Assembly: GCF_003316695.1 (NCBI RefSeq)
Contig: NZ_PDKB01000013.1
Coordinates: 1 to 64,000, forward strand
DNA length: 64,000 nucleotides
From: Aliarcobacter vitoriensis
Lineage (GTDB): Bacteria; Campylobacterota; Campylobacteria; Campylobacterales; Arcobacteraceae
Direction of reading: 5' to 3'
Shown here one piece after another: positions 1 through 64,000 of this stretch. Position 1 is the stretch's first letter. Every line of letters starts with the position of its first letter. The notes beneath the pieces are model-generated. The model saw nothing but the letters and a program-made list of their open reading frames with translations. It had not been told where the DNA came from and did not search any database. Both the position numbers and the translations under genes were made by a program.

Positions 1-1060
1 CTTTTGTTGGTACTACTACATTACCATCTTTATCTACTAATTTTACTACATACTCACCTGTCTGACTCTCCCACAACTCTTTTGTTCCATCGATTACAAC
101 ATACACTGTATCTTCTGGTCCATATCCCCCATCTTCACCACCTGGATTTAAAGGGTTTGAGTTATCTAAAATCTCAGTATCAACATTTGTTTTTTGTCCG
201 TTCACATCTCCAGTTCTCATATCAAAATGAGTTGAGTTATTTCCTGTGATTTCTAAATTGTAAATTTCACCATTATCTGCTAAATAGTCATCTATTGTTT
301 TTATATTAAATGTAGTTTCGCTTGTTCCTGCTTTGATTACTACTTCTATAACATTGTTGTGATTATATTCTGTGTCGCCATCTTGAGTTGTTTTATTTGT
401 ATATCTTACATAGATTATTGTATCTTGAGTTGCTATTACTGGATTTCCTGCAGCATCTACTAGTTTTACTACATATTGAGCTTCATCACCTTCATTTACA
501 ACTTGTAAACCTTCAATTATAGTATAAACAGGAGGTAAGATAAAAATATTATCTGGTGCATCTTCGATTTGATTATCAGTTCCACCAGTCCATGAAGCTT
601 GTCTTAAATCACTAATAACATCTGTTGCATCTCCATCTCTAGCATTAAATTTAGATCTTAATGCTCCACCATCTTGACTCTCTTCATTTCCAGCATTTGT
701 AGCTTGTTCAGTTACATCACCAGCTGCTGTTTCCATATTGTCTATATTTTCTTGTGCTTGATTCCATGCACTTAAAGTTTCATCAACAGCTTTTTTATCA
801 AAAGCTACCTCTTCATTTCCAAAAGATATAGTAGTTAAAGATGAATCAAATAATTGATTATTATCTTGATTTACAACTACTACATCATTTCCTGATAGTT
901 CAATAGCGATATTTGCCAAAGATGAGTTTGTTTTATCTCCAAAAACTACATCATTTTTTGCTATTGTATCGCCGATTTTAAGTTCTCTTACAGCTCCTGA
1001 AGAATCTTTTACATAAAATTTACCTTCAGTGATTGATTTTACTGTTCCTAATACTTCCAT
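1..1060 (-). CDS. LapA-type retained surface adhesin, N-terminal part (runs off left edge)
   Basis: No stop codon is met before the window edge, so about 353 N-terminal residues are visible. The ATG at 1060 has a GGAGATAC ribosome site a few bases upstream. Residues 1-100 look like the retention module of LapA-type adhesins: short beta-rich sequence with MEVLGTVKSITEGKFYVKD at the start and 'VFGDKTNSSLANIAIELSG' further on. Residues 111-114 read TAAG (719-730), the type of di-alanine site cut by LapG periplasmic proteases, followed by a polar linker. From about residue 170, Ig-like adhesin repeats begin (VNEGDEAQYVVKLVDAAGNP, then a second start ESQTGEYVVKLVDKDGN). Family knowledge: such proteins are secreted by type I systems, held in the outer membrane by the retention module and released by LapG under c-di-GMP/LapD control. 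The transporter and LapD/LapG are not in this window. The family is well supported; total length is unknown. Confidence 0.85.
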   Translation of the reverse strand, partial: MEVLGTVKSITEGKFYVKDSSGAVRELKIGDTIAKNDVVFGDKTNSSLANIAIELSGNDVVVVNQDNNQLFDSSLTTISFGNEEVAFDKKAVDETLSAWNQAQENIDNMETAAGDVTEQATNAGNEESQDGGALRSKFNARDGDATDVISDLRQASWTGGTDNQIEDAPDNIFILPPVYTIIEGLQVVNEGDEAQYVVKLVDAAGNPVIATQDTIIYVRYTNKTTQDGDTEYNHNNVIEVVIKAGTSETTFNIKTIDDYLADNGEIYNLEITGNNSTHFDMRTGDVNGQKTNVDTEILDNSNPLNPGGEDGGYGPEDTVYVVIDGTKELWESQTGEYVVKLVDKDGNVVVPTK

Positions 1061-1115
1061 TAGTATCTCCTTAAAAATAATATACTAGATTATATCAAAT
1101 TATTTAAGGAGTATG

Positions 1116-1135
1116 TATCACCCGCTGGGGTGATA
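1116..1135. other. Perfect 8-bp inverted repeat in the adhesin promoter region
   Basis: TATCACCC and GGGTGATA flank a 4-base loop. It is the most GC-rich patch in the gap between the adhesin start (1060) and the 3' end of the MFS gene. There is no T-run on either side, so it could be a weak terminator of the MFS transcript or an operator for the adhesin; the sequence does not decide. Confidence 0.4.
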
Positions 1136-1152
1136 TTTGGCATAAATTTAGC

Positions 1153-2334
1153 TTAAATTTTATCTTTTTCAAACTTTTTAGCTATAAAAAGTAAAAATAC
1201 TCCACCTAAAACTATCAAAGCTGTTAAATATAGAGCATAATCATAGTTGCCATATTTTTCAATAAAATATATACTATAAAGAGGTGCAATAACTTGTCCT
1301 ATACCATAAGAAGTTGTTAAAGCACCCATCAAAACAACTGGATTTCCATTTGAAAGTTGCCCACCCAAATTCATAAAAAGTGCAACAAGCCCTATAAAAG
1401 TTCCACCATACAAAACTCCACTTAATAAATTTAAATAAATATTTGTTGTAAAAGCAGGGATTAAAATCCCTATAGCTTGTAAAAGTAGGGCTATGATGAT
1501 GATATTTACACTTCCGTATTTATGAGCCAATCTCATCCAAATAATACAAGATGGTATTCCAGCAATACCAACTAAAGTCCAAGTTAAACTTCCATATCCT
1601 TCAAGTCCAGCAAGATTGTTTATAATATCTGGTAAAAATGTAGCTTGAACAACAAATCCTACACCTTCAGCAAAATATGCCATAATCAAAAGGATAACAA
1701 ATGGAGTAAAAATAGTAAAATCAAATTTCTGTTTTATTTGAGCTTGTTTTACTTCTTTATCAAAAGATAAAATATACATTGCATAAAAAGATAAAACAAT
1801 AGCATATATACAAAGTACACTCCAAGCATCTTCCCAAGTATAACCCAAACTTAAAACATATCTTGCTATTAAATCCGTAGTCAAAATAGAAAATCCTATT
1901 CCACTAAAATGTATTCCCATCGCTTTTGTTTTACTCTCAATTTTGAGTTTTTGCATAACAATTGCAGATCCTACAACCAAACACATAGCTCCTGCAAATC
2001 CACCTAAAACTCTTCCTATCATCCAAAGTGTATCATCTTTGCTATAGGCTAAAATAAAAGTTGTAACAATAGCTAAAACTATTCCAAATCTATAAAAATA
2101 TACTTTGATATTTATGTTTTTTATAAATACCGAAAATATAGAACCAGCTAAATATCCAGCAAAATTTAGTGAAGCTAAAATCCCTACAAATTTAATAGTT
2201 AAATAATCATCTATCATAGGAGGAATAAGCCCAGTAAAAGCAAATCGTGCAACGCCTATACCTATGATAATTGAAAATATACCAGCAATTAAAATCGCTA
2301 AATTATCATTTCTATCGAATAATCTTCTTAACAT
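1153..2334 (-). CDS. YbfB/YjiJ-family MFS transporter
   Basis: The protein has 393 residues and about 12 hydrophobic segments, so it is an inner-membrane carrier. The N-terminal GIGVARFAFTGLIPPM in helix 1 and GRVLGGFAGAMCLVVGSA in helix 4 are typical of the YbfB/YjiJ branch of the major facilitator superfamily. Substrate unknown; relatives are annotated only as MFS proteins. It is divergent from the LysR-type regulator starting at 2429, with about 95 bp between them, and such divergent pairs often mean that the regulator controls the transporter (inference). Length is normal and there is no sign of damage. Confidence 0.8.
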   Translation of the reverse strand: MLRRLFDRNDNLAILIAGIFSIIIGIGVARFAFTGLIPPMIDDYLTIKFVGILASLNFAGYLAGSIFSVFIKNINIKVYFYRFGIVLAIVTTFILAYSKDDTLWMIGRVLGGFAGAMCLVVGSAIVMQKLKIESKTKAMGIHFSGIGFSILTTDLIARYVLSLGYTWEDAWSVLCIYAIVLSFYAMYILSFDKEVKQAQIKQKFDFTIFTPFVILLIMAYFAEGVGFVVQATFLPDIINNLAGLEGYGSLTWTLVGIAGIPSCIIWMRLAHKYGSVNIIIIALLLQAIGILIPAFTTNIYLNLLSGVLYGGTFIGLVALFMNLGGQLSNGNPVVLMGALTTSYGIGQVIAPLYSIYFIEKYGNYDYALYLTALIVLGGVFLLFIAKKFEKDKI

Positions 2335-2428
2335 AAAACTCTCTTCCTTAGTTTTTTTGCTATCATATCACTAAAGATTATTCTGTGTCAAATAATCAAT
2401 AATGATAGGTGATATAAGGAAAAATGAT

Positions 2429-3256
2429 ATGGATTTAAATTTATTAAAAGTTTTTGTAAGTGTTGCAAATAATAAAAGTATATCGATAGCTTCAAATGAG
2501 TTAAAATGTAGCCAATCAAATGTAACTTCAAGAATAAAACAGCTTGAAAAAATATTGAATTTAGAGCTTTTTCATAGAGTTCCAAAGGGTGTTATATTAA
2601 CTTCAAGTGGAGAGAAGTTTTATCCACAAGCTTTAGAAATAATACATAAAATGGAAAGTTCTATTGCTAGTTTAACTGAAGATAAGAATATAAGTTCTCT
2701 AAAAATTGGTTCAACTGATTGCAATGCAGTTGTACGAATTTCACCATTTTTAATACAACTTCACAAAGATTTTCCAAAAATGCAACTAGAACTTTTTACA
2801 GGGACTACAAAAGATATTATACAATTAATCTTAGATTATAAAGTTGATATAGCTTTTATAAGTGGTGAGCCAAGAAATGATAGTTTAATGATATTAAAAA
2901 AATTTGAAGAAGAGATAGCGATTTTAGAACCTTATGAAGAAAATACTCCAAATGTAGCTTTGAGTTTTAAAGATGGTTGCGTTTATGATGAATTTTTAAA
3001 AGATTATTACAAACAAAAAAATATATATGTTGAAAAAACTTTACCTTTTGGAAACTTAGAAACTATTCTTTCGTGTATAAAAGTGGGTATGGGTAAATCT
3101 TTACTTCCAACAAGCATAGTTAAAAAAATGGGTTATGATAAAGATATCAAAATCACAGTTTTACCAAAAGATGAAGCTAATATTCCAACTTGCTTGATTT
3201 GTAGAAAAGATAATATTCCAAAAATTAGTGATTATCTTAAGAAGATGGAGTTATAA
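2429..3256 (+). CDS. LysR-family transcriptional regulator
   Basis: The protein has 275 residues. The N-terminal winged HTH (about residues 1-60) starts MDLNLLKVFVSVANNKSIS and contains the usual ALS-type helix SNVTSRIKQLEKILNLELF. The rest resembles the periplasmic-binding-protein-like effector domain (about 85-275). I chose the ATG at 2429 because AAGGA sits 8 bases before it and the family begins this way; an upstream in-frame ATG at 2402 would add nine atypical residues. It is divergent from the MFS gene. Its last 20 bases overlap the convergent HxlR gene, so the two 3' ends share sequence. Effector unknown. Confidence 0.85.
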   Translation: MDLNLLKVFVSVANNKSISIASNELKCSQSNVTSRIKQLEKILNLELFHRVPKGVILTSSGEKFYPQALEIIHKMESSIASLTEDKNISSLKIGSTDCNAVVRISPFLIQLHKDFPKMQLELFTGTTKDIIQLILDYKVDIAFISGEPRNDSLMILKKFEEEIAILEPYEENTPNVALSFKDGCVYDEFLKDYYKQKNIYVEKTLPFGNLETILSCIKVGMGKSLLPTSIVKKMGYDKDIKITVLPKDEANIPTCLICRKDNIPKISDYLKKMEL

Positions 3257-3593
3257 AACAATTTAATTCTGGTCTCTCTTTTGAACCCCAACTACACATA
3301 GCATCTAAAATCGGAATAAGAGATTTTCCCGTACTTGTTAAACTATATTCAACTTTTGGTGGAATCATTGCATACTCTTTTCTTGTAATTAGCTTGTCAG
3401 CTTCCAACTCTTTTAATTGAGAACTTAACATTTTATAAGTAATACTTCCTATTTTTCTTTGTAATTCATTGTATCTTATAACTTTATGTTCAGATAATAA
3501 GTACAAAATCATCATTTTCCATTTTCCAGAAATCAAAGATAAAGTATAACCAAATGGTGTTTCAGCTATATTTTTTAGTTCATCTTTCTTCAT
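3237..3593 (-). CDS. HxlR-family winged-helix regulator
   Basis: The protein has 118 residues, the usual size for a one-domain HxlR protein. It carries the hallmark SGKWKMMILYLLSEH, the recognition region KIGSITYKMLSSQLKELE and the wing VEYSLTSTGKSLIPIL. Family members respond to reactive electrophiles, quinones or redox stress. It is divergent from a flavodoxin-fold NAD(P)H oxidoreductase at 3694 with about 100 bp between, a classic HxlR target arrangement (inference). Its 3' end overlaps the LysR gene by 20 bp in convergent orientation. Confidence 0.85.
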   Translation of the reverse strand: MKKDELKNIAETPFGYTLSLISGKWKMMILYLLSEHKVIRYNELQRKIGSITYKMLSSQLKELEADKLITRKEYAMIPPKVEYSLTSTGKSLIPILDAMCSWGSKERPELNCFITPSS

Positions 3594-3693
3594 TTACACT
3601 TTCCTTTTTGATAGTATATTACATAAAAGTACATATTTACATTTTTTTATATTTACATATAATAACATCAAATTTTATAAAAAAGGTTTTAAT

Positions 3694-4224
3694 ATGAAAA
3701 AAATATTAATCAATTTGGTACATCCAAATTTCGAAAAATCGCTTGTAAACAAAAGACTAATTAATGCTATTAGTAGTTTTGAAAATGTAACTATAAATAA
3801 TTTATATGATAAATATAAAGAGTTTAAAATAGATGCTAAAGAGGAGCAAAAACTACTATTAGACAACGATGTTATAGTTTTTCAATTTCCAATGTATTGG
3901 TTTAGTTCACCTTCTATTTTAAAAGAATGGTTTGATATTGTACTTGAAAACAATTTTGCTTATGGAGGTCAATATAAATTACAAAATAAACCTTTTGCTG
4001 TTGCTGTTAGTTGTGGAGGATATGAAGAAGCATTTTGTGAAACAGGAAAAGACAAAAAAACAGTTGAAGAGTTTCTTTCTCCATTGTATGGTACTGCAAA
4101 TTATATAAAAATGGATTACAAAAAACCTTTTATAACTTACGGAACAGAATTTGAATTGAGTGAAGATACATTAAATAAATTTGAACAAGATTATATAAAA
4201 TATATTAAAGAGTTATCTAAATAA
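3694..4224 (+). CDS. NAD(P)H-dependent flavodoxin-fold oxidoreductase (quinone reductase type)
   Basis: The protein has 176 residues. N-terminal MKKILINLVHPNFEKS is the first beta strand and phosphate loop of the flavodoxin-like fold. FQFPMYWFSSPSILKEWFD is the FMN/quinone-site motif shared by MdaB, KefF and YwrO relatives. It is expected to be a cytosolic FMN enzyme reducing quinones or similar electrophiles with NAD(P)H. It is divergent from the HxlR regulator, which fits detoxification control. Substrate not determined. Confidence 0.8.
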   Translation: MKKILINLVHPNFEKSLVNKRLINAISSFENVTINNLYDKYKEFKIDAKEEQKLLLDNDVIVFQFPMYWFSSPSILKEWFDIVLENNFAYGGQYKLQNKPFAVAVSCGGYEEAFCETGKDKKTVEEFLSPLYGTANYIKMDYKKPFITYGTEFELSEDTLNKFEQDYIKYIKELSK

Positions 4225-4234
4225 AATAAATAAG

Positions 4235-4286
4235 CGATGAGTATAGTGTTTTAGTTAAACTTCTGCTGTAAGTTTTATACTCATCG
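4235..4286. terminator. Inverted repeat between convergent genes, probable bidirectional terminator
   Basis: CGATGAGTATA (4235-4245) is matched perfectly by TATACTCATCG (4276-4286) across a 30-base loop. T-rich sequence follows on the + side. It lies between the convergent oxidoreductase and MgtC/DUF4010 genes, where a shared terminator is expected. The long loop makes it weaker than a textbook terminator. Confidence 0.5.
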
Positions 4287-4394
4287 GTTATCAATCTTTT
4301 TGTTTTTGGATTATATCAGAAATTTTTTTTATTTGTATATATTTTAAAATCTTATAATTAAAAATTTGCAAAAGTGTAACCATATGTAGGAAAA

Positions 4395-5645
4395 TTATAA
4401 AATTAATCCTACAAATATTGTTAAAATACCTAAAACCATCAAACAAATTGAACTTGAAATTGCTTTTTTCTTTCCAAACCAAACTGTATATAAAGCTTTT
4501 AGTATATTATTACTTCCAGCTGCAATAATAATCGCTCCTGCAATTGATAAACTATCAATATTATAATTTCCAGCTAATAAAGATAAGATAAACGGGTCAA
4601 TATCTGTAAATCCAATTATTACAGAAAGGATATTAAGCCCTGTTGTGCCAAAACTATTAACTACTAAATTTGTAATAAGCATAGTTACAACAAACAAAAA
4701 GGCAAACACGAATGCTGTTCCTAATTCTAATGGGTTTGAATCTTCTAATTCAACATTATTATTTACTATATGAGAACCTTTTTTATAATAAATACCAACT
4801 ATTATCAAACAAATGACTGCAAATGCTAAAAATGGATAAACAATGATTTTAAAAACTTCCATATTAAAAATAGCTGCAATTACACTAAGTCTAAGATACA
4901 TCATTAAAGTTGCACTTACAATAGAAGCTGTAAACATATCACTATTCTCTAAGCATTGGGATTTTTTTGATAAAACAACTGTTGTTGCTGTTGAAGAGTA
5001 AAGTCCTCCTAAAACTCCTGTTAAAAGTAAACCTTTTGAAGGAAAGATATATTTTTGAACTATATAACTTAAATAAGAAATAGTTGATATAACTACAACT
5101 GTAAGCCAAATTTTATATAAAGAAATTCCAAGATAAGGTATAGTTGTATCTTTTGGTAGAAGTGGCAAAACAACTGCTGAAAGAAGAATAATCTTTCCTA
5201 AAGTCTCTAATTCATAGATATTTATTTTTAGTTTGAAATTGAACAATTTATTTTTTGCATTTAGTAAAAATATTATTACAACAAAAATTAAAGAGGCCAA
5301 CCAAAATGGAAAAATATCTATTAATGCACCAAAACTATACACAATCATAGCAACTAGAAAAAGTACTATACTATTTTTCTTATTTTCAAGAAGTTTATTA
5401 AAAAGCATAGTATAAAGAACTGTTATTGATATAAATCCTGCTATAAAGATAAAGAAATTATTTGGTTCTAATATATAAAATATAAATCCTACAATACCTA
5501 TAAAAGTGTAAGTTCTGGTTGTTCCAAAAAATGTTTTTATATCATTTTCATGAAATTTTAATCCATAAGCTTTAACTTCTAACCCTATTAAGAAACTAAA
5601 AACTGTTGTTGCAATAAAATCTATTAAAAGTTCATTGATTTCCAT
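4395..5645 (-). CDS. MgtC/SapB-family membrane protein with DUF4010 tail
   Basis: The protein has 416 residues and is almost wholly hydrophobic. Residues 1-130 match the MgtC/SapB-type module (LLIDFIATTVFSFLIGLEVK), and the C-terminal half matches DUF4010 (about 200-410, with GVLGGLYSSTATTVVLSKK and IIIAAGSNNILKALYTVWF). It is an inner-membrane protein; function is not established, although MgtC relatives are linked to Mg2+ limitation and virulence. I took the ATG at 5645 (MEINELLID) because AAGGATA precedes it with good spacing; an upstream ATG at 5681 would overlap promoter sequence. It diverges from modE, and the shared intergenic region holds an FNR-type box and a ModE-like repeat. Confidence 0.8.
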   Translation of the reverse strand: MEINELLIDFIATTVFSFLIGLEVKAYGLKFHENDIKTFFGTTRTYTFIGIVGFIFYILEPNNFFIFIAGFISITVLYTMLFNKLLENKKNSIVLFLVAMIVYSFGALIDIFPFWLASLIFVVIIFLLNAKNKLFNFKLKINIYELETLGKIILLSAVVLPLLPKDTTIPYLGISLYKIWLTVVVISTISYLSYIVQKYIFPSKGLLLTGVLGGLYSSTATTVVLSKKSQCLENSDMFTASIVSATLMMYLRLSVIAAIFNMEVFKIIVYPFLAFAVICLIIVGIYYKKGSHIVNNNVELEDSNPLELGTAFVFAFLFVVTMLITNLVVNSFGTTGLNILSVIIGFTDIDPFILSLLAGNYNIDSLSIAGAIIIAAGSNNILKALYTVWFGKKKAISSSICLMVLGILTIFVGLIL

Positions 5646-5688
5646 TTGTGTATCCTTAGTAAAACTTTGTAATAATATCATATTAATA

Positions 5689-5702
5689 TTGATTTAAATC
5701 AA
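5689..5702. promoter_or_regulatory. Perfect FNR/CRP-type box
   Basis: TTGAT-TTAA-ATCAA matches the consensus TTGAT-N4-ATCAA exactly and is the core of a 20-bp perfect palindrome (5686-5705). It lies 43 bp upstream of the MgtC/DUF4010 start and about 70 bp upstream of modE, so an oxygen- or redox-responsive Crp/FNR regulator could act on either gene. Confidence 0.6.
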
Positions 5703-5711
5703 TATCTATTA

Positions 5712-5749
5712 AGATATATAACGATACTATTTGATTACGTTATATATCT
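5712..5749. promoter_or_regulatory. ModE-like operator (12-bp inverted repeat)
   Basis: AGATATATAACG (5712-5723) and CGTTATATATCT (5738-5749) form a perfect inverted repeat with a 14-base spacer, ending 24 bp before the modE ATG. The arms contain the TATATAACG/CGTTATATA half-site known from E. coli ModE operators, but here the half-sites point outward rather than inward. Autoregulation of the mod operon by ModE is the natural reading. Confidence 0.6.
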
Positions 5750-5773
5750 AAAAATATAACAAAAGGATTATAT

Positions 5774-6556
5774 ATGCCAATATCATCTAATTTGACTTTA
5801 GAAATTTTGAATCAACCTTTTTTGCTTGAGAAAAGAATTGAACTACTTATGGCTATAAAAAAAACTGGTTCGATAAACAAAGCAGCAAAAGAAGTCCCAA
5901 TGAGCTATAAAGGTGCATGGGAAGCTATTGAAGCTATGAATAATTTATCAACAACTCCAATAGTTTTAAGAGAAACTGGTGGAGCAGGTGGCGGTGGAAC
6001 AACTCTTACAAAGTATGGAGAAAATCTTTTAGAAACATATTTTTTACTAAAAGAAGAGCAAAAAAAGTTTATTGAAAATCTAAATCGAATTACTGATTTG
6101 AATACTGGAACTTTAAAAACTATAAGGAGGTTATCTATGCAAATTAGTGCAAGAAATCAAATAATCGGTGTAGTTGATAATATCTCACTAGGAGCTGTAA
6201 ACGCTGAAATAGAGATAAAACTAAAAAGTGGAAATTCAATAGTTTCTATTATAACTAATAGTTCTGTTGAGAATTTAGGGCTTAAAATTGGAGATGAAGT
6301 TGTTGCTGTTATAAAATCTAGCAATGTTTTATTATCAACTCAAAGTGATTTAAAACTTAGTGCAAGAAACTCTTTAAAAGGTACTATTGAAGATATAAGT
6401 TTAGGTGCAGTAAATGCAGAAGTTGTAATAAATATTGGAGATAAAGATAAAATCGTTGCAGTTGTAACTGCAAATTCTATTTCTAATATGAAATTAGAAG
6501 TTGGAACAAAAGTTGATGCTATTATAAAAGCATCTGATATTATGATAGGAAGATAG
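5774..6556 (+). CDS. modE: Molybdate-responsive transcriptional regulator ModE
   Basis: The protein has 260 residues in the classic ModE layout. Residues about 10-115 are a LysR-like winged HTH (KKTGSINKAAKEVPMSYKGAW, then RETGGAGGGGTTLTKYG). Two Mop/TOBE repeats follow (about 125-190 and 195-260), each with an SLGAVNAE motif, which bind molybdate or tungstate at the dimer interface. It heads modE-modA-TOBE-modB-modC, with modA starting 8 bp downstream. An inverted repeat resembling its own operator lies just upstream. Confidence 0.93.
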   Translation: MPISSNLTLEILNQPFLLEKRIELLMAIKKTGSINKAAKEVPMSYKGAWEAIEAMNNLSTTPIVLRETGGAGGGGTTLTKYGENLLETYFLLKEEQKKFIENLNRITDLNTGTLKTIRRLSMQISARNQIIGVVDNISLGAVNAEIEIKLKSGNSIVSIITNSSVENLGLKIGDEVVAVIKSSNVLLSTQSDLKLSARNSLKGTIEDISLGAVNAEVVINIGDKDKIVAVVTANSISNMKLEVGTKVDAIIKASDIMIGR

Positions 6557-6564
6557 GAGATAGT

Positions 6565-7311
6565 ATGAAAAAAATTATTTTAGGTTTAGCACTATTATGT
6601 TCATCTGTTTTTGCTGGAACAGTTAATATCGCAGTTGCTGCAAATGTTAGCTATGCAATAAATGACTTAATCGCAGAATTTAATAAAACAAATCCAAACA
6701 CAAAAATAGAAGTAGTTCTTGGAGCTAGTGGAAAATTTACAGCACAAATTCAAAATGGTGCACCATTTGATATTTTTATGAGTGCGGATATGAAATTCCC
6801 TGAAACTTTATATAAAGAGAATTTAACTGCAACGCAACCTGTTGTTTATGCGCAAGGAAGTTTAGCAATATTAAGTGCAAAACCACTAGATTTCTCAAAA
6901 GGAATAGAAATAGTTTCAAATGACACTATCAAAAGAGTTGCGATTGCAAATCCGAAAACTGCTCCTTATGGAACTGCTGCTATTGAAGCACTAAAAAATG
7001 CAAATATTTTAGAGAAAAATGAAAGTAAATTTGTTTATGCTGAATCAATTTCTCAAGCTGTAACATATGCTTTAACTGCTGCTGATGTTGGATTTATCGC
7101 TAAATCTTTATTGTATGAAGATAAGATGGCTCAATATAAAGAAAATATAAATTGGATAAGTGTTGATCCAAAACTATATACTCCAATTGACCAAGGAATA
7201 GTAGTTTTAAATAAAGCAAAAGATAATGCTGAAGCTAAAGCTTTTTATGATTTTATCTTAAGTTCTAAAGCAAAAGAGATATTTAAAAACTTTGGTTATT
7301 TGGTAAAATAA
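6565..7311 (+). CDS. modA: Molybdate ABC transporter periplasmic binding protein ModA
   Basis: The protein has 248 residues with a Sec signal peptide (MKKIILGLALLCSSVFAG, cleavage near residue 17-18). The mature start VNIAVAANVSYAINDLIAEF and the GASGKFTAQIQNGAPFDIFMSAD stretch carry the Ser/Ala oxyanion-binding positions of ModA proteins. It delivers molybdate or tungstate to ModBC. It lies 8 bp after modE and 2 bp before the TOBE gene, so co-transcription is nearly certain. Confidence 0.93.
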   Translation: MKKIILGLALLCSSVFAGTVNIAVAANVSYAINDLIAEFNKTNPNTKIEVVLGASGKFTAQIQNGAPFDIFMSADMKFPETLYKENLTATQPVVYAQGSLAILSAKPLDFSKGIEIVSNDTIKRVAIANPKTAPYGTAAIEALKNANILEKNESKFVYAESISQAVTYALTAADVGFIAKSLLYEDKMAQYKENINWISVDPKLYTPIDQGIVVLNKAKDNAEAKAFYDFILSSKAKEIFKNFGYLVK

Positions 7312-7313
7312 AT

Positions 7314-7706
7314 ATGATTGCAAGAGTAAAAAATATTCAAAACAAAGACAATTTGAATATAGTAGAATTTGATTTTCATAATAACACTTTTAAAATGATG
7401 AGTTTGGATTTAAGTAGCAATTTACAAATAGGCTCAAAAGTTGAACTTCTTGTAAAACCTACAAATATTGTAATATCTAAAAATCATATAGAAGATATTA
7501 GTCTATCAAATCAAGCTCTTGCAAAAATTACTGATATACAAAATGGTGAACTTCTAAGTAGTATCAAACTAAAAATAGAAAATACTATTTTAGAAAGCAT
7601 TATCACAAAAGAGTCTTCAATAAGACTAAACTTAAAAAAAGATGATGAGATAAATATCTTGATAAAAGCTAGTGATTTATCTATAAATAGGGTTTTAAAT
7701 GATTGA
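7314..7706 (+). CDS. Two-TOBE-domain molybdate-binding protein in the mod operon
   Basis: The protein has 130 residues and appears to be two tandem TOBE/Mop-like repeats (about 1-62 and 65-128; [14 protein letters not shown] and [14 protein letters not shown] end them) with no HTH or transmembrane segment. The repeats are more divergent than those of ModE and lack the clear SLGAVNAE motif. It may buffer molybdate in the cytosol like Mop proteins or act with ModBC. It overlaps the start of modB by 8 bp, indicating translational coupling. Confidence 0.75.
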
Positions 7707-8391
7707 TTACTTACTAAATGTTGATTATGCACCTTTTATGCTATCTTTCAAATTAGCATTTATTACGACTTTGATTTTGTTTGTGTTATGTATGCCACTT
7801 GCTTGGTATTTATCTCAAACAAAGTCAAAATTTAAACCAATTTTGGAATCTCTTTGTACAATGCCATTGGTTGTTCCCCCAACTGTTTTAGGTTTTTATC
7901 TTCTTTGGGGGTTATCTCATAACTCTCCAATAGGACAATTTTTTGAGAACTATTTTGGGATAAAACTTGTTTTTAATTTTTATGGAATTATCATCGCAAG
8001 TTGTATTTATAGTCTTCCTTTTATGGTTCAACCTCTTCAAAGTGGATTTGAAAGTTTAAATAAAAATATGCTTGAAGCTAGTTATATAAGTGGAAAAAGC
8101 AAATTTACAACTGTTTTAAGAGTTGCATTACCAAATATCAAACCATCGCTTTTAACAGCACTTATTATAACTTTTGCACATACCGTTGGTGAGTTTGGAG
8201 TGGTTTTGATGATTGGTGGAAGTATTCCAAATGAAACAAGAGTTGCAGCTATTGCAATATATGAATTTGTTGAAGTATTGGACTACAAAGATGCTCATAT
8301 TTATAGTTTGATTATGATTGTAATGAGTTTTTTAACTCTTCTTGCAGTTTATGTTTTCAATGGTAATCAAAAAAAAGATAGGTTTTTTTAG
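7699..8391 (+). CDS. modB: Molybdate ABC transporter permease ModB
   Basis: The protein has 230 residues with five to six transmembrane segments and the ABC-permease EAA-type loop [20 protein letters not shown] (about residues 134-153). [18 protein letters not shown] is a typical ModB stretch. It forms the inner-membrane channel with ModC. Its stop is followed immediately by the modC ATG. Confidence 0.92.
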
Positions 8392-9246
8392 ATGATAAAG
8401 CTAGATATAAAAAAAGAGCTTCATGGGAGTTCTGGAAAAATGCTTTTAGCAGTAGATTTAAATATAAATAGCGGTGAATTTATAGCTTTAAGTGGAGTAA
8501 GTGGAAGTGGGAAAACAACTATTTTAAGAACTTTAGCTGGACTTGAAGAAGCAAATGGAGAAATAATTGTAGATAATGAAATTTGGTTAAATGATAAAAT
8601 CTCAAAACCTATTCAAAAAAGAGATATAGGATTTGTTTTTCAAGATTACGCACTTTTTCCAAATCTTTGTGTTATTGATAATTTACTTTATGTTACAAAA
8701 GATAAAGAGTTAGCAAAACATCTTTTAAATCTTACAGATATGTATGAACTAAAAAATAGATATCCAAATAGCTTAAGTGGTGGACAAAAACAAAGAGTGA
8801 GTTTATGTAGAGCTTTGATGAAAAGACCAAAATTGCTACTTTTAGATGAGCCGCTTTCAGCTTTAGACCCATCAATGAGAGTAAAACTTCAAAATGATAT
8901 TTTAACTTTACATAAAGAGTTTAATACAACTTCTATTATGGTAAGCCATGACCCAAGTGAAATGTATAAATTAGCATCAAGAGTTTTGGTTATGAGTAAT
9001 GGAAAAATAGTTGAAGATGGCTTACCAAAAGATATTTTATTAAAAACAAAAGGTAGTCAAAAATTTAGCTTTGAAGGTGAACTTTTGGATATAAAAAAAG
9101 TAGATGTTATAAATGTAGCAATCATAGCTATTGGACAACAAATTGTAGAAGTTGTAATAAGCGAAAATGAAGCACAAAATTTAGAAATTGGACAAATAGT
9201 AAATGTAAGCACAAAAGCATTTACTCCAAATTTACAAGGAGTATAA
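8392..9246 (+). CDS. modC: Molybdate ABC transporter ATP-binding protein ModC
   Basis: The protein has 284 residues. Walker A GVSGSGKTT (about 35-43), Q-loop FQDYALFP, signature LSGGQKQR, Walker B LLLLDEPLSALDP and the H-loop MVSHDP are all intact. The C-terminal 65 residues form one short TOBE-like domain, shorter than in E. coli ModC. It energises ModB. It closes the mod operon; a TonB receptor follows after a 48-bp gap that carries a ModE-like half-site. Confidence 0.92.
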   Translation: MIKLDIKKELHGSSGKMLLAVDLNINSGEFIALSGVSGSGKTTILRTLAGLEEANGEIIVDNEIWLNDKISKPIQKRDIGFVFQDYALFPNLCVIDNLLYVTKDKELAKHLLNLTDMYELKNRYPNSLSGGQKQRVSLCRALMKRPKLLLLDEPLSALDPSMRVKLQNDILTLHKEFNTTSIMVSHDPSEMYKLASRVLVMSNGKIVEDGLPKDILLKTKGSQKFSFEGELLDIKKVDVINVAIIAIGQQIVEVVISENEAQNLEIGQIVNVSTKAFTPNLQGV

Positions 9247-9260
9247 TTTTTTTTAATAGT

Positions 9261-9272
9261 CGTTATATATAA
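9261..9272 (+). promoter_or_regulatory. ModE-like half-site upstream of the TonB receptor
   Basis: CGTTATATATAA, ending 22 bp before the receptor ATG, repeats the half-site CGTTATATAT found in the inverted repeat upstream of modE. No second arm is present. It may let ModE act on the downstream operon, or the match may be partly chance in AT-rich DNA. Confidence 0.4.
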
Positions 9273-9294
9273 AAATAAATAAAGGAAGAAGAAA

Positions 9295-11277
9295 ATGACA
9301 AAAAAATTGAGTTTTGCAGTTGCAACTGCAGTTATGACATGTTCATTGGTTGCCAATGAAACAACTCACTTAGGTGAAGTAAATATAATAGCTGGAAATA
9401 ATTCTGATAGCAAATTTAAAAGCAATCAAATTTCAAGTGAAGATATGAAACTACAAGAAAAAAATACGGTTGTAGAGGCATTAAATACAATTAGTGGTAT
9501 TACAGTAAATAATCATGGAATAAGAGGAGAACAATCTGTTTCTATTAGAGGATTTAGTGCAAAACACGCTCCAGTTTTTATAGATGGTATTGCTGTAAAT
9601 GTACCTTATGATGGTTACCTAGATTTTGCAAACTTTACAACTTTTGATTTAGAGAAGATTCAAATAAGTAAAGGTTTAACTTCTACTCTTTTGGGAGTAA
9701 ATACTTTTGCAGGTGCAATTAACTTAGTTACAAAAAAACCAACAAAAGAGTTTGAAGGTACAATATCTGCTGGGGCATTTAGTGGAGAAGGAAGAAAAGC
9801 TTATTTAAATTTAGGAACAAATCAAGGTAAATACTATATCCAAGCTAGTGGTTCTTATTTAGATAGAGATTATGTTCCTATGTCGAGTAATTTTAACTCA
9901 ACTTCTGTTCAAGATGATGGGCATAGAGTAAACTCATACAAAGAAGATAGAAAAGTAAATCTTAAAGTTGGTTATACTCCAAATGATACAGATGAATATG
10001 CTATCAACTATATAAATCAAAAAACAAAAAAAGGTATGCCTTATCCAGTTTATCAAAGTGAGTTAGGTCAAAATTCATACAGACAATGGCCTTATTCAGA
10101 TAAAGAGAGTTTTTATTTTCTTTCAAATACAAACTTTGATTTAGGGTATTTAAAAAGTAGAATTTTCTATGATAAATTTGAAAACAATATGTACTTTTTT
10201 AAAGATAATACATTTAAAGAATTAAGAAGTAATCCAACACCTTATGATGCAAATACAAAAGGTATTTCACTTGAACTTGGGCAATACGACACACAAAGAA
10301 ATAGTTTAAAATTAGCACTTCATGCAAAACAAGATACTCAAAAAGACCTTGATAAAGATGGTAATACTTCAAGTGTTATGAAAATTAACTATTTATCTAT
10401 TGGTTTAGAAGATACTTTTAAAGTAACTGATGATTTTAGAGTTATTACAGGAATTAGCTGGGACAAAGATGATGTAAAAAAAGCTAATAATGGAAGTTTT
10501 AAAGCAAATGGAACTCGTCCTTATGAAAATGTAAAAGAGTTTGAACATACAAGTGAATCAGCTTTTAATCCTATGATTAAAGTTGAATATGATATAGATG
10601 AAACTTTTGGACTTTATGCTGGAATTGCTAAAAAAACAAGATTTGCTAGTCTAAAAGAAAGATACTCATTTAGATTAGGAAGCGCTATTCCAAATCCAGA
10701 TTTAAAACCTGAAAAAGCTATAAACTATGAAATTGGAGCAAATAAAATATTTGATAATCAAGGTATCAAATCAGCATTTTTTTACTCTGACGTAAAAGAT
10801 TATATTCAAACTGATAGAGTGACTAATCCTTTTGGTGGAGGAATGACTAATCAAAATAAAAATATTGGAAAAGTAAAACATATGGGTTATGAATTAGAAT
10901 ATTTCTATTCATTTGATGAAACTTTAGATTTTGATGCAAGTTATACAAGACTTTTAGCAGAAGATAAAGATAAAAAAGTTGATATAACAGATGCTCCAAA
11001 ACATAAAATTGCTTTAGGTGTAACATATAGACCAATCAAGGCTTTAACAACAAATGTAAATATGCAATACTCTTCAAACAGACATACAACTTCAAATGAT
11101 AGAAGTAAAGATACAAGCGGTGCAGCTATTTGGAATGCAAAAATTGCTTATGAACTTGTAAAAGGATTGACTATTGATGTAGGTGCTTCAAATATATTTG
11201 ACAAAAACTACGAATATAACTATGGCTATCCAGAAGCTGGAAGAGTTATATACTCAAATTTAACATATAAATTCTAA
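9295..11277 (+). CDS. TonB-dependent outer-membrane receptor of the Mod/Mol-linked operon
   Basis: The protein has 660 residues. Signal peptide (about 1-20), plug domain (about 40-145, with HGIRGEQSVSIRGFSAKHAP and FAGAINLVTKKP) and a 22-strand barrel ending in the aromatic YSNLTYKF belt signature. It transports a ligand across the outer membrane using TonB energy. It begins an apparent seven-gene operon: LLM flavoprotein, BtuF/MolA-like binding protein, permease, ATPase, methyltransferase and SUOX-fold protein, each overlapping or nearly touching the next. Position right after modC and the ModE-like half-site suggest a molybdate/tungstate or related metal-chelate ligand; an iron siderophore cannot be ruled out. 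Confidence 0.85.
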   Translation: MTKKLSFAVATAVMTCSLVANETTHLGEVNIIAGNNSDSKFKSNQISSEDMKLQEKNTVVEALNTISGITVNNHGIRGEQSVSIRGFSAKHAPVFIDGIAVNVPYDGYLDFANFTTFDLEKIQISKGLTSTLLGVNTFAGAINLVTKKPTKEFEGTISAGAFSGEGRKAYLNLGTNQGKYYIQASGSYLDRDYVPMSSNFNSTSVQDDGHRVNSYKEDRKVNLKVGYTPNDTDEYAINYINQKTKKGMPYPVYQSELGQNSYRQWPYSDKESFYFLSNTNFDLGYLKSRIFYDKFENNMYFFKDNTFKELRSNPTPYDANTKGISLELGQYDTQRNSLKLALHAKQDTQKDLDKDGNTSSVMKINYLSIGLEDTFKVTDDFRVITGISWDKDDVKKANNGSFKANGTRPYENVKEFEHTSESAFNPMIKVEYDIDETFGLYAGIAKKTRFASLKERYSFRLGSAIPNPDLKPEKAINYEIGANKIFDNQGIKSAFFYSDVKDYIQTDRVTNPFGGGMTNQNKNIGKVKHMGYELEYFYSFDETLDFDASYTRLLAEDKDKKVDITDAPKHKIALGVTYRPIKALTTNVNMQYSSNRHTTSNDRSKDTSGAAIWNAKIAYELVKGLTIDVGASNIFDKNYEYNYGYPEAGRVIYSNLTYKF

Positions 11278-12275
11278 TGAAAACTGCACTTTTTGCACTT
11301 TTTGAGAATTGGGAAAATGATTACCAAAAAGCAATAACAGACCAAATTGATTTGGTTTGTTATGCTGAAAATCTGGGTTTTGATGAAGCTTGGATAACAG
11401 AACACCATTTTAACAACTTTAGTGTAATTCCATCTCCTTTAACTCTAGTAAACTATCTTTTAGGAAAAACAAAAAATATCAAAATAGGAACAGCTGGAAT
11501 TTTACTTCCATATTATAATCCTATAAAACTAGCAGAAGAGATAGCCACTATAAAAGCTTTTGATGATAATAGGTTTTTATATGGTATTGCAAAAGGTGCA
11601 TTTGCTATTTATGATAAAACTTTTCATACAAATGCTTTAACAAATAGAGAAGTTATGTTTGAAGCAAATGAACTTATACATAAGCTTTTACTTGAAGAAC
11701 AAGTAAACTTTAAGGGTAAATTTTTTTCTTGTGAAGATATATCAATTCGCCCAAAAATAAAAGATAATTTTACAACTTTTTTAGCTTCAGAATCTCTTGA
11801 AGCAATAGAAAAATGTGCAAAAGATGATTTTGGACTTATTGGAAGTTTAGCTTTAAGCAAAGAAAAAATGAAAGAAATATTCACGAATTTCCAAAATTTT
11901 AGCCCAAATAAAAAGCTGTCATTTAGAGTAGCAAGAGGTATAAATATAGGCTTTGACAAAAAAGAAATAGAAGAAGAAACAAAAAAAAGTGCCGATATAT
12001 TTATCAACTCAATGCGACTTTCAAAACAGACAAATCCAACTTTAGCAAAACTTCTAACATCTGAGTATATTGATATCAGAAATACCATATTTGATAAAAA
12101 TAGAATTTTAGAAAACTCTATTTATGGAACTCAAAAAGAGTGTATTGAACAAATAAAAGCTTTAAAAAATGAGTTTGATATTGAAGCAATACTTCTAAAA
12201 CCACTCACAACTTCTACAAAAAGAGCAAAAGAAGTTTTAAATTTATATATAAAAGAGGTAAAACCTTATGTTTAA
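11277..12275 (+). CDS. LLM-class flavin-dependent oxidoreductase
   Basis: The protein has 332 residues with the bacterial luciferase-like TIM-barrel pattern: YAENLGFDEAWITEHHF near the N-terminus, and GTAGILLPYYNPIKLAEEIA, the common LLM substrate/flavin-site stretch. It is probably a cytosolic FMN-dependent monooxygenase or reductase. Its start codon shares the A of the receptor stop (TAATG), and its end overlaps the binding protein start by 8 bp. In this setting it might modify or release an imported chelator (inference). Confidence 0.75.
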   Translation: MKTALFALFENWENDYQKAITDQIDLVCYAENLGFDEAWITEHHFNNFSVIPSPLTLVNYLLGKTKNIKIGTAGILLPYYNPIKLAEEIATIKAFDDNRFLYGIAKGAFAIYDKTFHTNALTNREVMFEANELIHKLLLEEQVNFKGKFFSCEDISIRPKIKDNFTTFLASESLEAIEKCAKDDFGLIGSLALSKEKMKEIFTNFQNFSPNKKLSFRVARGINIGFDKKEIEEETKKSADIFINSMRLSKQTNPTLAKLLTSEYIDIRNTIFDKNRILENSIYGTQKECIEQIKALKNEFDIEAILLKPLTTSTKRAKEVLNLYIKEVKPYV

Positions 12276-13281
12276 AATAGTTTTTTTAATTTTATCTTTA
12301 TGTTTTTATGCAAATGCAAACAGTTACAAAGATATGTTTGATGAAAATATAGAGATAAAAAAAGTAGATAAAATTTATGCCTCAACTCCTACAATTTTAT
12401 ACTCACTTTATGCTGTTGATAAAAGTAAAATTGCAGGATTGAATTTCCCTTTTAATGAAATAGAAGCAAAATATATAGATGAAAATATAAAAAATCTTCC
12501 TATTATTGGTGGTTGGTTTGGAAAAGGAAATACTCCAAATAGTGAGATGATTTTAAAAATAAATCCAGATGTGATACTACTAAGTGAAACTTCAAAAGAG
12601 CAAAGTGAAAAAAAAATAAAAGATAGTTTGGGAAATATAAATATTCCATTTTTCTATATAAAATCTTCAACTTTAGAAGATATTATAAACTCATTTTCAT
12701 ATTTAGGTAAATTAACTTCAAATGAAAAAAGAGCAAAAGAGTTAGAAGATTATGCAAACAAAGTTTTAAATGAAGCAAAAGAAGTATCAAAAAAAGTTAC
12801 AAAAAAACCAAAAGTATATTATGCTCAAGGAAATAATGGACTTGAAACTGAATGTGATAGTTCTGTAAGATCTGAACTTATAACTTTTGCAGGTGGAGAG
12901 AATTTACACAAATGCCAAAATTCAAATACTTATGGAAAACAAGCTATAAATTTTGAAAAAGTTTTATCATACAATCCAGAAGTTATATTGGTTTATGAAA
13001 AAGAGTTTTATAAAAAAATTTACAATGACCCAAAATGGCAATTTATAGATGCAGTAAAAAACAAAAGAGTATATTTTTTACCTAAAGGACCTTTTTCTTG
13101 GTTTGATAGACCACCATCTTTTATGAAAATATTAGGGCTTAAGTGGTTACTTAATATCTTACACAATGATATTTATCAAATTGATATAAATAAAGATGCA
13201 AAAGAGTTTTATTCACTATTTTTAGGCTTAGAAATAAGCGATGAACAATTAAATCATATTATGGGAAAAGATATTGAATAA
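12268..13281 (+). CDS. Periplasmic binding protein of a BtuCDF/MolABC-type importer
   Basis: The protein has 337 residues with a signal peptide (MFKIVFLILSLCFYANA). It belongs to the helical-backbone BtuF/FhuD/MolA class (cluster A-type): VDKIYASTPTILYSLYAVD, INPDVILLSE and the C-terminal WFDRPPSFMKILGLKWL motif. That motif recurs in iron-complex and MolA-like binding proteins. In Haemophilus, MolA of this fold binds molybdate/tungstate; here the adjacent mod operon points the same way but does not prove it. It overlaps the genes on both sides. Confidence 0.75.
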   Translation: MFKIVFLILSLCFYANANSYKDMFDENIEIKKVDKIYASTPTILYSLYAVDKSKIAGLNFPFNEIEAKYIDENIKNLPIIGGWFGKGNTPNSEMILKINPDVILLSETSKEQSEKKIKDSLGNINIPFFYIKSSTLEDIINSFSYLGKLTSNEKRAKELEDYANKVLNEAKEVSKKVTKKPKVYYAQGNNGLETECDSSVRSELITFAGGENLHKCQNSNTYGKQAINFEKVLSYNPEVILVYEKEFYKKIYNDPKWQFIDAVKNKRVYFLPKGPFSWFDRPPSFMKILGLKWLLNILHNDIYQIDINKDAKEFYSLFLGLEISDEQLNHIMGKDIE

Positions 13282-14278
13282 ATATCTATTTTTGATTATT
13301 GCTTTAGTGGTTTTGATAAATAGTTCACTATTTATTGGAAATTATGATATTTCATTTGATAATTATATAAATTTTATAAAAGCATTATTTGGTTTTAAAT
13401 CAAATCTAACACAAGAGCAATATGACTTATTAAAAAGTATCATCTTTGATATTAGATTACCGCGAATTATAGCTGCAGCAATGATTGGTGCTTCACTAGC
13501 AATTTCAGGAGCAGCTTTTCAAGCTATGTTTGTAAATCCACTTGTTTCTCCTGGAATTTTGGGAGTTTTAAGTGGTGCTTCTTTTGGAGCAGCTTTAGGA
13601 ATGGTTTTAGGTTGGTCTTGGTTTTTTATAAATCTTAGTACATTTATCTTTGGTTTTTTAGCAGTAGTTTTTGCACTTTTTATCTCTTATATTTATTCAA
13701 ATGCAAAAAATATGATTATCCTAGTTCTTGGTGGGATTATTAGTAGTTCACTTTTTGGAGCATTACTTTCTATTTTAAAATATAGTGCTGATCCTTATGA
13801 TACTCTTCCAGCAATTACTTATTGGCTTATGGGAAGCTTGTCTTTTAGTACTTCAAGCATAGTTTGGAATTTAACTATTCCTATGCTTTTAGGCGTATTT
13901 ATTTTGATTTTTTTATCAAAATACCTAAATGCCTTAAGTTTAGGAGATGAAGAAGCAAAAGCTTTAGGAGTTGATACAAAAAAGATTAAAATTGTTGTTA
14001 TTTTAGTGGCTACTTTTATAAGTGCTTTAAGTGTTATTTTAGCTGGGATTATAGGTTGGATTGGGCTTATTATTCCACATATTGTAAGATTTTTATTTGG
14101 AGCAGATAACAAAATAGTTCTTCCAATAAGTGCTATTATAGGAGCTATTTTCTTGCTTATTGTTGATAATACCTCAAGAATGATATTTAGCTTTGAAATT
14201 CCAATAGGTATTGTTACATCAATTATTGGAATACCAATATTTATTTTAGTTTTAAAAAATGCGAAAAAAGGTTTTTAA
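13274..14278 (+). CDS. FecCD/BtuC-type ABC importer permease (MolB-like)
   Basis: The protein has 334 residues with about ten transmembrane helices. RLPRIIAAAMIGASLAISGA and NPLVSPGILGVLSGASFGAA are FecCD-family signatures, and GLIIPHIVRFLFGAD is the coupling region near the C-terminus. The start is a TTG at 13274, inside the preceding gene. It forms the type II importer channel with the ATPase that starts on its stop codon (TAATG). Confidence 0.85.
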   Translation: MNKYLFLIIALVVLINSSLFIGNYDISFDNYINFIKALFGFKSNLTQEQYDLLKSIIFDIRLPRIIAAAMIGASLAISGAAFQAMFVNPLVSPGILGVLSGASFGAALGMVLGWSWFFINLSTFIFGFLAVVFALFISYIYSNAKNMIILVLGGIISSSLFGALLSILKYSADPYDTLPAITYWLMGSLSFSTSSIVWNLTIPMLLGVFILIFLSKYLNALSLGDEEAKALGVDTKKIKIVVILVATFISALSVILAGIIGWIGLIIPHIVRFLFGADNKIVLPISAIIGAIFLLIVDNTSRMIFSFEIPIGIVTSIIGIPIFILVLKNAKKGF

Positions 14279-15042
14279 TGCTTTTAATTGATGCAAAAAA
14301 TATCTCTTTTTCTTACCAAAAAAAAGAGGTTTTAAATGATATAAATTTTGAACTTCATCAAGGAGATATATTATCTTTGATTGGGAAAAATGGTTGTGGA
14401 AAAACCACTTTATTAAAAATACTTTTGGGAATTTATAAAAGCTCTGGAGATATAAAAATATTATCAAAGAATATCAATGATTATAAAAATAAAGAGTTAG
14501 CAAAACTTATATCTTATGTTCCTCAAACTCATCAAATACCTTTTGATTATACAGTTTTTGATGTAGTTTTGATGGGAAGATTGGCACATATAAATCTATT
14601 TTCAAACTATTCACAAAAAGATATTGAGATAACTATAAAAAACTTAGAAAAAGTTGGCATTTTACATTTAAAAGATAAAATATACTCACAAATTAGTGGA
14701 GGAGAACGACAACTAGCCTTTATTGCTCGTGCTTTAACACAAAATGCAAAAATCATATTTATGGACGAGCCTGTAACTGGACTAGATTATGGAAACCAAT
14801 TAAAACTTTTGAAGTTTTTAAAAGAGTTAGCAAATGAGGGATATACTTTTGTAAAAACTACTCACTATCCAGATCATGCGTTATATGCTTCAAATAAAGT
14901 TATGATGTTAAAAGATGGAAAAGTTTTGGATTATGGGACAGTTGATGATAAACTAACAGTTGAAAATATAAACCAACTTTATGATGTAAATGTTGAGATA
15001 ATATCAAAAGAAAATTATAAATTCTGCATACCAAAAATTTAG
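14278..15042 (+). CDS. ABC importer ATP-binding protein (MolC/FecE-like)
   Basis: The protein has 254 residues. Walker A GKNGCGKTTL, signature ISGGERQLAFIARAL, Walker B IIFMDEPVTGLD and the switch TTHYPDHAL are intact. It is a type II importer ATPase paired with the FecCD-type permease. HYPDHAL-type switch regions are seen in the iron-complex/Mol subgroup. An 8-bp gap separates it from the methyltransferase. Confidence 0.85.
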   Translation: MLLIDAKNISFSYQKKEVLNDINFELHQGDILSLIGKNGCGKTTLLKILLGIYKSSGDIKILSKNINDYKNKELAKLISYVPQTHQIPFDYTVFDVVLMGRLAHINLFSNYSQKDIEITIKNLEKVGILHLKDKIYSQISGGERQLAFIARALTQNAKIIFMDEPVTGLDYGNQLKLLKFLKELANEGYTFVKTTHYPDHALYASNKVMMLKDGKVLDYGTVDDKLTVENINQLYDVNVEIISKENYKFCIPKI

Positions 15043-15050
15043 GAGAAAAA

Positions 15051-15857
15051 ATGGCACTGGTAAAAACAAATTTAGATGAGTTAAATTTTTCAAAACTCTA
15101 TAAAAAACAGATGAAAAACTCTACTTTTAAAAGTAAAAGTAGCAAAGATTGGGATAATAAAGCAAAATATTTTAGTCAAAATGTTGTAAATAGTCCTTAC
15201 ACAAAAGAGTTTATAAGCAAAGTGGATACAAGTGATTGTGAAACGCTACTTGATGTTGGAAGTGGACCAGCAACCATCTCTTTGGCTCTTGCAAAAAAAC
15301 TAAAAAATGTTTATGCTCTTGATTACTCACAAGAGATGCTAAATTATGCAAATGAAAATGCAAAAGAGAAAAATATAGATAATCTTACAACAATTCATAA
15401 ATCTTGGTATGACTCTTGGGAAGATGTACCAAATACTGATATGGTAGTTGCTAGTCGTTCTATGGAAGTAAAAGATATAAAAAAAGCTTTACAAAAACTA
15501 AATGAAAAAGCAAATAAAAGAGTTTATATCACTACAAAAGTTGGTGGAAGCTTTATTGATAAAGAGATACTAGAGCAAATCAAAAGAGATATTATTCCAA
15601 GACCTGATTATATATATTTAGTAAATTGTTTACATAGTATGGGAATATTTGCAAAAGTTGATTTTATCAAAACAAACTCTTCAAAATTTGATACACCAAA
15701 TGAAGATGATTTTATACAAAGTTTAAAATGGAGTTTAGGTGATATGTCAAAAAAAGAGGAAAAAATCCTAAGAGAGTATTTTAATACAACATATAAAAAT
15801 AAGAAATCAAAAGAGACTATAACTTGGGCATTTATTTCGTGGGAGAAAGAAGTATGA
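15051..15857 (+). CDS. Class I SAM-dependent methyltransferase
   Basis: The protein has 268 residues. Motif I LLDVGSGPATISLALAKKL binds S-adenosylmethionine, and VYALDYSQEMLNYANENAK supplies the acidic ribose-binding residue. The N-terminal 60 residues are a basic lead (WDNKAKYFSQNVV). Substrate unknown. It is cytosolic and embedded in the TonB/ABC operon, overlapping the next gene by ATGA. Methyltransferases beside such importers may modify an imported or exported chelator, but this is inference. Confidence 0.75.
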   Translation: MALVKTNLDELNFSKLYKKQMKNSTFKSKSSKDWDNKAKYFSQNVVNSPYTKEFISKVDTSDCETLLDVGSGPATISLALAKKLKNVYALDYSQEMLNYANENAKEKNIDNLTTIHKSWYDSWEDVPNTDMVVASRSMEVKDIKKALQKLNEKANKRVYITTKVGGSFIDKEILEQIKRDIIPRPDYIYLVNCLHSMGIFAKVDFIKTNSSKFDTPNEDDFIQSLKWSLGDMSKKEEKILREYFNTTYKNKKSKETITWAFISWEKEV

Positions 15858-16357
15858 AAAAAATATTTTTAGTTTTAATATTTTCATTATCGCTATTTGC
15901 AAATGAAAATTACAAAGTATCAACAAAAGTTGAAGTTTATGGTTTAGTTTTAAATAAACTATCATTAAATGTAGAAGAGCTTGAAAAAATGAGTTATTTT
16001 AAAAGTGGTTCAACTCCTGTTATTTGTATGAGTGGAGAAACAAAAGATAATGTAGAAAGCTATGAAGGTGTCTTGCTAAAAGATATTTTAGATAAAGCTG
16101 TTGTTGATATAACTAGCAAAAAAGATTTTAATAAAATATATATTCAAGTTATTGCAAGTGATGGCTACGATGCAATTTTTTCATACAATGAGGTTTTTAA
16201 TACCAAACTAGGAGATAATATAATAGTTTTTTATAAGAAAAATGGCGAATATCTTAAAGATTATCAAGGTAAAATCGCACTAATAAGTATAGATGATATA
16301 AGAAATGGACCAAGACATATAAAATGGCTTGAGAAAATTGTTGTGGGTAAAATATAA
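15854..16357 (+). CDS. Small periplasmic protein with SUOX/Moco-binding-like fold
   Basis: The protein has 167 residues from the ATG at 15854, which overlaps the methyltransferase stop; an upstream ATG at 15824 would hide the signal peptide. Signal MKKIFLVLIFSLSLFANENY is followed by the pattern of the oxidoreductase molybdopterin-binding family (PF00174): VICMSGE with a cysteine, YEGVLLKDIL, ASDGYDAIFSYNEV, and a terminal RHIKWLEKIVV. Full SUOX enzymes are longer, so this may bind rather than catalyse. Its presence last in an operon next to mod genes strengthens the molybdenum link. Confidence 0.65.
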   Translation: MKKIFLVLIFSLSLFANENYKVSTKVEVYGLVLNKLSLNVEELEKMSYFKSGSTPVICMSGETKDNVESYEGVLLKDILDKAVVDITSKKDFNKIYIQVIASDGYDAIFSYNEVFNTKLGDNIIVFYKKNGEYLKDYQGKIALISIDDIRNGPRHIKWLEKIVVGKI

Positions 16358-16398
16358 ATTTTAATCTCAAAATTAAATAAATACTTAAAGTTATTGAG

Positions 16399-16456
16399 AA
16401 CTGGGACTTTTCTCAACATTTGCTAAAGCAAAGTTTCGCTCTAAGTTGTCCCAGTT
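16399..16456. terminator. Long hairpin between convergent operon and receptor gene
   Basis: AACTGGGAC (16399-16407) pairs perfectly with GTCCCAGTT (16448-16456), and the loop itself contains TTTGCT-AA-AGCAAA. It sits between the convergent stops at 16357 and 16465. It lacks a strong T-run but is the only structure there, so it probably ends transcripts from both sides. Confidence 0.5.
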
Positions 16457-16464
16457 TCAAAAGT

Positions 16465-18865
16465 CTAAAACCTATATTTCAAAGTAGCCATCCAATTTCT
16501 CTCTTCTCCATAATTGTAATTATTAAAGCTAGTTTTGTACTCTTTATCTAAAGCATTTTTGATATTTACCAATAAACTTAAGTTTTTATTAAATTCATAA
16601 TTTGCCATCAAATCAACTACAAAATAATCTTTTTGTGTAGCTTCGCTAACCATTTCAGGATAACCAGCTTGTATATAATAACCTTTTACTGTATTATCAA
16701 AAATTTCACTTTGCCATCTTACACCACCACCTAAAGTTAATTTAGATATAGGTTTATAAGTAGTAAATAGATTTGCTGTTCTAATAGGTATAGCATCACT
16801 TGTTAATCTTTTTCCATTTTTATCTTTAAGAATTGATGAAGAGAAACCAGCTTGCACTTGCCAATAAGGAGTAATTTCTCCTGCAATTTCAAACTCCCAA
16901 CCTTTGTTTTTTGTATCATCTTCTGCTTTCATTGCACAACCATTAGTACCTGGAACTTTATAACAAAGCCCTGTGTCTGGATTTATATCAGTTACTGCAA
17001 GATCATCTTTACCTGATTGGAAAAGTGCAATACTAGAGTTTAATCTTCCATCAAACCATTCACCTTTTAAACCAACTTCATAGTTAAATCCAGTTTCTGG
17101 GTCAAGAAACTTATCACCTTTATCTTTATGATTTTGTGGATTAAATATCTCTGTATAACTTACATAAGTTGTAAGATTTTCTGTAAGATCATATGTTAAA
17201 GCTAAATATGGTAAAAAATTATCAAATTTTCTATCATCTACAATAGTAGTACCTTTCCAAATATGTTTAGTTTCCCATTTACTATATCTTCCACCTAAAA
17301 TTGCAGAGAAATCATCTGTAAAGTTTAATTTTGTTGAAATAAATATTCCATATTGTTTTGTTGAATAATTACTTCTAGTAGAACTATATTTAGACCAATC
17401 AGGTTCAATATGCACTAACTTATTATTACTAATACTAAAACCTGTTCCATCCCAACTTTGCTTTCCTGTATGTTCAGCCTTTGTTTTTATTACATTTGCT
17501 CCAATAACTAAATCATGAGATTTCCCCCATAAATCAAAAGCTCCATTTAACTTTATATCTGCTGAATGATTTTCTTCCCAAACATCATATTTTCCAAGTC
17601 CAGCTTCACGTACAGTGTAATTATTTACCCAAGCATTTGCTCCACTATATTTGACTGCTCTATCTTGTTTAATATAGTTATATTTAGCGTCTATTTTCCA
17701 AGAATCATTAATATGATGATTTAAAGCTAAAGTGTAATTATCTATTGTTGATTCTTTTTTCGTCCAATCTGAAGTATACCAAGTATATTTATCAAAGTTT
17801 GTTAAGCCAACTCTCTTATATGGTCCTGTCGCATTAAATAAAAATCTTTCTCCACCAGCTTCCTGATAAGCATTATTTTCAGCTTTTGACATTTCCCAAG
17901 AACCAGATATTGTAGTTGAATCACCTAAATCAGCTTCTACAACACCATATAAAGTATTATTTTGTCTATCAAGTAAAGGGTTAAAATATCCACCTTGATT
18001 ATGAACAGCTATAAATCTTCCTCTTATACTTCCATCTTCATTAAATCCACCACCAATATCTACAACACCCCTATATTTGTCCCATCTTCCAGTTTGTACT
18101 TCAAGTAAAGCTTGAAACTCTTTTGTTGGTTTTTTTCGTACTAGATTTATACTTCCACTTGGATCTCCAGCACCAGTTAAAAGTCCATTTGCTCCTCTTA
18201 CTATAGAAACAGAGTCGTAAATGCCTGACTCGAAACCTCCATCTTGATTAAATTCAAATTGTGTAGTAAAGTTCGATGATCCATCTATTTGAAAATTTTT
18301 AATTTTATAACCACGAGACCAAAAAGTAGCACGCTGTGGATCATTTGTTGGAGTTGATTCTACATAAACTCCAGTTACATTTTTCATCACATCGTTTAAA
18401 TTGTTTAATTGTTGATCTTCCATTCTTTTTGAAGTTATAACTGAAACTGATTGTGGTGTTTCTTTAAGTGATAAGTTCATACCAGTTGCTGAATTGTCTT
18501 GGCTACGAGTGTAGCTATTTTCTTTATTATCTTTTACAGAAATTTCATCTAAAACAGTAGTATTACCAAAGTTTTGATATTTTGGTTTTTCTATTATGTA
18601 TATTATGCTATCTTCTTCGATAGCTTTGAGATTATGTTCTTCTAATATAATATTTAGATTACTTAATACCGTACCCCCCCCCGAAACTCACTTTTTCTGA
18701 GTCTATACTTTTATCTTTCAAGTTATTAGCTTTTGAAATATATGTTACATTATATCTCTTTACTATATTCTCTACTGCTTCTTGCAAACTTATCTCTTTT
18801 GCATTTAACATTGTTCCACTTAACATCATTGATGCTAAAACTGAAATGAAAACTCTATTTTTCAT
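16465..18865 (-). pseudogene. Phase-variable TonB-dependent siderophore receptor with STN domain, out of frame (OFF)
   Basis: The reading frame is broken at a run of nine Gs (coding strand; 18674-18682). Upstream, 18865-18659 encodes a signal peptide and the first part of an STN domain and stops 11 codons after entering a wrong frame. Downstream the correct frame continues GTVLSNLNIILEEHNL..., finishing the STN domain, then the plug (SLKETPQSVSVITSKRME, GSINLVRKKPT) and a full barrel ending ATLKYRF. With eight (or eleven) Gs the gene would encode about 799 residues, normal for FpvA/FoxA-type receptors. The rest is undamaged, so this is a contingency locus switched off rather than decay, unless the count is a sequencing error. 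The STN domain implies signalling to a FecR-type anti-sigma factor. Confidence 0.85.
18674..18682 (-). repeat. G9 homopolymer tract (phase-variation switch)
   Basis: Nine consecutive Gs on the coding strand of the receptor gene, about 60 codons from the start. It is the only G or C run this long that I saw in the window. In Campylobacterota such tracts slip during replication and switch genes on and off. Nine Gs is out of frame; eight restores the frame. Confidence 0.85.
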
Positions 18866-18888
18866 CTTAAATCCTTTGTATTAATTTT

Positions 18889-18957
18889 GAGAATTTGTTT
18901 CTCTATATAGTAAGACGATTTAAATGAAAAAAATGGACAATTTTACAGAAAGAATTT
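18889..18957 (-). promoter_or_regulatory. Promoter region of the phase-variable receptor, shared elements with the fecA-like gene
   Basis: On the minus strand AAATTCTTTCTG (18957-18946) is followed about 40 bases later by TATAGAGAAACAAATTCTC (18907-18889), which contains a GAGAA/TTCTC repeat. Very similar blocks precede the STN-type receptor at 39903, spaced about one helical turn closer. This may mark a common ECF sigma or regulator. Confidence 0.35.
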
Positions 18958-19031
18958 TCAAATTTGTTAACTGGAGTTACCTTTGGTAACAAAAGAGAAT
19001 ATTATATTTAAATAAGGTTTAGATATTCATC

Positions 19032-19190
19032 TCATACTTCTAAAGCTTTTTTATGATTTTGATTTAATAAAGCTTTTTGAAACTCTAAATTTTTTGATTT
19101 ATTTTTTCTATTAAGTTGTTTTTCATACCAAAGATATGCTCCTTTAATATCCTCTGCAACATCAGAATGAAAAACAATTTGCTTAAACAT
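19032..19190 (-). pseudogene. Truncated ParE/RelE-type toxin remnant
   Basis: Only 52 codons remain. The start MFKQIVFHSDVAEDIKGAYL then WYEKQ matches the N-terminal helix of ParE/RelE toxins, which are normally about 95-100 residues. After residue 27 the sequence no longer looks like the family and stops, so the strand-rich catalytic half is missing. It begins directly after the broken antitoxin stop, as in an intact pair. Confidence 0.6.
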
Positions 19191-19412
19191 TTAGCTTAAT
19201 ACTCTTGGTTTTATTTCATTCCAATTTTGAGTTTGAACTTGTCTAAATTGTATTTCTTCATATCTTTTTTTAGAAAGTTCTAGCCATTCATTTTCTGAAT
19301 TTTCATCGTGTTTTTCATCCATTGAAGCAATCAAAAATTTTATAAGATTACTTTTCTCATCTTATGAAAGTTTTTGTATGTCATCTATAACTCTATTCAT
19401 AACTTTAGTCAT
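19191..19412 (-). pseudogene. Broken antitoxin of the addiction-module family
   Basis: The reading frame from ATG 19412 (GGAGTTACT ribosome site) runs 73 codons but has an in-frame TAA at codon 17, just after IDDIQKLS. The pattern 'I..LS..EK..L...L..S' followed by a Trp-containing tail is that of the putative addiction module component family that partners ParE/RelE toxins. One base change could have made the stop. Together with the truncated toxin it is a dead type II toxin-antitoxin locus. Confidence 0.6.
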
Positions 19413-19527
19413 AGTAACTCCTTTTGTGATATTTTTTATTATATCAACTTATTTTAATCTTTATAGTAATAAGTATAAAATTATGTAAATTTATGTAATA
19501 TACAACAAGATATTTAAGGATTATAAA

Positions 19528-20742
19528 ATGTATATAAAAAGATTAATTATAAATGATATAAGAGAATATCAAAAGTTTTTCCCAGTTTTACTTATAAGTG
19601 GAGCTAGACAAGTTGGAAAATCTACTTTGGCATTACATTTAAATATTGACAATTATATAACTTTAGATGATATAAATATGTATGAAATGGCAAAAAACAA
19701 TCCAAAAGGATTTATAGAGAGTTTATCTAAACCTGTTATCATAGATGAAATACAAAGATTACCACAATTATTAATTTCTATAAAAGAGTATGTAGATAAA
19801 GATAGAATTAATGGAGAGTTTATTTTAACTGGTTCTGCATCACTTCAAGGATTTAAAGAGATATCAGATTCACTAGCAGGAAGAATTGGAATAGCTGAAC
19901 TTTATCCTTTTTCATTAAAAGAAAAAAATCAAAGTAGTGAAAATATCATTGATATTTTTTCAGATGATTTAAATAAATATCTTTTAAAAAAATATGAAGA
20001 TATAAGTATCGAAAAAGATATTATAGATGGTGGTTATCCTGAAATTAGTAAAATTGATAGTACTAAGGGAAAATATCTATGGTTTAGTTCATATATAAGA
20101 ACTTATATAGAATCAGATGCAAAAGAATTAGCAAATATTAGGAATATGGATAAATTTATCAATATGTATAAACTTTGTATGTTTAGAAGTGGAAGTATAT
20201 TTAATAAAAATGATATTCAAACACAAGTAGGACTTGATGGAAGAACTTTTGATAGTTATTTTAGTGTTTTAGAACATACTTATCAAATACAAAAATTGCA
20301 ACCATATTTCAATAATCAATTAAAAAGATTAGTAAAAACTCCAAAAATCTTTTCTATTGATACAGGAGTTCTTTGTCATTTACTTCAAATTAGTACAGAA
20401 AATGAATTTAATAAATCTCCATTAAAAGGAGAAATACTTGAAACTTTTATTTTTAGTGAATTATTAAAAGCAAATTCTTATGCTCAAAGTAGAACTAATT
20501 TGTATTATTATAGAACAATAGATAAAAAAGAGATAGATTTTATTTTGGAGTATTCAAACAAAATTATAGCTCTTGAGATAAAAGCTTCAAAAACAGTTAA
20601 AAAAGATGATTTTAAACATATATATAATCTTAAAAATGAGATAAACAAAGAGTTTGATAAAGGAATTGTTTTATACATGGGAGATACATTTTTACAAATT
20701 GATGAAGATATGTATGCTATTCCTATTGGATTTTTAAAGTAA
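19528..20742 (+). CDS. AAA-type ATP-binding protein with DUF4143 domain
   Basis: The protein has 404 residues. Walker A ISGARQVGKSTLALHL (about 23-38), Walker B VIIDEIQRLP, the sensor ILTGSASLQGF, and a C-terminal DUF4143 region with KEIDFILEYSNKIIALEIKAS, a PD-(D/E)XK-nuclease-like stretch. Family members are widespread in mobile and accessory regions and their role is unknown. It stands alone after the decayed toxin-antitoxin pair and is complete. Confidence 0.8.
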   Translation: MYIKRLIINDIREYQKFFPVLLISGARQVGKSTLALHLNIDNYITLDDINMYEMAKNNPKGFIESLSKPVIIDEIQRLPQLLISIKEYVDKDRINGEFILTGSASLQGFKEISDSLAGRIGIAELYPFSLKEKNQSSENIIDIFSDDLNKYLLKKYEDISIEKDIIDGGYPEISKIDSTKGKYLWFSSYIRTYIESDAKELANIRNMDKFINMYKLCMFRSGSIFNKNDIQTQVGLDGRTFDSYFSVLEHTYQIQKLQPYFNNQLKRLVKTPKIFSIDTGVLCHLLQISTENEFNKSPLKGEILETFIFSELLKANSYAQSRTNLYYYRTIDKKEIDFILEYSNKIIALEIKASKTVKKDDFKHIYNLKNEINKEFDKGIVLYMGDTFLQIDEDMYAIPIGFLK

Positions 20743-20755
20743 ATTATAGATTTTA

Positions 20756-21163
20756 TTAGACTATCAAAGCTATAAAAAGGTACCTTCCTAACTTTGATAT
20801 TATTACTAAAACTAAAAATAGTTTAAAATTATATTTCAAAACTCCAGCTACAAAAGTAATAGGATCACCTATGATTGGTAACCATGCAAAAAGAATGCAG
20901 ATAGCTCCATATTTATCAAAATATTTTTTGCTAAGATTTATATATTTCTCATTTACAAAATTCTTATTTACTAAATATTCTTCTCCCTTTAAACCCAAAT
21001 AGTAGTTTAAAACTGATCCCAAACTATTTCCTAAAGTAGCGAAAAACAGAAGTAAAAAAAGATTATAACCCTCTAAAATATTGTAAATAAGTATTGCTTC
21101 ACTTCCAAGAGGAAGCAGGGTTGCAGACAAAAATGCTGAAAAGAATAGTATTAGATATGTCAT
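20756..21163 (-). CDS. YqaA-family (VTT/SNARE-associated) membrane protein
   Basis: The protein has 135 residues with three to four hydrophobic segments. SATLLPLGSEAILIYNI and GNSLGSVLNYYLG near the N-terminus and LPIIGDPITFVAGVLKYNF are the DedA/VTT-domain patterns of YqaA. It is an inner-membrane protein of unknown function; DedA relatives are linked to lipid scrambling and membrane homeostasis. It converges on the ATPase gene with a 13-bp gap. Confidence 0.75.
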   Translation of the reverse strand: MTYLILFFSAFLSATLLPLGSEAILIYNILEGYNLFLLLFFATLGNSLGSVLNYYLGLKGEEYLVNKNFVNEKYINLSKKYFDKYGAICILFAWLPIIGDPITFVAGVLKYNFKLFLVLVIISKLGRYLFIALIV

Positions 21164-21245
21164 TTTTCCCTTTTATTATATATTAAAGATATATTAGCTA
21201 GAATCACAATCTTTAAAAGTAGCATTGAGAACATAAAAGTGTTTT

Positions 21246-21356
21246 GAATGCTCCTTTTTAGACCCTTTCAAGCATTACTAAAGACAACGCCCCAGGATGG
21301 GAACATAGCAAGGCACCTTTTTTAGTGTTGTGTTTGGGTATCTGGAAAGGAGTACT
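21246..21356 (+). ncRNA. ffs: Signal recognition particle RNA (4.5S type)
   Basis: The segment CCAGGATGGGAACATAGCA (21292-21310) is the conserved domain IV: CAGG and AGCA form the symmetrical Ffh-binding loop, closed by ATG-CAT and capped by a GGAA tetraloop. The outer arms pair as well: CTCCTTTTTAGA (21251-21262) with TCTGGAAAGGAG (21341-21352). About 110 nt, lacking an Alu domain, as in small bacterial SRP RNAs. The exact ends are estimated from the pairing. Confidence 0.9.
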
Positions 21357-21366
21357 TTTTGTACTT

Positions 21367-21954
21367 CTAAATCAAATCTTCAAAATCATCATTTAAAATC
21401 AAAAGTTTTTTATCAGTTTTGTTATAAATAAATCTTTTATCATCATTTTTTATAGCTTTAAATATGATATTTTTTATTTCAGCTTCTGTTTTATTTGCTC
21501 TTTTTAGTATCATAAAAAACTCTTTTATAGTTATAAATTCACTTTTTTTCTCTTCTTTTTCTACACTTTTTTCAATTTGAGGCTTATATATAGCTCTCAT
21601 TTCATTAAAAGCACTTTGTAAAAGTTTTATTTCACTATTAAAAACTTCTATTATTCTTTTTTGATTTTTTTCCAATCTTTCTATTTCAGAAACATATTGG
21701 TTTCTCATCCACTTTATAGATTTTTTTAAGATGATTATTTGTTCATCTTTAGCTTCTATTAATTTATCAAAATTAGTAGTTTCTTGAACATTTTGTGTAT
21801 TACTATGTTGTATTAAATTATCATTTATATATACAAAAGTTTTTCCATCTTGTTTTAGTGATTTTAGTTGATTTTTTTTTATACGGTAGTGGATACCTTG
21901 TAAAGATAAGCCTAAAATTTCTGCTGCTTCAGCAGTAGTAACTAATCTTTCCAA
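21367..21954 (-). CDS. HTH DNA-binding protein with coiled coil
   Basis: The protein has 195 residues. Residues 1-50 are a MerR/excisionase-like helix-turn-helix (VTTAEAAEILGLSLQGIHYR, then a Lys/Asp-rich wing). Residues about 65-140 are charged and heptad-like, a probable coiled coil, and the tail is a short mixed domain. Target unknown. It starts 10 bp after queF on the same strand, so the two are probably co-transcribed, although a link to queuosine is not evident from sequence. Confidence 0.7.
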   Translation of the reverse strand: MERLVTTAEAAEILGLSLQGIHYRIKKNQLKSLKQDGKTFVYINDNLIQHSNTQNVQETTNFDKLIEAKDEQIIILKKSIKWMRNQYVSEIERLEKNQKRIIEVFNSEIKLLQSAFNEMRAIYKPQIEKSVEKEEKKSEFITIKEFFMILKRANKTEAEIKNIIFKAIKNDDKRFIYNKTDKKLLILNDDFEDLI

Positions 21955-21964
21955 GACATTTCTC

Positions 21965-22348
21965 TTATACTTTTGAACTATCTATTTCAATAACTGTATG
22001 AACATTTCCTCTTGGTTTAAAATCTGCTATAACTTTAAGCCATCGTGGTTCTAGTTTAGAAGAAAGTGTATCAAATATCTCATTTGCTGAATTTTCATGA
22101 GAAATATATCTATTCATAAAAGAGTTTATATATATTTTTAATGCTTTTAATTCTATAACCTTTTTATTTGGGATATATTGTATTTTTATTGTTGCAAAAT
22201 CAGGGTAACCACTTCTTGGACATTTTGCCATAAATTCTGGTAACTCAATATCTATTGTATAGTTTTTATTATGCTCATTTGGCCAGAAATTTTCAGGATT
22301 ATTTATATCAAAATCTAAAATTTCTTTTTCACCATATTTTATTTCCAT
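21965..22348 (-). CDS. queF: PreQ1 synthase QueF (7-cyano-7-deazaguanine reductase)
   Basis: The protein has 127 residues, the unimodular type. Catalytic CPRSGYPDFA places Cys43 and Asp50 as expected for thioimide formation and reduction, and ELKALKIYINSFMN (66-79) is the NADPH-binding QueF motif. It reduces preQ0 to preQ1 in queuosine tRNA modification in the cytosol. Followed by the HTH gene. Confidence 0.93.
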   Translation of the reverse strand: MEIKYGEKEILDFDINNPENFWPNEHNKNYTIDIELPEFMAKCPRSGYPDFATIKIQYIPNKKVIELKALKIYINSFMNRYISHENSANEIFDTLSSKLEPRWLKVIADFKPRGNVHTVIEIDSSKV

Positions 22349-22459
22349 TAGTAACCTTTTTTCAAATAATTAAGAAATATTTTATCCAAATATCTCTTAT
22401 AAAGCTACTTTATATAAATCAAGTATAAAATATAGATATATTTATCATAGGATTTAATT

Positions 22460-23415
22460 ATGAACAAAGAAATTTTTGATATTTTGATAATTGGAGCTGG
22501 TGTATCTGGTATTAGTTGTGCGATTGAAGCAAAAATAAAAAATATTGATAATATTTTAGTTTTAGAAAAAAGTGATAATTTCTTTGACACTATAAGAAAA
22601 TTTTACAAAGATGGAAAAAGAGTAGATAGAAACTGGAAAAATCATATTGTTGATATTATTGGAAATATAGATTTTTTCGATTCTACAAAAGATGACACTC
22701 TAAAATATTTTGAAAATCTTTTAGCAAAACATAATATAAATCCTTTGTACAATAGTGAAGTAGAGAAAGTGATAAAAAATAGCGAAAATATATTTGAAGT
22801 TTACTCAAAAACTCAAAAATTTTTAGCAAAAAATGTCATCATCACTATTGGAAAAATGGGAAAACCAAATAAACCTGATTATAAAATACCTTTAGAAATT
22901 CAAAAAATAGTAAATTTCAATCTTGATTCCTGTACAAAAAATGAAAATATTTTAGTTATTGGAGGTGGAAATAGTGCAGCTGAATATGCTTATAGCCTTA
23001 TTGATGATAAAAATAGTGTAACTTTAGCTTATAGACAAAAAAGTTTCTCAAGAATCAATGAAACAAATGAAAATATATTAAAAGAATATGAAAGAACAAA
23101 AGGTTTAAATATAAAATTAGGATGTGATATTCTAAGTTTAGAAGCTTGCGAAACAAAAGTAAATGTACATTTTAGCAACAAAGAGAGTAGTATTTTTGAT
23201 AGACTAATTTATGCTATCGGAGGTACAACTCCAACTGATTTTTTAAAAAATTGTGGAATACAAATCGATGAATATCATAAAGCTATTTTTGATGAAAATT
23301 TTGAAACAAATGTAAAAGGACTATTTTTAGCTGGTGATTTAGCCGCACACAATGAAGGTTCTATTGCTATTGCTTTAAATCATGGTTTCAAAATAATAGA
23401 TTATATTTCAAAAAG

Positions 23416-23419
<4 letters not shown>
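22460..23419 (+). CDS. FAD/NAD(P)-dependent oxidoreductase (YpdA/thioredoxin-reductase-like)
   Basis: The protein has 319 residues. FAD-binding IIGAGVSGISCAIEA (about 10-24), a second Rossmann motif VIGGGNSAAEYAYSL (about 173-187) for NAD(P)H, and the FAD tail GLFLAGDLAAHNEGSIAIAL. There is no CxxC redox pair, so it is not a thioredoxin reductase; YpdA-like or ferredoxin-reductase-like roles are possible. It ends in a shared terminator with gyrB. Confidence 0.75.
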
Positions 23420-25773
<2,354 letters not shown>

Positions 25774-26844
25774 TTATTTTTCTAAAACTATTGGCATTAC
25801 TACTGTAATGAATTTATTATCTTCTAAGTAAAATGGTAAATTTGATTCATTAAATCCAATTTTTATTTTTTCACTATTTGTCATACTTAAGAAATCAAGT
25901 AAATATTTTGCATTTACAGCTAAATAAAAATCATTTGGAATATTTAGTTCCATATCAACTTGAGTATTTGCAACACTATCTTCATCTAAAGACTCGAAGA
26001 TAATAGAATTTTGTTTAAATGTGATTTTAATATTTGAAAACAATGAAGTTACAAGTTTAATAGACTCTACAAATATATTTTTTGGAATATATAAAGTATT
26101 TTTTAAAGTTTGTGGAATAATTCTTTCATAATCAGGGAATTTTCCATTTATTAACTTTGTAAAGAATTTTGTATTTTCATTTGCAATTACTAAATTTGTA
26201 TTATCATAAGATATTTTTGCATTATCTAAAAACAATTTTTGAATTTCAATAATTGCTTTTTTAGGAATAATTAATTGAGCTTCTTCATTTGCCATATTTT
26301 CTAAATGTGATAAAGCAAGTCTTCTAGTATCTGTTGATACAAAATTTATTTTTTGGCTTTTTATGTCTAATAATGCTCCATTTAGTTCAAATTTAGGATT
26401 GTTATTGTCTATTGCTGGAGATATTTTTTTAATAGCATTTATAAAATTTATAGTAGTAATAGATAAATCTTTTAGATTTTCATATTTATTTATATTTGGA
26501 AATTCATTTGCATCATAAGTTGGAAGTTTAAAAGTTGATCTGCCTTGTTTTATAACTAAATTATTTGAAGTAGATTCTAAAATAATATCTTCATTTTTTA
26601 ATCTTTTAATTATTCCTAATAGGTTTGAACCATTTACAGTTGTTTTTCCATCTATTGTTTCATTTATATTATCCAATATAGTTTCTAAACCAATTTCATA
26701 GTCAGTAGCTTTTATAATTAGATTGTTGTTTATAGTTTCTAAATATATGTGAGATGTTATTGCACTTGAATCTTTTTTCTCTAAAAATGGTTGCATTGAA
26801 CTTACAACATTTTCAAAAGTAGATTTGTTTATTACCAACTTCAT
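25774..26844 (-). CDS. dnaN: DNA polymerase III sliding clamp (beta subunit)
   Basis: The protein has 356 residues, three repeated clamp domains. MKLVINKSTFENVVSSMQPF at the start and the C-terminal FYLEDNKFITVVMPIVLEK are the conserved ends; the latter is the cleft-forming tail. It encircles DNA as a dimer for polymerase processivity. It lies between dnaA and gyrB, and the dnaA-dnaN gap contains an origin element. Confidence 0.97.
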   Translation of the reverse strand: MKLVINKSTFENVVSSMQPFLEKKDSSAITSHIYLETINNNLIIKATDYEIGLETILDNINETIDGKTTVNGSNLLGIIKRLKNEDIILESTSNNLVIKQGRSTFKLPTYDANEFPNINKYENLKDLSITTINFINAIKKISPAIDNNNPKFELNGALLDIKSQKINFVSTDTRRLALSHLENMANEEAQLIIPKKAIIEIQKLFLDNAKISYDNTNLVIANENTKFFTKLINGKFPDYERIIPQTLKNTLYIPKNIFVESIKLVTSLFSNIKITFKQNSIIFESLDEDSVANTQVDMELNIPNDFYLAVNAKYLLDFLSMTNSEKIKIGFNESNLPFYLEDNKFITVVMPIVLEK

Positions 26845-26884
26845 TTTTTCTCCTATTTTTTTATTTAATTTAGTAAAAGTAGTA

Positions 26885-26985
26885 GTGTATGTGAAAAGAT
26901 GAAAATATCCATTTAAACACTATAAAATCGATATTTTAAATAGTGATTAAATATTAAAATATATTCACATCTTTTCACACTTTAC
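26885..26985. other. Replication origin element in the dnaA-dnaN gap (oriC2-like)
   Basis: TGTGAAAAGATG (26890-26901) and its exact complement CATCTTTTCACA (26968-26979) bracket a very AT-rich stretch. A further TATTCACA lies at 26962-26969 and TTTTCACA at 26972-26979. TTCACA-core sites are the DnaA boxes known in Campylobacterota origins, and the intervening region would serve as the unwinding element. Confidence 0.65.
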
Positions 26986-26995
26986 TTTAAAACTT

Positions 26996-28309
26996 TTACT
27001 CCTTATTGATTAATTTATTCTTTAAATTCTTAATTGTTAAATTAAAATTTTCATCTTTTTTCATTAGTTCATTTGTTTTTTTAATATTATGAGAAATAGA
27101 ACTATGATCTTTCATTTCCAAAAATTTTGCAATATCAGGCATAGAGTTATGAGTTAGTTCTCTTGCTAGATATATTACAACTCTTCTTGCATTTGCAACT
27201 GATGTTGTTCTTTTTTTTGATTTAATATCGCTTGGTTTTATATTTAATTCATTTGCAACTGTATTTATAATATCTGGAAGTTTGATGTTTTCTTTGTTTT
27301 CTTTTATTTGGTCTTTTAAAAGATTTTGTACCATTGCAAGATTTATTTCTTGATTAAGTAGTGAAGCACTTGCATTTATTCGTATTAAAACACCTTCAAT
27401 TTCTCGTATAGAACTATCCAAAGTTGTAGCTATAAATGTTATTATTTCACGGCTTAAATTGATTCCATTTAGTTCAGATTTTTTTTCAATAATAGCAATT
27501 TTTGTTTCTAATCTTGGAATTTGAATATCAGTTGTTAATCCCCATTCGAATCTTGATTTTAATCTATCTACAAGACCTGCAATTTGTGATGGAAGTCTAT
27601 CACTTGTCATTACTATTTGTTTTTTTGCATTGTGTAGTTCATTGAAAGTATGAAAAAACTCCTCTTGAGTTTGTTCTTTTCCACTTAAAAATTGAATATC
27701 ATCTATAAGTAAAACATCACAATTTCTATATTTTGCTCTAAAATGTTCCATATTTTTATTTTTTATAGAGAATGTAAAATCATTCATAAATTGCTCTATT
27801 GTTACATAGATTACTGTTTTATCATTTTCTAAAGCATGATTTCCAATAGCTTGTAAAATATGTGTTTTTCCCAAACCTGTTCCACCATAAATAAAAAGTG
27901 GATTGTACTGAATACCTGGTTTTGTAGAAACGGCTAATGAAGCATTATAAGCCATTTGATTTGATGGACCAACTACAAAAGAATCGAATGTATAAGATGG
28001 ATTTAGTATAGTACTTTCGGGAGTTTGATTTTGAATTTGTATATTTTGAATATCTTTTTTTGTCTTTTTTTCGCCAATTATTTTTATATCAATTTCTGGT
28101 TTTGAACCATCAAACATTTCAAAACACTGTTGAATAAGATTTGTATATTTGCTTTTTATCCAAGAAGCTATATATTTATTTGCTACTTCAAATGTAGCTA
28201 GATTTTCTTCAATTGATACTTTTTTTAGTATCAACTGTTTTAAATATCTATCAAAATCAGTTTTACTTGCTTCTTTTTGAATAATTGTTAAAAACTCTTT
28301 GTTTGTCAT
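26996..28309 (-). CDS. dnaA: Chromosomal replication initiator DnaA
   Basis: The protein has 437 residues. Domain I at the N-terminus, AAA+ domain with Walker A YGGTGLGKTHILQAIG and Walker B VLLIDDIQFL, and DNA-binding domain IV with ARRVVIYLARELTHNSMPDI and the signature KDHSSISHNIKK. It binds DnaA boxes and opens oriC. It is first of dnaA-dnaN-gyrB and flanked on both sides by candidate DnaA-box clusters. Confidence 0.98.
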   Translation of the reverse strand: MTNKEFLTIIQKEASKTDFDRYLKQLILKKVSIEENLATFEVANKYIASWIKSKYTNLIQQCFEMFDGSKPEIDIKIIGEKKTKKDIQNIQIQNQTPESTILNPSYTFDSFVVGPSNQMAYNASLAVSTKPGIQYNPLFIYGGTGLGKTHILQAIGNHALENDKTVIYVTIEQFMNDFTFSIKNKNMEHFRAKYRNCDVLLIDDIQFLSGKEQTQEEFFHTFNELHNAKKQIVMTSDRLPSQIAGLVDRLKSRFEWGLTTDIQIPRLETKIAIIEKKSELNGINLSREIITFIATTLDSSIREIEGVLIRINASASLLNQEINLAMVQNLLKDQIKENKENIKLPDIINTVANELNIKPSDIKSKKRTTSVANARRVVIYLARELTHNSMPDIAKFLEMKDHSSISHNIKKTNELMKKDENFNLTIKNLKNKLINKE

Positions 28310-28410
28310 ATAAACCTAAAAATTAATTGTAATAAGTGTTTATTATATCGAAAATTTTTATAAAATAGCTTCAAGAAAGGAAAAAGAGATTAAAATTAGA
28401 AAATATTTTA

Positions 28411-28509
28411 TTTTTACACATAGTGAATAAGTTGTGAATAAATTTTTTCTTTTGTATAAAAATATATGTTAAAATTACGATATAATGGCATTTTGTAATA
28501 AGTGAATAA
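28411..28509. other. Second DnaA-box cluster upstream of dnaA (oriC1-like)
   Basis: AGTGAATAA (28422-28430), TGTGAATAA (28433-28441) and AGTGAATAA (28501-28509) share orientation and differ from the reverse of the E. coli box TTATCCACA by one or two bases. TTTTTACACA at 28411-28420 is nearby. This fits the bipartite origins described for Helicobacter and relatives. A TATAAT at 28481-28486 is the likely -10 of ruvC. Confidence 0.55.
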
Positions 28510-28533
28510 TTATTTGATGAAAAGAGTGAAATA

Positions 28534-29004
28534 TTGAAAATATTAGGGATTGACCCAGGGACTAGAAATTGTGGATATGCAGTTATCGAAAAAAATGGAA
28601 GAGATATAAAACTTATAGAAGCAGGGCTTATCAAGATAAAAACTACTATTTTACAAGAACAAATTGTTGAGATGACAGAAGGTATTGATTTGATATTTAA
28701 AACTCATAAAATAGATGAGGTTTCTATTGAAGATATGTTTTATGCTTTTAACCCAAAAACAGTTATAAAGCTTGCACAATTTCGTGGAGCTATTTCATTA
28801 AAAATACTTCAAAATTTTGGAAATTTTAGTGAATATACACCCCTTCAAGTAAAACAAGCAGTAACAGGAAATGGAAAAGCTACAAAAGAACAAGTAGCAT
28901 TTATGGTAAAAAGATTGCTTGGAATAAAAAAAGAGATAAAACCACTAGATATTACAGATGCTATAGCAATAGCATTAACTCACTCTCAAAGAATAAAAGG
29001 ATAA
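28534..29004 (+). CDS. ruvC: Holliday junction resolvase RuvC
   Basis: The protein has 156 residues and starts at a TTG, giving the usual [18 protein letters not shown] with the first catalytic Asp. [20 protein letters not shown] carries the catalytic Glu, and [12 protein letters not shown] the terminal Asp pair. It cuts Holliday junctions with RuvAB. It is divergent from dnaA and followed 3 bp later by purN. Confidence 0.95.
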
Positions 29005-29007
29005 AGA

Positions 29008-29586
29008 TTGAAAAAAATAGGAATTTTAGCTTCGTATAATGGAAGTGGATTTGAAACAATCCAAAAAGCGATAGAAGATGGTATTTTAGATGCAAAAGTT
29101 GAAGTAATCATCACAAATAATAGTGATGCTGGAGTTTTAGAAAAAGCTAAAAAATATGGTATAAAAAGTTTTGTTATAAACTCAAAACTGTTTCCAAATG
29201 AAAACTTGGATTTAAAAATAGTTCAAACATTAAAAGAGTTTGCTTGTGATTATATATTTTTATCTGGATATATGAAAAAAATAGAGGACAATTTACTTAA
29301 AACTTTTCCAAATAAAATTATAAATACTCATCCAGCAATTTTACCATCAATTTATGGTGGAAAAGGTATGTATGGACATTTTGTTCATGAAGCAGTTGTA
29401 AAAAATGGTGAGAAAAAATCAGGTGTTACGATACACTATGTAAATGAGAATTACGATGAAGGTGAAAAAATACTAATAAAAGAGTTAGAATTAAGTGAAA
29501 ATGAAACAGCTGAAACTTTAGAGACTAAAATAAAAGATTTAGAAAAGATTGCAATAGTTGAGGCATTTAAAAAAGTTTTAGCATAG
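29008..29586 (+). CDS. purN: Phosphoribosylglycinamide formyltransferase PurN
   Basis: The protein has 192 residues from a TTG start. N-terminal IGILASYNGSGFETIQKAI matches the phosphate-binding loop, and NTHPAILPSIYGGKGMYGH contains the catalytic His of the formyltransferase family, with the conserved Asp in VNENYDEG. It formylates GAR in purine synthesis. Co-transcribed with ruvC. Confidence 0.88.
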   Translation: MKKIGILASYNGSGFETIQKAIEDGILDAKVEVIITNNSDAGVLEKAKKYGIKSFVINSKLFPNENLDLKIVQTLKEFACDYIFLSGYMKKIEDNLLKTFPNKIINTHPAILPSIYGGKGMYGHFVHEAVVKNGEKKSGVTIHYVNENYDEGEKILIKELELSENETAETLETKIKDLEKIAIVEAFKKVLA

Positions 29587-29598
29587 AGCTAAAACTTC

Positions 29599-30060
29599 TT
29601 ATTTTATAATTTCTGATAACTCTTCAGTAGTAGAAATTTTTCTTATTTCAGTAACTTTTCCATCTTCTAAATTATAAACGATTATTTTTCCATCTTCTTT
29701 AGTAAAATTATCTTTATTTGTATCATCTAAAAGTAAAACTGAAAAAGGGTATTTTTTCATTTTAGGAAGAGCTATAAATTTTGAAATTAGACTTGGCATT
29801 CCTGAAATATCAGCAACATAAACAGCAGAATTTTTTTCTAAAATATTCTCTTTTTCACTTAATGGTAAAAGATAATCTCTTAATAAATCACTTGTTCCTT
29901 TATCACTTGCAAAAAGTATAGTTTTTACATTTGCATCAATAGTTTTTTCAACTTCATGTTGGTCTTTGATTTTTAAATCAGTAATTGTACTCTCAACTGC
30001 CAATGGAGCAGCATTTAATCCAAGAGCTAAAAATGTAGCTAAAAGTAGTTTTTTTATCAT
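29599..30060 (-). CDS. Hypothetical periplasmic protein, possibly thioredoxin-fold
   Basis: The protein has 153 residues with a clear signal peptide (MIKKLLLATFLALGLNAAPL). The remainder has alternating strand/helix character (TIDANVKTILFASDKGTSDL, AVYVADISGMPSLISKF) suggestive of a thioredoxin-like fold but with no cysteine pair. I do not recognise a family with confidence. It lies alone between convergent purN and the membrane paralogues. Confidence 0.6.
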   Translation of the reverse strand: MIKKLLLATFLALGLNAAPLAVESTITDLKIKDQHEVEKTIDANVKTILFASDKGTSDLLRDYLLPLSEKENILEKNSAVYVADISGMPSLISKFIALPKMKKYPFSVLLLDDTNKDNFTKEDGKIIVYNLEDGKVTEIRKISTTEELSEIIK

Positions 30061-30131
30061 ATTTTTTCCTTAAAAAATTTTGTTGGATTGTATCTTTTAA
30101 AGGTAAATGAAAAGTTAAAAATGAGTTTTGT

Positions 30132-31262
30132 CTATTGTAAACTCATCTTTAATTTATTTAGATAAATAGAGATATTTTTTTGAATAGTTTGAAGATTTAT
30201 CAATTTTTGCTCTACTTGATAGTTCTCTTTTTCATTACTATTTTTTAGATAATTTTCTATTTCATTTATTTGATTATCGACTTTTGATTTATAATCACTC
30301 ATAAGCTTTATAACATCAGTTAAAGGCTTATTAAATTGTGTTTTGATATAAAAAGCTAGATATTCAAAATCTATAAAATCTTTATAAATTGACTGTTCAA
30401 TAATCTTTGTTAGTAAATTCTTTTGAGTTAAAACAGTATTTATATTTTCATAAAATTTATTCATATTTTTATCTATTTTTTTTGATAGGTTTGATATTTC
30501 CCCATCTTTAAAAGTAGATATTTGATTATTTAATAAATGATATATCTCATCTAATTTCTTTATTTTATTATCAATAATTGTCATATTATCTTTTATTTTT
30601 AATTCTACTGATTTATTTATTTTAAAATATAAACTGATAAAAAAGAAGAATATAAAAAAGAAGAAAAAACCTAAAATGATTCCTAAATAGTAGAATATAA
30701 ATATTAAACCATACGAAAAATAATCTTTTTTGCCTTCTGAATCTTTTGTAATATTATCTGAAATATTTTTTTTGAAAATATTAATATTTTCAGAGAGTTT
30801 TGATGGTTTCGATAAGTATTCATCAAATAGTTTTTCATAATCCAAAAGCAAATTTTTTAGTTTACTATCTTCTTCATAATGAAAGATTTTATTATCAATT
30901 ATCAAACCTTTTTTTGTATAAAGAATATTTGTAATTTTTGAAAATTTATAAGTTCTAAATAAAAGTTTATATATCAAATATACATAAATTAAACTATAAA
31001 TAAAAACAGCATATACGAGTATAGATATTAATATGGTGAAAGGATTTTTTATTTGAAGCATAACTACAAAAGATAAAGGGAACATAATTGTCATCATAAG
31101 TAATAAATATATAATTGTAAAATATTGATGATTAACAATTGATAAGAAGTCTTTATTTACAGTAAAAAGTAGCTCTTTTAAAGAGATATAGTTATAGATA
31201 CTAAATCCCTTTTTTTCTATCTCTTCTTTTATTTCTTGGTTTAGATAATATTTTGTGTGCAT
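30132..31262 (-). CDS. Membrane/coiled-coil protein, tandem paralogue 2 of the TelA-linked operon
   Basis: The protein has 376 residues, of unrecognised family. It has two hydrophobic segments near residues 45-105, a third cluster around 190-215 (Phe-rich), then a long charged helical tail. It is clearly homologous end to end with the gene at 31338: the shared starts YNYISLKELL and the shared FDEYLSKPSKL and DFIDFEYLAFYIKTQFNKPL. It is last in the apparent thyX-TRIC-TelA-membrane operon. No function can be assigned; membrane stress or envelope processes are possible because of TelA. Confidence 0.65.
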   Translation of the reverse strand: MHTKYYLNQEIKEEIEKKGFSIYNYISLKELLFTVNKDFLSIVNHQYFTIIYLLLMMTIMFPLSFVVMLQIKNPFTILISILVYAVFIYSLIYVYLIYKLLFRTYKFSKITNILYTKKGLIIDNKIFHYEEDSKLKNLLLDYEKLFDEYLSKPSKLSENINIFKKNISDNITKDSEGKKDYFSYGLIFIFYYLGIILGFFFFFIFFFFISLYFKINKSVELKIKDNMTIIDNKIKKLDEIYHLLNNQISTFKDGEISNLSKKIDKNMNKFYENINTVLTQKNLLTKIIEQSIYKDFIDFEYLAFYIKTQFNKPLTDVIKLMSDYKSKVDNQINEIENYLKNSNEKENYQVEQKLINLQTIQKNISIYLNKLKMSLQ

Positions 31263-31337
31263 AGAATTATTTATTCCAAATATGCTTTAATACAAAACTT
31301 TGTTTTTTTATCATATTTTCCCCTTAAAATATTTTTG

Positions 31338-32459
31338 TTACTGTAAACTTAACTCTAATTTATCCAAATATAGATTGATATTCTTTTGTATAGCTTGAAG
31401 ATTTACTAATTTTTGTTCAACTTGATATTTTTCTGAAGAGTTATTTGTTTTAATAAAAGTTTCTATTTCAGATATTTGTGAATTTACTTTGAACAAATAA
31501 TTTTCCATAAGATTTATAACATCTTTTAGTGGTTTATTAAATTGTGTTTTAATATAAAAAGCTAAATATTCAAAATCTATAAAATCTTTATATATTGATT
31601 GTTCTATAATATTTTTTAGTGTATCTTGTTGAGTTAAAATATTGTTGATATTTTCATAAAAAATATTCATATCTTTATCTATTTTATTGCTTAAATTAGA
31701 GATTTCTCCATCTTGAAAAGTTCCTATTTCTTTATTTAATAAAAGATAAATTTCATCTAATTTTTTTAGTTTATCATCAATAATTGTCATATTATCTTTG
31801 ATTCTTAACTCTACTGATTTATTGATTTTAAAATATAAATTTATAAAGAATGAGAAAACAAAGAATAGAAAAAAGCCTAAAATAAAACCTAAATAATATA
31901 AAATAAAAGTTGTTACAGCATAAAAAATAACCAAAACAACAATTATTCCAGCATTTTTACCTCTTATTTGAGATACTTTAGAGAATTTTTCTGAGAAATT
32001 TTCTACTAAACCTTTTTGTAAGAATTTAATACTTTCACCCAATTTCGACGGTTTTGATAAATATTCATCAAATAATTTTTCATAATCTAAAAGTAAAACT
32101 CTTAACTCTTCATCTTTTTTATAGTGAAAAATTCTATTACCAATTACTAAACCTTTACGAGTATATATAATATTTGTAATTTGTGAAAATTTGTAAGTTC
32201 TAAATAAAAGTTTAGCTATTAAATATATAAAAATAAATCCATAAATAATAAAAACCATAGAAACTAAAAGAAGTTGATTAATAAGTCCAACAACTATAAA
32301 AAGAACAAATAAAGGAGTATTTAAAGCAGTAATAACTGATAAATAATCCTTATTTACTGTAAGAAGTAACTCTTTTAAAGAGATATAGTTATATATACTA
32401 AATCCCTTTTTTTCTATCTCTTCTCTTATTTCTTTATTTAAATAATCTTTTTGGTACAT
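31338..32459 (-). CDS. Membrane/coiled-coil protein, tandem paralogue 1 of the TelA-linked operon
   Basis: The protein has 373 residues, same architecture as its neighbour at 30132: paired N-terminal membrane segments, a second hydrophobic cluster near residue 185, then a heptad-like tail (MTIIDDKLKKLDEIYLLLNK). It starts 5 bp after the TelA-like stop, so translation is probably coupled. A 75-bp gap separates it from the second copy. Origin by tandem duplication is evident; function unknown. Confidence 0.65.
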   Translation of the reverse strand: MYQKDYLNKEIREEIEKKGFSIYNYISLKELLLTVNKDYLSVITALNTPLFVLFIVVGLINQLLLVSMVFIIYGFIFIYLIAKLLFRTYKFSQITNIIYTRKGLVIGNRIFHYKKDEELRVLLLDYEKLFDEYLSKPSKLGESIKFLQKGLVENFSEKFSKVSQIRGKNAGIIVVLVIFYAVTTFILYYLGFILGFFLFFVFSFFINLYFKINKSVELRIKDNMTIIDDKLKKLDEIYLLLNKEIGTFQDGEISNLSNKIDKDMNIFYENINNILTQQDTLKNIIEQSIYKDFIDFEYLAFYIKTQFNKPLKDVINLMENYLFKVNSQISEIETFIKTNNSSEKYQVEQKLVNLQAIQKNINLYLDKLELSLQ

Positions 32460-32464
32460 TAATA

Positions 32465-33505
32465 TTATTTACTTAAAATATGTTCTAATTCATCACTTTG
32501 TTGTTTATTAAGTAGTTTTATACTTGCCAAACTTTTTCTTGCATTATCAAAGTTTTCTTGCTCTTTTTTAGCTTCGATAGCAACTTGAGCTCTATAATCT
32601 TCAATCTCTTCAAAATGAGTTTTTAATTTACTTACATTTTCTACAAAAACATTTAAAGATAATACAGGTTTTGAAGATAACTCTTCAGCCTTTTTATTGC
32701 TTTTTATAGCTTCATCAGTTAAAGTTGAAGACATTTTATCTATTGTTTTACTCATAGCTTCAATAGTTGCCATTGAAGCATCTATTGCTTTTTGTCCTGA
32801 AATTTCAATAATTGCTGTTGATAAAAGTGTTTTAAATATTGGTTTTGAAGCATTCATTGATAAAGATAATTTTCTAGCCGAATCAAGTCTTACAAGAAGT
32901 CTTTTTTTTGCCATCTCTAAATTACCTATTAAAACTACTAGATTTGTTTGAAAAAACTCAATACTTTTTACAAAAAGTTTAGTTTTATCATCATCTTGAT
33001 TTGTTTGTAAATTTTGTTTAAACTCTTCAAGTTTTAGATCTAAATACTCTTTATAGTCGATAACTTTTCCTAAATTTTGTTCAATTCCTTCTAAAAAATT
33101 GTTTTGCATATCAATAGAAATATTTAAAGAAGTGTAAGCTTGGTCAAAACCACTAAATATTGTCGAAATTTTTCCATTAATTGATTGGATATTAAAACTT
33201 TGCTCATCCCATTTATCATCAAGATATTTTGCAACATTTCCAATAACTGGAATTGCTTTAAAAAACTTCATCACCCCACTATCGTTATCTATAATCTCAT
33301 CATAAACAACATTCATCTCTTTATTCATAGATTCTAAAACTTTTGATACATCCATTATTGGGTCATTTTCTATGATTTTTGCTGTTTCATCTATGATTGA
33401 ATCTATTGGAGCAGTTATTTGTTCACCTAATTGTCTAAAATCTTTTACTTCTTTAAATGATTTTTCAACTAATTCTTTTTCTACCACTGTTAAACTATTT
33501 GCCAT
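32465..33505 (-). CDS. TelA-like protein (toxic anion resistance family)
   Basis: The protein has 346 residues and is almost all alpha helical with no membrane span. The start at 33505 (MANSLTVVEKELV) has a strong AAAGGAGTTATT ribosome site; the upstream ATG at 33544 lies inside the previous gene. The pattern of the second half, FFQTNLVVLIGNLEMAKKRL then a long ALSTAIIEISGQKAIDASMA-type helix, resembles the TelA/KlaA family (PF05816). These proteins are linked to tellurite and envelope-stress tolerance, with unknown mechanism. Family call is moderate; a profile search would settle it. Confidence 0.6.
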   Translation of the reverse strand: MANSLTVVEKELVEKSFKEVKDFRQLGEQITAPIDSIIDETAKIIENDPIMDVSKVLESMNKEMNVVYDEIIDNDSGVMKFFKAIPVIGNVAKYLDDKWDEQSFNIQSINGKISTIFSGFDQAYTSLNISIDMQNNFLEGIEQNLGKVIDYKEYLDLKLEEFKQNLQTNQDDDKTKLFVKSIEFFQTNLVVLIGNLEMAKKRLLVRLDSARKLSLSMNASKPIFKTLLSTAIIEISGQKAIDASMATIEAMSKTIDKMSSTLTDEAIKSNKKAEELSSKPVLSLNVFVENVSKLKTHFEEIEDYRAQVAIEAKKEQENFDNARKSLASIKLLNKQQSDELEHILSK

Positions 33506-33516
33506 AATAACTCCTT

Positions 33517-34128
33517 TTATTTTGATAAAGTTGGTAAATTCCACTTTTTATAATATGCAAAAACTCTTAAAAGTACACCAAATACAAAAACTATGATGAG
33601 TGTCATAAGGTTTCTCATTTCAAATATTTCTAAAATATATACCATAGAACCAATAATCAAAGCAACTGTTGCATAAAACTCCGAAACCAATATAAAAGGC
33701 ATACGATTTATCAATACATCTCTTATTGTTCCTCCACCAACAGCAGTTATAAATGCCAGCATTATTACACTTAAAAAGTTAAAACCACTCTCTATTGCTA
33801 TAATTGCACCAGTTATTGCAAAAGATGATAGTCCAATGGCATCTGATATTACAAATGCCCATTTCCCTTCTAAATTTGTGATTTTGTGTAGTTTAAAAAG
33901 CATTGCTATTAAAACAGTTGCAATTACAAGACTAAGTGGAAGATTTGAAGTAAAAACATAAGGAGTTCTATCTACTAAAACATCTCTTGTCATCCCTCCA
34001 CCAAAAGCAGTTAAAAATGCAGAGATAAAAACTCCTAAAATATCAAGTTTGCAGTGGACTCCTATCAAAAAGCCGCTTAATGCAAAAGATATTATTCCTA
34101 TAATATCAGCAATTTCTAATGCACTCAT
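33517..34128 (-). CDS. Trimeric intracellular cation (TRIC) channel family protein
   Basis: The protein has 203 residues and seven helices in two repeats. GIISFALSGFLIGVHCKLDI then FLTAFGGGMTRDVLV, and again GAIIAIESGFNFLSVIMLAFITAVGGGTIRDVLI: the repeated GGG-x-x-RD motif is the family hallmark (UPF0126). Bacterial homologues form K+-permeable trimers. The start ATG at 34128 overlaps the thyX stop as ATGA. It lies 11 bp before the TelA-like gene. Confidence 0.85.
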   Translation of the reverse strand: MSALEIADIIGIISFALSGFLIGVHCKLDILGVFISAFLTAFGGGMTRDVLVDRTPYVFTSNLPLSLVIATVLIAMLFKLHKITNLEGKWAFVISDAIGLSSFAITGAIIAIESGFNFLSVIMLAFITAVGGGTIRDVLINRMPFILVSEFYATVALIIGSMVYILEIFEMRNLMTLIIVFVFGVLLRVFAYYKKWNLPTLSK

Positions 34129-34946
34129 CCTAAAAGCTCTTGCATAGCAAGTGCAGTTTGTCTTATCTCCCATTGTGCGTGATTATCAAGTCTTAATTTG
34201 AAATAATTATCCAATTGTTTTGGTTGAAATGCTCCCCAAATTTGAGTATATCCCATTTGAGGAATTACTCTTCTTGCTTCTTGTGGTTTTACACCATTTT
34301 CCAATAATTCAAAATATAACTCTTCACTCTCTTTTATAAAGTTTTGCACTTTTTCGTTATCTTTTAATTTTTCACTTACATAAAACTCAAAAGGTACTTT
34401 TTTACCACTTACATAACGTCTTGAAAGTTCTTGCCAACAAACTCTATGTCTTACCATCTGACTTCTTGTTGGAAAATCTACTTTAAATAAAAATACTTTG
34501 AAATGCTCTTTTATAATTTCACACTCTTCTTTTGTATTAAAAATAGTTCGTATATCAAAGCTAAATTTATCTTTGTCATTTTCAAAATCATAAACTAAAG
34601 CTCTATAATTTGTAAGTAAATATTTATCATCTAAAATTTCACCAAATTTTTTAGAGTTTGAATATTCTAACTCTAAAATCTCTTTATGTTTAGGATTTTC
34701 ATAATCTAGTAATACTGGTACAAATTCAAAACTAGAACTTGGTAATCCCATACTTTCAGCCATAAGTCTATTATAAAGGCTTTCGCTTCCTAATGCTTTT
34801 GGATTTTGATAACAAATCGAAGCTACTTGAGTTATTGCTCTTATTCGATTTTCTTCATTCAAATTTGCATGTGAAAAATCCCAATTTTCTACAAAAGCAA
34901 TATCATCTCCAAAAACATTATCTTTTTTATTTATCAAATTTATCAT
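34125..34946 (-). CDS. thyX: FAD-dependent thymidylate synthase ThyX (divergent motif)
   Basis: The protein has 273 residues. The ThyX signature region is RHRVCWQELSRRYVSGKK (166-183): it keeps RHR and SRRY but has WQE, one residue shorter than the canonical RHR-xx-Sx-NE-xS-xRY. MGYTQIWGAFQPKQLDNYFKLR supplies the C-terminal conserved segment. It makes dTMP from dUMP using FAD, NADPH and methylene-THF. It is first in the operon with the TRIC channel. Divergence may be normal for this clade. Confidence 0.85.
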   Translation of the reverse strand: MINLINKKDNVFGDDIAFVENWDFSHANLNEENRIRAITQVASICYQNPKALGSESLYNRLMAESMGLPSSSFEFVPVLLDYENPKHKEILELEYSNSKKFGEILDDKYLLTNYRALVYDFENDKDKFSFDIRTIFNTKEECEIIKEHFKVFLFKVDFPTRSQMVRHRVCWQELSRRYVSGKKVPFEFYVSEKLKDNEKVQNFIKESEELYFELLENGVKPQEARRVIPQMGYTQIWGAFQPKQLDNYFKLRLDNHAQWEIRQTALAMQELLG

Positions 34947-34988
34947 CTTATTCCTTTTGTAAAAAATTAAGTGTGATTATACAAAAAA

Positions 34989-37900
34989 CTATATAATTAT
35001 TACTTTATTTCTTCCAGCAGCTTTTGCTTCATATACAGCTTCATCTGCTCTTTTAATGGTTTTAAGGATATCTTCATCATTTTGATATATTGTTCCTCCA
35101 AATGAACAAGTTTTTTGACCAACTTTTGGGAAATTATATTGTTCAATTGTTTTTCTCAAATTTTCAAGTATTTTTGGAAGATCATTTGGAGATTTTAATT
35201 GTAAAATTAAAATAAATTCTTCTCCACCCCAACGAATTAAAATATCATTTTGCCTAGAAGATTTATTTATAATTTCTACAAATCTTATTAAAACATCATC
35301 TCCAATATCATGTCCATAAGTATCATTTACTGCTTTAAAATGGTCAATATCAAGCATAGCAATTGCAAGATTAGAATCATTTGTGTGATACTTATTAATT
35401 AAATTTTTATAGTTTTTATCAAAAAATTCTCTGTTATAGGCATTTGTAAGTTTATCATGCATAATTTTTTTCTCAAGATATATATTTTTTGAAATAGTTT
35501 GAGAAATATCAGTAAAGCTTACTATCATTGTTTCATCATCAAAATTGTTCATTTTTACAGAAAAAGCATGTTCTTGAAAATCTTTTCCTGCTATTGCAAC
35601 AATTCTTTTTGATTCTTCAAGTATTTTAATCTCTTTTAACCAAGTATCATTTTTAATAGAAAAGAAATTATCTTTTTCTATAAATAATTCACAAATACAT
35701 TTATGCTTTTTATTAAAATCGTTAAGATTTCTAAATCCTAAAAAATCAAATAATTTTTGATTTGCAAATTTTATTTGTTCACCATCAGTTAGTATTACAA
35801 TATTATCTTGTGATTCAATCAATCTTTCAAGATTTTTGTAAGATTCTTGAAGTTTCTTTTGTATAAGTTTTTCATTTGTTATATCTCTTGCTGAAGAGTA
35901 TATAAAATCTTCTCCATCTAGTGTTATTTTTACAAGACTAATCGCAGCATCATAATACGAACCATTTCTTCGTTTATGTACTCTTTCTATAAAAGTTGTA
36001 TCATATCCGATCATAGAAACAATATTATTTCTATATTCTTCAATATTTTTTATATCTTTATCCCAGTCTAAGATCGTAAGATTTTTCATTTCTTCATCAC
36101 TATAACCTAAATATTTTTTGGTTTGTCTACTATATTCTAAAAGTTTTCCTGTATTTATGTCTAATATTGCAATTGCATCTGAAGATAGATTTATAAATGT
36201 TTGAAATTTTATTTTTTCTTTTAAAATCTCATTTTTAAGTTCTTGCTCTTTTGTAATATCTTTTATAATTGAAAATAATATAACACCACTATTTGTTTCT
36301 ATTGGAGAAGAGTGAACTTCAACAGTTCTAATATCTCCATTTTTTAATTTATGAAAAAATATAAATAGATTTTTTATTGAACCTTTCGCTTCTTGTTGTT
36401 TTTCTTCTATACTTTTTGCTTCTAATAGATTTATTTTAGAAATATCCATTCCCTTTAATTCATCGATAGTATAACCATAAAAATCAATAGCACTTTGATT
36501 TGCATCGATTATTTTTCTATTATTAGGATCAGTCAAAAGCATTATTGATGAATGTGTTTTAAACATATTCTCAAATCTATTTTTTACAAGTTCCATTTCC
36601 TGGATTAATATTTTTTCTTTAGTTACATCAATATGTGTTCCCATCATTATGATAGGCTTATCTTTTTCATTCCAAGATATTACTTTTCCTCTTGCTTTTA
36701 TCCAGATCCATGAACCATTTTTATGCTTCATTCTCATTTCTGATTCATAATAATCTAGTTCCTTGTTAAAATGCTTTCTTAATAGCTGTTTACTTTTTTC
36801 TAAATCATCTGGTTGTACAAATTTCATCCATGTATTTATATCTGTTGGTTCAATTTCGTCCAATGTATAACCTATCATATTTGCCCATTTTTCATTAAAT
36901 ATAACTTCATTTGTTTGTACATTCCATTCCCAAGTACCTGCATTTGTTCCAGTTATGATATTTGCTAAACGGTTCTTTTCAGTAATTAAAAAATCTCTAG
37001 TTTTCATTAGTTCAATAATAGCTGTTTGTTCTTTTTTATAACTTTTTTTAATGGCTATAAATACTAAAAAAGCTATCAAAATAAATAAAATTATTAAAAT
37101 AGCAACTATCAATAAATTTCGTTTCCAGTGTTCTAAATACTCTTGTTCTGATATTGCAACTTGTACATAAAATGGATATTTATCCATTACTATAAAACTA
37201 CCAACTCTTTTATGCTTATCTGTTGAAGCTATATATTCAAGACCTCCTGCTTTTTCACCATTTTTTATTTTTATAAATATTGGGTTACTTGGTGGTAATG
37301 GTTTATAAACTTCAAGATTATCGGTCATTGGGTATCTTGATATTAATTCAGAATTATCTGAACTTCTTATTAGTGATACGCCACCTTCCCCTATATTTAT
37401 TGAGCTTAAAGTATTATTTATAGTATGCATATTTATAAATGCTATTAGAACACCTAATAAGTTACCATTTTCATCTTTTATTGCATGAAGTCTAGCAAGG
37501 AACTGTTCTTTATTTTGAGAAACTATGATATTAGAAAAAGTTTTTGTCAAACTTGTATTAGTTTTTAGGTCTTGAAAATATGGTTTATTGGCTAAATCCA
37601 TATTAAAATTTAACTGGCTAGAAGAATAAATAATCTCTCCATTTGGATTTGCATAGCTTATATTATCAATATCTTCAAAATTATTTATCAAATAATTAAA
37701 TTTTTCAGAAACTATTTTTGTTTTTTGTTCAAAAGAGTTTTCTAAAAAGAGTTTATTCTCTTTTGGTAGAGTTAATATTATATCTTCTGCAAATTTTAAT
37801 ATATTATCAATCTCTTCAAAATCATTTTCTAATTTTTTTGTAAGTAGTATTGTAAGATTATTTGTTTTGATTGTTGCATTTCCAACAGCATTTTTATATT

Positions 37901-37997
37901 CAAAATAACCTTGAATTAAAGCAATAGTTATAACTATACAAATAGAGAATATAAACCAGCTATAAGTAAAGGTTTTTCGATTAATATCTTTTTTCAA
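34989..37997 (-). CDS. Multi-PAS diguanylate cyclase with periplasmic sensor
   Basis: The protein has 1002 residues. Membrane helix near 12-32, periplasmic dCACHE-like domain (about 40-290), second helix about 295-320, then four PAS-type domains (about 345-460, 470-590, 600-715, 725-830; the first has NAGTWEWNVQTNEVIFNEKW), then GGDEF (about 840-1002) with GGEEF at 924-928. The active motif implies c-di-GMP synthesis. Ligand unknown. A possible link with the c-di-GMP-released adhesin at the left edge is speculative. It stands alone. Confidence 0.87.
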   Translation of the reverse strand: MKKDINRKTFTYSWFIFSICIVITIALIQGYFEYKNAVGNATIKTNNLTILLTKKLENDFEEIDNILKFAEDIILTLPKENKLFLENSFEQKTKIVSEKFNYLINNFEDIDNISYANPNGEIIYSSSQLNFNMDLANKPYFQDLKTNTSLTKTFSNIIVSQNKEQFLARLHAIKDENGNLLGVLIAFINMHTINNTLSSINIGEGGVSLIRSSDNSELISRYPMTDNLEVYKPLPPSNPIFIKIKNGEKAGGLEYIASTDKHKRVGSFIVMDKYPFYVQVAISEQEYLEHWKRNLLIVAILIILFILIAFLVFIAIKKSYKKEQTAIIELMKTRDFLITEKNRLANIITGTNAGTWEWNVQTNEVIFNEKWANMIGYTLDEIEPTDINTWMKFVQPDDLEKSKQLLRKHFNKELDYYESEMRMKHKNGSWIWIKARGKVISWNEKDKPIIMMGTHIDVTKEKILIQEMELVKNRFENMFKTHSSIMLLTDPNNRKIIDANQSAIDFYGYTIDELKGMDISKINLLEAKSIEEKQQEAKGSIKNLFIFFHKLKNGDIRTVEVHSSPIETNSGVILFSIIKDITKEQELKNEILKEKIKFQTFINLSSDAIAILDINTGKLLEYSRQTKKYLGYSDEEMKNLTILDWDKDIKNIEEYRNNIVSMIGYDTTFIERVHKRRNGSYYDAAISLVKITLDGEDFIYSSARDITNEKLIQKKLQESYKNLERLIESQDNIVILTDGEQIKFANQKLFDFLGFRNLNDFNKKHKCICELFIEKDNFFSIKNDTWLKEIKILEESKRIVAIAGKDFQEHAFSVKMNNFDDETMIVSFTDISQTISKNIYLEKKIMHDKLTNAYNREFFDKNYKNLINKYHTNDSNLAIAMLDIDHFKAVNDTYGHDIGDDVLIRFVEIINKSSRQNDILIRWGGEEFILILQLKSPNDLPKILENLRKTIEQYNFPKVGQKTCSFGGTIYQNDEDILKTIKRADEAVYEAKAAGRNKVIII

Positions 37998-38169
37998 ATT
38001 ATAAATTCCTATTTTTGAATCTCAAATATAAATATTTTAGTGAAAATATATAAGTAGAGTAATAGTTAATTATATCTTCTAAAGATTTAGCTTTATATAA
38101 AGTAAATTTTTTTGAATAATTTAATAAGAGTATAGTTCAAATTTAGCTACAATTTGCATCTTACAATTA

Positions 38170-38184
38170 TAATAATTGTTATTT
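38170..38184. promoter_or_regulatory. Fur-like box upstream of fecI
   Basis: TAATAATTGTTATTT differs by one base from the palindrome TAATAATTGTTATTA found upstream of the AraC regulator (48176-48190) and resembles the GATAATnATTATC core of Campylobacterota Fur boxes. It ends 18 bp before the sigma factor ATG. Confidence 0.5.
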
Positions 38185-38202
38185 TAAGGGATAAAGTAAA
38201 CA

Positions 38203-38676
38203 ATGACAGCACACTATGATGAAATTTTTCAATATGTTAGGAAAAATGTTATAGATAAAGATATAGCAGAAGATATAACTCAAGAAACTTTTACAAGAGC
38301 ATATAAAAGTGCTAAAAAAGTAGATGTTGAAAATGAGAGAGCTTGGTTATTTAGGATTGCCAAAAATGTTATGTATGATGTATACAAAGAAAAATATAAA
38401 ATGGATAAAATAAGTTTTGAAGAAGATTATCACATAGAAGAAAGTGATGATATACAAACAATAATGATACAAAATGAAGAAACAGCACTTTTATTGCAAG
38501 AAATAGAAAAGCTACCTAAAAAAAGAAGACAAGCTTTTACTTTGCATTTTATTGATTGTTACTCAAGAGAAGAAGTTGCTACAATGATGAATATAACTGT
38601 AAATGCAGTAGATAAACATATAAGTATGGCAAGTAACCAAATAAAAGAGAATTTGGAAAATGGAAGTATAAAGTAA
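38203..38676 (+). CDS. ECF sigma factor, FecI-type
   Basis: The protein has 157 residues. Region 2 (DIAEDITQETFTRAYKSAKK, ERAWLFRIAKNVMYDVY) recognises the -10 and core, region 4 (LPKKRRQAFTLHFIDCYSRE, then NITVNAVDKHISMA) recognises -35. It should direct transcription of a receptor gene when its FecR partner transmits the signal. It overlaps fecR by one base (TAATG). A Fur-like box precedes it. Confidence 0.87.
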   Translation: MTAHYDEIFQYVRKNVIDKDIAEDITQETFTRAYKSAKKVDVENERAWLFRIAKNVMYDVYKEKYKMDKISFEEDYHIEESDDIQTIMIQNEETALLLQEIEKLPKKRRQAFTLHFIDCYSREEVATMMNITVNAVDKHISMASNQIKENLENGSIK

Positions 38677-39623
38677 TGGAAAATAAAAATATAATTTTAG
38701 AAAAAGCTAGATATTACTTGAGTTGTGAACAAGAAAAAAAAGATATATACTCTGATGAAGAATTCTTAAAGTGGATAAGTATAGAAGAAAATAAAGCAGT
38801 ATTTGAAAAAGAGAAAGCATTTAGACAGATGTTTTCAAAAATACCAAAACAAGATAAACAAAGATTATCGCAGCAAGTACAAAAAGAGTTAAGACAAGAA
38901 AGATTTTTAAGTAAAATAAAAAAAATATCAACTCTTGCAGCCTGTATTTTGGTAGTTGGTTTTGTATATATCTCTTATTTCAAGGACAACTACTCGCAAA
39001 AAATATATTCACAAAATATCATAATGAAAGATATTTTAATGCCAGATGATTCAAAAATAACTCTTGATGTAAAAACAAATATTGAAGTTGAATATTCAAA
39101 AGATAAAAGAGAGGTTTTTTTAAAATCTGGAAAAGCTATCTTTGAAGTAAGTCCAAATAAAGAACGACCATTTTATGTACAAAGCAATGGTATTTTAGTA
39201 AAAGTTGTTGGTACAAAATTTGAAGTAAATCAAAAAAGGAATAGTGTAAATATAGCTGTTTTAGATGGAATTGTAGATATAAATCATAATGATTTAAAAG
39301 TTTCAGAGCTAAAAAAAGGTGATATTTTGGAAATATCAAATGATGGAGAAATTGCAAAGCTAGAACAAGTAGTAATTGAAAAAATGGCTTCTTGGGAAAA
39401 TGGAAAATTTATTTTTAATCAAACTCCATTGATTGATGTATTAAATGAATTTCAAAGATATTTTGATAAAAAAATTGAATTTATAGTAACAAAAAATGAT
39501 AAATTTCCAATAACTGGAGAGTTTGATATATATGATTTTGATAAATTCACAAAGCTTTTACCTATGATTTATCCTATAAAAGTTCAATATGTAGATGATA
39601 AAAAGATTGTTCTTAGAAACTAA
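38676..39623 (+). CDS. FecR-type anti-sigma factor
   Basis: The protein has 315 residues. Cytoplasmic N-terminal part (about 1-83) binds the sigma factor, one membrane helix (about 84-102), then FecR domain (VILMPDDSKITLDVKT-like stretch around 120, KSGKAIFEVSPNKERPFYVQ, KVVGTKFEVN) and a C-terminal STN-related tail. It couples the receptor STN domain to the ECF sigma. It follows the sigma gene and precedes the receptor after a 279-bp gap. Confidence 0.87.
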   Translation: MENKNIILEKARYYLSCEQEKKDIYSDEEFLKWISIEENKAVFEKEKAFRQMFSKIPKQDKQRLSQQVQKELRQERFLSKIKKISTLAACILVVGFVYISYFKDNYSQKIYSQNIIMKDILMPDDSKITLDVKTNIEVEYSKDKREVFLKSGKAIFEVSPNKERPFYVQSNGILVKVVGTKFEVNQKRNSVNIAVLDGIVDINHNDLKVSELKKGDILEISNDGEIAKLEQVVIEKMASWENGKFIFNQTPLIDVLNEFQRYFDKKIEFIVTKNDKFPITGEFDIYDFDKFTKLLPMIYPIKVQYVDDKKIVLRN

Positions 39624-39815
39624 TTTGTATTTACATTTGTAGTAATTCTTTTTGATTTAATGCGATCATAATATATCCTTTAATGATAAGTTATGATTGT
39701 TATATCAAATATATTTTATATTTATAAACAATATATTCTAAAAGATATTTTTTATTAAAGCCCTATAAAATTGCTGTCTTCCAATAAATTTTAACAAATT
39801 TAAAAATTTGTTCCG

Positions 39816-39870
39816 AAATTCTTTCAGGTTTTTTCAATTTTTTAGACTACACTTATAGAGATTAATTCTC
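39816..39870 (+). promoter_or_regulatory. Promoter elements upstream of fecA-like receptor
   Basis: AAATTCTTTCAG (39816-39827) and TATAGAGATTAATTCTC (39854-39870) lie 32 bp and more before the receptor start. The same two blocks occur before the phase-variable receptor at 16465-18865. The rest of the 279-bp gap between fecR and the receptor holds no gene. An ECF sigma promoter is expected here. Confidence 0.35.
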
Positions 39871-39902
39871 ATATTGATAATTTTAAAATAAAGGGAGAAA
39901 AT

Positions 39903-42287
39903 ATGAAATTTTCAAAAAAGCTTGTATTATCTACAAGTTTGTCTATCGTTTTGAGTAGTCAGCTATTGTCTCAAAGTTTTTCTGTTGGTGGTGGTTCACT
40001 AGAGGAAGCAATAAAAGATATAAGTAAACAATCAAATATGACATATATGGTTGATACTAGAATCTTAGATGGTAAAAAAGCACCAAATATCAAAGATATT
40101 GAAGGTGTACAAAATGCTTTAAATGAGCTATTAAAAGATACAGACCTTGAAGCAATTATAAATGACAATACTATTGTTATAAGAAAAGTATCTTCTGTAA
40201 AAGTGATAAATGGAACATATATTTTAGATGATGTTTCTGTAAATACTGGTAGAAGTGGAAGTGCTGAAAATGGATATGTAGTAAAAGAACTCAAACAAGT
40301 TGGACCTTGGGGAGAAAAATCACTACAAGATACACCTTACTCAATGACAGTTATGCCTCAAGAACTTATTGAAAATTCTATTGCAGGCGATATGGATCAA
40401 ATCTATAAAATGAATCCAATTATTCAAAATTCGACTCCCACTTCAGTTTATGGAACTCCTTATGCTGCATTTAGAGGTTTCCATAGTCAAGTTGGAATTA
40501 TGGATGGATTAAGGCTTTCTTCTATTTCAACTGGTATTGCCATGGAAGAACTTGAAAGAGTTGAAATTATAAATGGACTTACTGGATTTATGTATGGAGT
40601 TTCAGGAGGTGAAGGAATAGGTGGAACAACAAACTATGTACTTAAAAGACCGACATATAAAAGACTTACAAATTTAACTTTAGGAAATTATGGAAAAGAA
40701 CAATGGTTTGGACATCTTGATTTAGGCAATAAAATAGATGAAAAAGGTAAATTTGCATATAGATTAAATGTTGCTCATCAAGATGGAGAAACAGCTAAAA
40801 AGAATCAAAATGTGGAAAGAACTTTAGTTAGTGGAGCATTAGATTGGAATGTAACAGATGATTTCCAACTTCAATTAGAAGCTGCACATACTTATTATAA
40901 AATTGAGGGTTTAGATTCTTTATTTTATACTAATGGAGGAACTGGAGAATGGATAAAACCATTAAAAAATGACAAAACTTATACTCCTGATTGGACATAT
41001 CGTGAAACTAAAACAGATAGAGTTGGTTTAAATGCAACTTGGAATATAAATGATATTTTCACTTTTAGAAGTGCCTATATGTATAAAAAAGATAAACAAG
41101 AAGCATTAGGTTCATATCCAACATATTATTTTGATGACTCAACTTTTGCAACTGGATCAATTTCAAAAGAGGCTCCTTCTTGGAATATTGCACAAGGTGC
41201 ATATGCTTATTTAGATAGTGAATTTAATACAGGAAGTGTTAAACATAAACTTACTTTTGGAGCATCTGGAGATATTTTAGATGTAAAAAGATATGAAAAT
41301 AACTCTATGTGGGTAAATGGTTCACCTAGATTTACAAATCCAAATGATTTGATGTCTTGGAGTAAACCATCAACACTAAATGCTGGTTGGGATTATGGTA
41401 AAAAATATAAATCAAGTAAATCTACAAATTCAAATATAATTATTGGAGATGATATAACTTTTAATGAACACTTTAGTGCTTTAGTTGGTTTAAATTATAC
41501 AACAGTTGAAACTGAAAATTTTAATTTATCAGGTAATGTAACTTCAAAATATGATAAATCAGAACTTACTCCAACAGTTTCACTAATTTTTAAACCATTT
41601 GAAGATTTAACAACTTATGTAACTTATATGGAAGGTTTAACAAGAGGAAGTACAGTTCCTGATGATCCAGTTCAGTATAATGACCCAGGAAAAATTCTTG
41701 ACCCATTCGTAAGTAAACAATATGAAGTTGGTGCAAAATATGCTGTTAATGAAAATTTATTATTAAGTTCAGCATTGTTTAGAATAGAAAAGGCAAATAC
41801 TTATAATGAAAAAGGAAGTAATGATAAAATAACAATAAGTCAAGATGGATTACAAATACATCAAGGTTTAGAAGTTTTAGCAACTGGAAGAATAACAGAT
41901 GATTTAACAGTTATGGCAGGTGGAACAGTTATGGATGTGGAAGTTGATAAAGCAACAGATAAAGCACGAGAGGGTAAAAAACCAACAGGAGTTTCAAGTG
42001 TATTAGCAAAACTTTATGCAGAATATAATATCCCAATGGTTCAAGGTTTAACTTTAACTGGAGGTGCATATCACTCTGGAAGTAAATATAAAGATGCTTT
42101 AAATGAAAATAAAATTGATGGTTATACTATTTATGATGCAGGTTTAAGATATAAAACAAAAATCGATAAATTTCCTACAACTTTTAATCTAAATGTTGCA
42201 AACTTAACTGGAAAAGATTACTGGGCTACAACATGGTCTTCAGGTATTCCTAGAACTGTTGCTTTTTCTATGAAAATGGAGTTTTAA
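39903..42287 (+). CDS. TonB-dependent receptor with STN signalling domain (FecA/FpvA type)
   Basis: The protein has 794 residues. Signal peptide (about 1-25), STN domain (about 26-100, GGGSLEEAIKDISKQSNMTY), plug (about 130-250, KSLQDTPYSMTVMPQELIEN), then a barrel ending TVAFSMKMEF. It takes up a siderophore-type ligand and signals to the FecR/FecI pair encoded upstream. It ends with a strong terminator. Ligand unknown. Confidence 0.88.
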   Translation: MKFSKKLVLSTSLSIVLSSQLLSQSFSVGGGSLEEAIKDISKQSNMTYMVDTRILDGKKAPNIKDIEGVQNALNELLKDTDLEAIINDNTIVIRKVSSVKVINGTYILDDVSVNTGRSGSAENGYVVKELKQVGPWGEKSLQDTPYSMTVMPQELIENSIAGDMDQIYKMNPIIQNSTPTSVYGTPYAAFRGFHSQVGIMDGLRLSSISTGIAMEELERVEIINGLTGFMYGVSGGEGIGGTTNYVLKRPTYKRLTNLTLGNYGKEQWFGHLDLGNKIDEKGKFAYRLNVAHQDGETAKKNQNVERTLVSGALDWNVTDDFQLQLEAAHTYYKIEGLDSLFYTNGGTGEWIKPLKNDKTYTPDWTYRETKTDRVGLNATWNINDIFTFRSAYMYKKDKQEALGSYPTYYFDDSTFATGSISKEAPSWNIAQGAYAYLDSEFNTGSVKHKLTFGASGDILDVKRYENNSMWVNGSPRFTNPNDLMSWSKPSTLNAGWDYGKKYKSSKSTNSNIIIGDDITFNEHFSALVGLNYTTVETENFNLSGNVTSKYDKSELTPTVSLIFKPFEDLTTYVTYMEGLTRGSTVPDDPVQYNDPGKILDPFVSKQYEVGAKYAVNENLLLSSALFRIEKANTYNEKGSNDKITISQDGLQIHQGLEVLATGRITDDLTVMAGGTVMDVEVDKATDKAREGKKPTGVSSVLAKLYAEYNIPMVQGLTLTGGAYHSGSKYKDALNENKIDGYTIYDAGLRYKTKIDKFPTTFNLNVANLTGKDYWATTWSSGIPRTVAFSMKMEF

Positions 42288-42298
42288 ATATTTAATAT

Positions 42299-42319
42299 AA
42301 AGAGAGTTTTGCTCTCTTT
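42299..42319 (+). terminator. Rho-independent terminator after the fecA-like receptor
   Basis: AAAGAGAG, loop TTTTG, CTCTCTTT followed by GTACTTTT; an 8-bp perfect stem 11 bases after the stop codon. Confidence 0.75.
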
Positions 42320-42510
42320 GTACTTTTAGGTGTGGGTTTCAAAGTATTTATTTAATTTTGAGATTAAAATTTCGATATAAAAATATACTTTCCCTTTTAC
42401 TTTGGAACTCATACTTAAGGGTATAAATAAAATCTTACAAAATGTAATATTATTTATCCAATCTTTCTTTTTATGATAGAATCTTATAATTGTTATCATA
42501 AGGATAAAAA

Positions 42511-43377
42511 ATGGAAGATTTATCAAATTTAGTAGTTTATAATGATGGAGAACTAGAAATTAAAGTTTCTGTTGATAGTGAAACTATTTGGCTTACACAA
42601 AAGCAAATTGCAGAAGTTTTTAATGTAACAGTTCCAAATATAAATATGCATATAAAAGCTATTTACAAAGATGCAGAACTTATGAAAAATCGAACTATTC
42701 AGAATTTCTTAATAGTTCAAAAAGAGGGAAATCGTAAGGTTGAGCGAAATGTTGAACACTATAATCTTGATATAATCATATCTGTTGGTTATAGAGTTAA
42801 TTCTATTAAAGCCACAAAATTTCGTCAATGGGCAACATCTATTTTGAAAAGTTATATCCAAAATGGATATGTGATAAATGGTGAGAAAATTACAAATGAA
42901 AGATTTTTAAGTTTAGAAAATGATGTAGTTTTTTTAAAAAATAAAATATTAAAACTTGAAAATAAATTTGAAGATAAAAATTTGAAACCATCAGAAGGTA
43001 TATTTTATGATGGGCAAATATATGACTCATACAAATTTATAAATGATTTATTAAAACTATCACAAAAAGAAGTTATTTTAATAGATAATTATATCGATGA
43101 TACAGTTTTTACTCTATTTTCAAAATATCCAAATATAAACTTTACTATTTATACAAATACTGTTTCAAAACAATTAAATTTAGATTTTGAGAAATATCAA
43201 AAACAATATAAAAATATAGAGTTAATAACTTTTAAAAATTCACACGATAGATTTTTAATACTTGATAAAAAAGAGATATATCATTTGGGTGCTAGTTTAA
43301 AGGATTTGGGTAAAAAATGGTTTGCTTTTTCTAAAATGAGTTTAGATATAGATGATATTTTGAGTAAGTTAAAATAA
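42511..43377 (+). CDS. RhuM-like protein with PLD-like C-terminal domain
   Basis: The protein has 288 residues. The N-terminal half is RhuM-family (IWLTQKQIAEVFNVTVPNIN, then VGYRVNSIKATKFRQWATSIL), a DNA-binding-like module. The C-terminal part has DNYIDDTVFTLFS, HDRFLILDKKEIYHLGASLK and LGKKWFAFSKM, resembling a phospholipase-D-like fold with one HxD motif. The family is common in accessory regions and often called a virulence or defence-related protein; no activity is established. It lies upstream of a MazF-type toxin-antitoxin pair but is separated by a promoter. Confidence 0.75.
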   Translation: MEDLSNLVVYNDGELEIKVSVDSETIWLTQKQIAEVFNVTVPNINMHIKAIYKDAELMKNRTIQNFLIVQKEGNRKVERNVEHYNLDIIISVGYRVNSIKATKFRQWATSILKSYIQNGYVINGEKITNERFLSLENDVVFLKNKILKLENKFEDKNLKPSEGIFYDGQIYDSYKFINDLLKLSQKEVILIDNYIDDTVFTLFSKYPNINFTIYTNTVSKQLNLDFEKYQKQYKNIELITFKNSHDRFLILDKKEIYHLGASLKDLGKKWFAFSKMSLDIDDILSKLK

Positions 43378-43438
43378 TCAGATTCAGATTTATATAAAGT
43401 AATGGTATAATATGCCATTAAAATATAAGGAGATTTAG

Positions 43439-43681
43439 ATGGTACTTTATAGTGAAAAAATAACAGTTAATAATCTTCCAAAAGAGTTTAAAGATATGGC
43501 ATTGGAAGTTAAAGATGAATTAAAAACTTCATTAAACAATGTTTATATTGAGATATTTAAAGAATATTACCAAAAAAGAGAAGCTGAAAAGCTAAAAAAA
43601 TCTGCTGAAATTATGGCTGATATTTATGAAGAAGATGAAGAACTAAAATCTTGGACAAATTTTGAGGAGGATATATTATGA
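43439..43681 (+). CDS. Antitoxin of a MazF/PemK-type pair
   Basis: The protein has 80 residues, acidic and helical at the C-terminus (AEIMADIYEEDEELKSWTNF), as in antitoxins that thread through a MazF dimer. The N-terminal part could be a short DNA-binding strand/helix motif. An AAGGAGAT site precedes the ATG, and TATAAT lies at 43406-43411. It overlaps the toxin start by 4 bp (ATGA). The family is inferred from context more than from sequence. Confidence 0.75.
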   Translation: MVLYSEKITVNNLPKEFKDMALEVKDELKTSLNNVYIEIFKEYYQKREAEKLKKSAEIMADIYEEDEELKSWTNFEEDIL

Positions 43682-44043
43682 ATATACTTCAAGGTGAAAT
43701 TTGGGAAGTTGATCTTAATCCCACTATTGGAGATGAGATGAGTAAAAAAAGAGTTTGTTTGGTTGTTAATAGTAATAGTGTTGGAATTCTAAAACTTAGA
43801 ACTATTGTTCCAATTACTGGATGGCAAGACAAATTTAAACAAGTTCTATGGATGACCAAAATTGAACCAAACAAAGATAATGGTTTGATAAAAACTTCTT
43901 CTGCTGATGCTTTTCAAGTAAGAAGTTTATCTACAAATAGATTTTATAAAAAACTAGGGTGTATTGAAGATAATCTTTTGTTTCAAGTTCATGAAGCAAT
44001 TGCAAAAACTTTGAATCCTATATATAAAATTATAAATAATTGA
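43678..44043 (+). CDS. MazF/PemK-family mRNA interferase toxin
   Basis: The protein has 121 residues. N-terminal LQGEIWEVDLNPTIGDEMSKKRVCLVV is the MazF/PemK first sheet with the Arg-Pro-like loop replaced by KKR. IVPITGW and ALAIAK-like C-terminal helix (VHEAIAKTLNPIY) complete the pattern. Family members are sequence-specific ribonucleases neutralised by the upstream antitoxin. The pair appears intact, unlike the one at 19 kb. Confidence 0.85.
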   Translation: MNILQGEIWEVDLNPTIGDEMSKKRVCLVVNSNSVGILKLRTIVPITGWQDKFKQVLWMTKIEPNKDNGLIKTSSADAFQVRSLSTNRFYKKLGCIEDNLLFQVHEAIAKTLNPIYKIINN

Positions 44044-44077
44044 GTAAATTAAAATAGCTATCTTGTTACATATTGAA

Positions 44078-44117
44078 ACACAAAAAAAGAATTTCAAAAT
44101 TCTTTTCTTATTTGTGT
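44078..44117. terminator. Bidirectional terminator hairpin
   Basis: ACACAAA...TTTGTGT encloses AAAAGAATTT...AAATTCTTTT, a near-continuous stem. It separates the convergent toxin and TusA genes, 34 and 62 bp from their ends. Confidence 0.6.
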
Positions 44118-44179
44118 CCGTTTTTTGCTATCTCAAACGTTTAATATATAGAAGAAACATTTTTATATCTAAATCAAAA

Positions 44180-44419
44180 TTATTTTTGAATAATATATCT
44201 TATAGTTGGTCCATCGCTATCAACTAAAAGTAGTTTATATCCATGATTTTTAGCATCAGCAGGGATATTGTTTATACTTTGTGGACAATCGCTAATAACT
44301 TCTAATATTTCTCCATCTTTTAACTCTTTCATTGCTTCAAGAGTATTTATCGCTGGATATGGGCAAGGTTCACCTTGCATATCTATTCTATAATCTGGAA
44401 CTATTTGTTTATTTTCCAT
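44180..44419 (-). CDS. TusA-family sulfurtransferase
   Basis: The protein has 79 residues. DMQGEPCPYPAINTLEAMKE contains the CPxP motif whose Cys carries sulfur or selenium as a persulfide. The partner gene directly upstream (10-bp gap) is a YeeE/YedE transporter, the usual pairing. It probably receives the imported sulfur or selenium species in the cytosol. Confidence 0.88.
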   Translation of the reverse strand: MENKQIVPDYRIDMQGEPCPYPAINTLEAMKELKDGEILEVISDCPQSINNIPADAKNHGYKLLLVDSDGPTIRYIIQK

Positions 44420-44429
44420 AATTTTTCCT

Positions 44430-45623
44430 TTATCTATTTCTTGATTTTCTTAAATATCTTTTTTCTAAAACTAAAATTAAAATAAAAAACAATAACAACA
44501 ATCCATAATTTGCTATTAATCCACCATAATTTCCAAAACTTTCAAGTAGATTTATCTTTGGCCAAGAAGTTGCTAATGTTGGACTTATATCATCCCAAAC
44601 AAATGCTAAAAGTGTAGCTCCTATGATATTACCAATTCCAACTATCCAAAAATGAACTTGACCTTCAACAGCTCTATACATCCAACCACATTCACAACCA
44701 CCAGCAAGAACAATACCAAATCCAAAAAGTAATCCACCTATAACAACATTTGGACCAGTCCAGAATATTTTTGCAGGTTGTCCCATCATAATAAATGCAA
44801 ATACACCTAAAGTTGCTACCGCCATACCTATAATGATAGCTTTTGCTAATTCACTTCTTCCAGTTGTAAAAATATCTCTAAATGCAGATGTAAAACAAAT
44901 TTGTGCTTTTGCAATAATAAGCCCAAAAGATGCACCAAATAACATAGCCATACCAAGTTTTGCACTATTTACAACAAATATTAAGTATAAAGCCCAAATA
45001 ATAATAGCTATAAATGCAAAAGTACCAAATGTAAAGAATTTTTTAACTTTTTCTTCATTGTGTTCAAGTGGTTTAGCACAAGATACTTTTTGCATTTTGA
45101 TTTTTGATTGAAAAAATGGATGAAGTGCGACTTTTACTCCAAAATATACTCCTACAATCATAAATGCTGTAAATACCCAAGCATGGAATGAAAATTGTGG
45201 AATACCAGTAAAGAAACTTGCCAAGTTACAACCCATACCAAGTCTTGCCCCAAATCCAGCTATGATACCACCTATTAGACCTTGCCATATTCTTATGCTA
45301 TTTAAAGGTAATCTAAACTTTACATTATTCCCCCAAAAAGCTGCTGCAATACAACCTGCAAACATACCAATAATCATAACACCATCAATTCTTGTGAATA
45401 TATTTCCATCTATTTTCATAAGTTGATAATAACCCCAAGTTGAAACATCAATACCAAATAGTTGTAGAAAATGTCCACCCCATCTAGTAAATTCACCTGT
45501 AACCGCCCAATAAGTTCCAGTTATTCCAAAATAATATGTACTTAAAACTCCAAGTGCAATAACAGCAGGAATTGGCGACCAAAATCTTGAAAGGGAAGCC
45601 TTTAAACTTTGCAAAAATTCCAT
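44430..45623 (-). CDS. YeeE/YedE-family transporter (thiosulfate or selenium type)
   Basis: The protein has 397 residues with about ten membrane helices. Two conserved Cys motifs, GARLGMGCNLASFFTG and GGCECGWMYRAVEGQ, line the pore in YeeE-type thiosulfate transporters; the second resembles the YedE branch proposed for selenium. It sits with TusA in a two-gene operon. The 179-bp gap behind it (45624-45802) holds no gene, only a 6-bp GTTTGC/GCAAAC repeat at 45703-45717. Confidence 0.85.
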   Translation of the reverse strand: MEFLQSLKASLSRFWSPIPAVIALGVLSTYYFGITGTYWAVTGEFTRWGGHFLQLFGIDVSTWGYYQLMKIDGNIFTRIDGVMIIGMFAGCIAAAFWGNNVKFRLPLNSIRIWQGLIGGIIAGFGARLGMGCNLASFFTGIPQFSFHAWVFTAFMIVGVYFGVKVALHPFFQSKIKMQKVSCAKPLEHNEEKVKKFFTFGTFAFIAIIIWALYLIFVVNSAKLGMAMLFGASFGLIIAKAQICFTSAFRDIFTTGRSELAKAIIIGMAVATLGVFAFIMMGQPAKIFWTGPNVVIGGLLFGFGIVLAGGCECGWMYRAVEGQVHFWIVGIGNIIGATLLAFVWDDISPTLATSWPKINLLESFGNYGGLIANYGLLLLFFILILVLEKRYLRKSRNR

Positions 45624-45802
45624 TTTTGCTCCTTAACAATAAAAAATAAGATTGATAAAAGATATTGCTTGAAAGTAAATTGAAGTATAAATCAAGATAT
45701 CAGTTTGCACCGCAAACCTAAACAAAATATGATTTTAGTAAATGGAAGATTAATAAAAGCTAAAAAGGTAAAATATTTTTACCTTTTATACTTTATGTTA
45801 GA

Positions 45803-46198
45803 TTAAATCCTATCTCTTAAATTCTCAAATTTTTGAACTTGCTCTTTTAATAATTCACCATTTCCATCTCTAGTTACAAATATCTTAAAAATATCTTCAT
45901 CTTGTGAACTAAAAACTACACTATGAGAGAGTTTTCCTCTAAGTATTTTTGATACAAAAGATATAGTTTGTATATCACTTACTTTTAAATGTCCTGAAAT
46001 AGAGCTATTTTTTGAATCAAAATTATAGTAACCATGACCATAAGTTCCTGTTGGCATATTATCTTTTATCTCTATTACAAAAGATGGTGTAATTTTTATC
46101 ATTAAAATCTTACCCCAAGTTGAGATATCTTCTATTATTTCATCAAACTTACTTGCTTCGACTTCTTTTATTATCTCATTTTCTACTATTTTTTCCAT
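45803..46198 (-). CDS. hutX: HutX-like cytosolic heme carrier
   Basis: The protein has 131 residues, shorter than the usual about 160 for HutX. GTYGHGYYNFDSKNSSISGHL, DIQTISFVSKILRGKLSHS and MFK-like FKIFVTRDGNGELLKEQV match the HutX/HugX family. These proteins bind heme and deliver it to degrading enzymes. It shares strand and an 11-bp gap with the ABC transporter upstream. A heme locus lies 3 kb away. Confidence 0.72.
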   Translation of the reverse strand: MEKIVENEIIKEVEASKFDEIIEDISTWGKILMIKITPSFVIEIKDNMPTGTYGHGYYNFDSKNSSISGHLKVSDIQTISFVSKILRGKLSHSVVFSSQDEDIFKIFVTRDGNGELLKEQVQKFENLRDRI

Positions 46199-46209
46199 TT
46201 GTACTCCTT

Positions 46210-47973
46210 TTAAATTAATTGATTTTTGACAAATTCAAGATAGTGTCCTTCTTGTTGTTCTAATTCATTATGGTTGCCGCTTTGAACAATTTTACCATCA
46301 TCTAAAACATAGATTTTATTTGCATTCTTAACTGTACTTAATCTATGAGCTATGGTGATAACAGTTTTATATTTCAAGATATCTTCTAAATCACAAAATA
46401 ATTTTGACTCTGTTTGAACATCTAAAGCTGAAGTTGATTCATCAAAAATTACAACACTTGGATTTGCTATAATCATCCTCGCAATAGACAATCTTTGTCG
46501 TTGTCCTCCACTAAGTCTTACTCCATTTTTTCCAACAAGAGTATCAAGACCATTTTCTAAACTATAAACAACATCTGTTAATTGTGCTATTTTTAAAGCT
46601 TTATAAATATCTTCATCGTTTATATTTTCATCACCCATAGTTATATTAAATCGTAAGGTATTATTAAATAACATTGGCATTTGTAATACCAAAAAGATCT
46701 CATTTCTTAGACATTGTTTGTCTAACTCTTCTATTTTTATATTGTTATATTTTATTGTTCCATTTGTTTTTGTATAAAATCCAGCAATTATTTGAGCTAA
46801 AGTAGTTTTTCCACTTCCACTTGCACCTATTAGAGCTACTTTTTCTCCATATTTGATATTTATATTTATATCTTTTAAAACTTCTTTAGTTTTATTGTAT
46901 GAAAAACTAACATTTTTTAAATCAATATTTAAACCTTTTTTTTCAAAACATTTATTTCCATTTGGTTCTTTTTGAAGTGCTAAAATCTTGTTTATTCTTC
47001 CAATAGCTGCCATTGCTGTCATATATGAATATTGCATTGAGAGTATTTCTTGAACAGGAGTCATAATAAACCAGATATATCCAAACATAGCAAACATCAT
47101 ACCAATAGATAAATCACTATAAGCTACCATTACAAGCCCAGCAGCTCTTAAAACTTCAAAAACTATTAAAAATAGCGTAAAAGAAAATCTTTCATAAGCT
47201 ACACTTTTGTAATTAAATTTATTTGAAGTTATTTGAATATTTTTTGCCTTGCTTATTGCATTATTAAAAAAATATTCCTCTTTATTACTAGCTTTTATTT
47301 GAGAAAATAGGTCTAAAGATTCTCCAACATCATTTTGAAAATCTGATATAGCTTCATTTTCTTCTTTTTTTAGTGTTCCAGTTTTTTTTGCAATATTTCT
47401 TGAAAGAAACATAATAAATGGTTGAACAACTATGATTAAAATCCCTAAAATTGGATGAATAGCAATGATTACAACACCAACAGCTATTAAAGTTAAGATT
47501 GAAGTTACAAGTTTACTAGCAACTGACATTATAAAACTATCTAAAGTATTTACATCTGTTATCAAATTTGCTGTGACTGCTCCACTTCCTAAACTTTCAT
47601 ATTCATTCATAGATACAGACTTAAGATGTTTTAAAAGTTTTTCTCTTATTTTAAATGTTACAAATTTTGCAATATTTGTAAATATTTTTGTGATAAGTAC
47701 AGAAAATATATAGTGAAAAGCTCTTAAAAAAACTACTGCTAAAGTAACTATAAGAATATATTTAAAAGCATTTTGATTTCCAAAAAAGGCATTTATATTT
47801 TCTACAAAAAAACTAGGCTTATCTAAAAGCACTTCATCAACAAGTGCTGGAAGCATCAAAGGTATAGGAACACTTATTAATATTGCAATAATTGTTATAA
47901 TTTGCCCGATTATTAAAAGTTTTTTTTTCTCTAAAAGTAAATTCCAAATATATTTTAAATCAATTCTATTCAT
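46210..47973 (-). CDS. ABC exporter, fused membrane and ATPase domains
   Basis: The protein has 587 residues. Six membrane helices (about 1-310), then a nucleotide-binding domain with GASGSGKTT, LSGGQRQRLSIAR and VVIFDESTSALD. Half-transporter of the MsbA/lipid-drug type, expected to homodimerise. It precedes hutX and diverges from the AraC regulator; that placement suggests a role in heme or siderophore traffic, but the substrate is unknown. Confidence 0.82.
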   Translation of the reverse strand: MNRIDLKYIWNLLLEKKKLLIIGQIITIIAILISVPIPLMLPALVDEVLLDKPSFFVENINAFFGNQNAFKYILIVTLAVVFLRAFHYIFSVLITKIFTNIAKFVTFKIREKLLKHLKSVSMNEYESLGSGAVTANLITDVNTLDSFIMSVASKLVTSILTLIAVGVVIIAIHPILGILIIVVQPFIMFLSRNIAKKTGTLKKEENEAISDFQNDVGESLDLFSQIKASNKEEYFFNNAISKAKNIQITSNKFNYKSVAYERFSFTLFLIVFEVLRAAGLVMVAYSDLSIGMMFAMFGYIWFIMTPVQEILSMQYSYMTAMAAIGRINKILALQKEPNGNKCFEKKGLNIDLKNVSFSYNKTKEVLKDININIKYGEKVALIGASGSGKTTLAQIIAGFYTKTNGTIKYNNIKIEELDKQCLRNEIFLVLQMPMLFNNTLRFNITMGDENINDEDIYKALKIAQLTDVVYSLENGLDTLVGKNGVRLSGGQRQRLSIARMIIANPSVVIFDESTSALDVQTESKLFCDLEDILKYKTVITIAHRLSTVKNANKIYVLDDGKIVQSGNHNELEQQEGHYLEFVKNQLI

Positions 47974-48175
47974 AAAAATCCTGTAAATTTTTTGAAATTT
48001 TAGTATAAAGATAGTTTATTCAAAATGAAAATAATAGGTTAGATTTTATAAAAATATACATTTTAAACTATTTTTAAGCTTGTTCTGAAACAAAATATAA
48101 GAAAAATGAATTTTTTTGTATGTAAATAATCAAGTTTTAAAAATATATAAACTAAAATCCAAATACAATTTGTTT

Positions 48176-48190
48176 TAATAATTGTTATTA
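48176..48190. promoter_or_regulatory. Fur-like palindrome upstream of the AraC regulator
   Basis: TAATAATTGTTATTA is a perfect 15-base palindrome of the Fur-box type, ending 9 bp before the AraC-family start at 48200. A near-identical copy precedes fecI. Confidence 0.55.
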
Positions 48191-48199
48191 AGGAAAATA

Positions 48200-49141
48200 A
48201 TGACTAATCTATCAAGATCAAAACTCTATGAAGTAGGTAGAGTTATATTAAAAGAAGAAAGAAGTAAATATTTTGTAAAGCAAGTAGCAAGAGTAAATAA
48301 TCAATATATAAATTTAAATATTGTAAATGCAATGATTGAAGATAATATATACTTGAATATTGTGGATAACGAGATAAAACAGTCTCATATTCAAAAGCTT
48401 AGAAGTAAAAAAGAGTCTTTTCAAATAAGAATAATTCTTCAAGGTAATTTAGAAAAATTAGATCAATCTACAAATGAAAAAAGAGTTTATAGTGAAAATG
48501 AAATAAGTGTTGAGTATAAAAAAGATATTGAAGAATCTTTACTAAATAAACAAGGTGAACATATAAAATATATTTGTATAACTTTAGATGAAAATTATTT
48601 AAAAGAGAATGGCTATATTACGGATATGTTTAAAGAAGATTTTTATAAAAAATTTTATGAACCAGATTTAAAAAATAAATTTTTAGAAGTTTTTAGTAGA
48701 GAATATACTAGTGGTATGGATAAAATTTATTTAAAAAATAAAACTATGGAAGTGATACTTTATGTTTTTGAAGAACTTAAAAAAGATGTAATTAAAATAG
48801 ATAAATTAAATGATGAAGATATAAAGAGAGTAAAAAAAGCAAAAACATATATTGAAGAGTGTTTTTATGAAAATATTACTATTCCATTATTGTCAAAAAA
48901 AGTAGCATTAAATCAAACAAAATTAAAAAAAGGATTTAAAGAGCTTTTTACAAAGACAATTCATGAATATTTAAAAGATTTAAGGTTAGAGAAAGCTGTA
49001 AAATATTTAAAAGAAAATAGATATTCTGTTAAAGAGGTTTCCTTAATGGTTGGATATACAAATCAAGGAAGTTTTTCGTATGCCTTTTCTAGCAAATATA
49101 ATACAAAACCAAAAGATGTTCAAAAAAAATCTGATTTGTGA
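48200..49141 (+). CDS. AraC-family regulator, PchR-like (candidate heme regulon activator)
   Basis: The protein has 313 residues. The ATG at 48200 has AAGGA just upstream; a TTG at 48182 would lie within the Fur-like box. The C-terminal HTH pair is clear (ENITIPLLSKKVALNQTKLK then VKEVSLMVGYTNQGSFSYAF). The N-terminal part is a ligand-sensing region like that of PchR-type regulators, which respond to siderophores. Its own 3' end overlaps the first of three copies of a long operator that precede hugZ and the two receptors, so it probably controls them. Confidence 0.82.
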   Translation: MTNLSRSKLYEVGRVILKEERSKYFVKQVARVNNQYINLNIVNAMIEDNIYLNIVDNEIKQSHIQKLRSKKESFQIRIILQGNLEKLDQSTNEKRVYSENEISVEYKKDIEESLLNKQGEHIKYICITLDENYLKENGYITDMFKEDFYKKFYEPDLKNKFLEVFSREYTSGMDKIYLKNKTMEVILYVFEELKKDVIKIDKLNDEDIKRVKKAKTYIEECFYENITIPLLSKKVALNQTKLKKGFKELFTKTIHEYLKDLRLEKAVKYLKENRYSVKEVSLMVGYTNQGSFSYAFSSKYNTKPKDVQKKSDL

Positions 49142-49200
49142 AAAAAATGTTCGAATTTCGATAAGACAATATTGATATTTATTCCTAACTTTAATATAAT
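49135..49200 (+). promoter_or_regulatory. Shared operator/promoter copy 1 (hugZ-hmuTUV)
   Basis: Begins TTTGTGAAAAAAATGTTC inside the last codons of the AraC gene, has ATTGATATTTATT at offset 37-49, and ends in TATAAT (49195-49200), the -10 box. Same layout as copies 2 and 3. Confidence 0.7.
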
Positions 49201-49237
49201 TCTTTTGAAATTTTAATTTATTTGAAAAGGATTATTT

Positions 49238-49795
49238 ATGGAAAATATGCCACAAACAGCAAGTTTAGAAAAAGCTCAAGAGAAATTAGATATTTTTTTA
49301 GACAATATAAAAACAGTTATATTATCAACTGTTAGTTCAGATGGAGAACCATTTGCTAGTCATTCACCATTTGTTCAAGATGAAGATGGAAATTTTTATG
49401 TATTTATAAGCACATCAGTTCAACACTCTCATAATATGTACAATACTGGAAAAGCACATATTCTTTTTTTAGAAGATGAAAGTCTTACAAAACATATTTA
49501 TGCGAGAAGAAGATTGTATTTTAGAGCTCATGCAGAGAAATTTGATGAAAATGATGAAAGAACTGAGAAAATAGCACAACTTTTTGAAGAAAGATTTGGA
49601 AAACAAGCATCGTTAGTTAGAAGTATGCCATCTTCAAGATTTTATAAATTATCTCCTTATGATGGAAATTTTGTTATTGGATTTGGAGCAGCTTACAAGC
49701 TTGATGATACAAATAAAAAAGTTAAAGAACTTAATACTATGAATGGAAATGCTCATGGAGATACTCATGAATTAGGGTTAAAAAAAGATGCATAA
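49238..49795 (+). CDS. hugZ: HugZ/ChuZ-family heme oxygenase
   Basis: The protein has 185 residues, shorter than the about 250-residue Helicobacter HugZ. FMN-binding split-barrel fold (VILSTVSSDGEPFASHSPFV, DGNFYVFISTSVQHSHNMYN), and a C-terminal NAHGDTHELGL with the heme-ligand His motif of the family. It opens heme to release iron. It is first of hugZ-hmuTUV under operator copy 1 and overlaps hmuT by 8 bp. Confidence 0.87.
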   Translation: MENMPQTASLEKAQEKLDIFLDNIKTVILSTVSSDGEPFASHSPFVQDEDGNFYVFISTSVQHSHNMYNTGKAHILFLEDESLTKHIYARRRLYFRAHAEKFDENDERTEKIAQLFEERFGKQASLVRSMPSSRFYKLSPYDGNFVIGFGAAYKLDDTNKKVKELNTMNGNAHGDTHELGLKKDA

Positions 49796-50618
49796 TATAA
49801 TAAAAATATCTTTGGTCTTTGCTCTTGCTACAACTTATTCTTATGCTTCAAAAATAGTAAGTGTTGGTGGAAGTATCACAGAAACTATTGTTGAGTTAGG
49901 ACATGCTGATAAATTAATTGGAGTTGATTTATCAAGTGCTTATCCAAAAGAGATTACTTCAAAATTGCCAAATGTTGGATATTGGTTAAATCTTCCACAA
50001 GAAGGAATTTTATCTTTAAAACCAGAAGTTGTTATTACAAGTAGTCAAGCAGGACCAAAAAAACTTATAGATAGCCTTCCAAACTATGGAATAAAAACTT
50101 ATGTTGTAGAAGATAATCCTACAATAGAATCTGCAAAAAATAAGATAAGACAAATTGGTGAGATTTTGGGTGAAAAGGAAAAAGCTTCAAATATTATAGA
50201 AAGAATTGAAAGTAATGTTTCAAAAATGCAAGAAGAGATAAAAGATAAAAAAAAACCAAAAGTTCTATTTTTATTCTCAAGAGGTGAGGGCACTATAATG
50301 GCTGCTGGAACTGAAACAAAAGCAGGATATATGATAAATATTGCGGGTGGAGAAAATGTAATTGATTTTAAACAATATACACAAATATCACCAGAATCTA
50401 TTTTAAAGATGAATCCAGATGTTATTATAACTTCAAATCATACTGGTGAAACAGGTTTAGATAAAAATATTGTTGCTTCAACAAATGCTGGAAAAAACAA
50501 CCAACTTTATACTATGGATATGCTTTTAATATCAGGGTTTACTGTAAGAGTTGATAGTGCTTTGCAAGAACTATCTTGTATGTTTAACAATAATAAACTC
50601 TCATATTGTAGTAGATAA
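49788..50618 (+). CDS. hmuT: Heme ABC transporter periplasmic binding protein
   Basis: The protein has 276 residues with a signal peptide (MHNIIKISLVFALATTYSYA). IVSVGGSITETIVELGHADK, PNVGYWLNLPQEGILSLKPEV and MNPDVIITSNHTGETG are HmuT/ChuD-like. It brings heme to HmuUV. It overlaps hugZ by 8 bp and precedes the permease by 2 bp. Heme specificity rests on the neighbours. Confidence 0.83.
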   Translation: MHNIIKISLVFALATTYSYASKIVSVGGSITETIVELGHADKLIGVDLSSAYPKEITSKLPNVGYWLNLPQEGILSLKPEVVITSSQAGPKKLIDSLPNYGIKTYVVEDNPTIESAKNKIRQIGEILGEKEKASNIIERIESNVSKMQEEIKDKKKPKVLFLFSRGEGTIMAAGTETKAGYMINIAGGENVIDFKQYTQISPESILKMNPDVIITSNHTGETGLDKNIVASTNAGKNNQLYTMDMLLISGFTVRVDSALQELSCMFNNNKLSYCSR

Positions 50619-50620
50619 AA

Positions 50621-51649
50621 ATGTTTTTACATAAAAAAACTATTATTTGGGTTTTTGTAGTTTTAACTTTTTTATCTATGGTTATAAATACGACTTTAGG
50701 AGCATTTAGTATCTCATTTAAAGAGATACTAAATACTATATTAAATCCATCAGAAAATACTATTTTTTATCAAGTTTTAGTTGATATTAGGTTGCCAAGA
50801 ATTTTTTTAGCTATTTTAATAGGAATTGCTTTTGGAATATCTGGTGCTATGATGCAAACTTTATTTAAAAATCCACTTGCTGATCCATCGCTGATTGGAG
50901 TATCTGCAGGTGCTAGTGCAGGAGTTGTAATATTTATGTTAATTGGTAGTTATTTACCATTTGTACTTACAACTGGATTTTTATCTTATCTTTCGCTTCC
51001 ACTAAGTGCTTTTTTAGGTGCAGTTATTACTATTTTAGCTATATATAAACTAGCAACTATTTACAATAAAGTAGCTATTACAGTTATGCTTTTAGCTGGA
51101 ATTGCTATAAATGCTATGCTTGGAGCATTGGTTGGACTTTTTACTTATGTAAGTTCTGAAGAAGAACTAAAAAGTTTTACTTTTTGGACTATGGGAAGTT
51201 TAGCAAATGGTGATATGAAAGTTATCTTAACACTTCTTCCTGTTGTTATAATCACATTTTTATTTGCTATAAGTAAGAAAACAGAATTAAATCTTATGCT
51301 TTTAGGTGAAGATGAGGCTAAAAATTCTGGAGTAAACTCTGAATTACTAAAAAAATTAATTATCCTTTTTGTATCTTTAGCTATTGGTGTAAGTGTAGCG
51401 TTTTGTGGAATTATTGGATTTATAGGGCTTGTTGTACCACATATCGCAAGAATCTTGGTTGGGTCTAATCATAAATATTATTTACCTCTTAGTGCGATTT
51501 TGGGAGCATTTATCCTTTTATGGGCAGATTGTTTAGCAAGGATGATAATTTCTCCAGCAGAACTCCCAATAGGAATAATAACTGCACTTTTAGGAGCACC
51601 ATTTTTCTTATGGCTCTTAATCAAAAATAGACAAAGTACTATGAACTAA
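50621..51649 (+). CDS. hmuU: Heme ABC transporter permease
   Basis: The protein has 342 residues with about ten membrane helices. RLPRIFLAILIGIAFGISGA and NPLADPSLIGVSAGASAGVV are FecCD-family motifs; GLVVPHIARILVGSNHKYY is the coupling region. It pairs with the ATPase 8 bp downstream. Confidence 0.87.
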   Translation: MFLHKKTIIWVFVVLTFLSMVINTTLGAFSISFKEILNTILNPSENTIFYQVLVDIRLPRIFLAILIGIAFGISGAMMQTLFKNPLADPSLIGVSAGASAGVVIFMLIGSYLPFVLTTGFLSYLSLPLSAFLGAVITILAIYKLATIYNKVAITVMLLAGIAINAMLGALVGLFTYVSSEEELKSFTFWTMGSLANGDMKVILTLLPVVIITFLFAISKKTELNLMLLGEDEAKNSGVNSELLKKLIILFVSLAIGVSVAFCGIIGFIGLVVPHIARILVGSNHKYYLPLSAILGAFILLWADCLARMIISPAELPIGIITALLGAPFFLWLLIKNRQSTMN

Positions 51650-51657
51650 GGATAAAA

Positions 51658-52434
51658 ATGTATAAAATAAAAAATCTTAACTTTTCAATCCAGAAAAGAG
51701 ATATATTAAATGATATAAATCTTGAAATAAAAACAGATACTTTTTTATCTATTGTTGGTCCAAATGGTTGTGGAAAATCTACTTTGATTAAAAGTATAAA
51801 TAGAAATTTAGATATTCAAAGTGGAACTATCACTTTAAATGATAAGAATATTGAAGATTTTAGTGATAAAGAGTTGGCTTTAAAGCGTTCAGTTTTAAAT
51901 CAAGCTTTCTTTTTCCCATATAATTTTAAAGCTATTGAGATTGTAGAAATGGGGCTTTATGCTTATGAATTAAATACAAAAGAGAAAAAAGAGATTTTAG
52001 AATATATAGTTTCTAAACTAAATTTAGAACCTTTAAAGGATAAGAATTACTCAAATCTATCAGGTGGAGAGAAACAAAAAATCCAATTTGCAAGAGTTAT
52101 AGTACAACTTTATGCTAGTCGTGAAAAAGAGAAATATCTATTTTTAGACGAACCAACACTAAATTTGGATATCTTTTACCAATATAAAATATTGGATTTG
52201 ACAAAAGAACTTCAAAAAGATTTAAAAATAGGAGTTTGTGCAGTTTTACATGATATAAATCAAGCTTATTTGTACTCTGATGAAATTGTGATGATGAAAG
52301 ATGGAGAGATAAAATATTTTGGAAAAACAGATGATATTTTAACTTACGAAAATATTTATGATGTTTTTAAAGTAGAAAGTGAATTTGTATACTCAAAAAA
52401 GCTTCAAAGAAATATACTTATTACAACTATTTAG
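51658..52434 (+). CDS. hmuV: Heme ABC transporter ATP-binding protein
   Basis: The protein has 258 residues. Walker A GPNGCGKSTLI, signature LSGGEKQKIQFARVI, Walker B LFLDEPTLNLD and switch VLHDINQAYLYSD are intact. It energises the heme importer. It ends the hugZ-hmuTUV unit at a strong terminator. Confidence 0.87.
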   Translation: MYKIKNLNFSIQKRDILNDINLEIKTDTFLSIVGPNGCGKSTLIKSINRNLDIQSGTITLNDKNIEDFSDKELALKRSVLNQAFFFPYNFKAIEIVEMGLYAYELNTKEKKEILEYIVSKLNLEPLKDKNYSNLSGGEKQKIQFARVIVQLYASREKEKYLFLDEPTLNLDIFYQYKILDLTKELQKDLKIGVCAVLHDINQAYLYSDEIVMMKDGEIKYFGKTDDILTYENIYDVFKVESEFVYSKKLQRNILITTI

Positions 52435-52436
52435 TA

Positions 52437-52470
52437 ATTTAGCACTATTTTACAGTGCTAAATCTTTTTA
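52437..52470 (+). terminator. Rho-independent terminator after hmuV
   Basis: ATTTAGCACT (52437-52446) and AGTGCTAAAT (52454-52463) form a 10-bp stem with a 7-base loop, followed by CTTTTT. It closes the hugZ-hmuTUV unit right before operator copy 2. Confidence 0.85.
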
Positions 52471-52488
52471 AAAACAATAAAAACCCAA

Positions 52489-52555
52489 TTTGTGAAAAAA
52501 GAGTTCCAAATTACAAAAATCAATTATTAATATTTACTATTATTATGGTTATAAT
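52489..52555 (+). promoter_or_regulatory. Shared operator/promoter copy 2 (first heme-locus receptor)
   Basis: TTTGTGAAAAAAGAGTTCC at 52489, ATTAATATTTACTATTA downstream and TATAAT at 52550-52555. Nearly identical to copy 3 in the first 22 bases; the spacing to the -10 is one base longer than in copies 1 and 3. Confidence 0.7.
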
Positions 52556-52581
52556 TCAAGAAAATTTTAAAAAGGAATACT

Positions 52582-54525
52582 ATGTACAAAAATAGCTTAT
52601 TTGCAAGTTTGGCTTTGGCAATTGTATCATCAACTGCTTTTGCACAAAGCGATACAACACTTGAATCAAGTAATGAAACAAAAAGGTTAGATGAAATCTT
52701 TGTTAGTACAAAAACAGATAAAACACAAGAAGATATATCAGCTTCTGTTACAGTAATAACAGCACAAGATATAGAAAAATTAAATGCTACTGATATTAAA
52801 GATGTTTTACTGAAATCAGCTGGTATGGTAGAAATTGGTGGAGCAATGGGAAATGGAGGGACTTTTGTATCAATAAGAGGTACAAGAGAAACAGATACTC
52901 TTTTTTTAATTGATGGAAAAAGAGCTAATAATACAGCTGGTTATATAGAATCAAGTAATTTCCAATACAATATGGTTCCACTAGATGCCATTGAAAGAAT
53001 AGAGATTATAAAAGGTGCAAAAAGTTCTATTTATGGTTCTGATGCAATGGGTGGAGTTGTAAATATTATTACTAAAAAAGACAAAAGAGCATTATATGGT
53101 TCTATTGATGTTAAAGCTGGAAATTCTTCAGCAGAAAATGGTGTAGATAAACAAAGTTATAGTGCAAATATAGGTGGAAATATATCTGAAAAATTATATA
53201 TGTTTTTAGATGTAAATAAAACAAATAGAGATGCAACGGGAAATAGTAATGGTACATTTCTTGAAGGTTTAGACTCGACAAGTGGAATTACAAAATTAAG
53301 ATATGATATTGATGATACACAAAATATTTATGCTTCATATATAAAAGGTGTTGATAAAAGAGAAGATTATAATGGTCCACAAACTTATAAAGTAGAAAGA
53401 GATATTTATACTTTTGGATATGAAAAAGTTTTTGATAAATTTGGTGTTGGTTTAGATTATACAAAAGCAAAAACTGATACAAAAGTTAGTTCTAGTGTAT
53501 TTAATGGTACTCACGATCTTGAAACTGATACTTTGAAAGCTGAAGCAAAAATATCAGCAATAGATTATAACTATATAGTTTTAGGAGCAGAAGCGACAAA
53601 AGAAGAGTATTCGAGAAATGGTATGAATCTTAGTCAAAATTTTGATAGAAAAATATATAACTATTATATTCAAGATGAGATAGATTTAGGAGATTTTATA
53701 TTTACTCTTGGAGCAAATCTTGATGATAATGATAAATATGGTACACAATGGTCACCAAATGCAGGTACCGTATATAAAATAGATGATAAACAAAGATTAA
53801 AACTAAATTATAGTGAAGGTTTTAAAGCTCCAACATTAAAACAAGGTGATGGTGGCTATGTATTTAATGAAAGACCTATTCCTATAATGAATGTAATTAT
53901 TTTAGGAAATGATGATTTAAAACCCGAAACTTCAAAATCTTATGAACTAGCTTATGAATTTTATGGGGAAGATACTACATTTAAAGCAGCACTTTTCAGA
54001 ACAGATTTAAAAGATATGATAGAAACAAGAAATATAAGTACTCAAAGAACAGTTATTCCAGGATTTCCTCCTAAAATATCTATTGTAAGTACAAACCAAT
54101 ATTCAAATATAGAAAAAGCTAATATAAAAGGGTTTGAAACGGATTTAAAATATGATTTCAATGAAAATCATACTTTAAATGCAAACTATACTTTTCTTAA
54201 AACAGAAGATGAAAGTACAAATGAAGAGTTAGAGTATAGACCAAAACATACATTTAATTTAGGATTGAGTTCAGATTTCGCTTGGGGTATATCTTCTTAT
54301 TTAAGTGCCAATTATATAGGAACACAATATTATACTGATTCAAATAATACAACAAATAAATCTTCAGGATATGCAATCTTCAATGCACAAATTTCTAAAA
54401 AAATCACAAATGATTTAACTGTAAGAATAGGTGTTAATAATATAGGTGATAAAAAATTTGACGATGGCGAGCCTTATTATCTTGAAAGACGATTGGCTTA
54501 TGTAGGATTGAATTACAAATTTTAA
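52582..54525 (+). CDS. TonB-dependent receptor, heme-locus copy 1
   Basis: The protein has 647 residues. Signal peptide (about 1-21), TonB-box-like LDEIFVST, plug with ERIEIIKGAKSSIYGSDAMG then GVVNIITKK, and a barrel ending AYVGLNYKF. CirA/FepA-type family; heme or a catechol siderophore is possible. It is paralogous to the gene at 54718 throughout. Probable role in heme uptake rests on the shared operator with hugZ and hmuTUV. Confidence 0.85.
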   Translation: MYKNSLFASLALAIVSSTAFAQSDTTLESSNETKRLDEIFVSTKTDKTQEDISASVTVITAQDIEKLNATDIKDVLLKSAGMVEIGGAMGNGGTFVSIRGTRETDTLFLIDGKRANNTAGYIESSNFQYNMVPLDAIERIEIIKGAKSSIYGSDAMGGVVNIITKKDKRALYGSIDVKAGNSSAENGVDKQSYSANIGGNISEKLYMFLDVNKTNRDATGNSNGTFLEGLDSTSGITKLRYDIDDTQNIYASYIKGVDKREDYNGPQTYKVERDIYTFGYEKVFDKFGVGLDYTKAKTDTKVSSSVFNGTHDLETDTLKAEAKISAIDYNYIVLGAEATKEEYSRNGMNLSQNFDRKIYNYYIQDEIDLGDFIFTLGANLDDNDKYGTQWSPNAGTVYKIDDKQRLKLNYSEGFKAPTLKQGDGGYVFNERPIPIMNVIILGNDDLKPETSKSYELAYEFYGEDTTFKAALFRTDLKDMIETRNISTQRTVIPGFPPKISIVSTNQYSNIEKANIKGFETDLKYDFNENHTLNANYTFLKTEDESTNEELEYRPKHTFNLGLSSDFAWGISSYLSANYIGTQYYTDSNNTTNKSSGYAIFNAQISKKITNDLTVRIGVNNIGDKKFDDGEPYYLERRLAYVGLNYKF

Positions 54526-54529
54526 TTTT

Positions 54530-54577
54530 AAATAACTCTTGTAGTTTTAATTTTTATGACTATAAGAGTTTATTTTT
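54530..54577 (+). terminator. Imperfect terminator after receptor copy 1
   Basis: AAATAACTCTTGTAGT and ACTATAAGAGTTTATTT pair imperfectly over about 14 bp, followed by TTTTTC. Ends just before operator copy 3. Confidence 0.55.
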
Positions 54578-54623
54578 CTTCTAAAACTTACTGATAAATT
54601 TTAAAAAAGATTAAAAATTCCAA

Positions 54624-54689
54624 TTTATGAAAAAAGAGTTCCAAATCATAAAATATAGCATTGATATTTACTATTAATACATATATAAT
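54624..54689 (+). promoter_or_regulatory. Shared operator/promoter copy 3 (second heme-locus receptor)
   Basis: TTTATGAAAAAAGAGTTCC at 54624, ATTGATATTTACTATTA further on and TATAAT at 54684-54689. The distance from first base to -10 equals that of copy 1. Confidence 0.7.
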
Positions 54690-54717
54690 CCAATAAAAAA
54701 TTTATAAAGGAAATATT

Positions 54718-56637
54718 ATGTACAAAAAAAGTTTATTTGCAAGTTTAGCTCTTGCTATGGTTTCATCAAATGCTTTAGCACAAGCTAATGTTGAAACAAA
54801 AAAGCTTGATGATTTGGTTATAACTACATCAAAATCAAATAAATCTATAAAAGATACAAGTGGCGCAATTACTGTTATAAGTGCTGAAGATATAGCAAAA
54901 ATAAATGCAACAAATCTTAAAGATATTTTAGTAAAAACTGCTGGGATAGTTGAAGTTGGTGGTTCAAATGGAATCAAAAGAGTTTCAATAAGAGGAACAA
55001 GACCAGTTGATGCACTTATTTTAGTTGATGGTAAAAAAACTAATCGTACTGGTACTTATGCAACTGCTGCTGATTTTGAATATTCACAAGTTCCTATTAG
55101 TATGATTGAAAGAATAGAGATTATAAAAGGACCAAAGAGTTCTATTTATGGTTCTGATGCAATGGGGGGAGTTGTAAATATTATTACAAAAAAAGACTAT
55201 TCTAAAACAATCTGGGGTGATATAGATTTACAAGCAGGAGTATCTTCGGCTAAGAATGGTGGAGATGAACAAAACTTGAGTGCTAATATAGGTGGTAATA
55301 TTTCAGATAAATTTTCATTTATGTTGGGTGTAAATAAATTTAATAGAGACGAAACTTATGGAGAAGGATATAGATGGGTTGGATTTTCTAAACCTAAAGT
55401 AGATGATGCTACATATATAGATGGTAGAGAAAGTACAAATGGGAATCTAAAACTAAAATATAATATCGATGATACTCAAAATATTTATGCTTCTTATTTA
55501 AAAGGAAAAGAAGATATCAAACAAAAAGCTAATGAAGATTATTATAGTGCAGATAGGGATGTTTGGAGTGTTGGCTATGAGAAGAATTTTGAAAAAGTAT
55601 CTTTGAATTTGGATTATACAAATGCAAAAACAGATGCAAAAATTAAAGATGGATTATTCGCAAATCAAACTCATGAACTTAAAAATGATTATTTAAAAGG
55701 TGAAGCAAAAATATCTGCATTAAAAAATAATTATATTGTAATAGGTGCAGAAACAGCAAAAGAGAAATATTCAAGATATAGACCAACAACAAATATAACT
55801 GATCAACGATTTGAAATAAGAGCAAATTCTTACTATATTCAAGATGAGATAGAATTGGGAGATTTTATTTTTACTTTAGGAACAGTTCTTGATGATAATG
55901 AAAAATATGGTACTGAATTATCTCCAAATATTGGAGTTGTATATAAAATAGATGATAATCAAAGATTAAAAGCTAGTTATGGTGAAGGGTTTAAAGCCCC
56001 TGATGTTAAAATAGGAAGTAGCTCATATTTTGCAAATACAACTTGGGGAAATGATAATTTAAAGCCTGAAACTTCAAAATCTTATGAATTAGCTTATGAG
56101 TTTTATGGTGAGAATACTCTATTTAAAACAGCTTTATTTCAAAATAAAATAAATAATATGTTTGTTATTGAACAAAGAGTTATGCCAGGAAATCAACATC
56201 AATGGAGAAATGTTGATAAAGCTGATATTAAAGGTTTGGAAGCAGAAGTTGAATACTACATTACTGATAATCATATGTTAAATGCAAACTATACTTTACT
56301 TAAAACAGAAAATAAATCTGGTACAAATCAAGGTAAAGATATACAATATAGACCAAAAAACACAATTAATGTTGGTTTAAGTTCAGACTTTGATTATGGG
56401 ATATCTTCATATTTAAGTGCGAATTATATAGGAACACAATATAAAAATGCAGATAATAGTGAAAAAATAAAGGCATATACAATAGCAAATGCACAAATCT
56501 CTAAGAAATTAACAAATGATTTAAGTGTAAGAGTAGGTGTAGATAATATTTTTGATAAGCATTTTGATGAAACAATAGATAATGCAGATTATCTAAAAAG
56601 AAGATTTGCTTATGTTGGTTTAAATTATAAATTTTAG
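54718..56637 (+). CDS. TonB-dependent receptor, heme-locus copy 2
   Basis: The protein has 639 residues. The signal peptide MYKKSLFASLALAMVSSNALA is nearly that of the upstream copy, then LDDLVITTSK, plug motif ERIEIIKGPKSSIYGSDAMG and a barrel ending AYVGLNYKF. Tandem duplicate of the receptor at 52582 including its promoter, but the extracellular loops have diverged, so ligands may differ. Followed by a small membrane protein 16 bp downstream. Confidence 0.85.
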   Translation: MYKKSLFASLALAMVSSNALAQANVETKKLDDLVITTSKSNKSIKDTSGAITVISAEDIAKINATNLKDILVKTAGIVEVGGSNGIKRVSIRGTRPVDALILVDGKKTNRTGTYATAADFEYSQVPISMIERIEIIKGPKSSIYGSDAMGGVVNIITKKDYSKTIWGDIDLQAGVSSAKNGGDEQNLSANIGGNISDKFSFMLGVNKFNRDETYGEGYRWVGFSKPKVDDATYIDGRESTNGNLKLKYNIDDTQNIYASYLKGKEDIKQKANEDYYSADRDVWSVGYEKNFEKVSLNLDYTNAKTDAKIKDGLFANQTHELKNDYLKGEAKISALKNNYIVIGAETAKEKYSRYRPTTNITDQRFEIRANSYYIQDEIELGDFIFTLGTVLDDNEKYGTELSPNIGVVYKIDDNQRLKASYGEGFKAPDVKIGSSSYFANTTWGNDNLKPETSKSYELAYEFYGENTLFKTALFQNKINNMFVIEQRVMPGNQHQWRNVDKADIKGLEAEVEYYITDNHMLNANYTLLKTENKSGTNQGKDIQYRPKNTINVGLSSDFDYGISSYLSANYIGTQYKNADNSEKIKAYTIANAQISKKLTNDLSVRVGVDNIFDKHFDETIDNADYLKRRFAYVGLNYKF

Positions 56638-56653
56638 TTATTAAATAAATAAA

Positions 56654-56959
56654 ATGTTAATTTTGCATTTAATACTAGGATTTCTTGAACTTTATATTAT
56701 AGTTAATATAAATAGAGTTAGGACGTATCATACTTTTTTTGTTTTAGCAGGATTATTTACACATGTATATTTTATGCGTAGTGATAATACATACAATGAA
56801 TTTTCTTCTAATGAAATGATTTTTGTTATATTATATTTTATATATCTAATGTATTTAACAAAAAAAGTTATAGATACAAAAGAAAATGTATCAATAAAAA
56901 TACCATTATTGATAGTTGCACTTATTATTTTAATAAATGCAATTTATTATATTTTATAA
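56654..56959 (+). CDS. Small four-helix membrane protein in the heme locus
   Basis: The protein has 101 residues with four hydrophobic segments (about 1-19, 26-40, 54-72, 80-101) and a short charged loop between. I do not recognise a family. No clear ribosome site precedes the ATG, so coupling with the receptor stop 16 bp upstream is possible. It is followed 9 bp later by the ChaN lipoprotein and may share its transcript. Confidence 0.6.
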   Translation: MLILHLILGFLELYIIVNINRVRTYHTFFVLAGLFTHVYFMRSDNTYNEFSSNEMIFVILYFIYLMYLTKKVIDTKENVSIKIPLLIVALIILINAIYYIL

Positions 56960-56968
56960 GGAAAAAAA

Positions 56969-57889
56969 ATGTTAAGAATTTCAATAGCTTTTATAGCTAC
57001 AATTTTTTTATTTACTGGTTGTGCAGAAAAAGTTGCTAAACCATTGACACATAATTTAGAAAAAAAAGAGGATATTTATTCTATAAAACAAGCAAAAAGT
57101 ATCTCTATGCAAGAGCTTGTAGATGAGGTAGAACATTATCCAGTTATTTTTGTAGGTGACCATCATAATACACAAAAGACACATAAGTTTTTTGCAGATT
57201 TTATAAATGAATTGGGTAAAAAAGGTTACAACATAAGTCTAGCAAATGAGTGGTTTACTCCTACACAAGATGAGTTATTAAAAGAATATACAGATAATAA
57301 ATTTGATACTGCTACATTTAAAGATAAAGTAGAGTGGGATAAATTTTCAAAGTACAAATGGGAATATGTATCGTCTTTGTATGAAGCAGTTAAGAACAAT
57401 CAAGGAAGACTTTATGGTATGAATATCTCAAAAGATGATAGAGCAAAAATATCTTTAAAGCAGTTTGATAAAATGAATCAAGAAGAGAAAGATTTTTATA
57501 ATAATTTAGATTTAGGAGTGACTGCTCATCAACAACTTGTTTACCCATATCTGCAACATTGTGATAAAATGCCATCTACAAGTCCAGAACCTTGTTTAGA
57601 AAGAACATATAGAGTTCAAGTTACTTGGGATACTTATATGGCACAAAATGTAGCAAAAATTGCAAAAGATGTTATAAAATCGCCAAAAGATAAACTTTTA
57701 GTTTTTGCAGGAGCTATGCATATAGAGCAAAATTTAGGAATCCCTTTGAGATTCTCAAGATTGAGTAATCTTCCATTTATCTCTATTTCAAATGAAAAAA
57801 TAGATAAAGAACAAGATTTAAAGATAAATACAAATAAATCAGATATTGTTTATATTTATGAAACAGAAGAAGAAAATAAGAAAAAATAA
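56969..57889 (+). CDS. ChaN-family iron-regulated lipoprotein
   Basis: The protein has 306 residues. Lipobox FTGC with lipidated Cys18. DUF399/ChaN domain with VIFVGDHHNTQKTHKF, LANEWFTPTQDELL and FAGAMHIEQNLGIPLRF. Family members are outer-membrane lipoproteins that bind heme (ChaN, PhuW). It closes the heme locus, which it supports strongly. Confidence 0.83.
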   Translation: MLRISIAFIATIFLFTGCAEKVAKPLTHNLEKKEDIYSIKQAKSISMQELVDEVEHYPVIFVGDHHNTQKTHKFFADFINELGKKGYNISLANEWFTPTQDELLKEYTDNKFDTATFKDKVEWDKFSKYKWEYVSSLYEAVKNNQGRLYGMNISKDDRAKISLKQFDKMNQEEKDFYNNLDLGVTAHQQLVYPYLQHCDKMPSTSPEPCLERTYRVQVTWDTYMAQNVAKIAKDVIKSPKDKLLVFAGAMHIEQNLGIPLRFSRLSNLPFISISNEKIDKEQDLKINTNKSDIVYIYETEEENKKK

Positions 57890-58028
57890 TGCTATTTTTT
57901 ACTATAAGATTAAATTAAATAAATAAAACTAAGATAAAATGATTTTGTTTAACCATATTTTAAGCTATTATATATTTCTAAGTTTTTTTTAGATAGAATC
58001 CGCGAAAATTTTAAGAAAAAGAAGAAAT

Positions 58029-59843
58029 ATGAGAGATATTAGAAACATAGCAGTTATTGCTCACGTTGACCACGGAAAAACAACACTAGTGGACCAACTT
58101 TTAAAACAAAGTGGTACATTTTCAGCTCACCAAAATGTAGATGAAAGAGTTATGGATAGTAATGCTATTGAAAAAGAAAGAGGAATTACAATTCTTTCAA
58201 AAAATACAGCTATTGATTATGAAGGTGTAAGAATTAACATCATTGACACTCCAGGACACGCCGATTTTGGTGGAGAAGTTGAGAGGGTTTTAAAAATGGT
58301 TGATTCTGTTTTACTTCTTGTTGATGCACAAGAAGGAGTTATGCCACAAACAAAATTTGTTGTTAAAAAGGCACTATCTTTAGGACATAGACCAATCGTT
58401 GTTGTAAATAAAATAGATAAACCAGCAGCAGAGCCAGATAGAGTTGTTGATGAGGTATTTGACCTATTTGCTCAAATGGATGCAACAGAAGAACAATTAG
58501 AATTCCCAGTTATCTATGCAGCTGCAAGAGATGGTTATGCAAGATATGATGCAACTGATGGTAATATGGATTTTAAACCACTTTATGACACTATTTTAAA
58601 AGAAGTTCCAAAACCTAATGGCGCTGATGAAAATGGATTACAACTTCAAGTATTTACTCTTGATTATGATAATTTTATTGGAAAAATAGGAATTGCTAGA
58701 ATTTTTAACGGTACAATTAGTCATGGTGAAACAGTACTTTTATGTAAAGCAGATGGAGAAAAAGTAAAAGGAAGAGTATCTAAACTTATTGGATTTAAAG
58801 GTCTTGATAGAATAGATATCAAAACAGCTGGTTCTGGTGATATTGTTGCAGTTGCTGGATTTGAAACTATCGATGTTGGAGATAGTTTATGTGACCCTAC
58901 AAACCCAATGCCACTTGATCCTATGCATATTGAAGAACCAACTTTAAGTGTAACTTTTTCTGTAAATGATTCACCACTAGCTGGAACTGAAGGTAAATAT
59001 GTAACTTCAAATAAAATTGATGAGAGATTAAAAGCTGAAATGAACACTAATATTGCTATGAATTATGAGCAAATTGGAGAAGGTAAATTTAAAGTAAATG
59101 GAAGAGGTGAACTTCAAATTACTATTTTAGCTGAAAATATGAGAAGAGAAGGTTTCGAGTTTTGTATTGGAAGACCTGAAGTTATTATTAGAGAAGAAAA
59201 TGGTGTTAAAATGGAACCATTTGAACATCTTGTAATTGATACTCCAGATGAGCATAGTGGAGCTATTATTGAAAAATTAGGTAAAAGAAAAGCTGTTATG
59301 ACAAATATGGTACCTATGGGAGAAGGATTTACAAGATTAGAGTTTGAAATTCCTGCTCGAGGACTTATTGGTATTAGAACAGAGTTTTTAACAGATACAA
59401 GAGGAGAAGGAGTTATGAATCACTCTTTCTTAGAATTTAGACCATATTCTGGAACTGTTGAAAGTAGAAAATATGGAGCTTTAGTTTCTATGGAAAATGG
59501 AGAAGCTCTTGCATACTCTATTTTTAACTTACAAGATAGAGGTGTTATGTTTGTAAAACCTCAAGATAAAGTTTATATTGGAATGGTAGTTGGACAACAT
59601 GCAAAAGATAATGATTTAGATGTAAATCCTATAAAAGGGAAACAACAATCAAATGTAAGATCTAGTGGTGCTGATGAAGCTATTAAGCTTATCCCACCAA
59701 GAGTAATGTCTTTAGAAAATGCTTTAGAGTGGATTGAAGAAGATGAGTCTGTTGAAGTTACACCTATTTCTATTAGAGTTAGAAAAAGAGAACTAGATCC
59801 AACTGTTAGAAAAAGAACAGCGAAGAAAGAAAAAAATGCTTAA
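58029..59843 (+). CDS. typA: Ribosome-associated GTPase TypA/BipA
   Basis: The protein has 604 residues. [15 protein letters not shown] (G1), [17 protein letters not shown] (G3) and [12 protein letters not shown] (G4) are intact, followed by the elongation-factor-like domains II, III and V and the TypA-specific C-terminus. It acts on ribosomes under stress and at low temperature. It stands alone before a strong terminator. Confidence 0.96.
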
Positions 59844-59860
59844 TTTTATATATAACTATT

Positions 59861-59894
59861 AAAAAGGAAGAAACTTTTGTTTCTTCCTTTTTTT
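59861..59894 (+). terminator. Strong Rho-independent terminator after typA
   Basis: A 14-bp perfect stem, AAAAAGGAAGAAAC with GTTTCTTCCTTTTT, loop TTTT, then T-run. Confidence 0.9.
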
Positions 59895-59897
59895 ATC

Positions 59898-59948
59898 TTG
59901 ACACAAAAATAAAAATCAATTATAATTTATCAATTAGGTAGGTGATAG
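59898..59948 (+). promoter_or_regulatory. Promoter and operator of the Rrf2 regulator gene
   Basis: TTGACA (59898-59903), 17-bp spacer, TATAAT (59921-59926). Five bases later CAATTAGGTAGGTGATAG (59931-59948) matches the 18-base operators of the two downstream units at 14 positions and overlaps the ribosome site, implying autoregulation. Confidence 0.75.
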
Positions 59949-60407
59949 ATGAAAGTTTCAAAAAAAACAGATTATGCATTGAGAGCTTTATTTGCAATAG
60001 CAGAAGCAGACAATCTTATTTCAATTAGAGAATTGTCAGAATTAGTTGATGTTCCAAGAAGATTTTTAGAAAATATTATGCTTGAAATGAATAGAGCAGG
60101 TTGGGTAAAAAGTATTCCAGGACGTTATGGTGGATATGTTTTGGCAAAGGGTGCAGATGAGATAACGATGGGAGAAGTAATTCGATATTTTGAAGGTATG
60201 ATTGCTATGATATCTTGTGTTTCAGTTTCTAATTATGAACCATGTAGTCAAGAGGGCAAATGCCATTTTAGAAGAGTATTTTTAAATATAAGAAATTTAA
60301 CAGCACATATTTTGGACAAAACAACAATAGCGTCTTGTTTGGCTCAAGCACCTGTTACAAAAGAAGATATTTTAAAAGAAGAGTTTGTTGGTGGATTGGG
60401 AATTTGA
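59949..60407 (+). CDS. Rrf2-family regulator with three cysteines (sulfur/Fe-S sensing candidate)
   Basis: The protein has 152 residues. N-terminal winged HTH (MKVSKKTDYALRALFAIAEA, VDVPRRFLENIMLEM, KSIPGRYGGYVLAKGAD). Cys90, Cys99 and Cys105 with His106 resemble the cluster-binding set of IscR/NsrR but with spacing C-x8-C-x5-C. Rrf2 proteins such as CymR and IscR control sulfur and Fe-S metabolism. Its own promoter and those of the cystine-type and SsuA-like genes share an operator, so it probably represses all three. Confidence 0.87.
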   Translation: MKVSKKTDYALRALFAIAEADNLISIRELSELVDVPRRFLENIMLEMNRAGWVKSIPGRYGGYVLAKGADEITMGEVIRYFEGMIAMISCVSVSNYEPCSQEGKCHFRRVFLNIRNLTAHILDKTTIASCLAQAPVTKEDILKEEFVGGLGI

Positions 60408-60449
60408 TTTATAATAAATATAATATTTTAATATATATGTTAAATTCTC

Positions 60450-60501
60450 TTGACAAAAAATGTTTTTATTAGTATTATTTCACCAATCTAGTAGATGATA
60501 G
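60450..60501 (+). promoter_or_regulatory. Promoter and Rrf2-type operator of the cystine-type transporter
   Basis: TTGACA (60450-60455), 17-bp spacer, TATTAT (60473-60478), then CAATCTAGTAGATGATAG (60484-60501), overlapping the expected transcription start. Nearly identical over more than 50 bases to the promoter at 63546. Confidence 0.75.
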
Positions 60502-60533
60502 ATTTTTATTAAAAAACAAAAAAAGGAAGAACA

Positions 60534-61367
60534 ATGAAACAAATTTTTAAAAAATTACTTATTGCTCTAGCAATAGTTCCAGCTTTAGCATTAACTGTAA
60601 GTGCAAAAGAAAAAAATTCTATTGATATTATCAAAGAAAAAGGTAAAGTAAGAATTGGAGTATTTAGTGATAAAGCACCATTTGGTTATCTTGATAGCAA
60701 TGGAAAACACCAAGGATTTGATATTGTTATTGCAAAAAGATTGACAAAAGAACTTTTAGGTGATGAAAATAAAGTTGAATTTATCAATCTTGAAGCAGCA
60801 AATAGAGTTGAGTATTTAGTTACAAATAAAGTAGATATTGTATTAGCAAACTTTACTGTAACACCTGAAAGAGCAAAAAAAGTTGATTTTGCAAATCCAT
60901 ATATGAAAGTTGCTATTGGTGTTGCATCGCCAGAAAAAAGCCCAATAAATAAAGTTGAAGATTTAAAAGGTAAGAAGCTTATAGTTACTAAAGGTACAAC
61001 GGCTGATGTTTACTTTACAAAAAATCACTCTGATATTGCAACATTGAGTTTTGATCATAATTCTGAATCATTTGCTGCTTTAAAAGATGGAAGAGCAGAT
61101 GCATTTACGCATGATAATACACTTCTTTTTGCATGGACAAAACAAAATCCAGGATTTGTTGTAGGAATTGATGCTTTAGGACCACAAGATACTATCGCAC
61201 CAGCAGTTAAAAAAGGAAATACAGTTTTATTAAACTGGCTTAATGAAACTTTAGCAAAACTTGGTGAAGAGAAATTTATAGAAAATGCTTATAATGAAAC
61301 TTTAAAACCTATATATGGTGATTCTGTAAATATTGAATCAGTTATTATAGAGGGTGGAAAAATATAA
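60534..61367 (+). CDS. Cysteine/cystine-type ABC transporter binding protein (CjaA-like)
   Basis: The protein has 277 residues. Signal peptide (MKQIFKKLLIALAIVPALAL). Amino-acid-binding family 3: GYLDSNGKHQGFDIVIAKRL, NRVEYLVTNKVDIVLANFTV then TPERAKKVDFANPY. It resembles Campylobacter CjaA, which binds cysteine. The Rrf2-type operator upstream supports a sulfur amino acid. First of a four-gene importer operon. Confidence 0.83.
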   Translation: MKQIFKKLLIALAIVPALALTVSAKEKNSIDIIKEKGKVRIGVFSDKAPFGYLDSNGKHQGFDIVIAKRLTKELLGDENKVEFINLEAANRVEYLVTNKVDIVLANFTVTPERAKKVDFANPYMKVAIGVASPEKSPINKVEDLKGKKLIVTKGTTADVYFTKNHSDIATLSFDHNSESFAALKDGRADAFTHDNTLLFAWTKQNPGFVVGIDALGPQDTIAPAVKKGNTVLLNWLNETLAKLGEEKFIENAYNETLKPIYGDSVNIESVIIEGGKI

Positions 61368-61372
61368 TTTAG

Positions 61373-62032
61373 ATGGATTTAGATTTTATTATAGAGGTTA
61401 GCCCTTTATTCCAACAAGCTTTATTGGTAACAATAAAGCTCTCTTTTATTGGTATATTTTTCTCATTAATTATAGGCTTAGTTTGTAATTTAATATTGGC
61501 TAGAGAGAATGTTTTTTTAAACTCCTTAGTCAATGCTTATATTGAAATATCAAGAAATACTCCTTTACTTATTCAGCTATTCTTTTTATATTATGGTTTA
61601 CCAAAATTTGGTATAAAAATTGATGAGCAAGTTTGTGCAATTATTGGGCTTAGCTTTTTGGGTGGAAGTTATATGAGTGAAGCTTTAAGAGCAGGAATAG
61701 AAGCTGTACATAAAAACCAAATAGAAGCAGGATTAAGTCTTGGTATGAATAAGGCTCAACTTTTTAGATTTGTGATTTTACCACAAGCTTTGAGTATATC
61801 TATCCCATTACTGACTGCAAATGCAATATTTTTAGTAAAAGAGACTTCTGTTGTCGGAATAATAGCTGTTAAAGAGCTAGTAAGTTTGAGTAAAACACTA
61901 ATTGGTGTTTATTATAATACCTATGAAACAATGTTTATGCTAGTTCTGTTTTATTTGATTATTCTTTTACCACTTTCATTTATTTTATCTTATATAGAAA
62001 GGAGAGTGCGATATGCAGAACATGGGAATTGA
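61373..62032 (+). CDS. Amino-acid ABC transporter permease 1
   Basis: The protein has 219 residues with five membrane helices and the HisM-type motif EALRAGIEAVHKNQIEAGLS then ILPQALSISIPLL. Polar amino-acid permease family. It overlaps the next permease by 20 bp. Confidence 0.87.
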   Translation: MDLDFIIEVSPLFQQALLVTIKLSFIGIFFSLIIGLVCNLILARENVFLNSLVNAYIEISRNTPLLIQLFFLYYGLPKFGIKIDEQVCAIIGLSFLGGSYMSEALRAGIEAVHKNQIEAGLSLGMNKAQLFRFVILPQALSISIPLLTANAIFLVKETSVVGIIAVKELVSLSKTLIGVYYNTYETMFMLVLFYLIILLPLSFILSYIERRVRYAEHGN

Positions 62033-62690
62033 ACTAATATTTCAAGGAAATAATCTTTTGCGAATATTAGAAGGTACTTTAAATACTATGTATATTGCAT
62101 TTATTTCTATATTTTTAAGTTTAATATTTGGAGTTATTTTTGGGATAATTTATACTTCAAAAAATAAAATTATAAGATTTTTTTGTAGATTTTATTTAGA
62201 AGTTTTTAGAATTATTCCTATTCTTGTACTGCTTTTTTTGTTTTACTTTGTAGTTCCAAGTCTTTTTGATATTGATATAAGTGGTGAATTTGTAGCTATT
62301 TATGTTTTTGTTTTATGGGGAATTGCTGAAATTGGAGATATAACAAGAGGAGCTATGGAATCAATACCAAAACATAATAGTGATGTAGCTTTAGCTTTGG
62401 GATTTAATAAAGTACAGTTATATATTTTTGTTTTAATTCCTTTATCATTTAAAAGAGTTCTTCCTGGAGTTATAAATTTAACAACAAGAATGATAAAAAC
62501 TACATCATTAGTTATAATGATAGGTGTTGTTGATGTAGTAAAAGTTGGACAACAAATAATAGAAAGTAATATTTTAAAAGTGCCTGATGCTGCTTTTTGG
62601 ATATATGGATTTATATTTGTAATATATTTTATTATCTGTTATCCTTTATCAAAAGTTGCAAAAGTTTTAGAAAATAGATGGAATAAGTAG
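62013..62690 (+). CDS. Amino-acid ABC transporter permease 2
   Basis: The protein has 225 residues. ITRGAMESIPKHNSDVALAL and LIPLSFKRVLPGVINLTTRM are HisQ-type permease motifs. The ATG at 62013 has AAAGGAGAG with good spacing inside the previous gene; an in-frame ATG at 62022 is less likely. It forms a heterodimer with permease 1. Confidence 0.87.
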   Translation: MQNMGIELIFQGNNLLRILEGTLNTMYIAFISIFLSLIFGVIFGIIYTSKNKIIRFFCRFYLEVFRIIPILVLLFLFYFVVPSLFDIDISGEFVAIYVFVLWGIAEIGDITRGAMESIPKHNSDVALALGFNKVQLYIFVLIPLSFKRVLPGVINLTTRMIKTTSLVIMIGVVDVVKVGQQIIESNILKVPDAAFWIYGFIFVIYFIICYPLSKVAKVLENRWNK

Positions 62691-62696
62691 GAAATT

Positions 62697-63437
62697 ATGG
62701 ATAAATTGATAGAAATAAAAAACCTTGTAAAAAAATATGCAGATAAAACAGTTATAAATGGAATAGATTTATCTATACAAAAAGGTGAAGTCGTTGTTTT
62801 ACTTGGACCTTCTGGATGTGGGAAAAGTACACTTTTAAGAACTATAAATGGCCTTGAAAATATACAAGGTGGAGAGATACTTTTCCATGGTAAAAATATC
62901 CATGATAAAAACTCTAATTGGATAGAAATAAGACAAAAAATAGGAATGGTTTTTCAAAATTATGAACTGTTTCCTCATTTAAATGTAATAGATAATATTT
63001 TATTGGCACCTTTAAAAGTTCAAAAAAGAGCTAAAGAGGAAGTTATGCTTCAAGCAGAAGAACTTTTAAAAAAAGTTGGTCTTGAAGATAGAAAATTTGC
63101 ATATCCAAGAGAGTTATCAGGTGGTCAGAAACAAAGAATTGCAATAGTAAGAGCTTTGTGTATGAATCCTGAAGTTATGCTTTTTGATGAAGTTACAGCT
63201 TCGCTTGATCCTGAAATGGTAAGAGAAGTTTTAGATGTAATTTTAAATTTGGCAAAATCAGGAATGACTATGTTTATAGTAACTCATGAGATGGGATTTG
63301 CAAAATCTGTTGCAAATAGAATAGTATTTTTGGATAGTGGAAAAATTTGCGAGGAATCTGAACCAAAAGAGTTTTTTTCAAACCCAAAAACACAAAGAGC
63401 AAGAGAGTTTTTAAATATCTTTCAATTTGAAGATTAA
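62697..63437 (+). CDS. Amino-acid ABC transporter ATP-binding protein (GlnQ type)
   Basis: The protein has 246 residues. Walker A GPSGCGKSTLLRTIN, LSGGQKQRIAIVRAL, VMLFDEVTASLDPEMV and VTHEMGFAKSVANRI match the polar amino-acid ATPase group. It energises the two permeases. The operon ends at an imperfect terminator. Confidence 0.9.
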   Translation: MDKLIEIKNLVKKYADKTVINGIDLSIQKGEVVVLLGPSGCGKSTLLRTINGLENIQGGEILFHGKNIHDKNSNWIEIRQKIGMVFQNYELFPHLNVIDNILLAPLKVQKRAKEEVMLQAEELLKKVGLEDRKFAYPRELSGGQKQRIAIVRALCMNPEVMLFDEVTASLDPEMVREVLDVILNLAKSGMTMFIVTHEMGFAKSVANRIVFLDSGKICEESEPKEFFSNPKTQRAREFLNIFQFED

Positions 63438-63442
63438 TTACA

Positions 63443-63481
63443 TATTTTTAACTTTTCTTTTATAAGAGAAGTTTAAAAATA
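63443..63481 (+). terminator. Terminator of the cystine-type operon
   Basis: TATTTTTAACTTTTCTT pairs with AAGAGAAGTTTAAAAATA with one bulge. AT-rich stem of about 17 bp directly after the ATPase gene. Confidence 0.6.
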
Positions 63482-63545
63482 TTTTAAAATAGTAGATATA
63501 AATAAGTATAGATTATTTAAATTATAAATAAAATATATTATTCTC

Positions 63546-63597
63546 TTGACAAAATATATTTTTATTAGTATTATTTCACCAATTTAGTAGATGATAA
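63546..63597 (+). promoter_or_regulatory. Promoter and Rrf2-type operator of the SsuA-like gene
   Basis: TTGACA (63546-63551), 17-bp spacer, TATTAT (63569-63574), then CAATTTAGTAGATGATAA (63580-63597). It is a close copy of the cystine-operon promoter. The expected transcript has a leader of about 175 nt before the gene. Confidence 0.75.
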
Positions 63598-63635
63598 TAT
63601 AACTTAATAAATCATCTAAATCAGAAAGGATAAAA

Positions 63636-63683
63636 ATGATGTGCGATATGTGTAGATATTCTAAAAATGTAGAATTAATTTAA
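63636..63683 (+). CDS. Short Cys-containing leader ORF
   Basis: Fifteen codons, MMCDMCRYSKNVELI, with AGAAAGGA 7 bases before the first ATG. Cys at codons 3 and 6 in the leader of a sulfur-uptake gene is reminiscent of attenuator peptides. Translation is inferred; the ORF is short. Confidence 0.5.
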   Translation: MMCDMCRYSKNVELI

Positions 63684-63728
63684 TGAAAGATTTGGTGAGA
63701 TTTTTTTAAATCTTTAACTATCACACAT
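63648..63728 (+). promoter_or_regulatory. Foldable mRNA leader, candidate attenuator
   Basis: ATGTGTAGATA (63648-63658), which contains the second Cys codon, can pair with TATCACACAT (63719-63728) with one bulged A. Inside lies the hairpin AAAGATTT (63686-63693)/AAATCTTT (63708-63715), with a T7 run in its loop. The ribosome site of the next gene is 19 bases after the outer helix. Confidence 0.4.
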
Positions 63729-63757
63729 TTAGTGTATATTATATTTAGGAAAAGTTT

Positions 63758-64000
63758 ATGACAAAAATAGTTAAAAAGATATTTGCAGTATTAGCAATTA
63801 TTCCAGTATTAGGTTTTGGAGCTTCAAAAGCTGAACAATTAAGAATAGGGTATCAAAAGTCAGATCCTGGGTTTGTATTGATAAAAGATTCTGGTGCTTT
63901 AGAAAAGAGATTAGAGTCAATTGGAGTAAAAGTATCTTGGATAGAATTTCCAGCAGGGCCTCAACTACTTGAAGGTTTAAATGTTGGAAGTATTGATTTA
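63758..64000 (+). CDS. SsuA-type aliphatic sulfonate binding protein, N-terminal part (runs off right edge)
   Basis: 81 residues are visible. Signal peptide (MTKIVKKIFAVLAIIPVLGFG), then LRIGYQKSDPGFVLIKDSGA, VKVSWIEFPAGPQLLEGLNV and the GSID start of the next strand, the SsuA/NMT1-like pattern. AGGA lies 7 bases before the ATG. It probably binds sulfonates for an SsuABC importer beyond the edge. The Rrf2-type operator fits a sulfur role. Confidence 0.82.
   Translation, partial: MTKIVKKIFAVLAIIPVLGFGASKAEQLRIGYQKSDPGFVLIKDSGALEKRLESIGVKVSWIEFPAGPQLLEGLNVGSIDL

Follow-up and report, generated by a model that had tools for sequence, protein, structure and literature searches.

Molybdate and tungstate are usually held to cross the outer membrane passively. 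MolABC of Haemophilus influenzae (HI1472-HI1471-HI1470) takes up molybdate and tungstate, molB being repressed by molybdate (PMC4031551); it has been characterized as an inner-membrane system that imports free molybdate with low affinity. Pseudomonas aeruginosa (H2-T6SS-ModA-IcmP; PMC8602904) acquires molybdate with an outer-membrane step that relies on a secreted protein carrier and a metalloproteinase. The ModE operator of E. coli is a convergent dyad, CGnTATATA-N6-TATATAnCG (PMC545781). In the available portions of two sources (PMC2954224, PMC2954201), FmdE (PF02663) and DUF364 (PF04016) are noted beside ABC transporters for metals, DUF364 also close to genes for molybdate and tungstate, and no TonB receptor is reported to be controlled by ModE or a Moco RNA. 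The main text of the paper on Moco RNAs mentions neither TonB nor FmdE. ModE control of TonB receptors may have been described earlier.

The window (the whole 64-kb stretch analyzed) carries, next to a modE-modA-TOBE-modB-modC array, genes related to several of these systems (Table 1). A class III binding protein, a FecCD-type permease and an ATPase are shared with MolABC, MolB and MolC being the nearest solved relatives of permease and ATPase; the window block adds a TonB receptor, an LLM flavoprotein and a SUOX-like protein, and its binding protein (SBP) differs in the pocket signature, made up by two conserved Cys, His214 and Arg281. Regulator, operator and locus are those of the ModABC/ModE regulon, in which, however, ModE appears to control a further importer, unrelated to the first and equipped with an outer-membrane step. 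The P. aeruginosa system differs in mechanism, the window system featuring a TonB receptor and an ABC importer in place of a secreted carrier. FmdE and DUF364 both accompany relatives of the window system, Campylobacterota loci carrying LLM and globin genes instead.

Table 1. Features of the mod locus and of the adjoining import block (window coordinates)
Feature	Position	Strand	Remarks
ModE operator, nearer divergent DUF4010 gene	5700..5723	.	14/16 match
ModE operator, 12 bp 5' of modE	5738..5761	.	14/16 match
modE, full length	5774..6556	+	DNA-binding domain and two Mop/TOBE domains
modA, molybdate-binding protein	6565..7311	+	TIGR01256 above cut-off
TOBE/Mop-domain protein	7314..7706	+	family assignment
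modB permease	7699..8391	+	ORF; gene order kept in all congeners examined
modC ATPase	8392..9246	+	ORF; weak hairpin and T-run span gene end, 9222-9254
Second ModE operator, modC/receptor gap	9261..9284	.	14/16; start codon 10 bp away
TonB-dependent outer-membrane receptor	9295..11277	+	PF07715, PF00593
LLM (luciferase-like) flavoprotein	11277..12275	+	Bac_luciferase
Periplasmic class III substrate-binding protein (SBP), MolA/4PAG type	12268..13281	+	Peripla_BP_2
FecCD/BtuC-type permease	13274..14278	+	nearest solved relative HI1471 (MolB)
ABC ATPase	14278..15042	+	nearest solved relative HI1470 (MolC)
SAM methyltransferase, class I	15051..15857	+	ancestral mod-operon member
SUOX-fold exported protein, Oxidored_molyb	15854..16357	+	invariant Cys58 at Mo-ligand position

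The ORF list and family profiles agree with the first-pass annotation on all the ORFs and families it had assigned. The ends of the block ORFs overlap or nearly abut, and a consensus scan detected no terminator between modC and the receptor gene, where folding revealed a weak hairpin only. The half-site reported at 9261 in front of the receptor gene is present in sequence, but belongs to a whole operator, CGTTATATA-N6-TAAATAAAG, matching the E. coli dyad at 14 of 16 positions; the inverted repeat noted 5' of modE similarly exists, but is made up by two adjacent operators. CGTTATATAT is found exactly three times in the 64 kb, each time at a place named in that annotation. Seven sites with two or fewer mismatches to the dyad reside in the 2.43 Mb host genome, three of them in the window; one of the seven precedes a moaA operon, and one the gene for a sulfite-oxidase-type Mo enzyme. 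The genome has roughly one site of 14/16-or-better quality per 350 kb. In all four genomes carrying the block a ModE operator heads it, 9–15 bp before the first gene; the first gene varies among the four, the placement of the operator does not. The full dyad, the consensus spacing and the conservation across genomes led us to reject a chance half-site at 9261. No riboswitch was found in the window, a search for a Moco RNA at the block was negative, and RF01055 is missing genome-wide.

In five congeners lacking the importer, the methyltransferase gene is found directly 3' of modC. The receptor, LLM, SBP, permease and ATPase genes are accordingly taken, on gene order, to have been inserted into an operon that is older, modE-A-TOBE-B-C-methyltransferase, the methyltransferase staying outside the insert because it follows modC directly in those five congeners. 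The seven-gene unit proposed earlier holds as a run of overlapping or abutting ORFs, not as a single unit: membership of the methyltransferase in the import block was rejected, its gene being a member of the ancestral mod operon.

Both the plug and the beta-barrel domains of the receptor were matched. A dedicated ExbB/ExbD/TonB trio is found in several relatives, none within the window block. The best PDB match of the permease is 2nq2_A (222 bits, vs. 178 for FhuB and 133 for BtuC), a match to MolB which denotes kinship and is no proof of cargo, few FecCD permeases having been solved; that of the ATPase is 2nq2_C (MolC). Among solved proteins with a known ligand, MolA comes closest to the SBP (102 bits, Z 26.5), uncharacterized proteins ranking higher. 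The SBP fold is also close to YiuA (Fe-siderophore) and Helicobacter pylori CeuE (Ni), at 2-4 Z units from MolA, and its comparison as a means of telling Mo, Fe and Ni apart was dropped, as fold scores do not discriminate. Cys196, Cys216, His214 and Arg281, conserved in the SBP, are absent from MolA at the aligned positions.

SBP relatives were detected in Campylobacterota, Desulfobacterota and other phyla. The loci of 88 relatives (1.52 Mb) contain 42 ModE sites matching at 14/16 or better, against 0.2 in shuffled sequences, 3 with the reversed motif and 0-2 with other spacers. A family gene lies within 400 bp downstream of 29 of the 42 operators (a receptor, binding protein or companion gene in 25 cases, modE or modA in 4). 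Strong operators are carried by only 32 of the 88 loci; none was found at 30 unrelated TonB-receptor loci of the same order (143 kb). In one relative (G120) the SBP gene comes first, and is still preceded by a 15/16 operator; nifHDK are located upstream of modE in the same genome. A strong ModE is found in 37 of 37 genomes of the order that have the SBP, vs. 152 of 249 overall. In seven loci of other phyla, of Desulfuromonadales type, Moco (RF01055) or Moco-II (RF01713) RNAs lie directly 5' of the same operons. The Moco aptamers at these loci lack stem P3, a variant linked to the tungsten cofactor, and suggest that tungsten is among the cargoes of the relatives. MoeA, ModD, FmdE, DUF364 and formate dehydrogenase genes are companions at the relatives' loci; LLM and globin genes are confined to Campylobacterota, FmdE and DUF364 to non-Campylobacterota loci.

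The block is probably (we would put it at about 0.8) a dedicated high-affinity route for Mo/W uptake which includes active passage of the outer membrane. A role in Mo/W uptake is well supported by sequence comparison, because ModE operators recur, Moco and Moco-II RNAs are found at relatives, and the transporter is kin to MolB/MolC. Gene content, operators, conservation across phyla, Moco RNAs of relatives and MolBC kinship are all read from the sequence, and the proposal made at the outset, a MolABC-like importer linked to ModE and provided with a TonB receptor, is borne out by operators kept across phyla despite changes in gene order, by the Moco RNAs, and by MolB and MolC as closest solved proteins. 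Cells would probably take up scarce Mo or W actively across the outer membrane, likely as a larger complex; that the cargo may be an organic chelate is inferred, as are the direction of regulation and the role of each enzyme. When Mo or W is scarce, ModE would leave the operator at 9261-9284, and the genes from receptor to ATPase would be expressed along with modABC. The complex would enter through the TonB receptor, be bound in the periplasm by the MolA-like protein, and move inward via the MolBC-like transporter. The metal may be released by the LLM protein (together with a globin in many relatives) in microaerophiles, by FmdE and DUF364 in anaerobes, and the SUOX-like protein may serve as a periplasmic holder of Mo/W or pterin.

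The same transport role could be played with a bare oxyanion, or thiomolybdate or thiotungstate, as cargo and no organic chelator, the TonB receptor being needed only because sulfidic habitats offer very little of the metal. Molybdate and tungstate are taken by Haemophilus MolABC (PMC4031551), sulfide converts molybdate to thiomolybdate (PMC10390477), many hosts of the loci are, judged by name, sulfate or sulfur reducers, and synthesis of an own chelator via NRPS condensation or IucA/IucC, the two families searched, was rejected as neither has matches in the host genome. The LLM, FmdE, DUF364 and SUOX-like companions suggest, in contrast, an organic part. Small anions, moreover, already pass porins, and a bare anion looks to us rather unlikely. 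Free Moco is very oxygen-labile, and only 7 of 78 loci have an annotated SUOX-like gene, further ones scoring below the model; both facts make doubtful a cargo of pterin-bound metal, salvaged from external Moco, tungsten cofactor or breakdown products. Such salvage would suit the SUOX-like protein, in which a Moco-domain/PruR pterin-binding fold retains the Mo-ligating Cys, the Moco RNAs controlling relatives, and DUF364, tied to pterin-like compounds in the available portion of PMC2954201.

Pfam and NCBIfam names of the importer genes suggest systems for Fe, haem or B12, and YiuA is structurally close to the SBP, as expected for a Fe-siderophore, haem or cobalamin importer located 3' of modC by chance and expressed via read-through. 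This is very unlikely: operators and Moco RNAs recur before the system in different phyla and with different gene orders, Fur control was rejected as no Fur-like box is found at 9180-9300 (best match 11/19), and the host genome has two further PF01497 binding proteins, at least one of which resides inside a receptor-SBP-permease-ATPase cluster. Little credence can be given to an operator at 9261 devoid of function, its association being a neighborhood that came down together with the mod locus; there are 2 mismatches in one of its arms, but the constant placement before differing first genes and the rarity of equally good sites speak against it.

If the Mo/W uptake route is real, active outer-membrane capture of Mo/W complexes by TonB systems controlled by ModE or Moco RNA would occur in several phyla and would bear on nitrogen fixation, formate metabolism and the sulfur cycle in settings that are sulfidic or poor in Mo. 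FmdE and DUF364, two widespread orphan families, would gain a testable role, a function would be suggested for 4PAG, a solved but uncharacterized protein, and one may ask whether free molybdate is really what MolABC, with its low affinity, evolved to import. Should the cross-phylum pathway under Mo/W-sensor control import pterin-bound metal, which we consider a long shot, Moco would be a shared public good, and not only a cofactor made by each cell.

Any roles of the LLM protein, the methyltransferase and the SUOX-like protein in this pathway are putative. Compared with regard to kinship with NtaA/EmoA, the LLM protein has luciferase chains as nearest solved relatives, and MsnO8, under its cut-off, as nearest NCBIfam. 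The SUOX-like protein has the fold of a Moco domain (Z 15-16 to sulfite oxidases); PF00174 is its sole match, and the chain stops after the first domain, the Mo-co dimerization domain PF03404 being absent. Cys58 is invariant in A1 and A3, and aligns, in a weak alignment, with the Cys of nitrate reductase. PruR is likewise small, exported and of SUOX fold (Z 14.4 over 126 residues), but Trp replaces the Mo-ligating Cys in it, and no DcpA-type partner is seen alongside the window protein; identity with PruR was rejected, the window protein having Cys rather than Trp at the Mo-ligand position. For the SUOX-like gene, ATG 15854 is a likelier start codon than TTG 15824.

The block of importer genes between modC and the methyltransferase gene is read as a ModE-controlled molybdenum or tungsten importer with an active outer-membrane step (probability about 0.8). 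The E. coli ModE operator is CGnTATATA-N6-TATATAnCG (PMC545781), and sites were scored as matches out of the 16 defined positions of this consensus. The genes, families and coordinates of the first-pass annotation are all correct, and the window contains three exact copies of CGTTATATAT, solely at the places named by that annotation. The supposed half-site before the receptor is rightly located, being in fact a complete operator, and the inverted repeat upstream of modE is resolved by the E. coli model into two adjacent operators. Seven sites scoring at least 14/16 were found genome-wide, three of them in the window; since matches include a MoaA operon and a sulfite-oxidase-type molybdoenzyme gene, the motif finds molybdenum genes. 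An operator adjoining the start codon, along with the E. coli precedent, suggests that molybdenum would repress the importer genes. A DUF4010 membrane-protein gene (4395-5681, minus strand), divergent from modE and with the operator 5700-5723 near its start, is likely a further ModE target.

Candidate ModE operators and Moco-type RNAs (L-numbers are extracted loci; L178 and L180 belong to the genome of the window)
Feature	Location	Score	Context
ModE operator	5700-5723	14/16	upstream of modE
ModE operator	5738-5761	14/16	upstream of modE
ModE operator	9261-9284	14/16	third complete operator, between modC and receptor
ModE operator	L180:2756-2779	14/16	before glycosyltransferase-MoaA operon
ModE operator	L178:2792-2815	14/16	before sulfite-oxidase-type molybdoenzyme gene and small neighbour protein
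Moco RNA	L080		before DUF364-receptor-SBP-SBP
Moco RNA	L082		before SBP-FecCD-ATPase-FmdE-ExbB-ExbD-TonB; another before receptor-like gene
Moco RNA	L095		before SBP-FecCD-ATPase-FmdE; also before methyltransferase
Moco RNA	L126		before receptor
Moco-II RNA	L116, L138, L139		before methyltransferase-receptor-SBP-FecCD-ATPase-FmdE

The seven genes described as a single unit are all present, and are better divided into a five-gene insert, the old methyltransferase of the mod operon and a SUOX-like gene, because block-free congeners keep modC and the methyltransferase in order. The order modE-modA-TOBE-modB-modC-methyltransferase is found in five genomes of the genus lacking the block (G008, G057, G235, G217 and G083, the TOBE gene not being called in the last), their methyltransferases being 61-85% identical to that of the window. 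Receptor, LLM, SBP, permease and ATPase lie between modC and the methyltransferase, and the SUOX-like gene 3' of the methyltransferase, in the window and in genomes G027, G154 and G120. The receptor operator travels with the block. In G120 the SBP, not the receptor, comes first, preceded by a 15/16 operator, and the modE-mod-importer cluster directly follows nifH, nifD and nifK (L033/L067). The blocks of G154, G120 and further Campylobacterota loci also encode a conserved ~244-aa 'IAIDDTDEIG' protein without Pfam match (L032:4570-5304 and L033:2003-2734, both minus strand).

Of 249 genomes of the order, 37 encode a member of the SBP family. A scan across genomes of named species (host groups taken from record titles) places it also in Desulfobacterota, Syntrophia, Geobacteraceae, Spirochaetes, Nitrospirota and others. 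A strong ModE match (E < 1e-10, a limit chosen after the list was seen) occurs in all 37 SBP genomes vs. 152 of the 249 (hypergeometric 1.6e-9, kinship ignored). The 88 loci (1.52 Mb) hold 42 operators of at least 14/16, vs. 0.2 in shuffles, 3 with the reversed motif and 0-2 with other spacer lengths; 13 reach 15/16 (none in shuffles). In 29 cases a family gene follows within 400 bp, mostly with its start codon 9-44 bp away; 25 of these operators precede receptor, SBP, globin, TonB, methyltransferase or SUOX-like genes and four modE or modA. Strong operators were missing in 30 unrelated TonB-receptor loci.

Regulatory evidence independent of ModE operators comes from Moco riboswitches (RF01055) or Moco-II elements (RF01713) directly upstream of importer genes in Desulfuromonadales-type loci; a search of the window and of Campylobacterota loci gave neither. 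L080 and L108 have an additional Moco RNA together with a 15/16 ModE site just 3' of the SBP, ahead of an XdhC-like gene and mod genes. Of the 32 Moco-type RNAs in the five genomes (~18 Mb) from which L080, L082, L095, L108 and L126 come, 8 fall inside the ~99 kb of these loci. Stem P3 is absent in 10/10 aligned Moco aptamers, a form associated with the tungsten cofactor by Regulski et al. (PMC2408646).

An organic chelate is roughly an even bet as cargo. An oxyanion or thio-anion is a distinctly weaker candidate, and a pterin-bound metal is improbable. The best PDB matches of permease and ATPase are HI1471 (MolB; 222 bits vs. 178 for FhuB, ~152 for haem permeases, 133 for BtuC) and HI1470 (MolC), and MolA is the top-ranked known-ligand relative of the SBP by sequence and fold (Z 26.5). 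MolABC and ModE are known systems. YiuA (Z 24.8) and H. pylori CeuE (Z 23.2) score close to MolA, so the cargo cannot be read from the fold; the SBP family, which includes the uncharacterised Sulfurospirillum protein 4PAG (E 3.5e-128), conserves His214, Cys216, Cys196 and Arg281, which MolA lacks at the aligned positions, so that something other than bare molybdate may be bound. Iron need not rely on this SBP, as the genome encodes two more PF01497 proteins (one at 49854-50519). Any chelator would probably come from outside the cell, since the genome search, covering NRPS condensation and IucA/IucC routes, found neither.

The simplest guess for the SUOX-like protein is a periplasmic Mo/W- or pterin-binding protein. 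Its model (pLDDT 84) has the fold of the sulfite-oxidase Moco domain (Z 15-16), and is also PruR-like (Z 14.4). It shares the Mo-ligating Cys with SUOX enzymes, lacks their second SUOX domain, which rules out a typical Moco enzyme, and by that Cys, absent from PruR, is not PruR by definition.

Companion genes differ by lineage. In the named-species scan, LLM occurs in 14/20 and globin in 10/20 Campylobacterota loci vs. 0/58 others. FmdE and DUF364 occur in 0/33 Campylobacterota loci vs. 37/58 and 27/58 others, respectively. These sets may be two lineage-specific ways of handling one cargo, one plausibly oxygen-dependent. MoeA is found in seven loci (one match weak), ModD in nine. Bac_globin (PF01152) recurs next to LLM in ModE-controlled Campylobacterota loci (L040, L042, L047, L111, L112, L123), in some directly 3' of an operator, and could conceivably supply oxygen to the flavoprotein. 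A 379-aa protein without Pfam match flanks the importer in Desulfobacterota-type loci (L087:2351-3490; relatives in L083, L130, L134).

FmdE and DUF364 genes are already described as neighbours of metal transporters (PMC2954224, PMC2954201), and a T6SS-based outer-membrane route for molybdate is known (PMC8602904). No description of a TonB system controlled by ModE and Moco RNA and kept across several phyla was found in the open-access literature, to which the search was limited, so that earlier notice is possible.

Near the block, a TonB receptor gene (16465-18865, minus strand), one of five copies of its family in the genome, is cut off from its signal-peptide start by a nine-C run (18674-18682), and looks like a phase-variable receptor.

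Follow-up and report, generated by a model that had tools for sequence, protein, structure and literature searches.

Does the transcript that leads into the sulfonate uptake gene ssuA begin with a short open reading frame (ORF) whose translation adjusts sulfur uptake, as an earlier note on this DNA proposed for cysteine scarcity? The window, i.e. the whole stretch of DNA analysed, comprises positions 1–64000 of an 85,993-base contig from the genus Aliarcobacter. The features that frame the question are as follows.

59949..60407, + strand: Rrf2-family transcriptional regulator gene, found with the leader by co-occurrence
60450..60500, + strand: twin promoter (60450–60478) and operator-like repeat (60479–60500), before an amino-acid ABC transporter
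60534–63437: the amino-acid ABC transporter, between the Rrf2 gene and the ssuA leader
63546..63574, + strand: sigma-70 promoter TTGACA-17-TATTAT, score 11/12
63575..63596, + strand: operator-like repeat TTCACCAATTTAGTAGATGATA, directly 3′ of the −10 box
63625..63630, + strand: leader ribosome site AAAGGA
63636..63683, + strand: leader ORF MMCDMCRYSKNVELI, 15 codons with Cys at codons 3 and 6; codons 1–6 conserved, the tail not
63747..63753, + strand: ribosome site of ssuA, AGGAAAA, assigned from sequence
63758..64000, + strand: ssuA, aliphatic sulfonate ABC substrate-binding protein (SBP), which runs on to contig position 64702

The earlier note had placed a promoter at 63546 ahead of a leader of about 175 nt, and this reading is borne out, as a start of transcription near 63580 would give a leader of about 176 nt. 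The 15-codon ORF, its two Cys codons and its good ribosome site likewise stand as described. The twin promoter has an equal score (11/12) and, as had been noted, lacks the leader: its transcript has neither the ORF nor the conserved element that lies downstream of it before ssuA.

Leader and downstream element form the head of a sulfur gene cluster, which continues past the window end with more sulfonate genes and with genes for an NMT1-like SBP, a sulfate-binding protein (sbp) and a CysM-like protein. The cluster contains a tandem duplication of ssuA–ssuD (positions 600–7400 of locus L006), the copies lying ∼4528 bases apart at ∼78–84% identity. The first ssuD copy is found in two frames (L006 1715–2392 and 2461–2868, contig 64715–65868), and the repeat spacing from the first to the second ssuD copy changes from 4527 to 4528 inside the split gene, which makes a frameshift of one base, or else a sequencing error, the likely cause.

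Relatives keep the first codons of the leader ORF

Leaders were sought by DNA search in 31 genomes of the genus, with a sequence-only model of the downstream element in 104 genomes of the family, and by a pattern search in 398 genomes of the order, which added one genome (G221). In all, 31 distinct leaders are counted. They stand before genes for sulfate or sulfonate uptake in 24 of the 31 genus genomes, in a genome of another genus (G060) and in G221, which belongs to another family and carries, in series, rrf2, a core sequence of the downstream element, the leader MMCDMCNNKLKK, the element and sbp. One collection scan with the core pattern matched Arcobacter vandammei, A. cryaerophilus gv. 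crypticus and two Aliarcobacter MAGs. Loci L031–L036 (E 3e-4 to 0.005) were inspected, appeared unrelated and were dropped, and a match in G027 (E 7.6e-4) was counted as chance. Of the seven pattern matches in other families, five lie inside longer frames (L097, L098, L099, L101, L103), L100 is a six-codon stretch overlapping a gene on the opposite strand and was rejected as a leader, and L102 (G221) is the sole true copy. The 31st leader (L104, MMCDMCKINKYKRK) was missed by the search expression and stands outside the 30-leader counts of the pairing, swap, codon and accessibility tests.

Among the 30 tabulated leaders, which come from related genomes and are not independent counts, Met2 and Met5 are invariant (30/30 each), Cys3 is present in 27, Cys6 in 26, both Cys in 23 and at least one Cys codon in all 30, and AAGG of the ribosome site is found in 30/30. 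The Cys codons, whose conservation across relatives the earlier note had proposed as a check, do therefore recur. Past codon 7 the sequence drifts and the length of the ORF is not kept: the distance from the ORF to GGTGA, a motif at the start of the downstream hairpin, leaves remainders of 2, 0 and 1 on division by three in 16, 10 and 4 leaders, and stop codons fall anywhere from −17 to +16 nt relative to the start of GGTGA. Such a free tail and unkept length indicate an ORF that acts in cis, as a leader peptide, rather than through a working protein. A metal- or thiol-binding micropeptide could be read from the CxxC of the MMCDMC start, which occurs in 23 of the 30 leaders; one Cys is lost in the other seven, and with tail and length unconserved we regard a functional product as very improbable. 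As in known attenuators, the regulatory codons are kept while the remaining peptide drifts, and at the level of sequence a short ORF with a ribosome site stands before an operon that serves the pathway of the amino acid it encodes, the link to the pathway being drawn from gene names.

Because it is conserved in this way, the leader ORF lies far beyond chance. A chance ORF and a chance helix in an AT-rich leader, kept by close relatedness only, would be compatible with modest folding scores and with an outer helix that does not covary (see below). The start codons of the leader and the element, however, are near-identical where Sbp is only 73–78% identical to that of the window, and the tail of the leader diverges there; this explanation is disfavoured and hardly credible.

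The codons chosen at the ORF start are unusual as well. In the background set (the window and the neighbouring 20 kb) Cys accounts for 132 of 22,622 codons, with TGT used 117 times versus 15 for TGC, and GAT 1139 times versus 92 for GAC. Among leaders having those residues, 21 of 27 use TGC at codon 3 and 17 of 25 use GAC at codon 4. In rrf2 (13 sequences from 28 loci, the seed motif being strict) and sbp (25 sequences), 80 columns of two-fold codons are conserved, and only one of them is C-ending to at least 65%. Selection of the rare TGC GAC for best pairing with the core was considered and rejected, since in many genomes TGT GAT would give the better match. As the Met codons 2 and 5 are kept more strictly than the Cys codons, Cys may not be the sole signal.

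Conserved hairpins flank the ORF

Three further features lie on either side of the ORF.

63588..63618, + strand: 5′ hairpin, TAGATGAT (63588–63595) with ATCATCTA (63611–63618), directly 5′ of the leader ribosome site, with A-U/G-C covariation
63694..63714, + strand: GGTGAG and hairpin GAGATTT-TTTT-AAATCTT, the hairpin being kept in 34/34 copies with varying loops
63720..63741, + strand: core ATCACACATTTAGTGTATATTA, a partial dyad ending 16 nt before ssuA

The 5′ hairpin has the consensus TAGRTGAT with ATCAYCTA in promoter-type leaders, and its 3′ arm is absent from the leader-less twin transcript. At the variable pair, 19 promoter-type leaders carry A-T in four cases, G-C in seven and G-T in two, with shorter or shifted matches in the remaining six, and own pairs exceed swapped pairs (p = 0.004). 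Against shuffled sequences, the 5′ part of promoter-type copies folds weakly better, with a mean z of −1.76.

The downstream element is a conserved stretch of ∼50 nt that consists of the AU-rich hairpin and a 22-nt core just 5′ of the uptake gene. Its hairpin loops include UUU, UUUU, UUUUU, AAA and GAAA among the 34 copies. An intrinsic terminator was looked for in the leader and none was found, so that transcription attenuation of the trp type is not indicated. GGTGAG with the following seven T as a terminator was rejected, as the copies at L009, L006:11289, L042 and L041 keep the stem without a T-run (of at least five). Strong conservation, a fixed hairpin, several copies per genome and, in some genomes, a second core before the leader might also suggest a riboswitch with a metabolite as ligand, or a site recognised by an RNA-binding protein, the leader ORF aiding its folding. 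The element is very small and AU-rich, the leader gave no match to Rfam covariance models up to E 1, some copies have no hairpin and the core recurs alone, all of which makes such a role improbable.

Pairing between the leader start and the core

The second Cys codon had been proposed to lie in a segment that can pair over 10 bp with 63719–63728 around a smaller hairpin. The pairing itself does form in the window, with AUGUGU(A)GAUA at 63648–63658, one A being bulged, and it encloses the inner hairpin; as a conserved switch at codons 5–6 it is not supported. It reaches a probability of at least 0.5 in only 8 of the 30 leaders, its register shifts, and own cores pair no better than swapped cores (p = 0.16), with competing RNA pairings present in the leaders. 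In four leaders with an altered codon 6 the core carries no matching change in this register; for two of these (L028 and L029) a shifted register allows pairing.

In the minimum-energy fold of the window's leader, 10 additional pairs (four of them G-U) join codons 1–4 (63636–63645) to 63733–63742 around the inner hairpin. Folding exceeds that of shuffled sequences modestly for the window (z of −1.77 over its whole leader, −2.06 when folding begins at the leader ATG) and weakly for its relatives (mean z of −0.9 for the full leader and −1.6 for the downstream element). The register of the helix between leader start and core varies by species, and about half of the folds are without it; in 19 of the 30 leaders, nevertheless, no more than 2% of 66 real gene starts pair with the core as well as the leader start does.

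We modelled the cost of opening the ribosome site of the uptake gene with ribosomes at different positions on the leader. The mean cost is 4.66 kcal/mol with no ribosome, 4.30 with a ribosome at Cys3, 4.01 at Cys6 and 4.65 at the stop codon. The predicted difference between Cys6 and stop is small (p = 0.013; 16 up, 8 down), and a ribosome at Cys3 makes no significant difference from none (p = 0.44). In the ssuA leader of the window itself, the corresponding values of 6.9, 6.0, 6.0 and 5.7 do not give the predicted re-closing at the stop codon, and no clear masking of the ribosome site of the uptake gene emerges from the accessibility model.

The core recurs without the leader ORF

Across the 30 leaders the core, ATCAYACATTTARTGTRTATTA, ends 16–24 nt 5′ of the start codon that follows. 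In the window's genome, copies without a leader ORF precede ssuA2 and the gene for the NMT1-like SBP, with a weaker one at cysT, and a copy is also found before sbp. Recurrence without the ORF implies that conservation of the core may in part belong to the DNA, as operator or promoter. In one genome (G005, loci L024 and L040) a full leader ORF and element (L024) apparently occupy the ssuA2 site, where other genomes have the core alone, and the leader of the second rrf2 copy of that genome has neither a core nor a promoter repeat of its own.

These copies bear most directly on the main alternative explanation, in which a dimeric regulator (Rrf2 or other) binds the core as a DNA operator, alone or combined with a promoter; the core would then start each sulfur uptake unit, the leader ORF being accessory or an independent small transcript upstream of it. 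The core does lie before uptake genes that have no leader ORF, and it lies directly 3′ of terminators, both before cysT and, in other genomes, 5′ of the leader itself just past the rrf2 terminator. The half-sites AYACA and TGTRT change independently of each other, and C/A non-pairs between them are frequent, as suits a DNA site bound by a dimer, and upstream copies fuse a left half like that of the promoter operator (TCACC) to the right half of the core. The element and the Rrf2 gene also occur in the same genomes, which may reflect simple linkage, i.e. inheritance of one cluster. Left unexplained are the conserved ORF codons, the hairpin kept in 34/34 copies and the covarying 5′ hairpin. As a promoter the core offers no −10 register common to all copies (e.g. 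TGTGTATTA, TGTATACAT, TGTGTTTTA), and the copies read share one orientation, with the TTA of the core ∼28–37 nt 5′ of the start codon, an arrangement that an RNA element also fits. We hold an operator as the principal function to be possible but on balance unlikely; attenuator and core as operator or promoter may both be true together.

The promoter repeat and the Rrf2-family regulator

With up to three mismatches, the promoter repeat TTCACCARTYTARTAGRTGATA has only four copies in the genome, before the amino-acid transporter, ssuA, sbp and cysT, and none in a reversed control. The copy at 63575–63596 is a putative binding site of the Rrf2 protein encoded at 59949. The best-scoring NCBIfam equivalog for this protein is CymR, at 69.9 bits against a curated cut-off of 195, far too low for it to be assigned to the equivalog. 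Its Cys residues are positioned as in Fe-S Rrf2 proteins. The gene is present in 26 of the 104 family genomes, comprising the 25 with strong copies of the element and G018 (54% complete), and in 14 of the 398 genomes of the order sample, G221 among them; copies of the leader always co-occur with it. Control of the promoter at 63546 probably lies with a CymR-like Rrf2 protein, separately from the proposed attenuator.

A similar promoter and operator-like repeat are found upstream of cysT in 12 genomes (L171, L164–L170, L172–L174, L178), that of genome G000 (L171) lying on the minus strand of contig C14 at about 24826–24972. Right after promoter and repeat, these loci have a hairpin with compensatory changes and a run of at least six T, that is, an intrinsic terminator ∼45 nt past the expected start; cysT comes next, after a core-like site. 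With a terminator so close behind the promoter, these loci are candidates for an attenuator or for a tiny RNA gene.

A cis-acting attenuator as the favoured reading

We favour, at slightly better than even chances, a transcript from 63546 whose beginning serves as a leader-peptide attenuator, acting in cis, of sulfur uptake, a reading that rests on comparison of sequences. Attenuation is preferred because only the codons at the ORF start are kept, because hairpins flank the ORF and because the downstream genes supply sulfur. A ribosome would translate the leader MMCDMC... and, with charged Cys-tRNA (perhaps Met-tRNA) scarce, would stall within codons 2–6. The stall would keep the leader start off the core 5′ of ssuA, the GGTGAG hairpin could form and the uptake gene would be on. 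With sulfur amino acids plentiful, the ribosome would reach the stop codon adjoining GGTGAG, the leader start would re-pair with the core and expression would fall. The sequences themselves establish the conservation, the covarying 5′ hairpin, the retained downstream hairpin and the genes around the leader; we infer translation, stalling, the sign of the response and a translational readout, the sign (stall leading to expression) being assumed by analogy with known attenuators. The specific readout through pairing of leader start and core is a tentative, model-based proposal that takes up the smaller part of our confidence in the attenuator, and other readouts, i.e. pausing, RNA decay or help past a roadblock, take up the remainder.

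The proposal that stalling at Cys codons alters expression is consistent with the kept ORF, Cys codons and ribosome site, with the sulfate and sulfonate genes and with hairpins on both sides; the Cys6 helix in the register proposed is not supported, and Cys as sole signal is doubtful. The strict Met codons, taken with an MMYQMR leader of C. jejuni described below, suggest that Met is perhaps sensed too. More doubtful is a lineage-specific device reading Met and Cys tRNA charging, in which the ribosome would decide, via an RNA hairpin, whether polymerase passes an Rrf2-bound DNA operator at the leader end.

Comparison with known systems

The Cys-codon leader ORFs of Actinobacteria are reportedly leaderless, as the title of a 2020 paper by Canestrari et al. 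has it. The regulator at 59949 resembles CymR/IscR-type Rrf2 regulators in that an Rrf2 protein is encoded next to sulfur genes and a repeat marks the promoters it putatively targets, and differs in scoring below the CymR equivalog cut-off.

To the Cys attenuation that the earlier note knew from mycobacteria can be added predictions across Actinobacteria: in the parts of PMC1262725 drawn on here, Cys-codon leader ORFs precede cys operons of Mycobacterium and Propionibacterium and cbs of Bifidobacterium, and Cys leaders without terminators are predicted. The Aliarcobacter leader shares with these the short Cys-codon ORF before sulfur assimilation genes and the lack of a conserved terminator. 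The actinobacterial leaders, as presented there (PMC1262725), have Cys runs near the stop codon, whereas the Aliarcobacter leader, in another phylum, places Cys3 and Cys6 amid Met, comes with a ribosome site and is flanked by conserved hairpins. The earlier note knew of no such case here, and the listings and abstract openings of the published literature searched gave no Cys-codon leader for Campylobacterota. The parts are known, but Met and Cys codons, flanking hairpins and a repeated core were not found described as one layout. If true, the attenuator would be the first Cys-codon leader for Campylobacterota, a group with food-borne species, as far as the searched literature shows. The system would unite a translated leader, an Rrf2 regulator and sulfate/sulfonate uptake, and offers a clean test case for terminator-free attenuation in very AU-rich leaders.

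Closer in phylogeny is the C. jejuni small ORF MMYQMR (CJsORF19), which according to the portion of PMC11955535 used here was detected by ribosome profiling before the D-methionine SBP gene Cj0772c. It shares with the Aliarcobacter leaders the M-M-x-x-M start, the phylum and the position before a sulfur amino-acid uptake gene, and differs in having no Cys codon (PMC11955535). We found a locus matching that of CJsORF19 in G351 (L181 1481–1519), with an MMYQMR leader before an SBP gene; unlike the Aliarcobacter leaders, it has a long hairpin (CTGACTATCA/TGATAGTCAG) directly after the stop codon and no core within the stretch read. Codons 3–4 of L181 (UAUCAG) could pair with the 3′ arm of that hairpin.

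Leader peptides LeuL, TrpL and MetL are likewise reported in C. jejuni, in the sections of PMC3847290 used here. Their leader RNAs are reported to end just past the stop codon in the style of transcription attenuation (PMC3847290), whereas the Aliarcobacter leader shows no such terminator. They are nonetheless leader peptides of the same phylum, and the rare Leu codons that LeuL uses as regulatory codons (PMC3847290) have a counterpart in the rare TGC at codon 3 of the Aliarcobacter leader.
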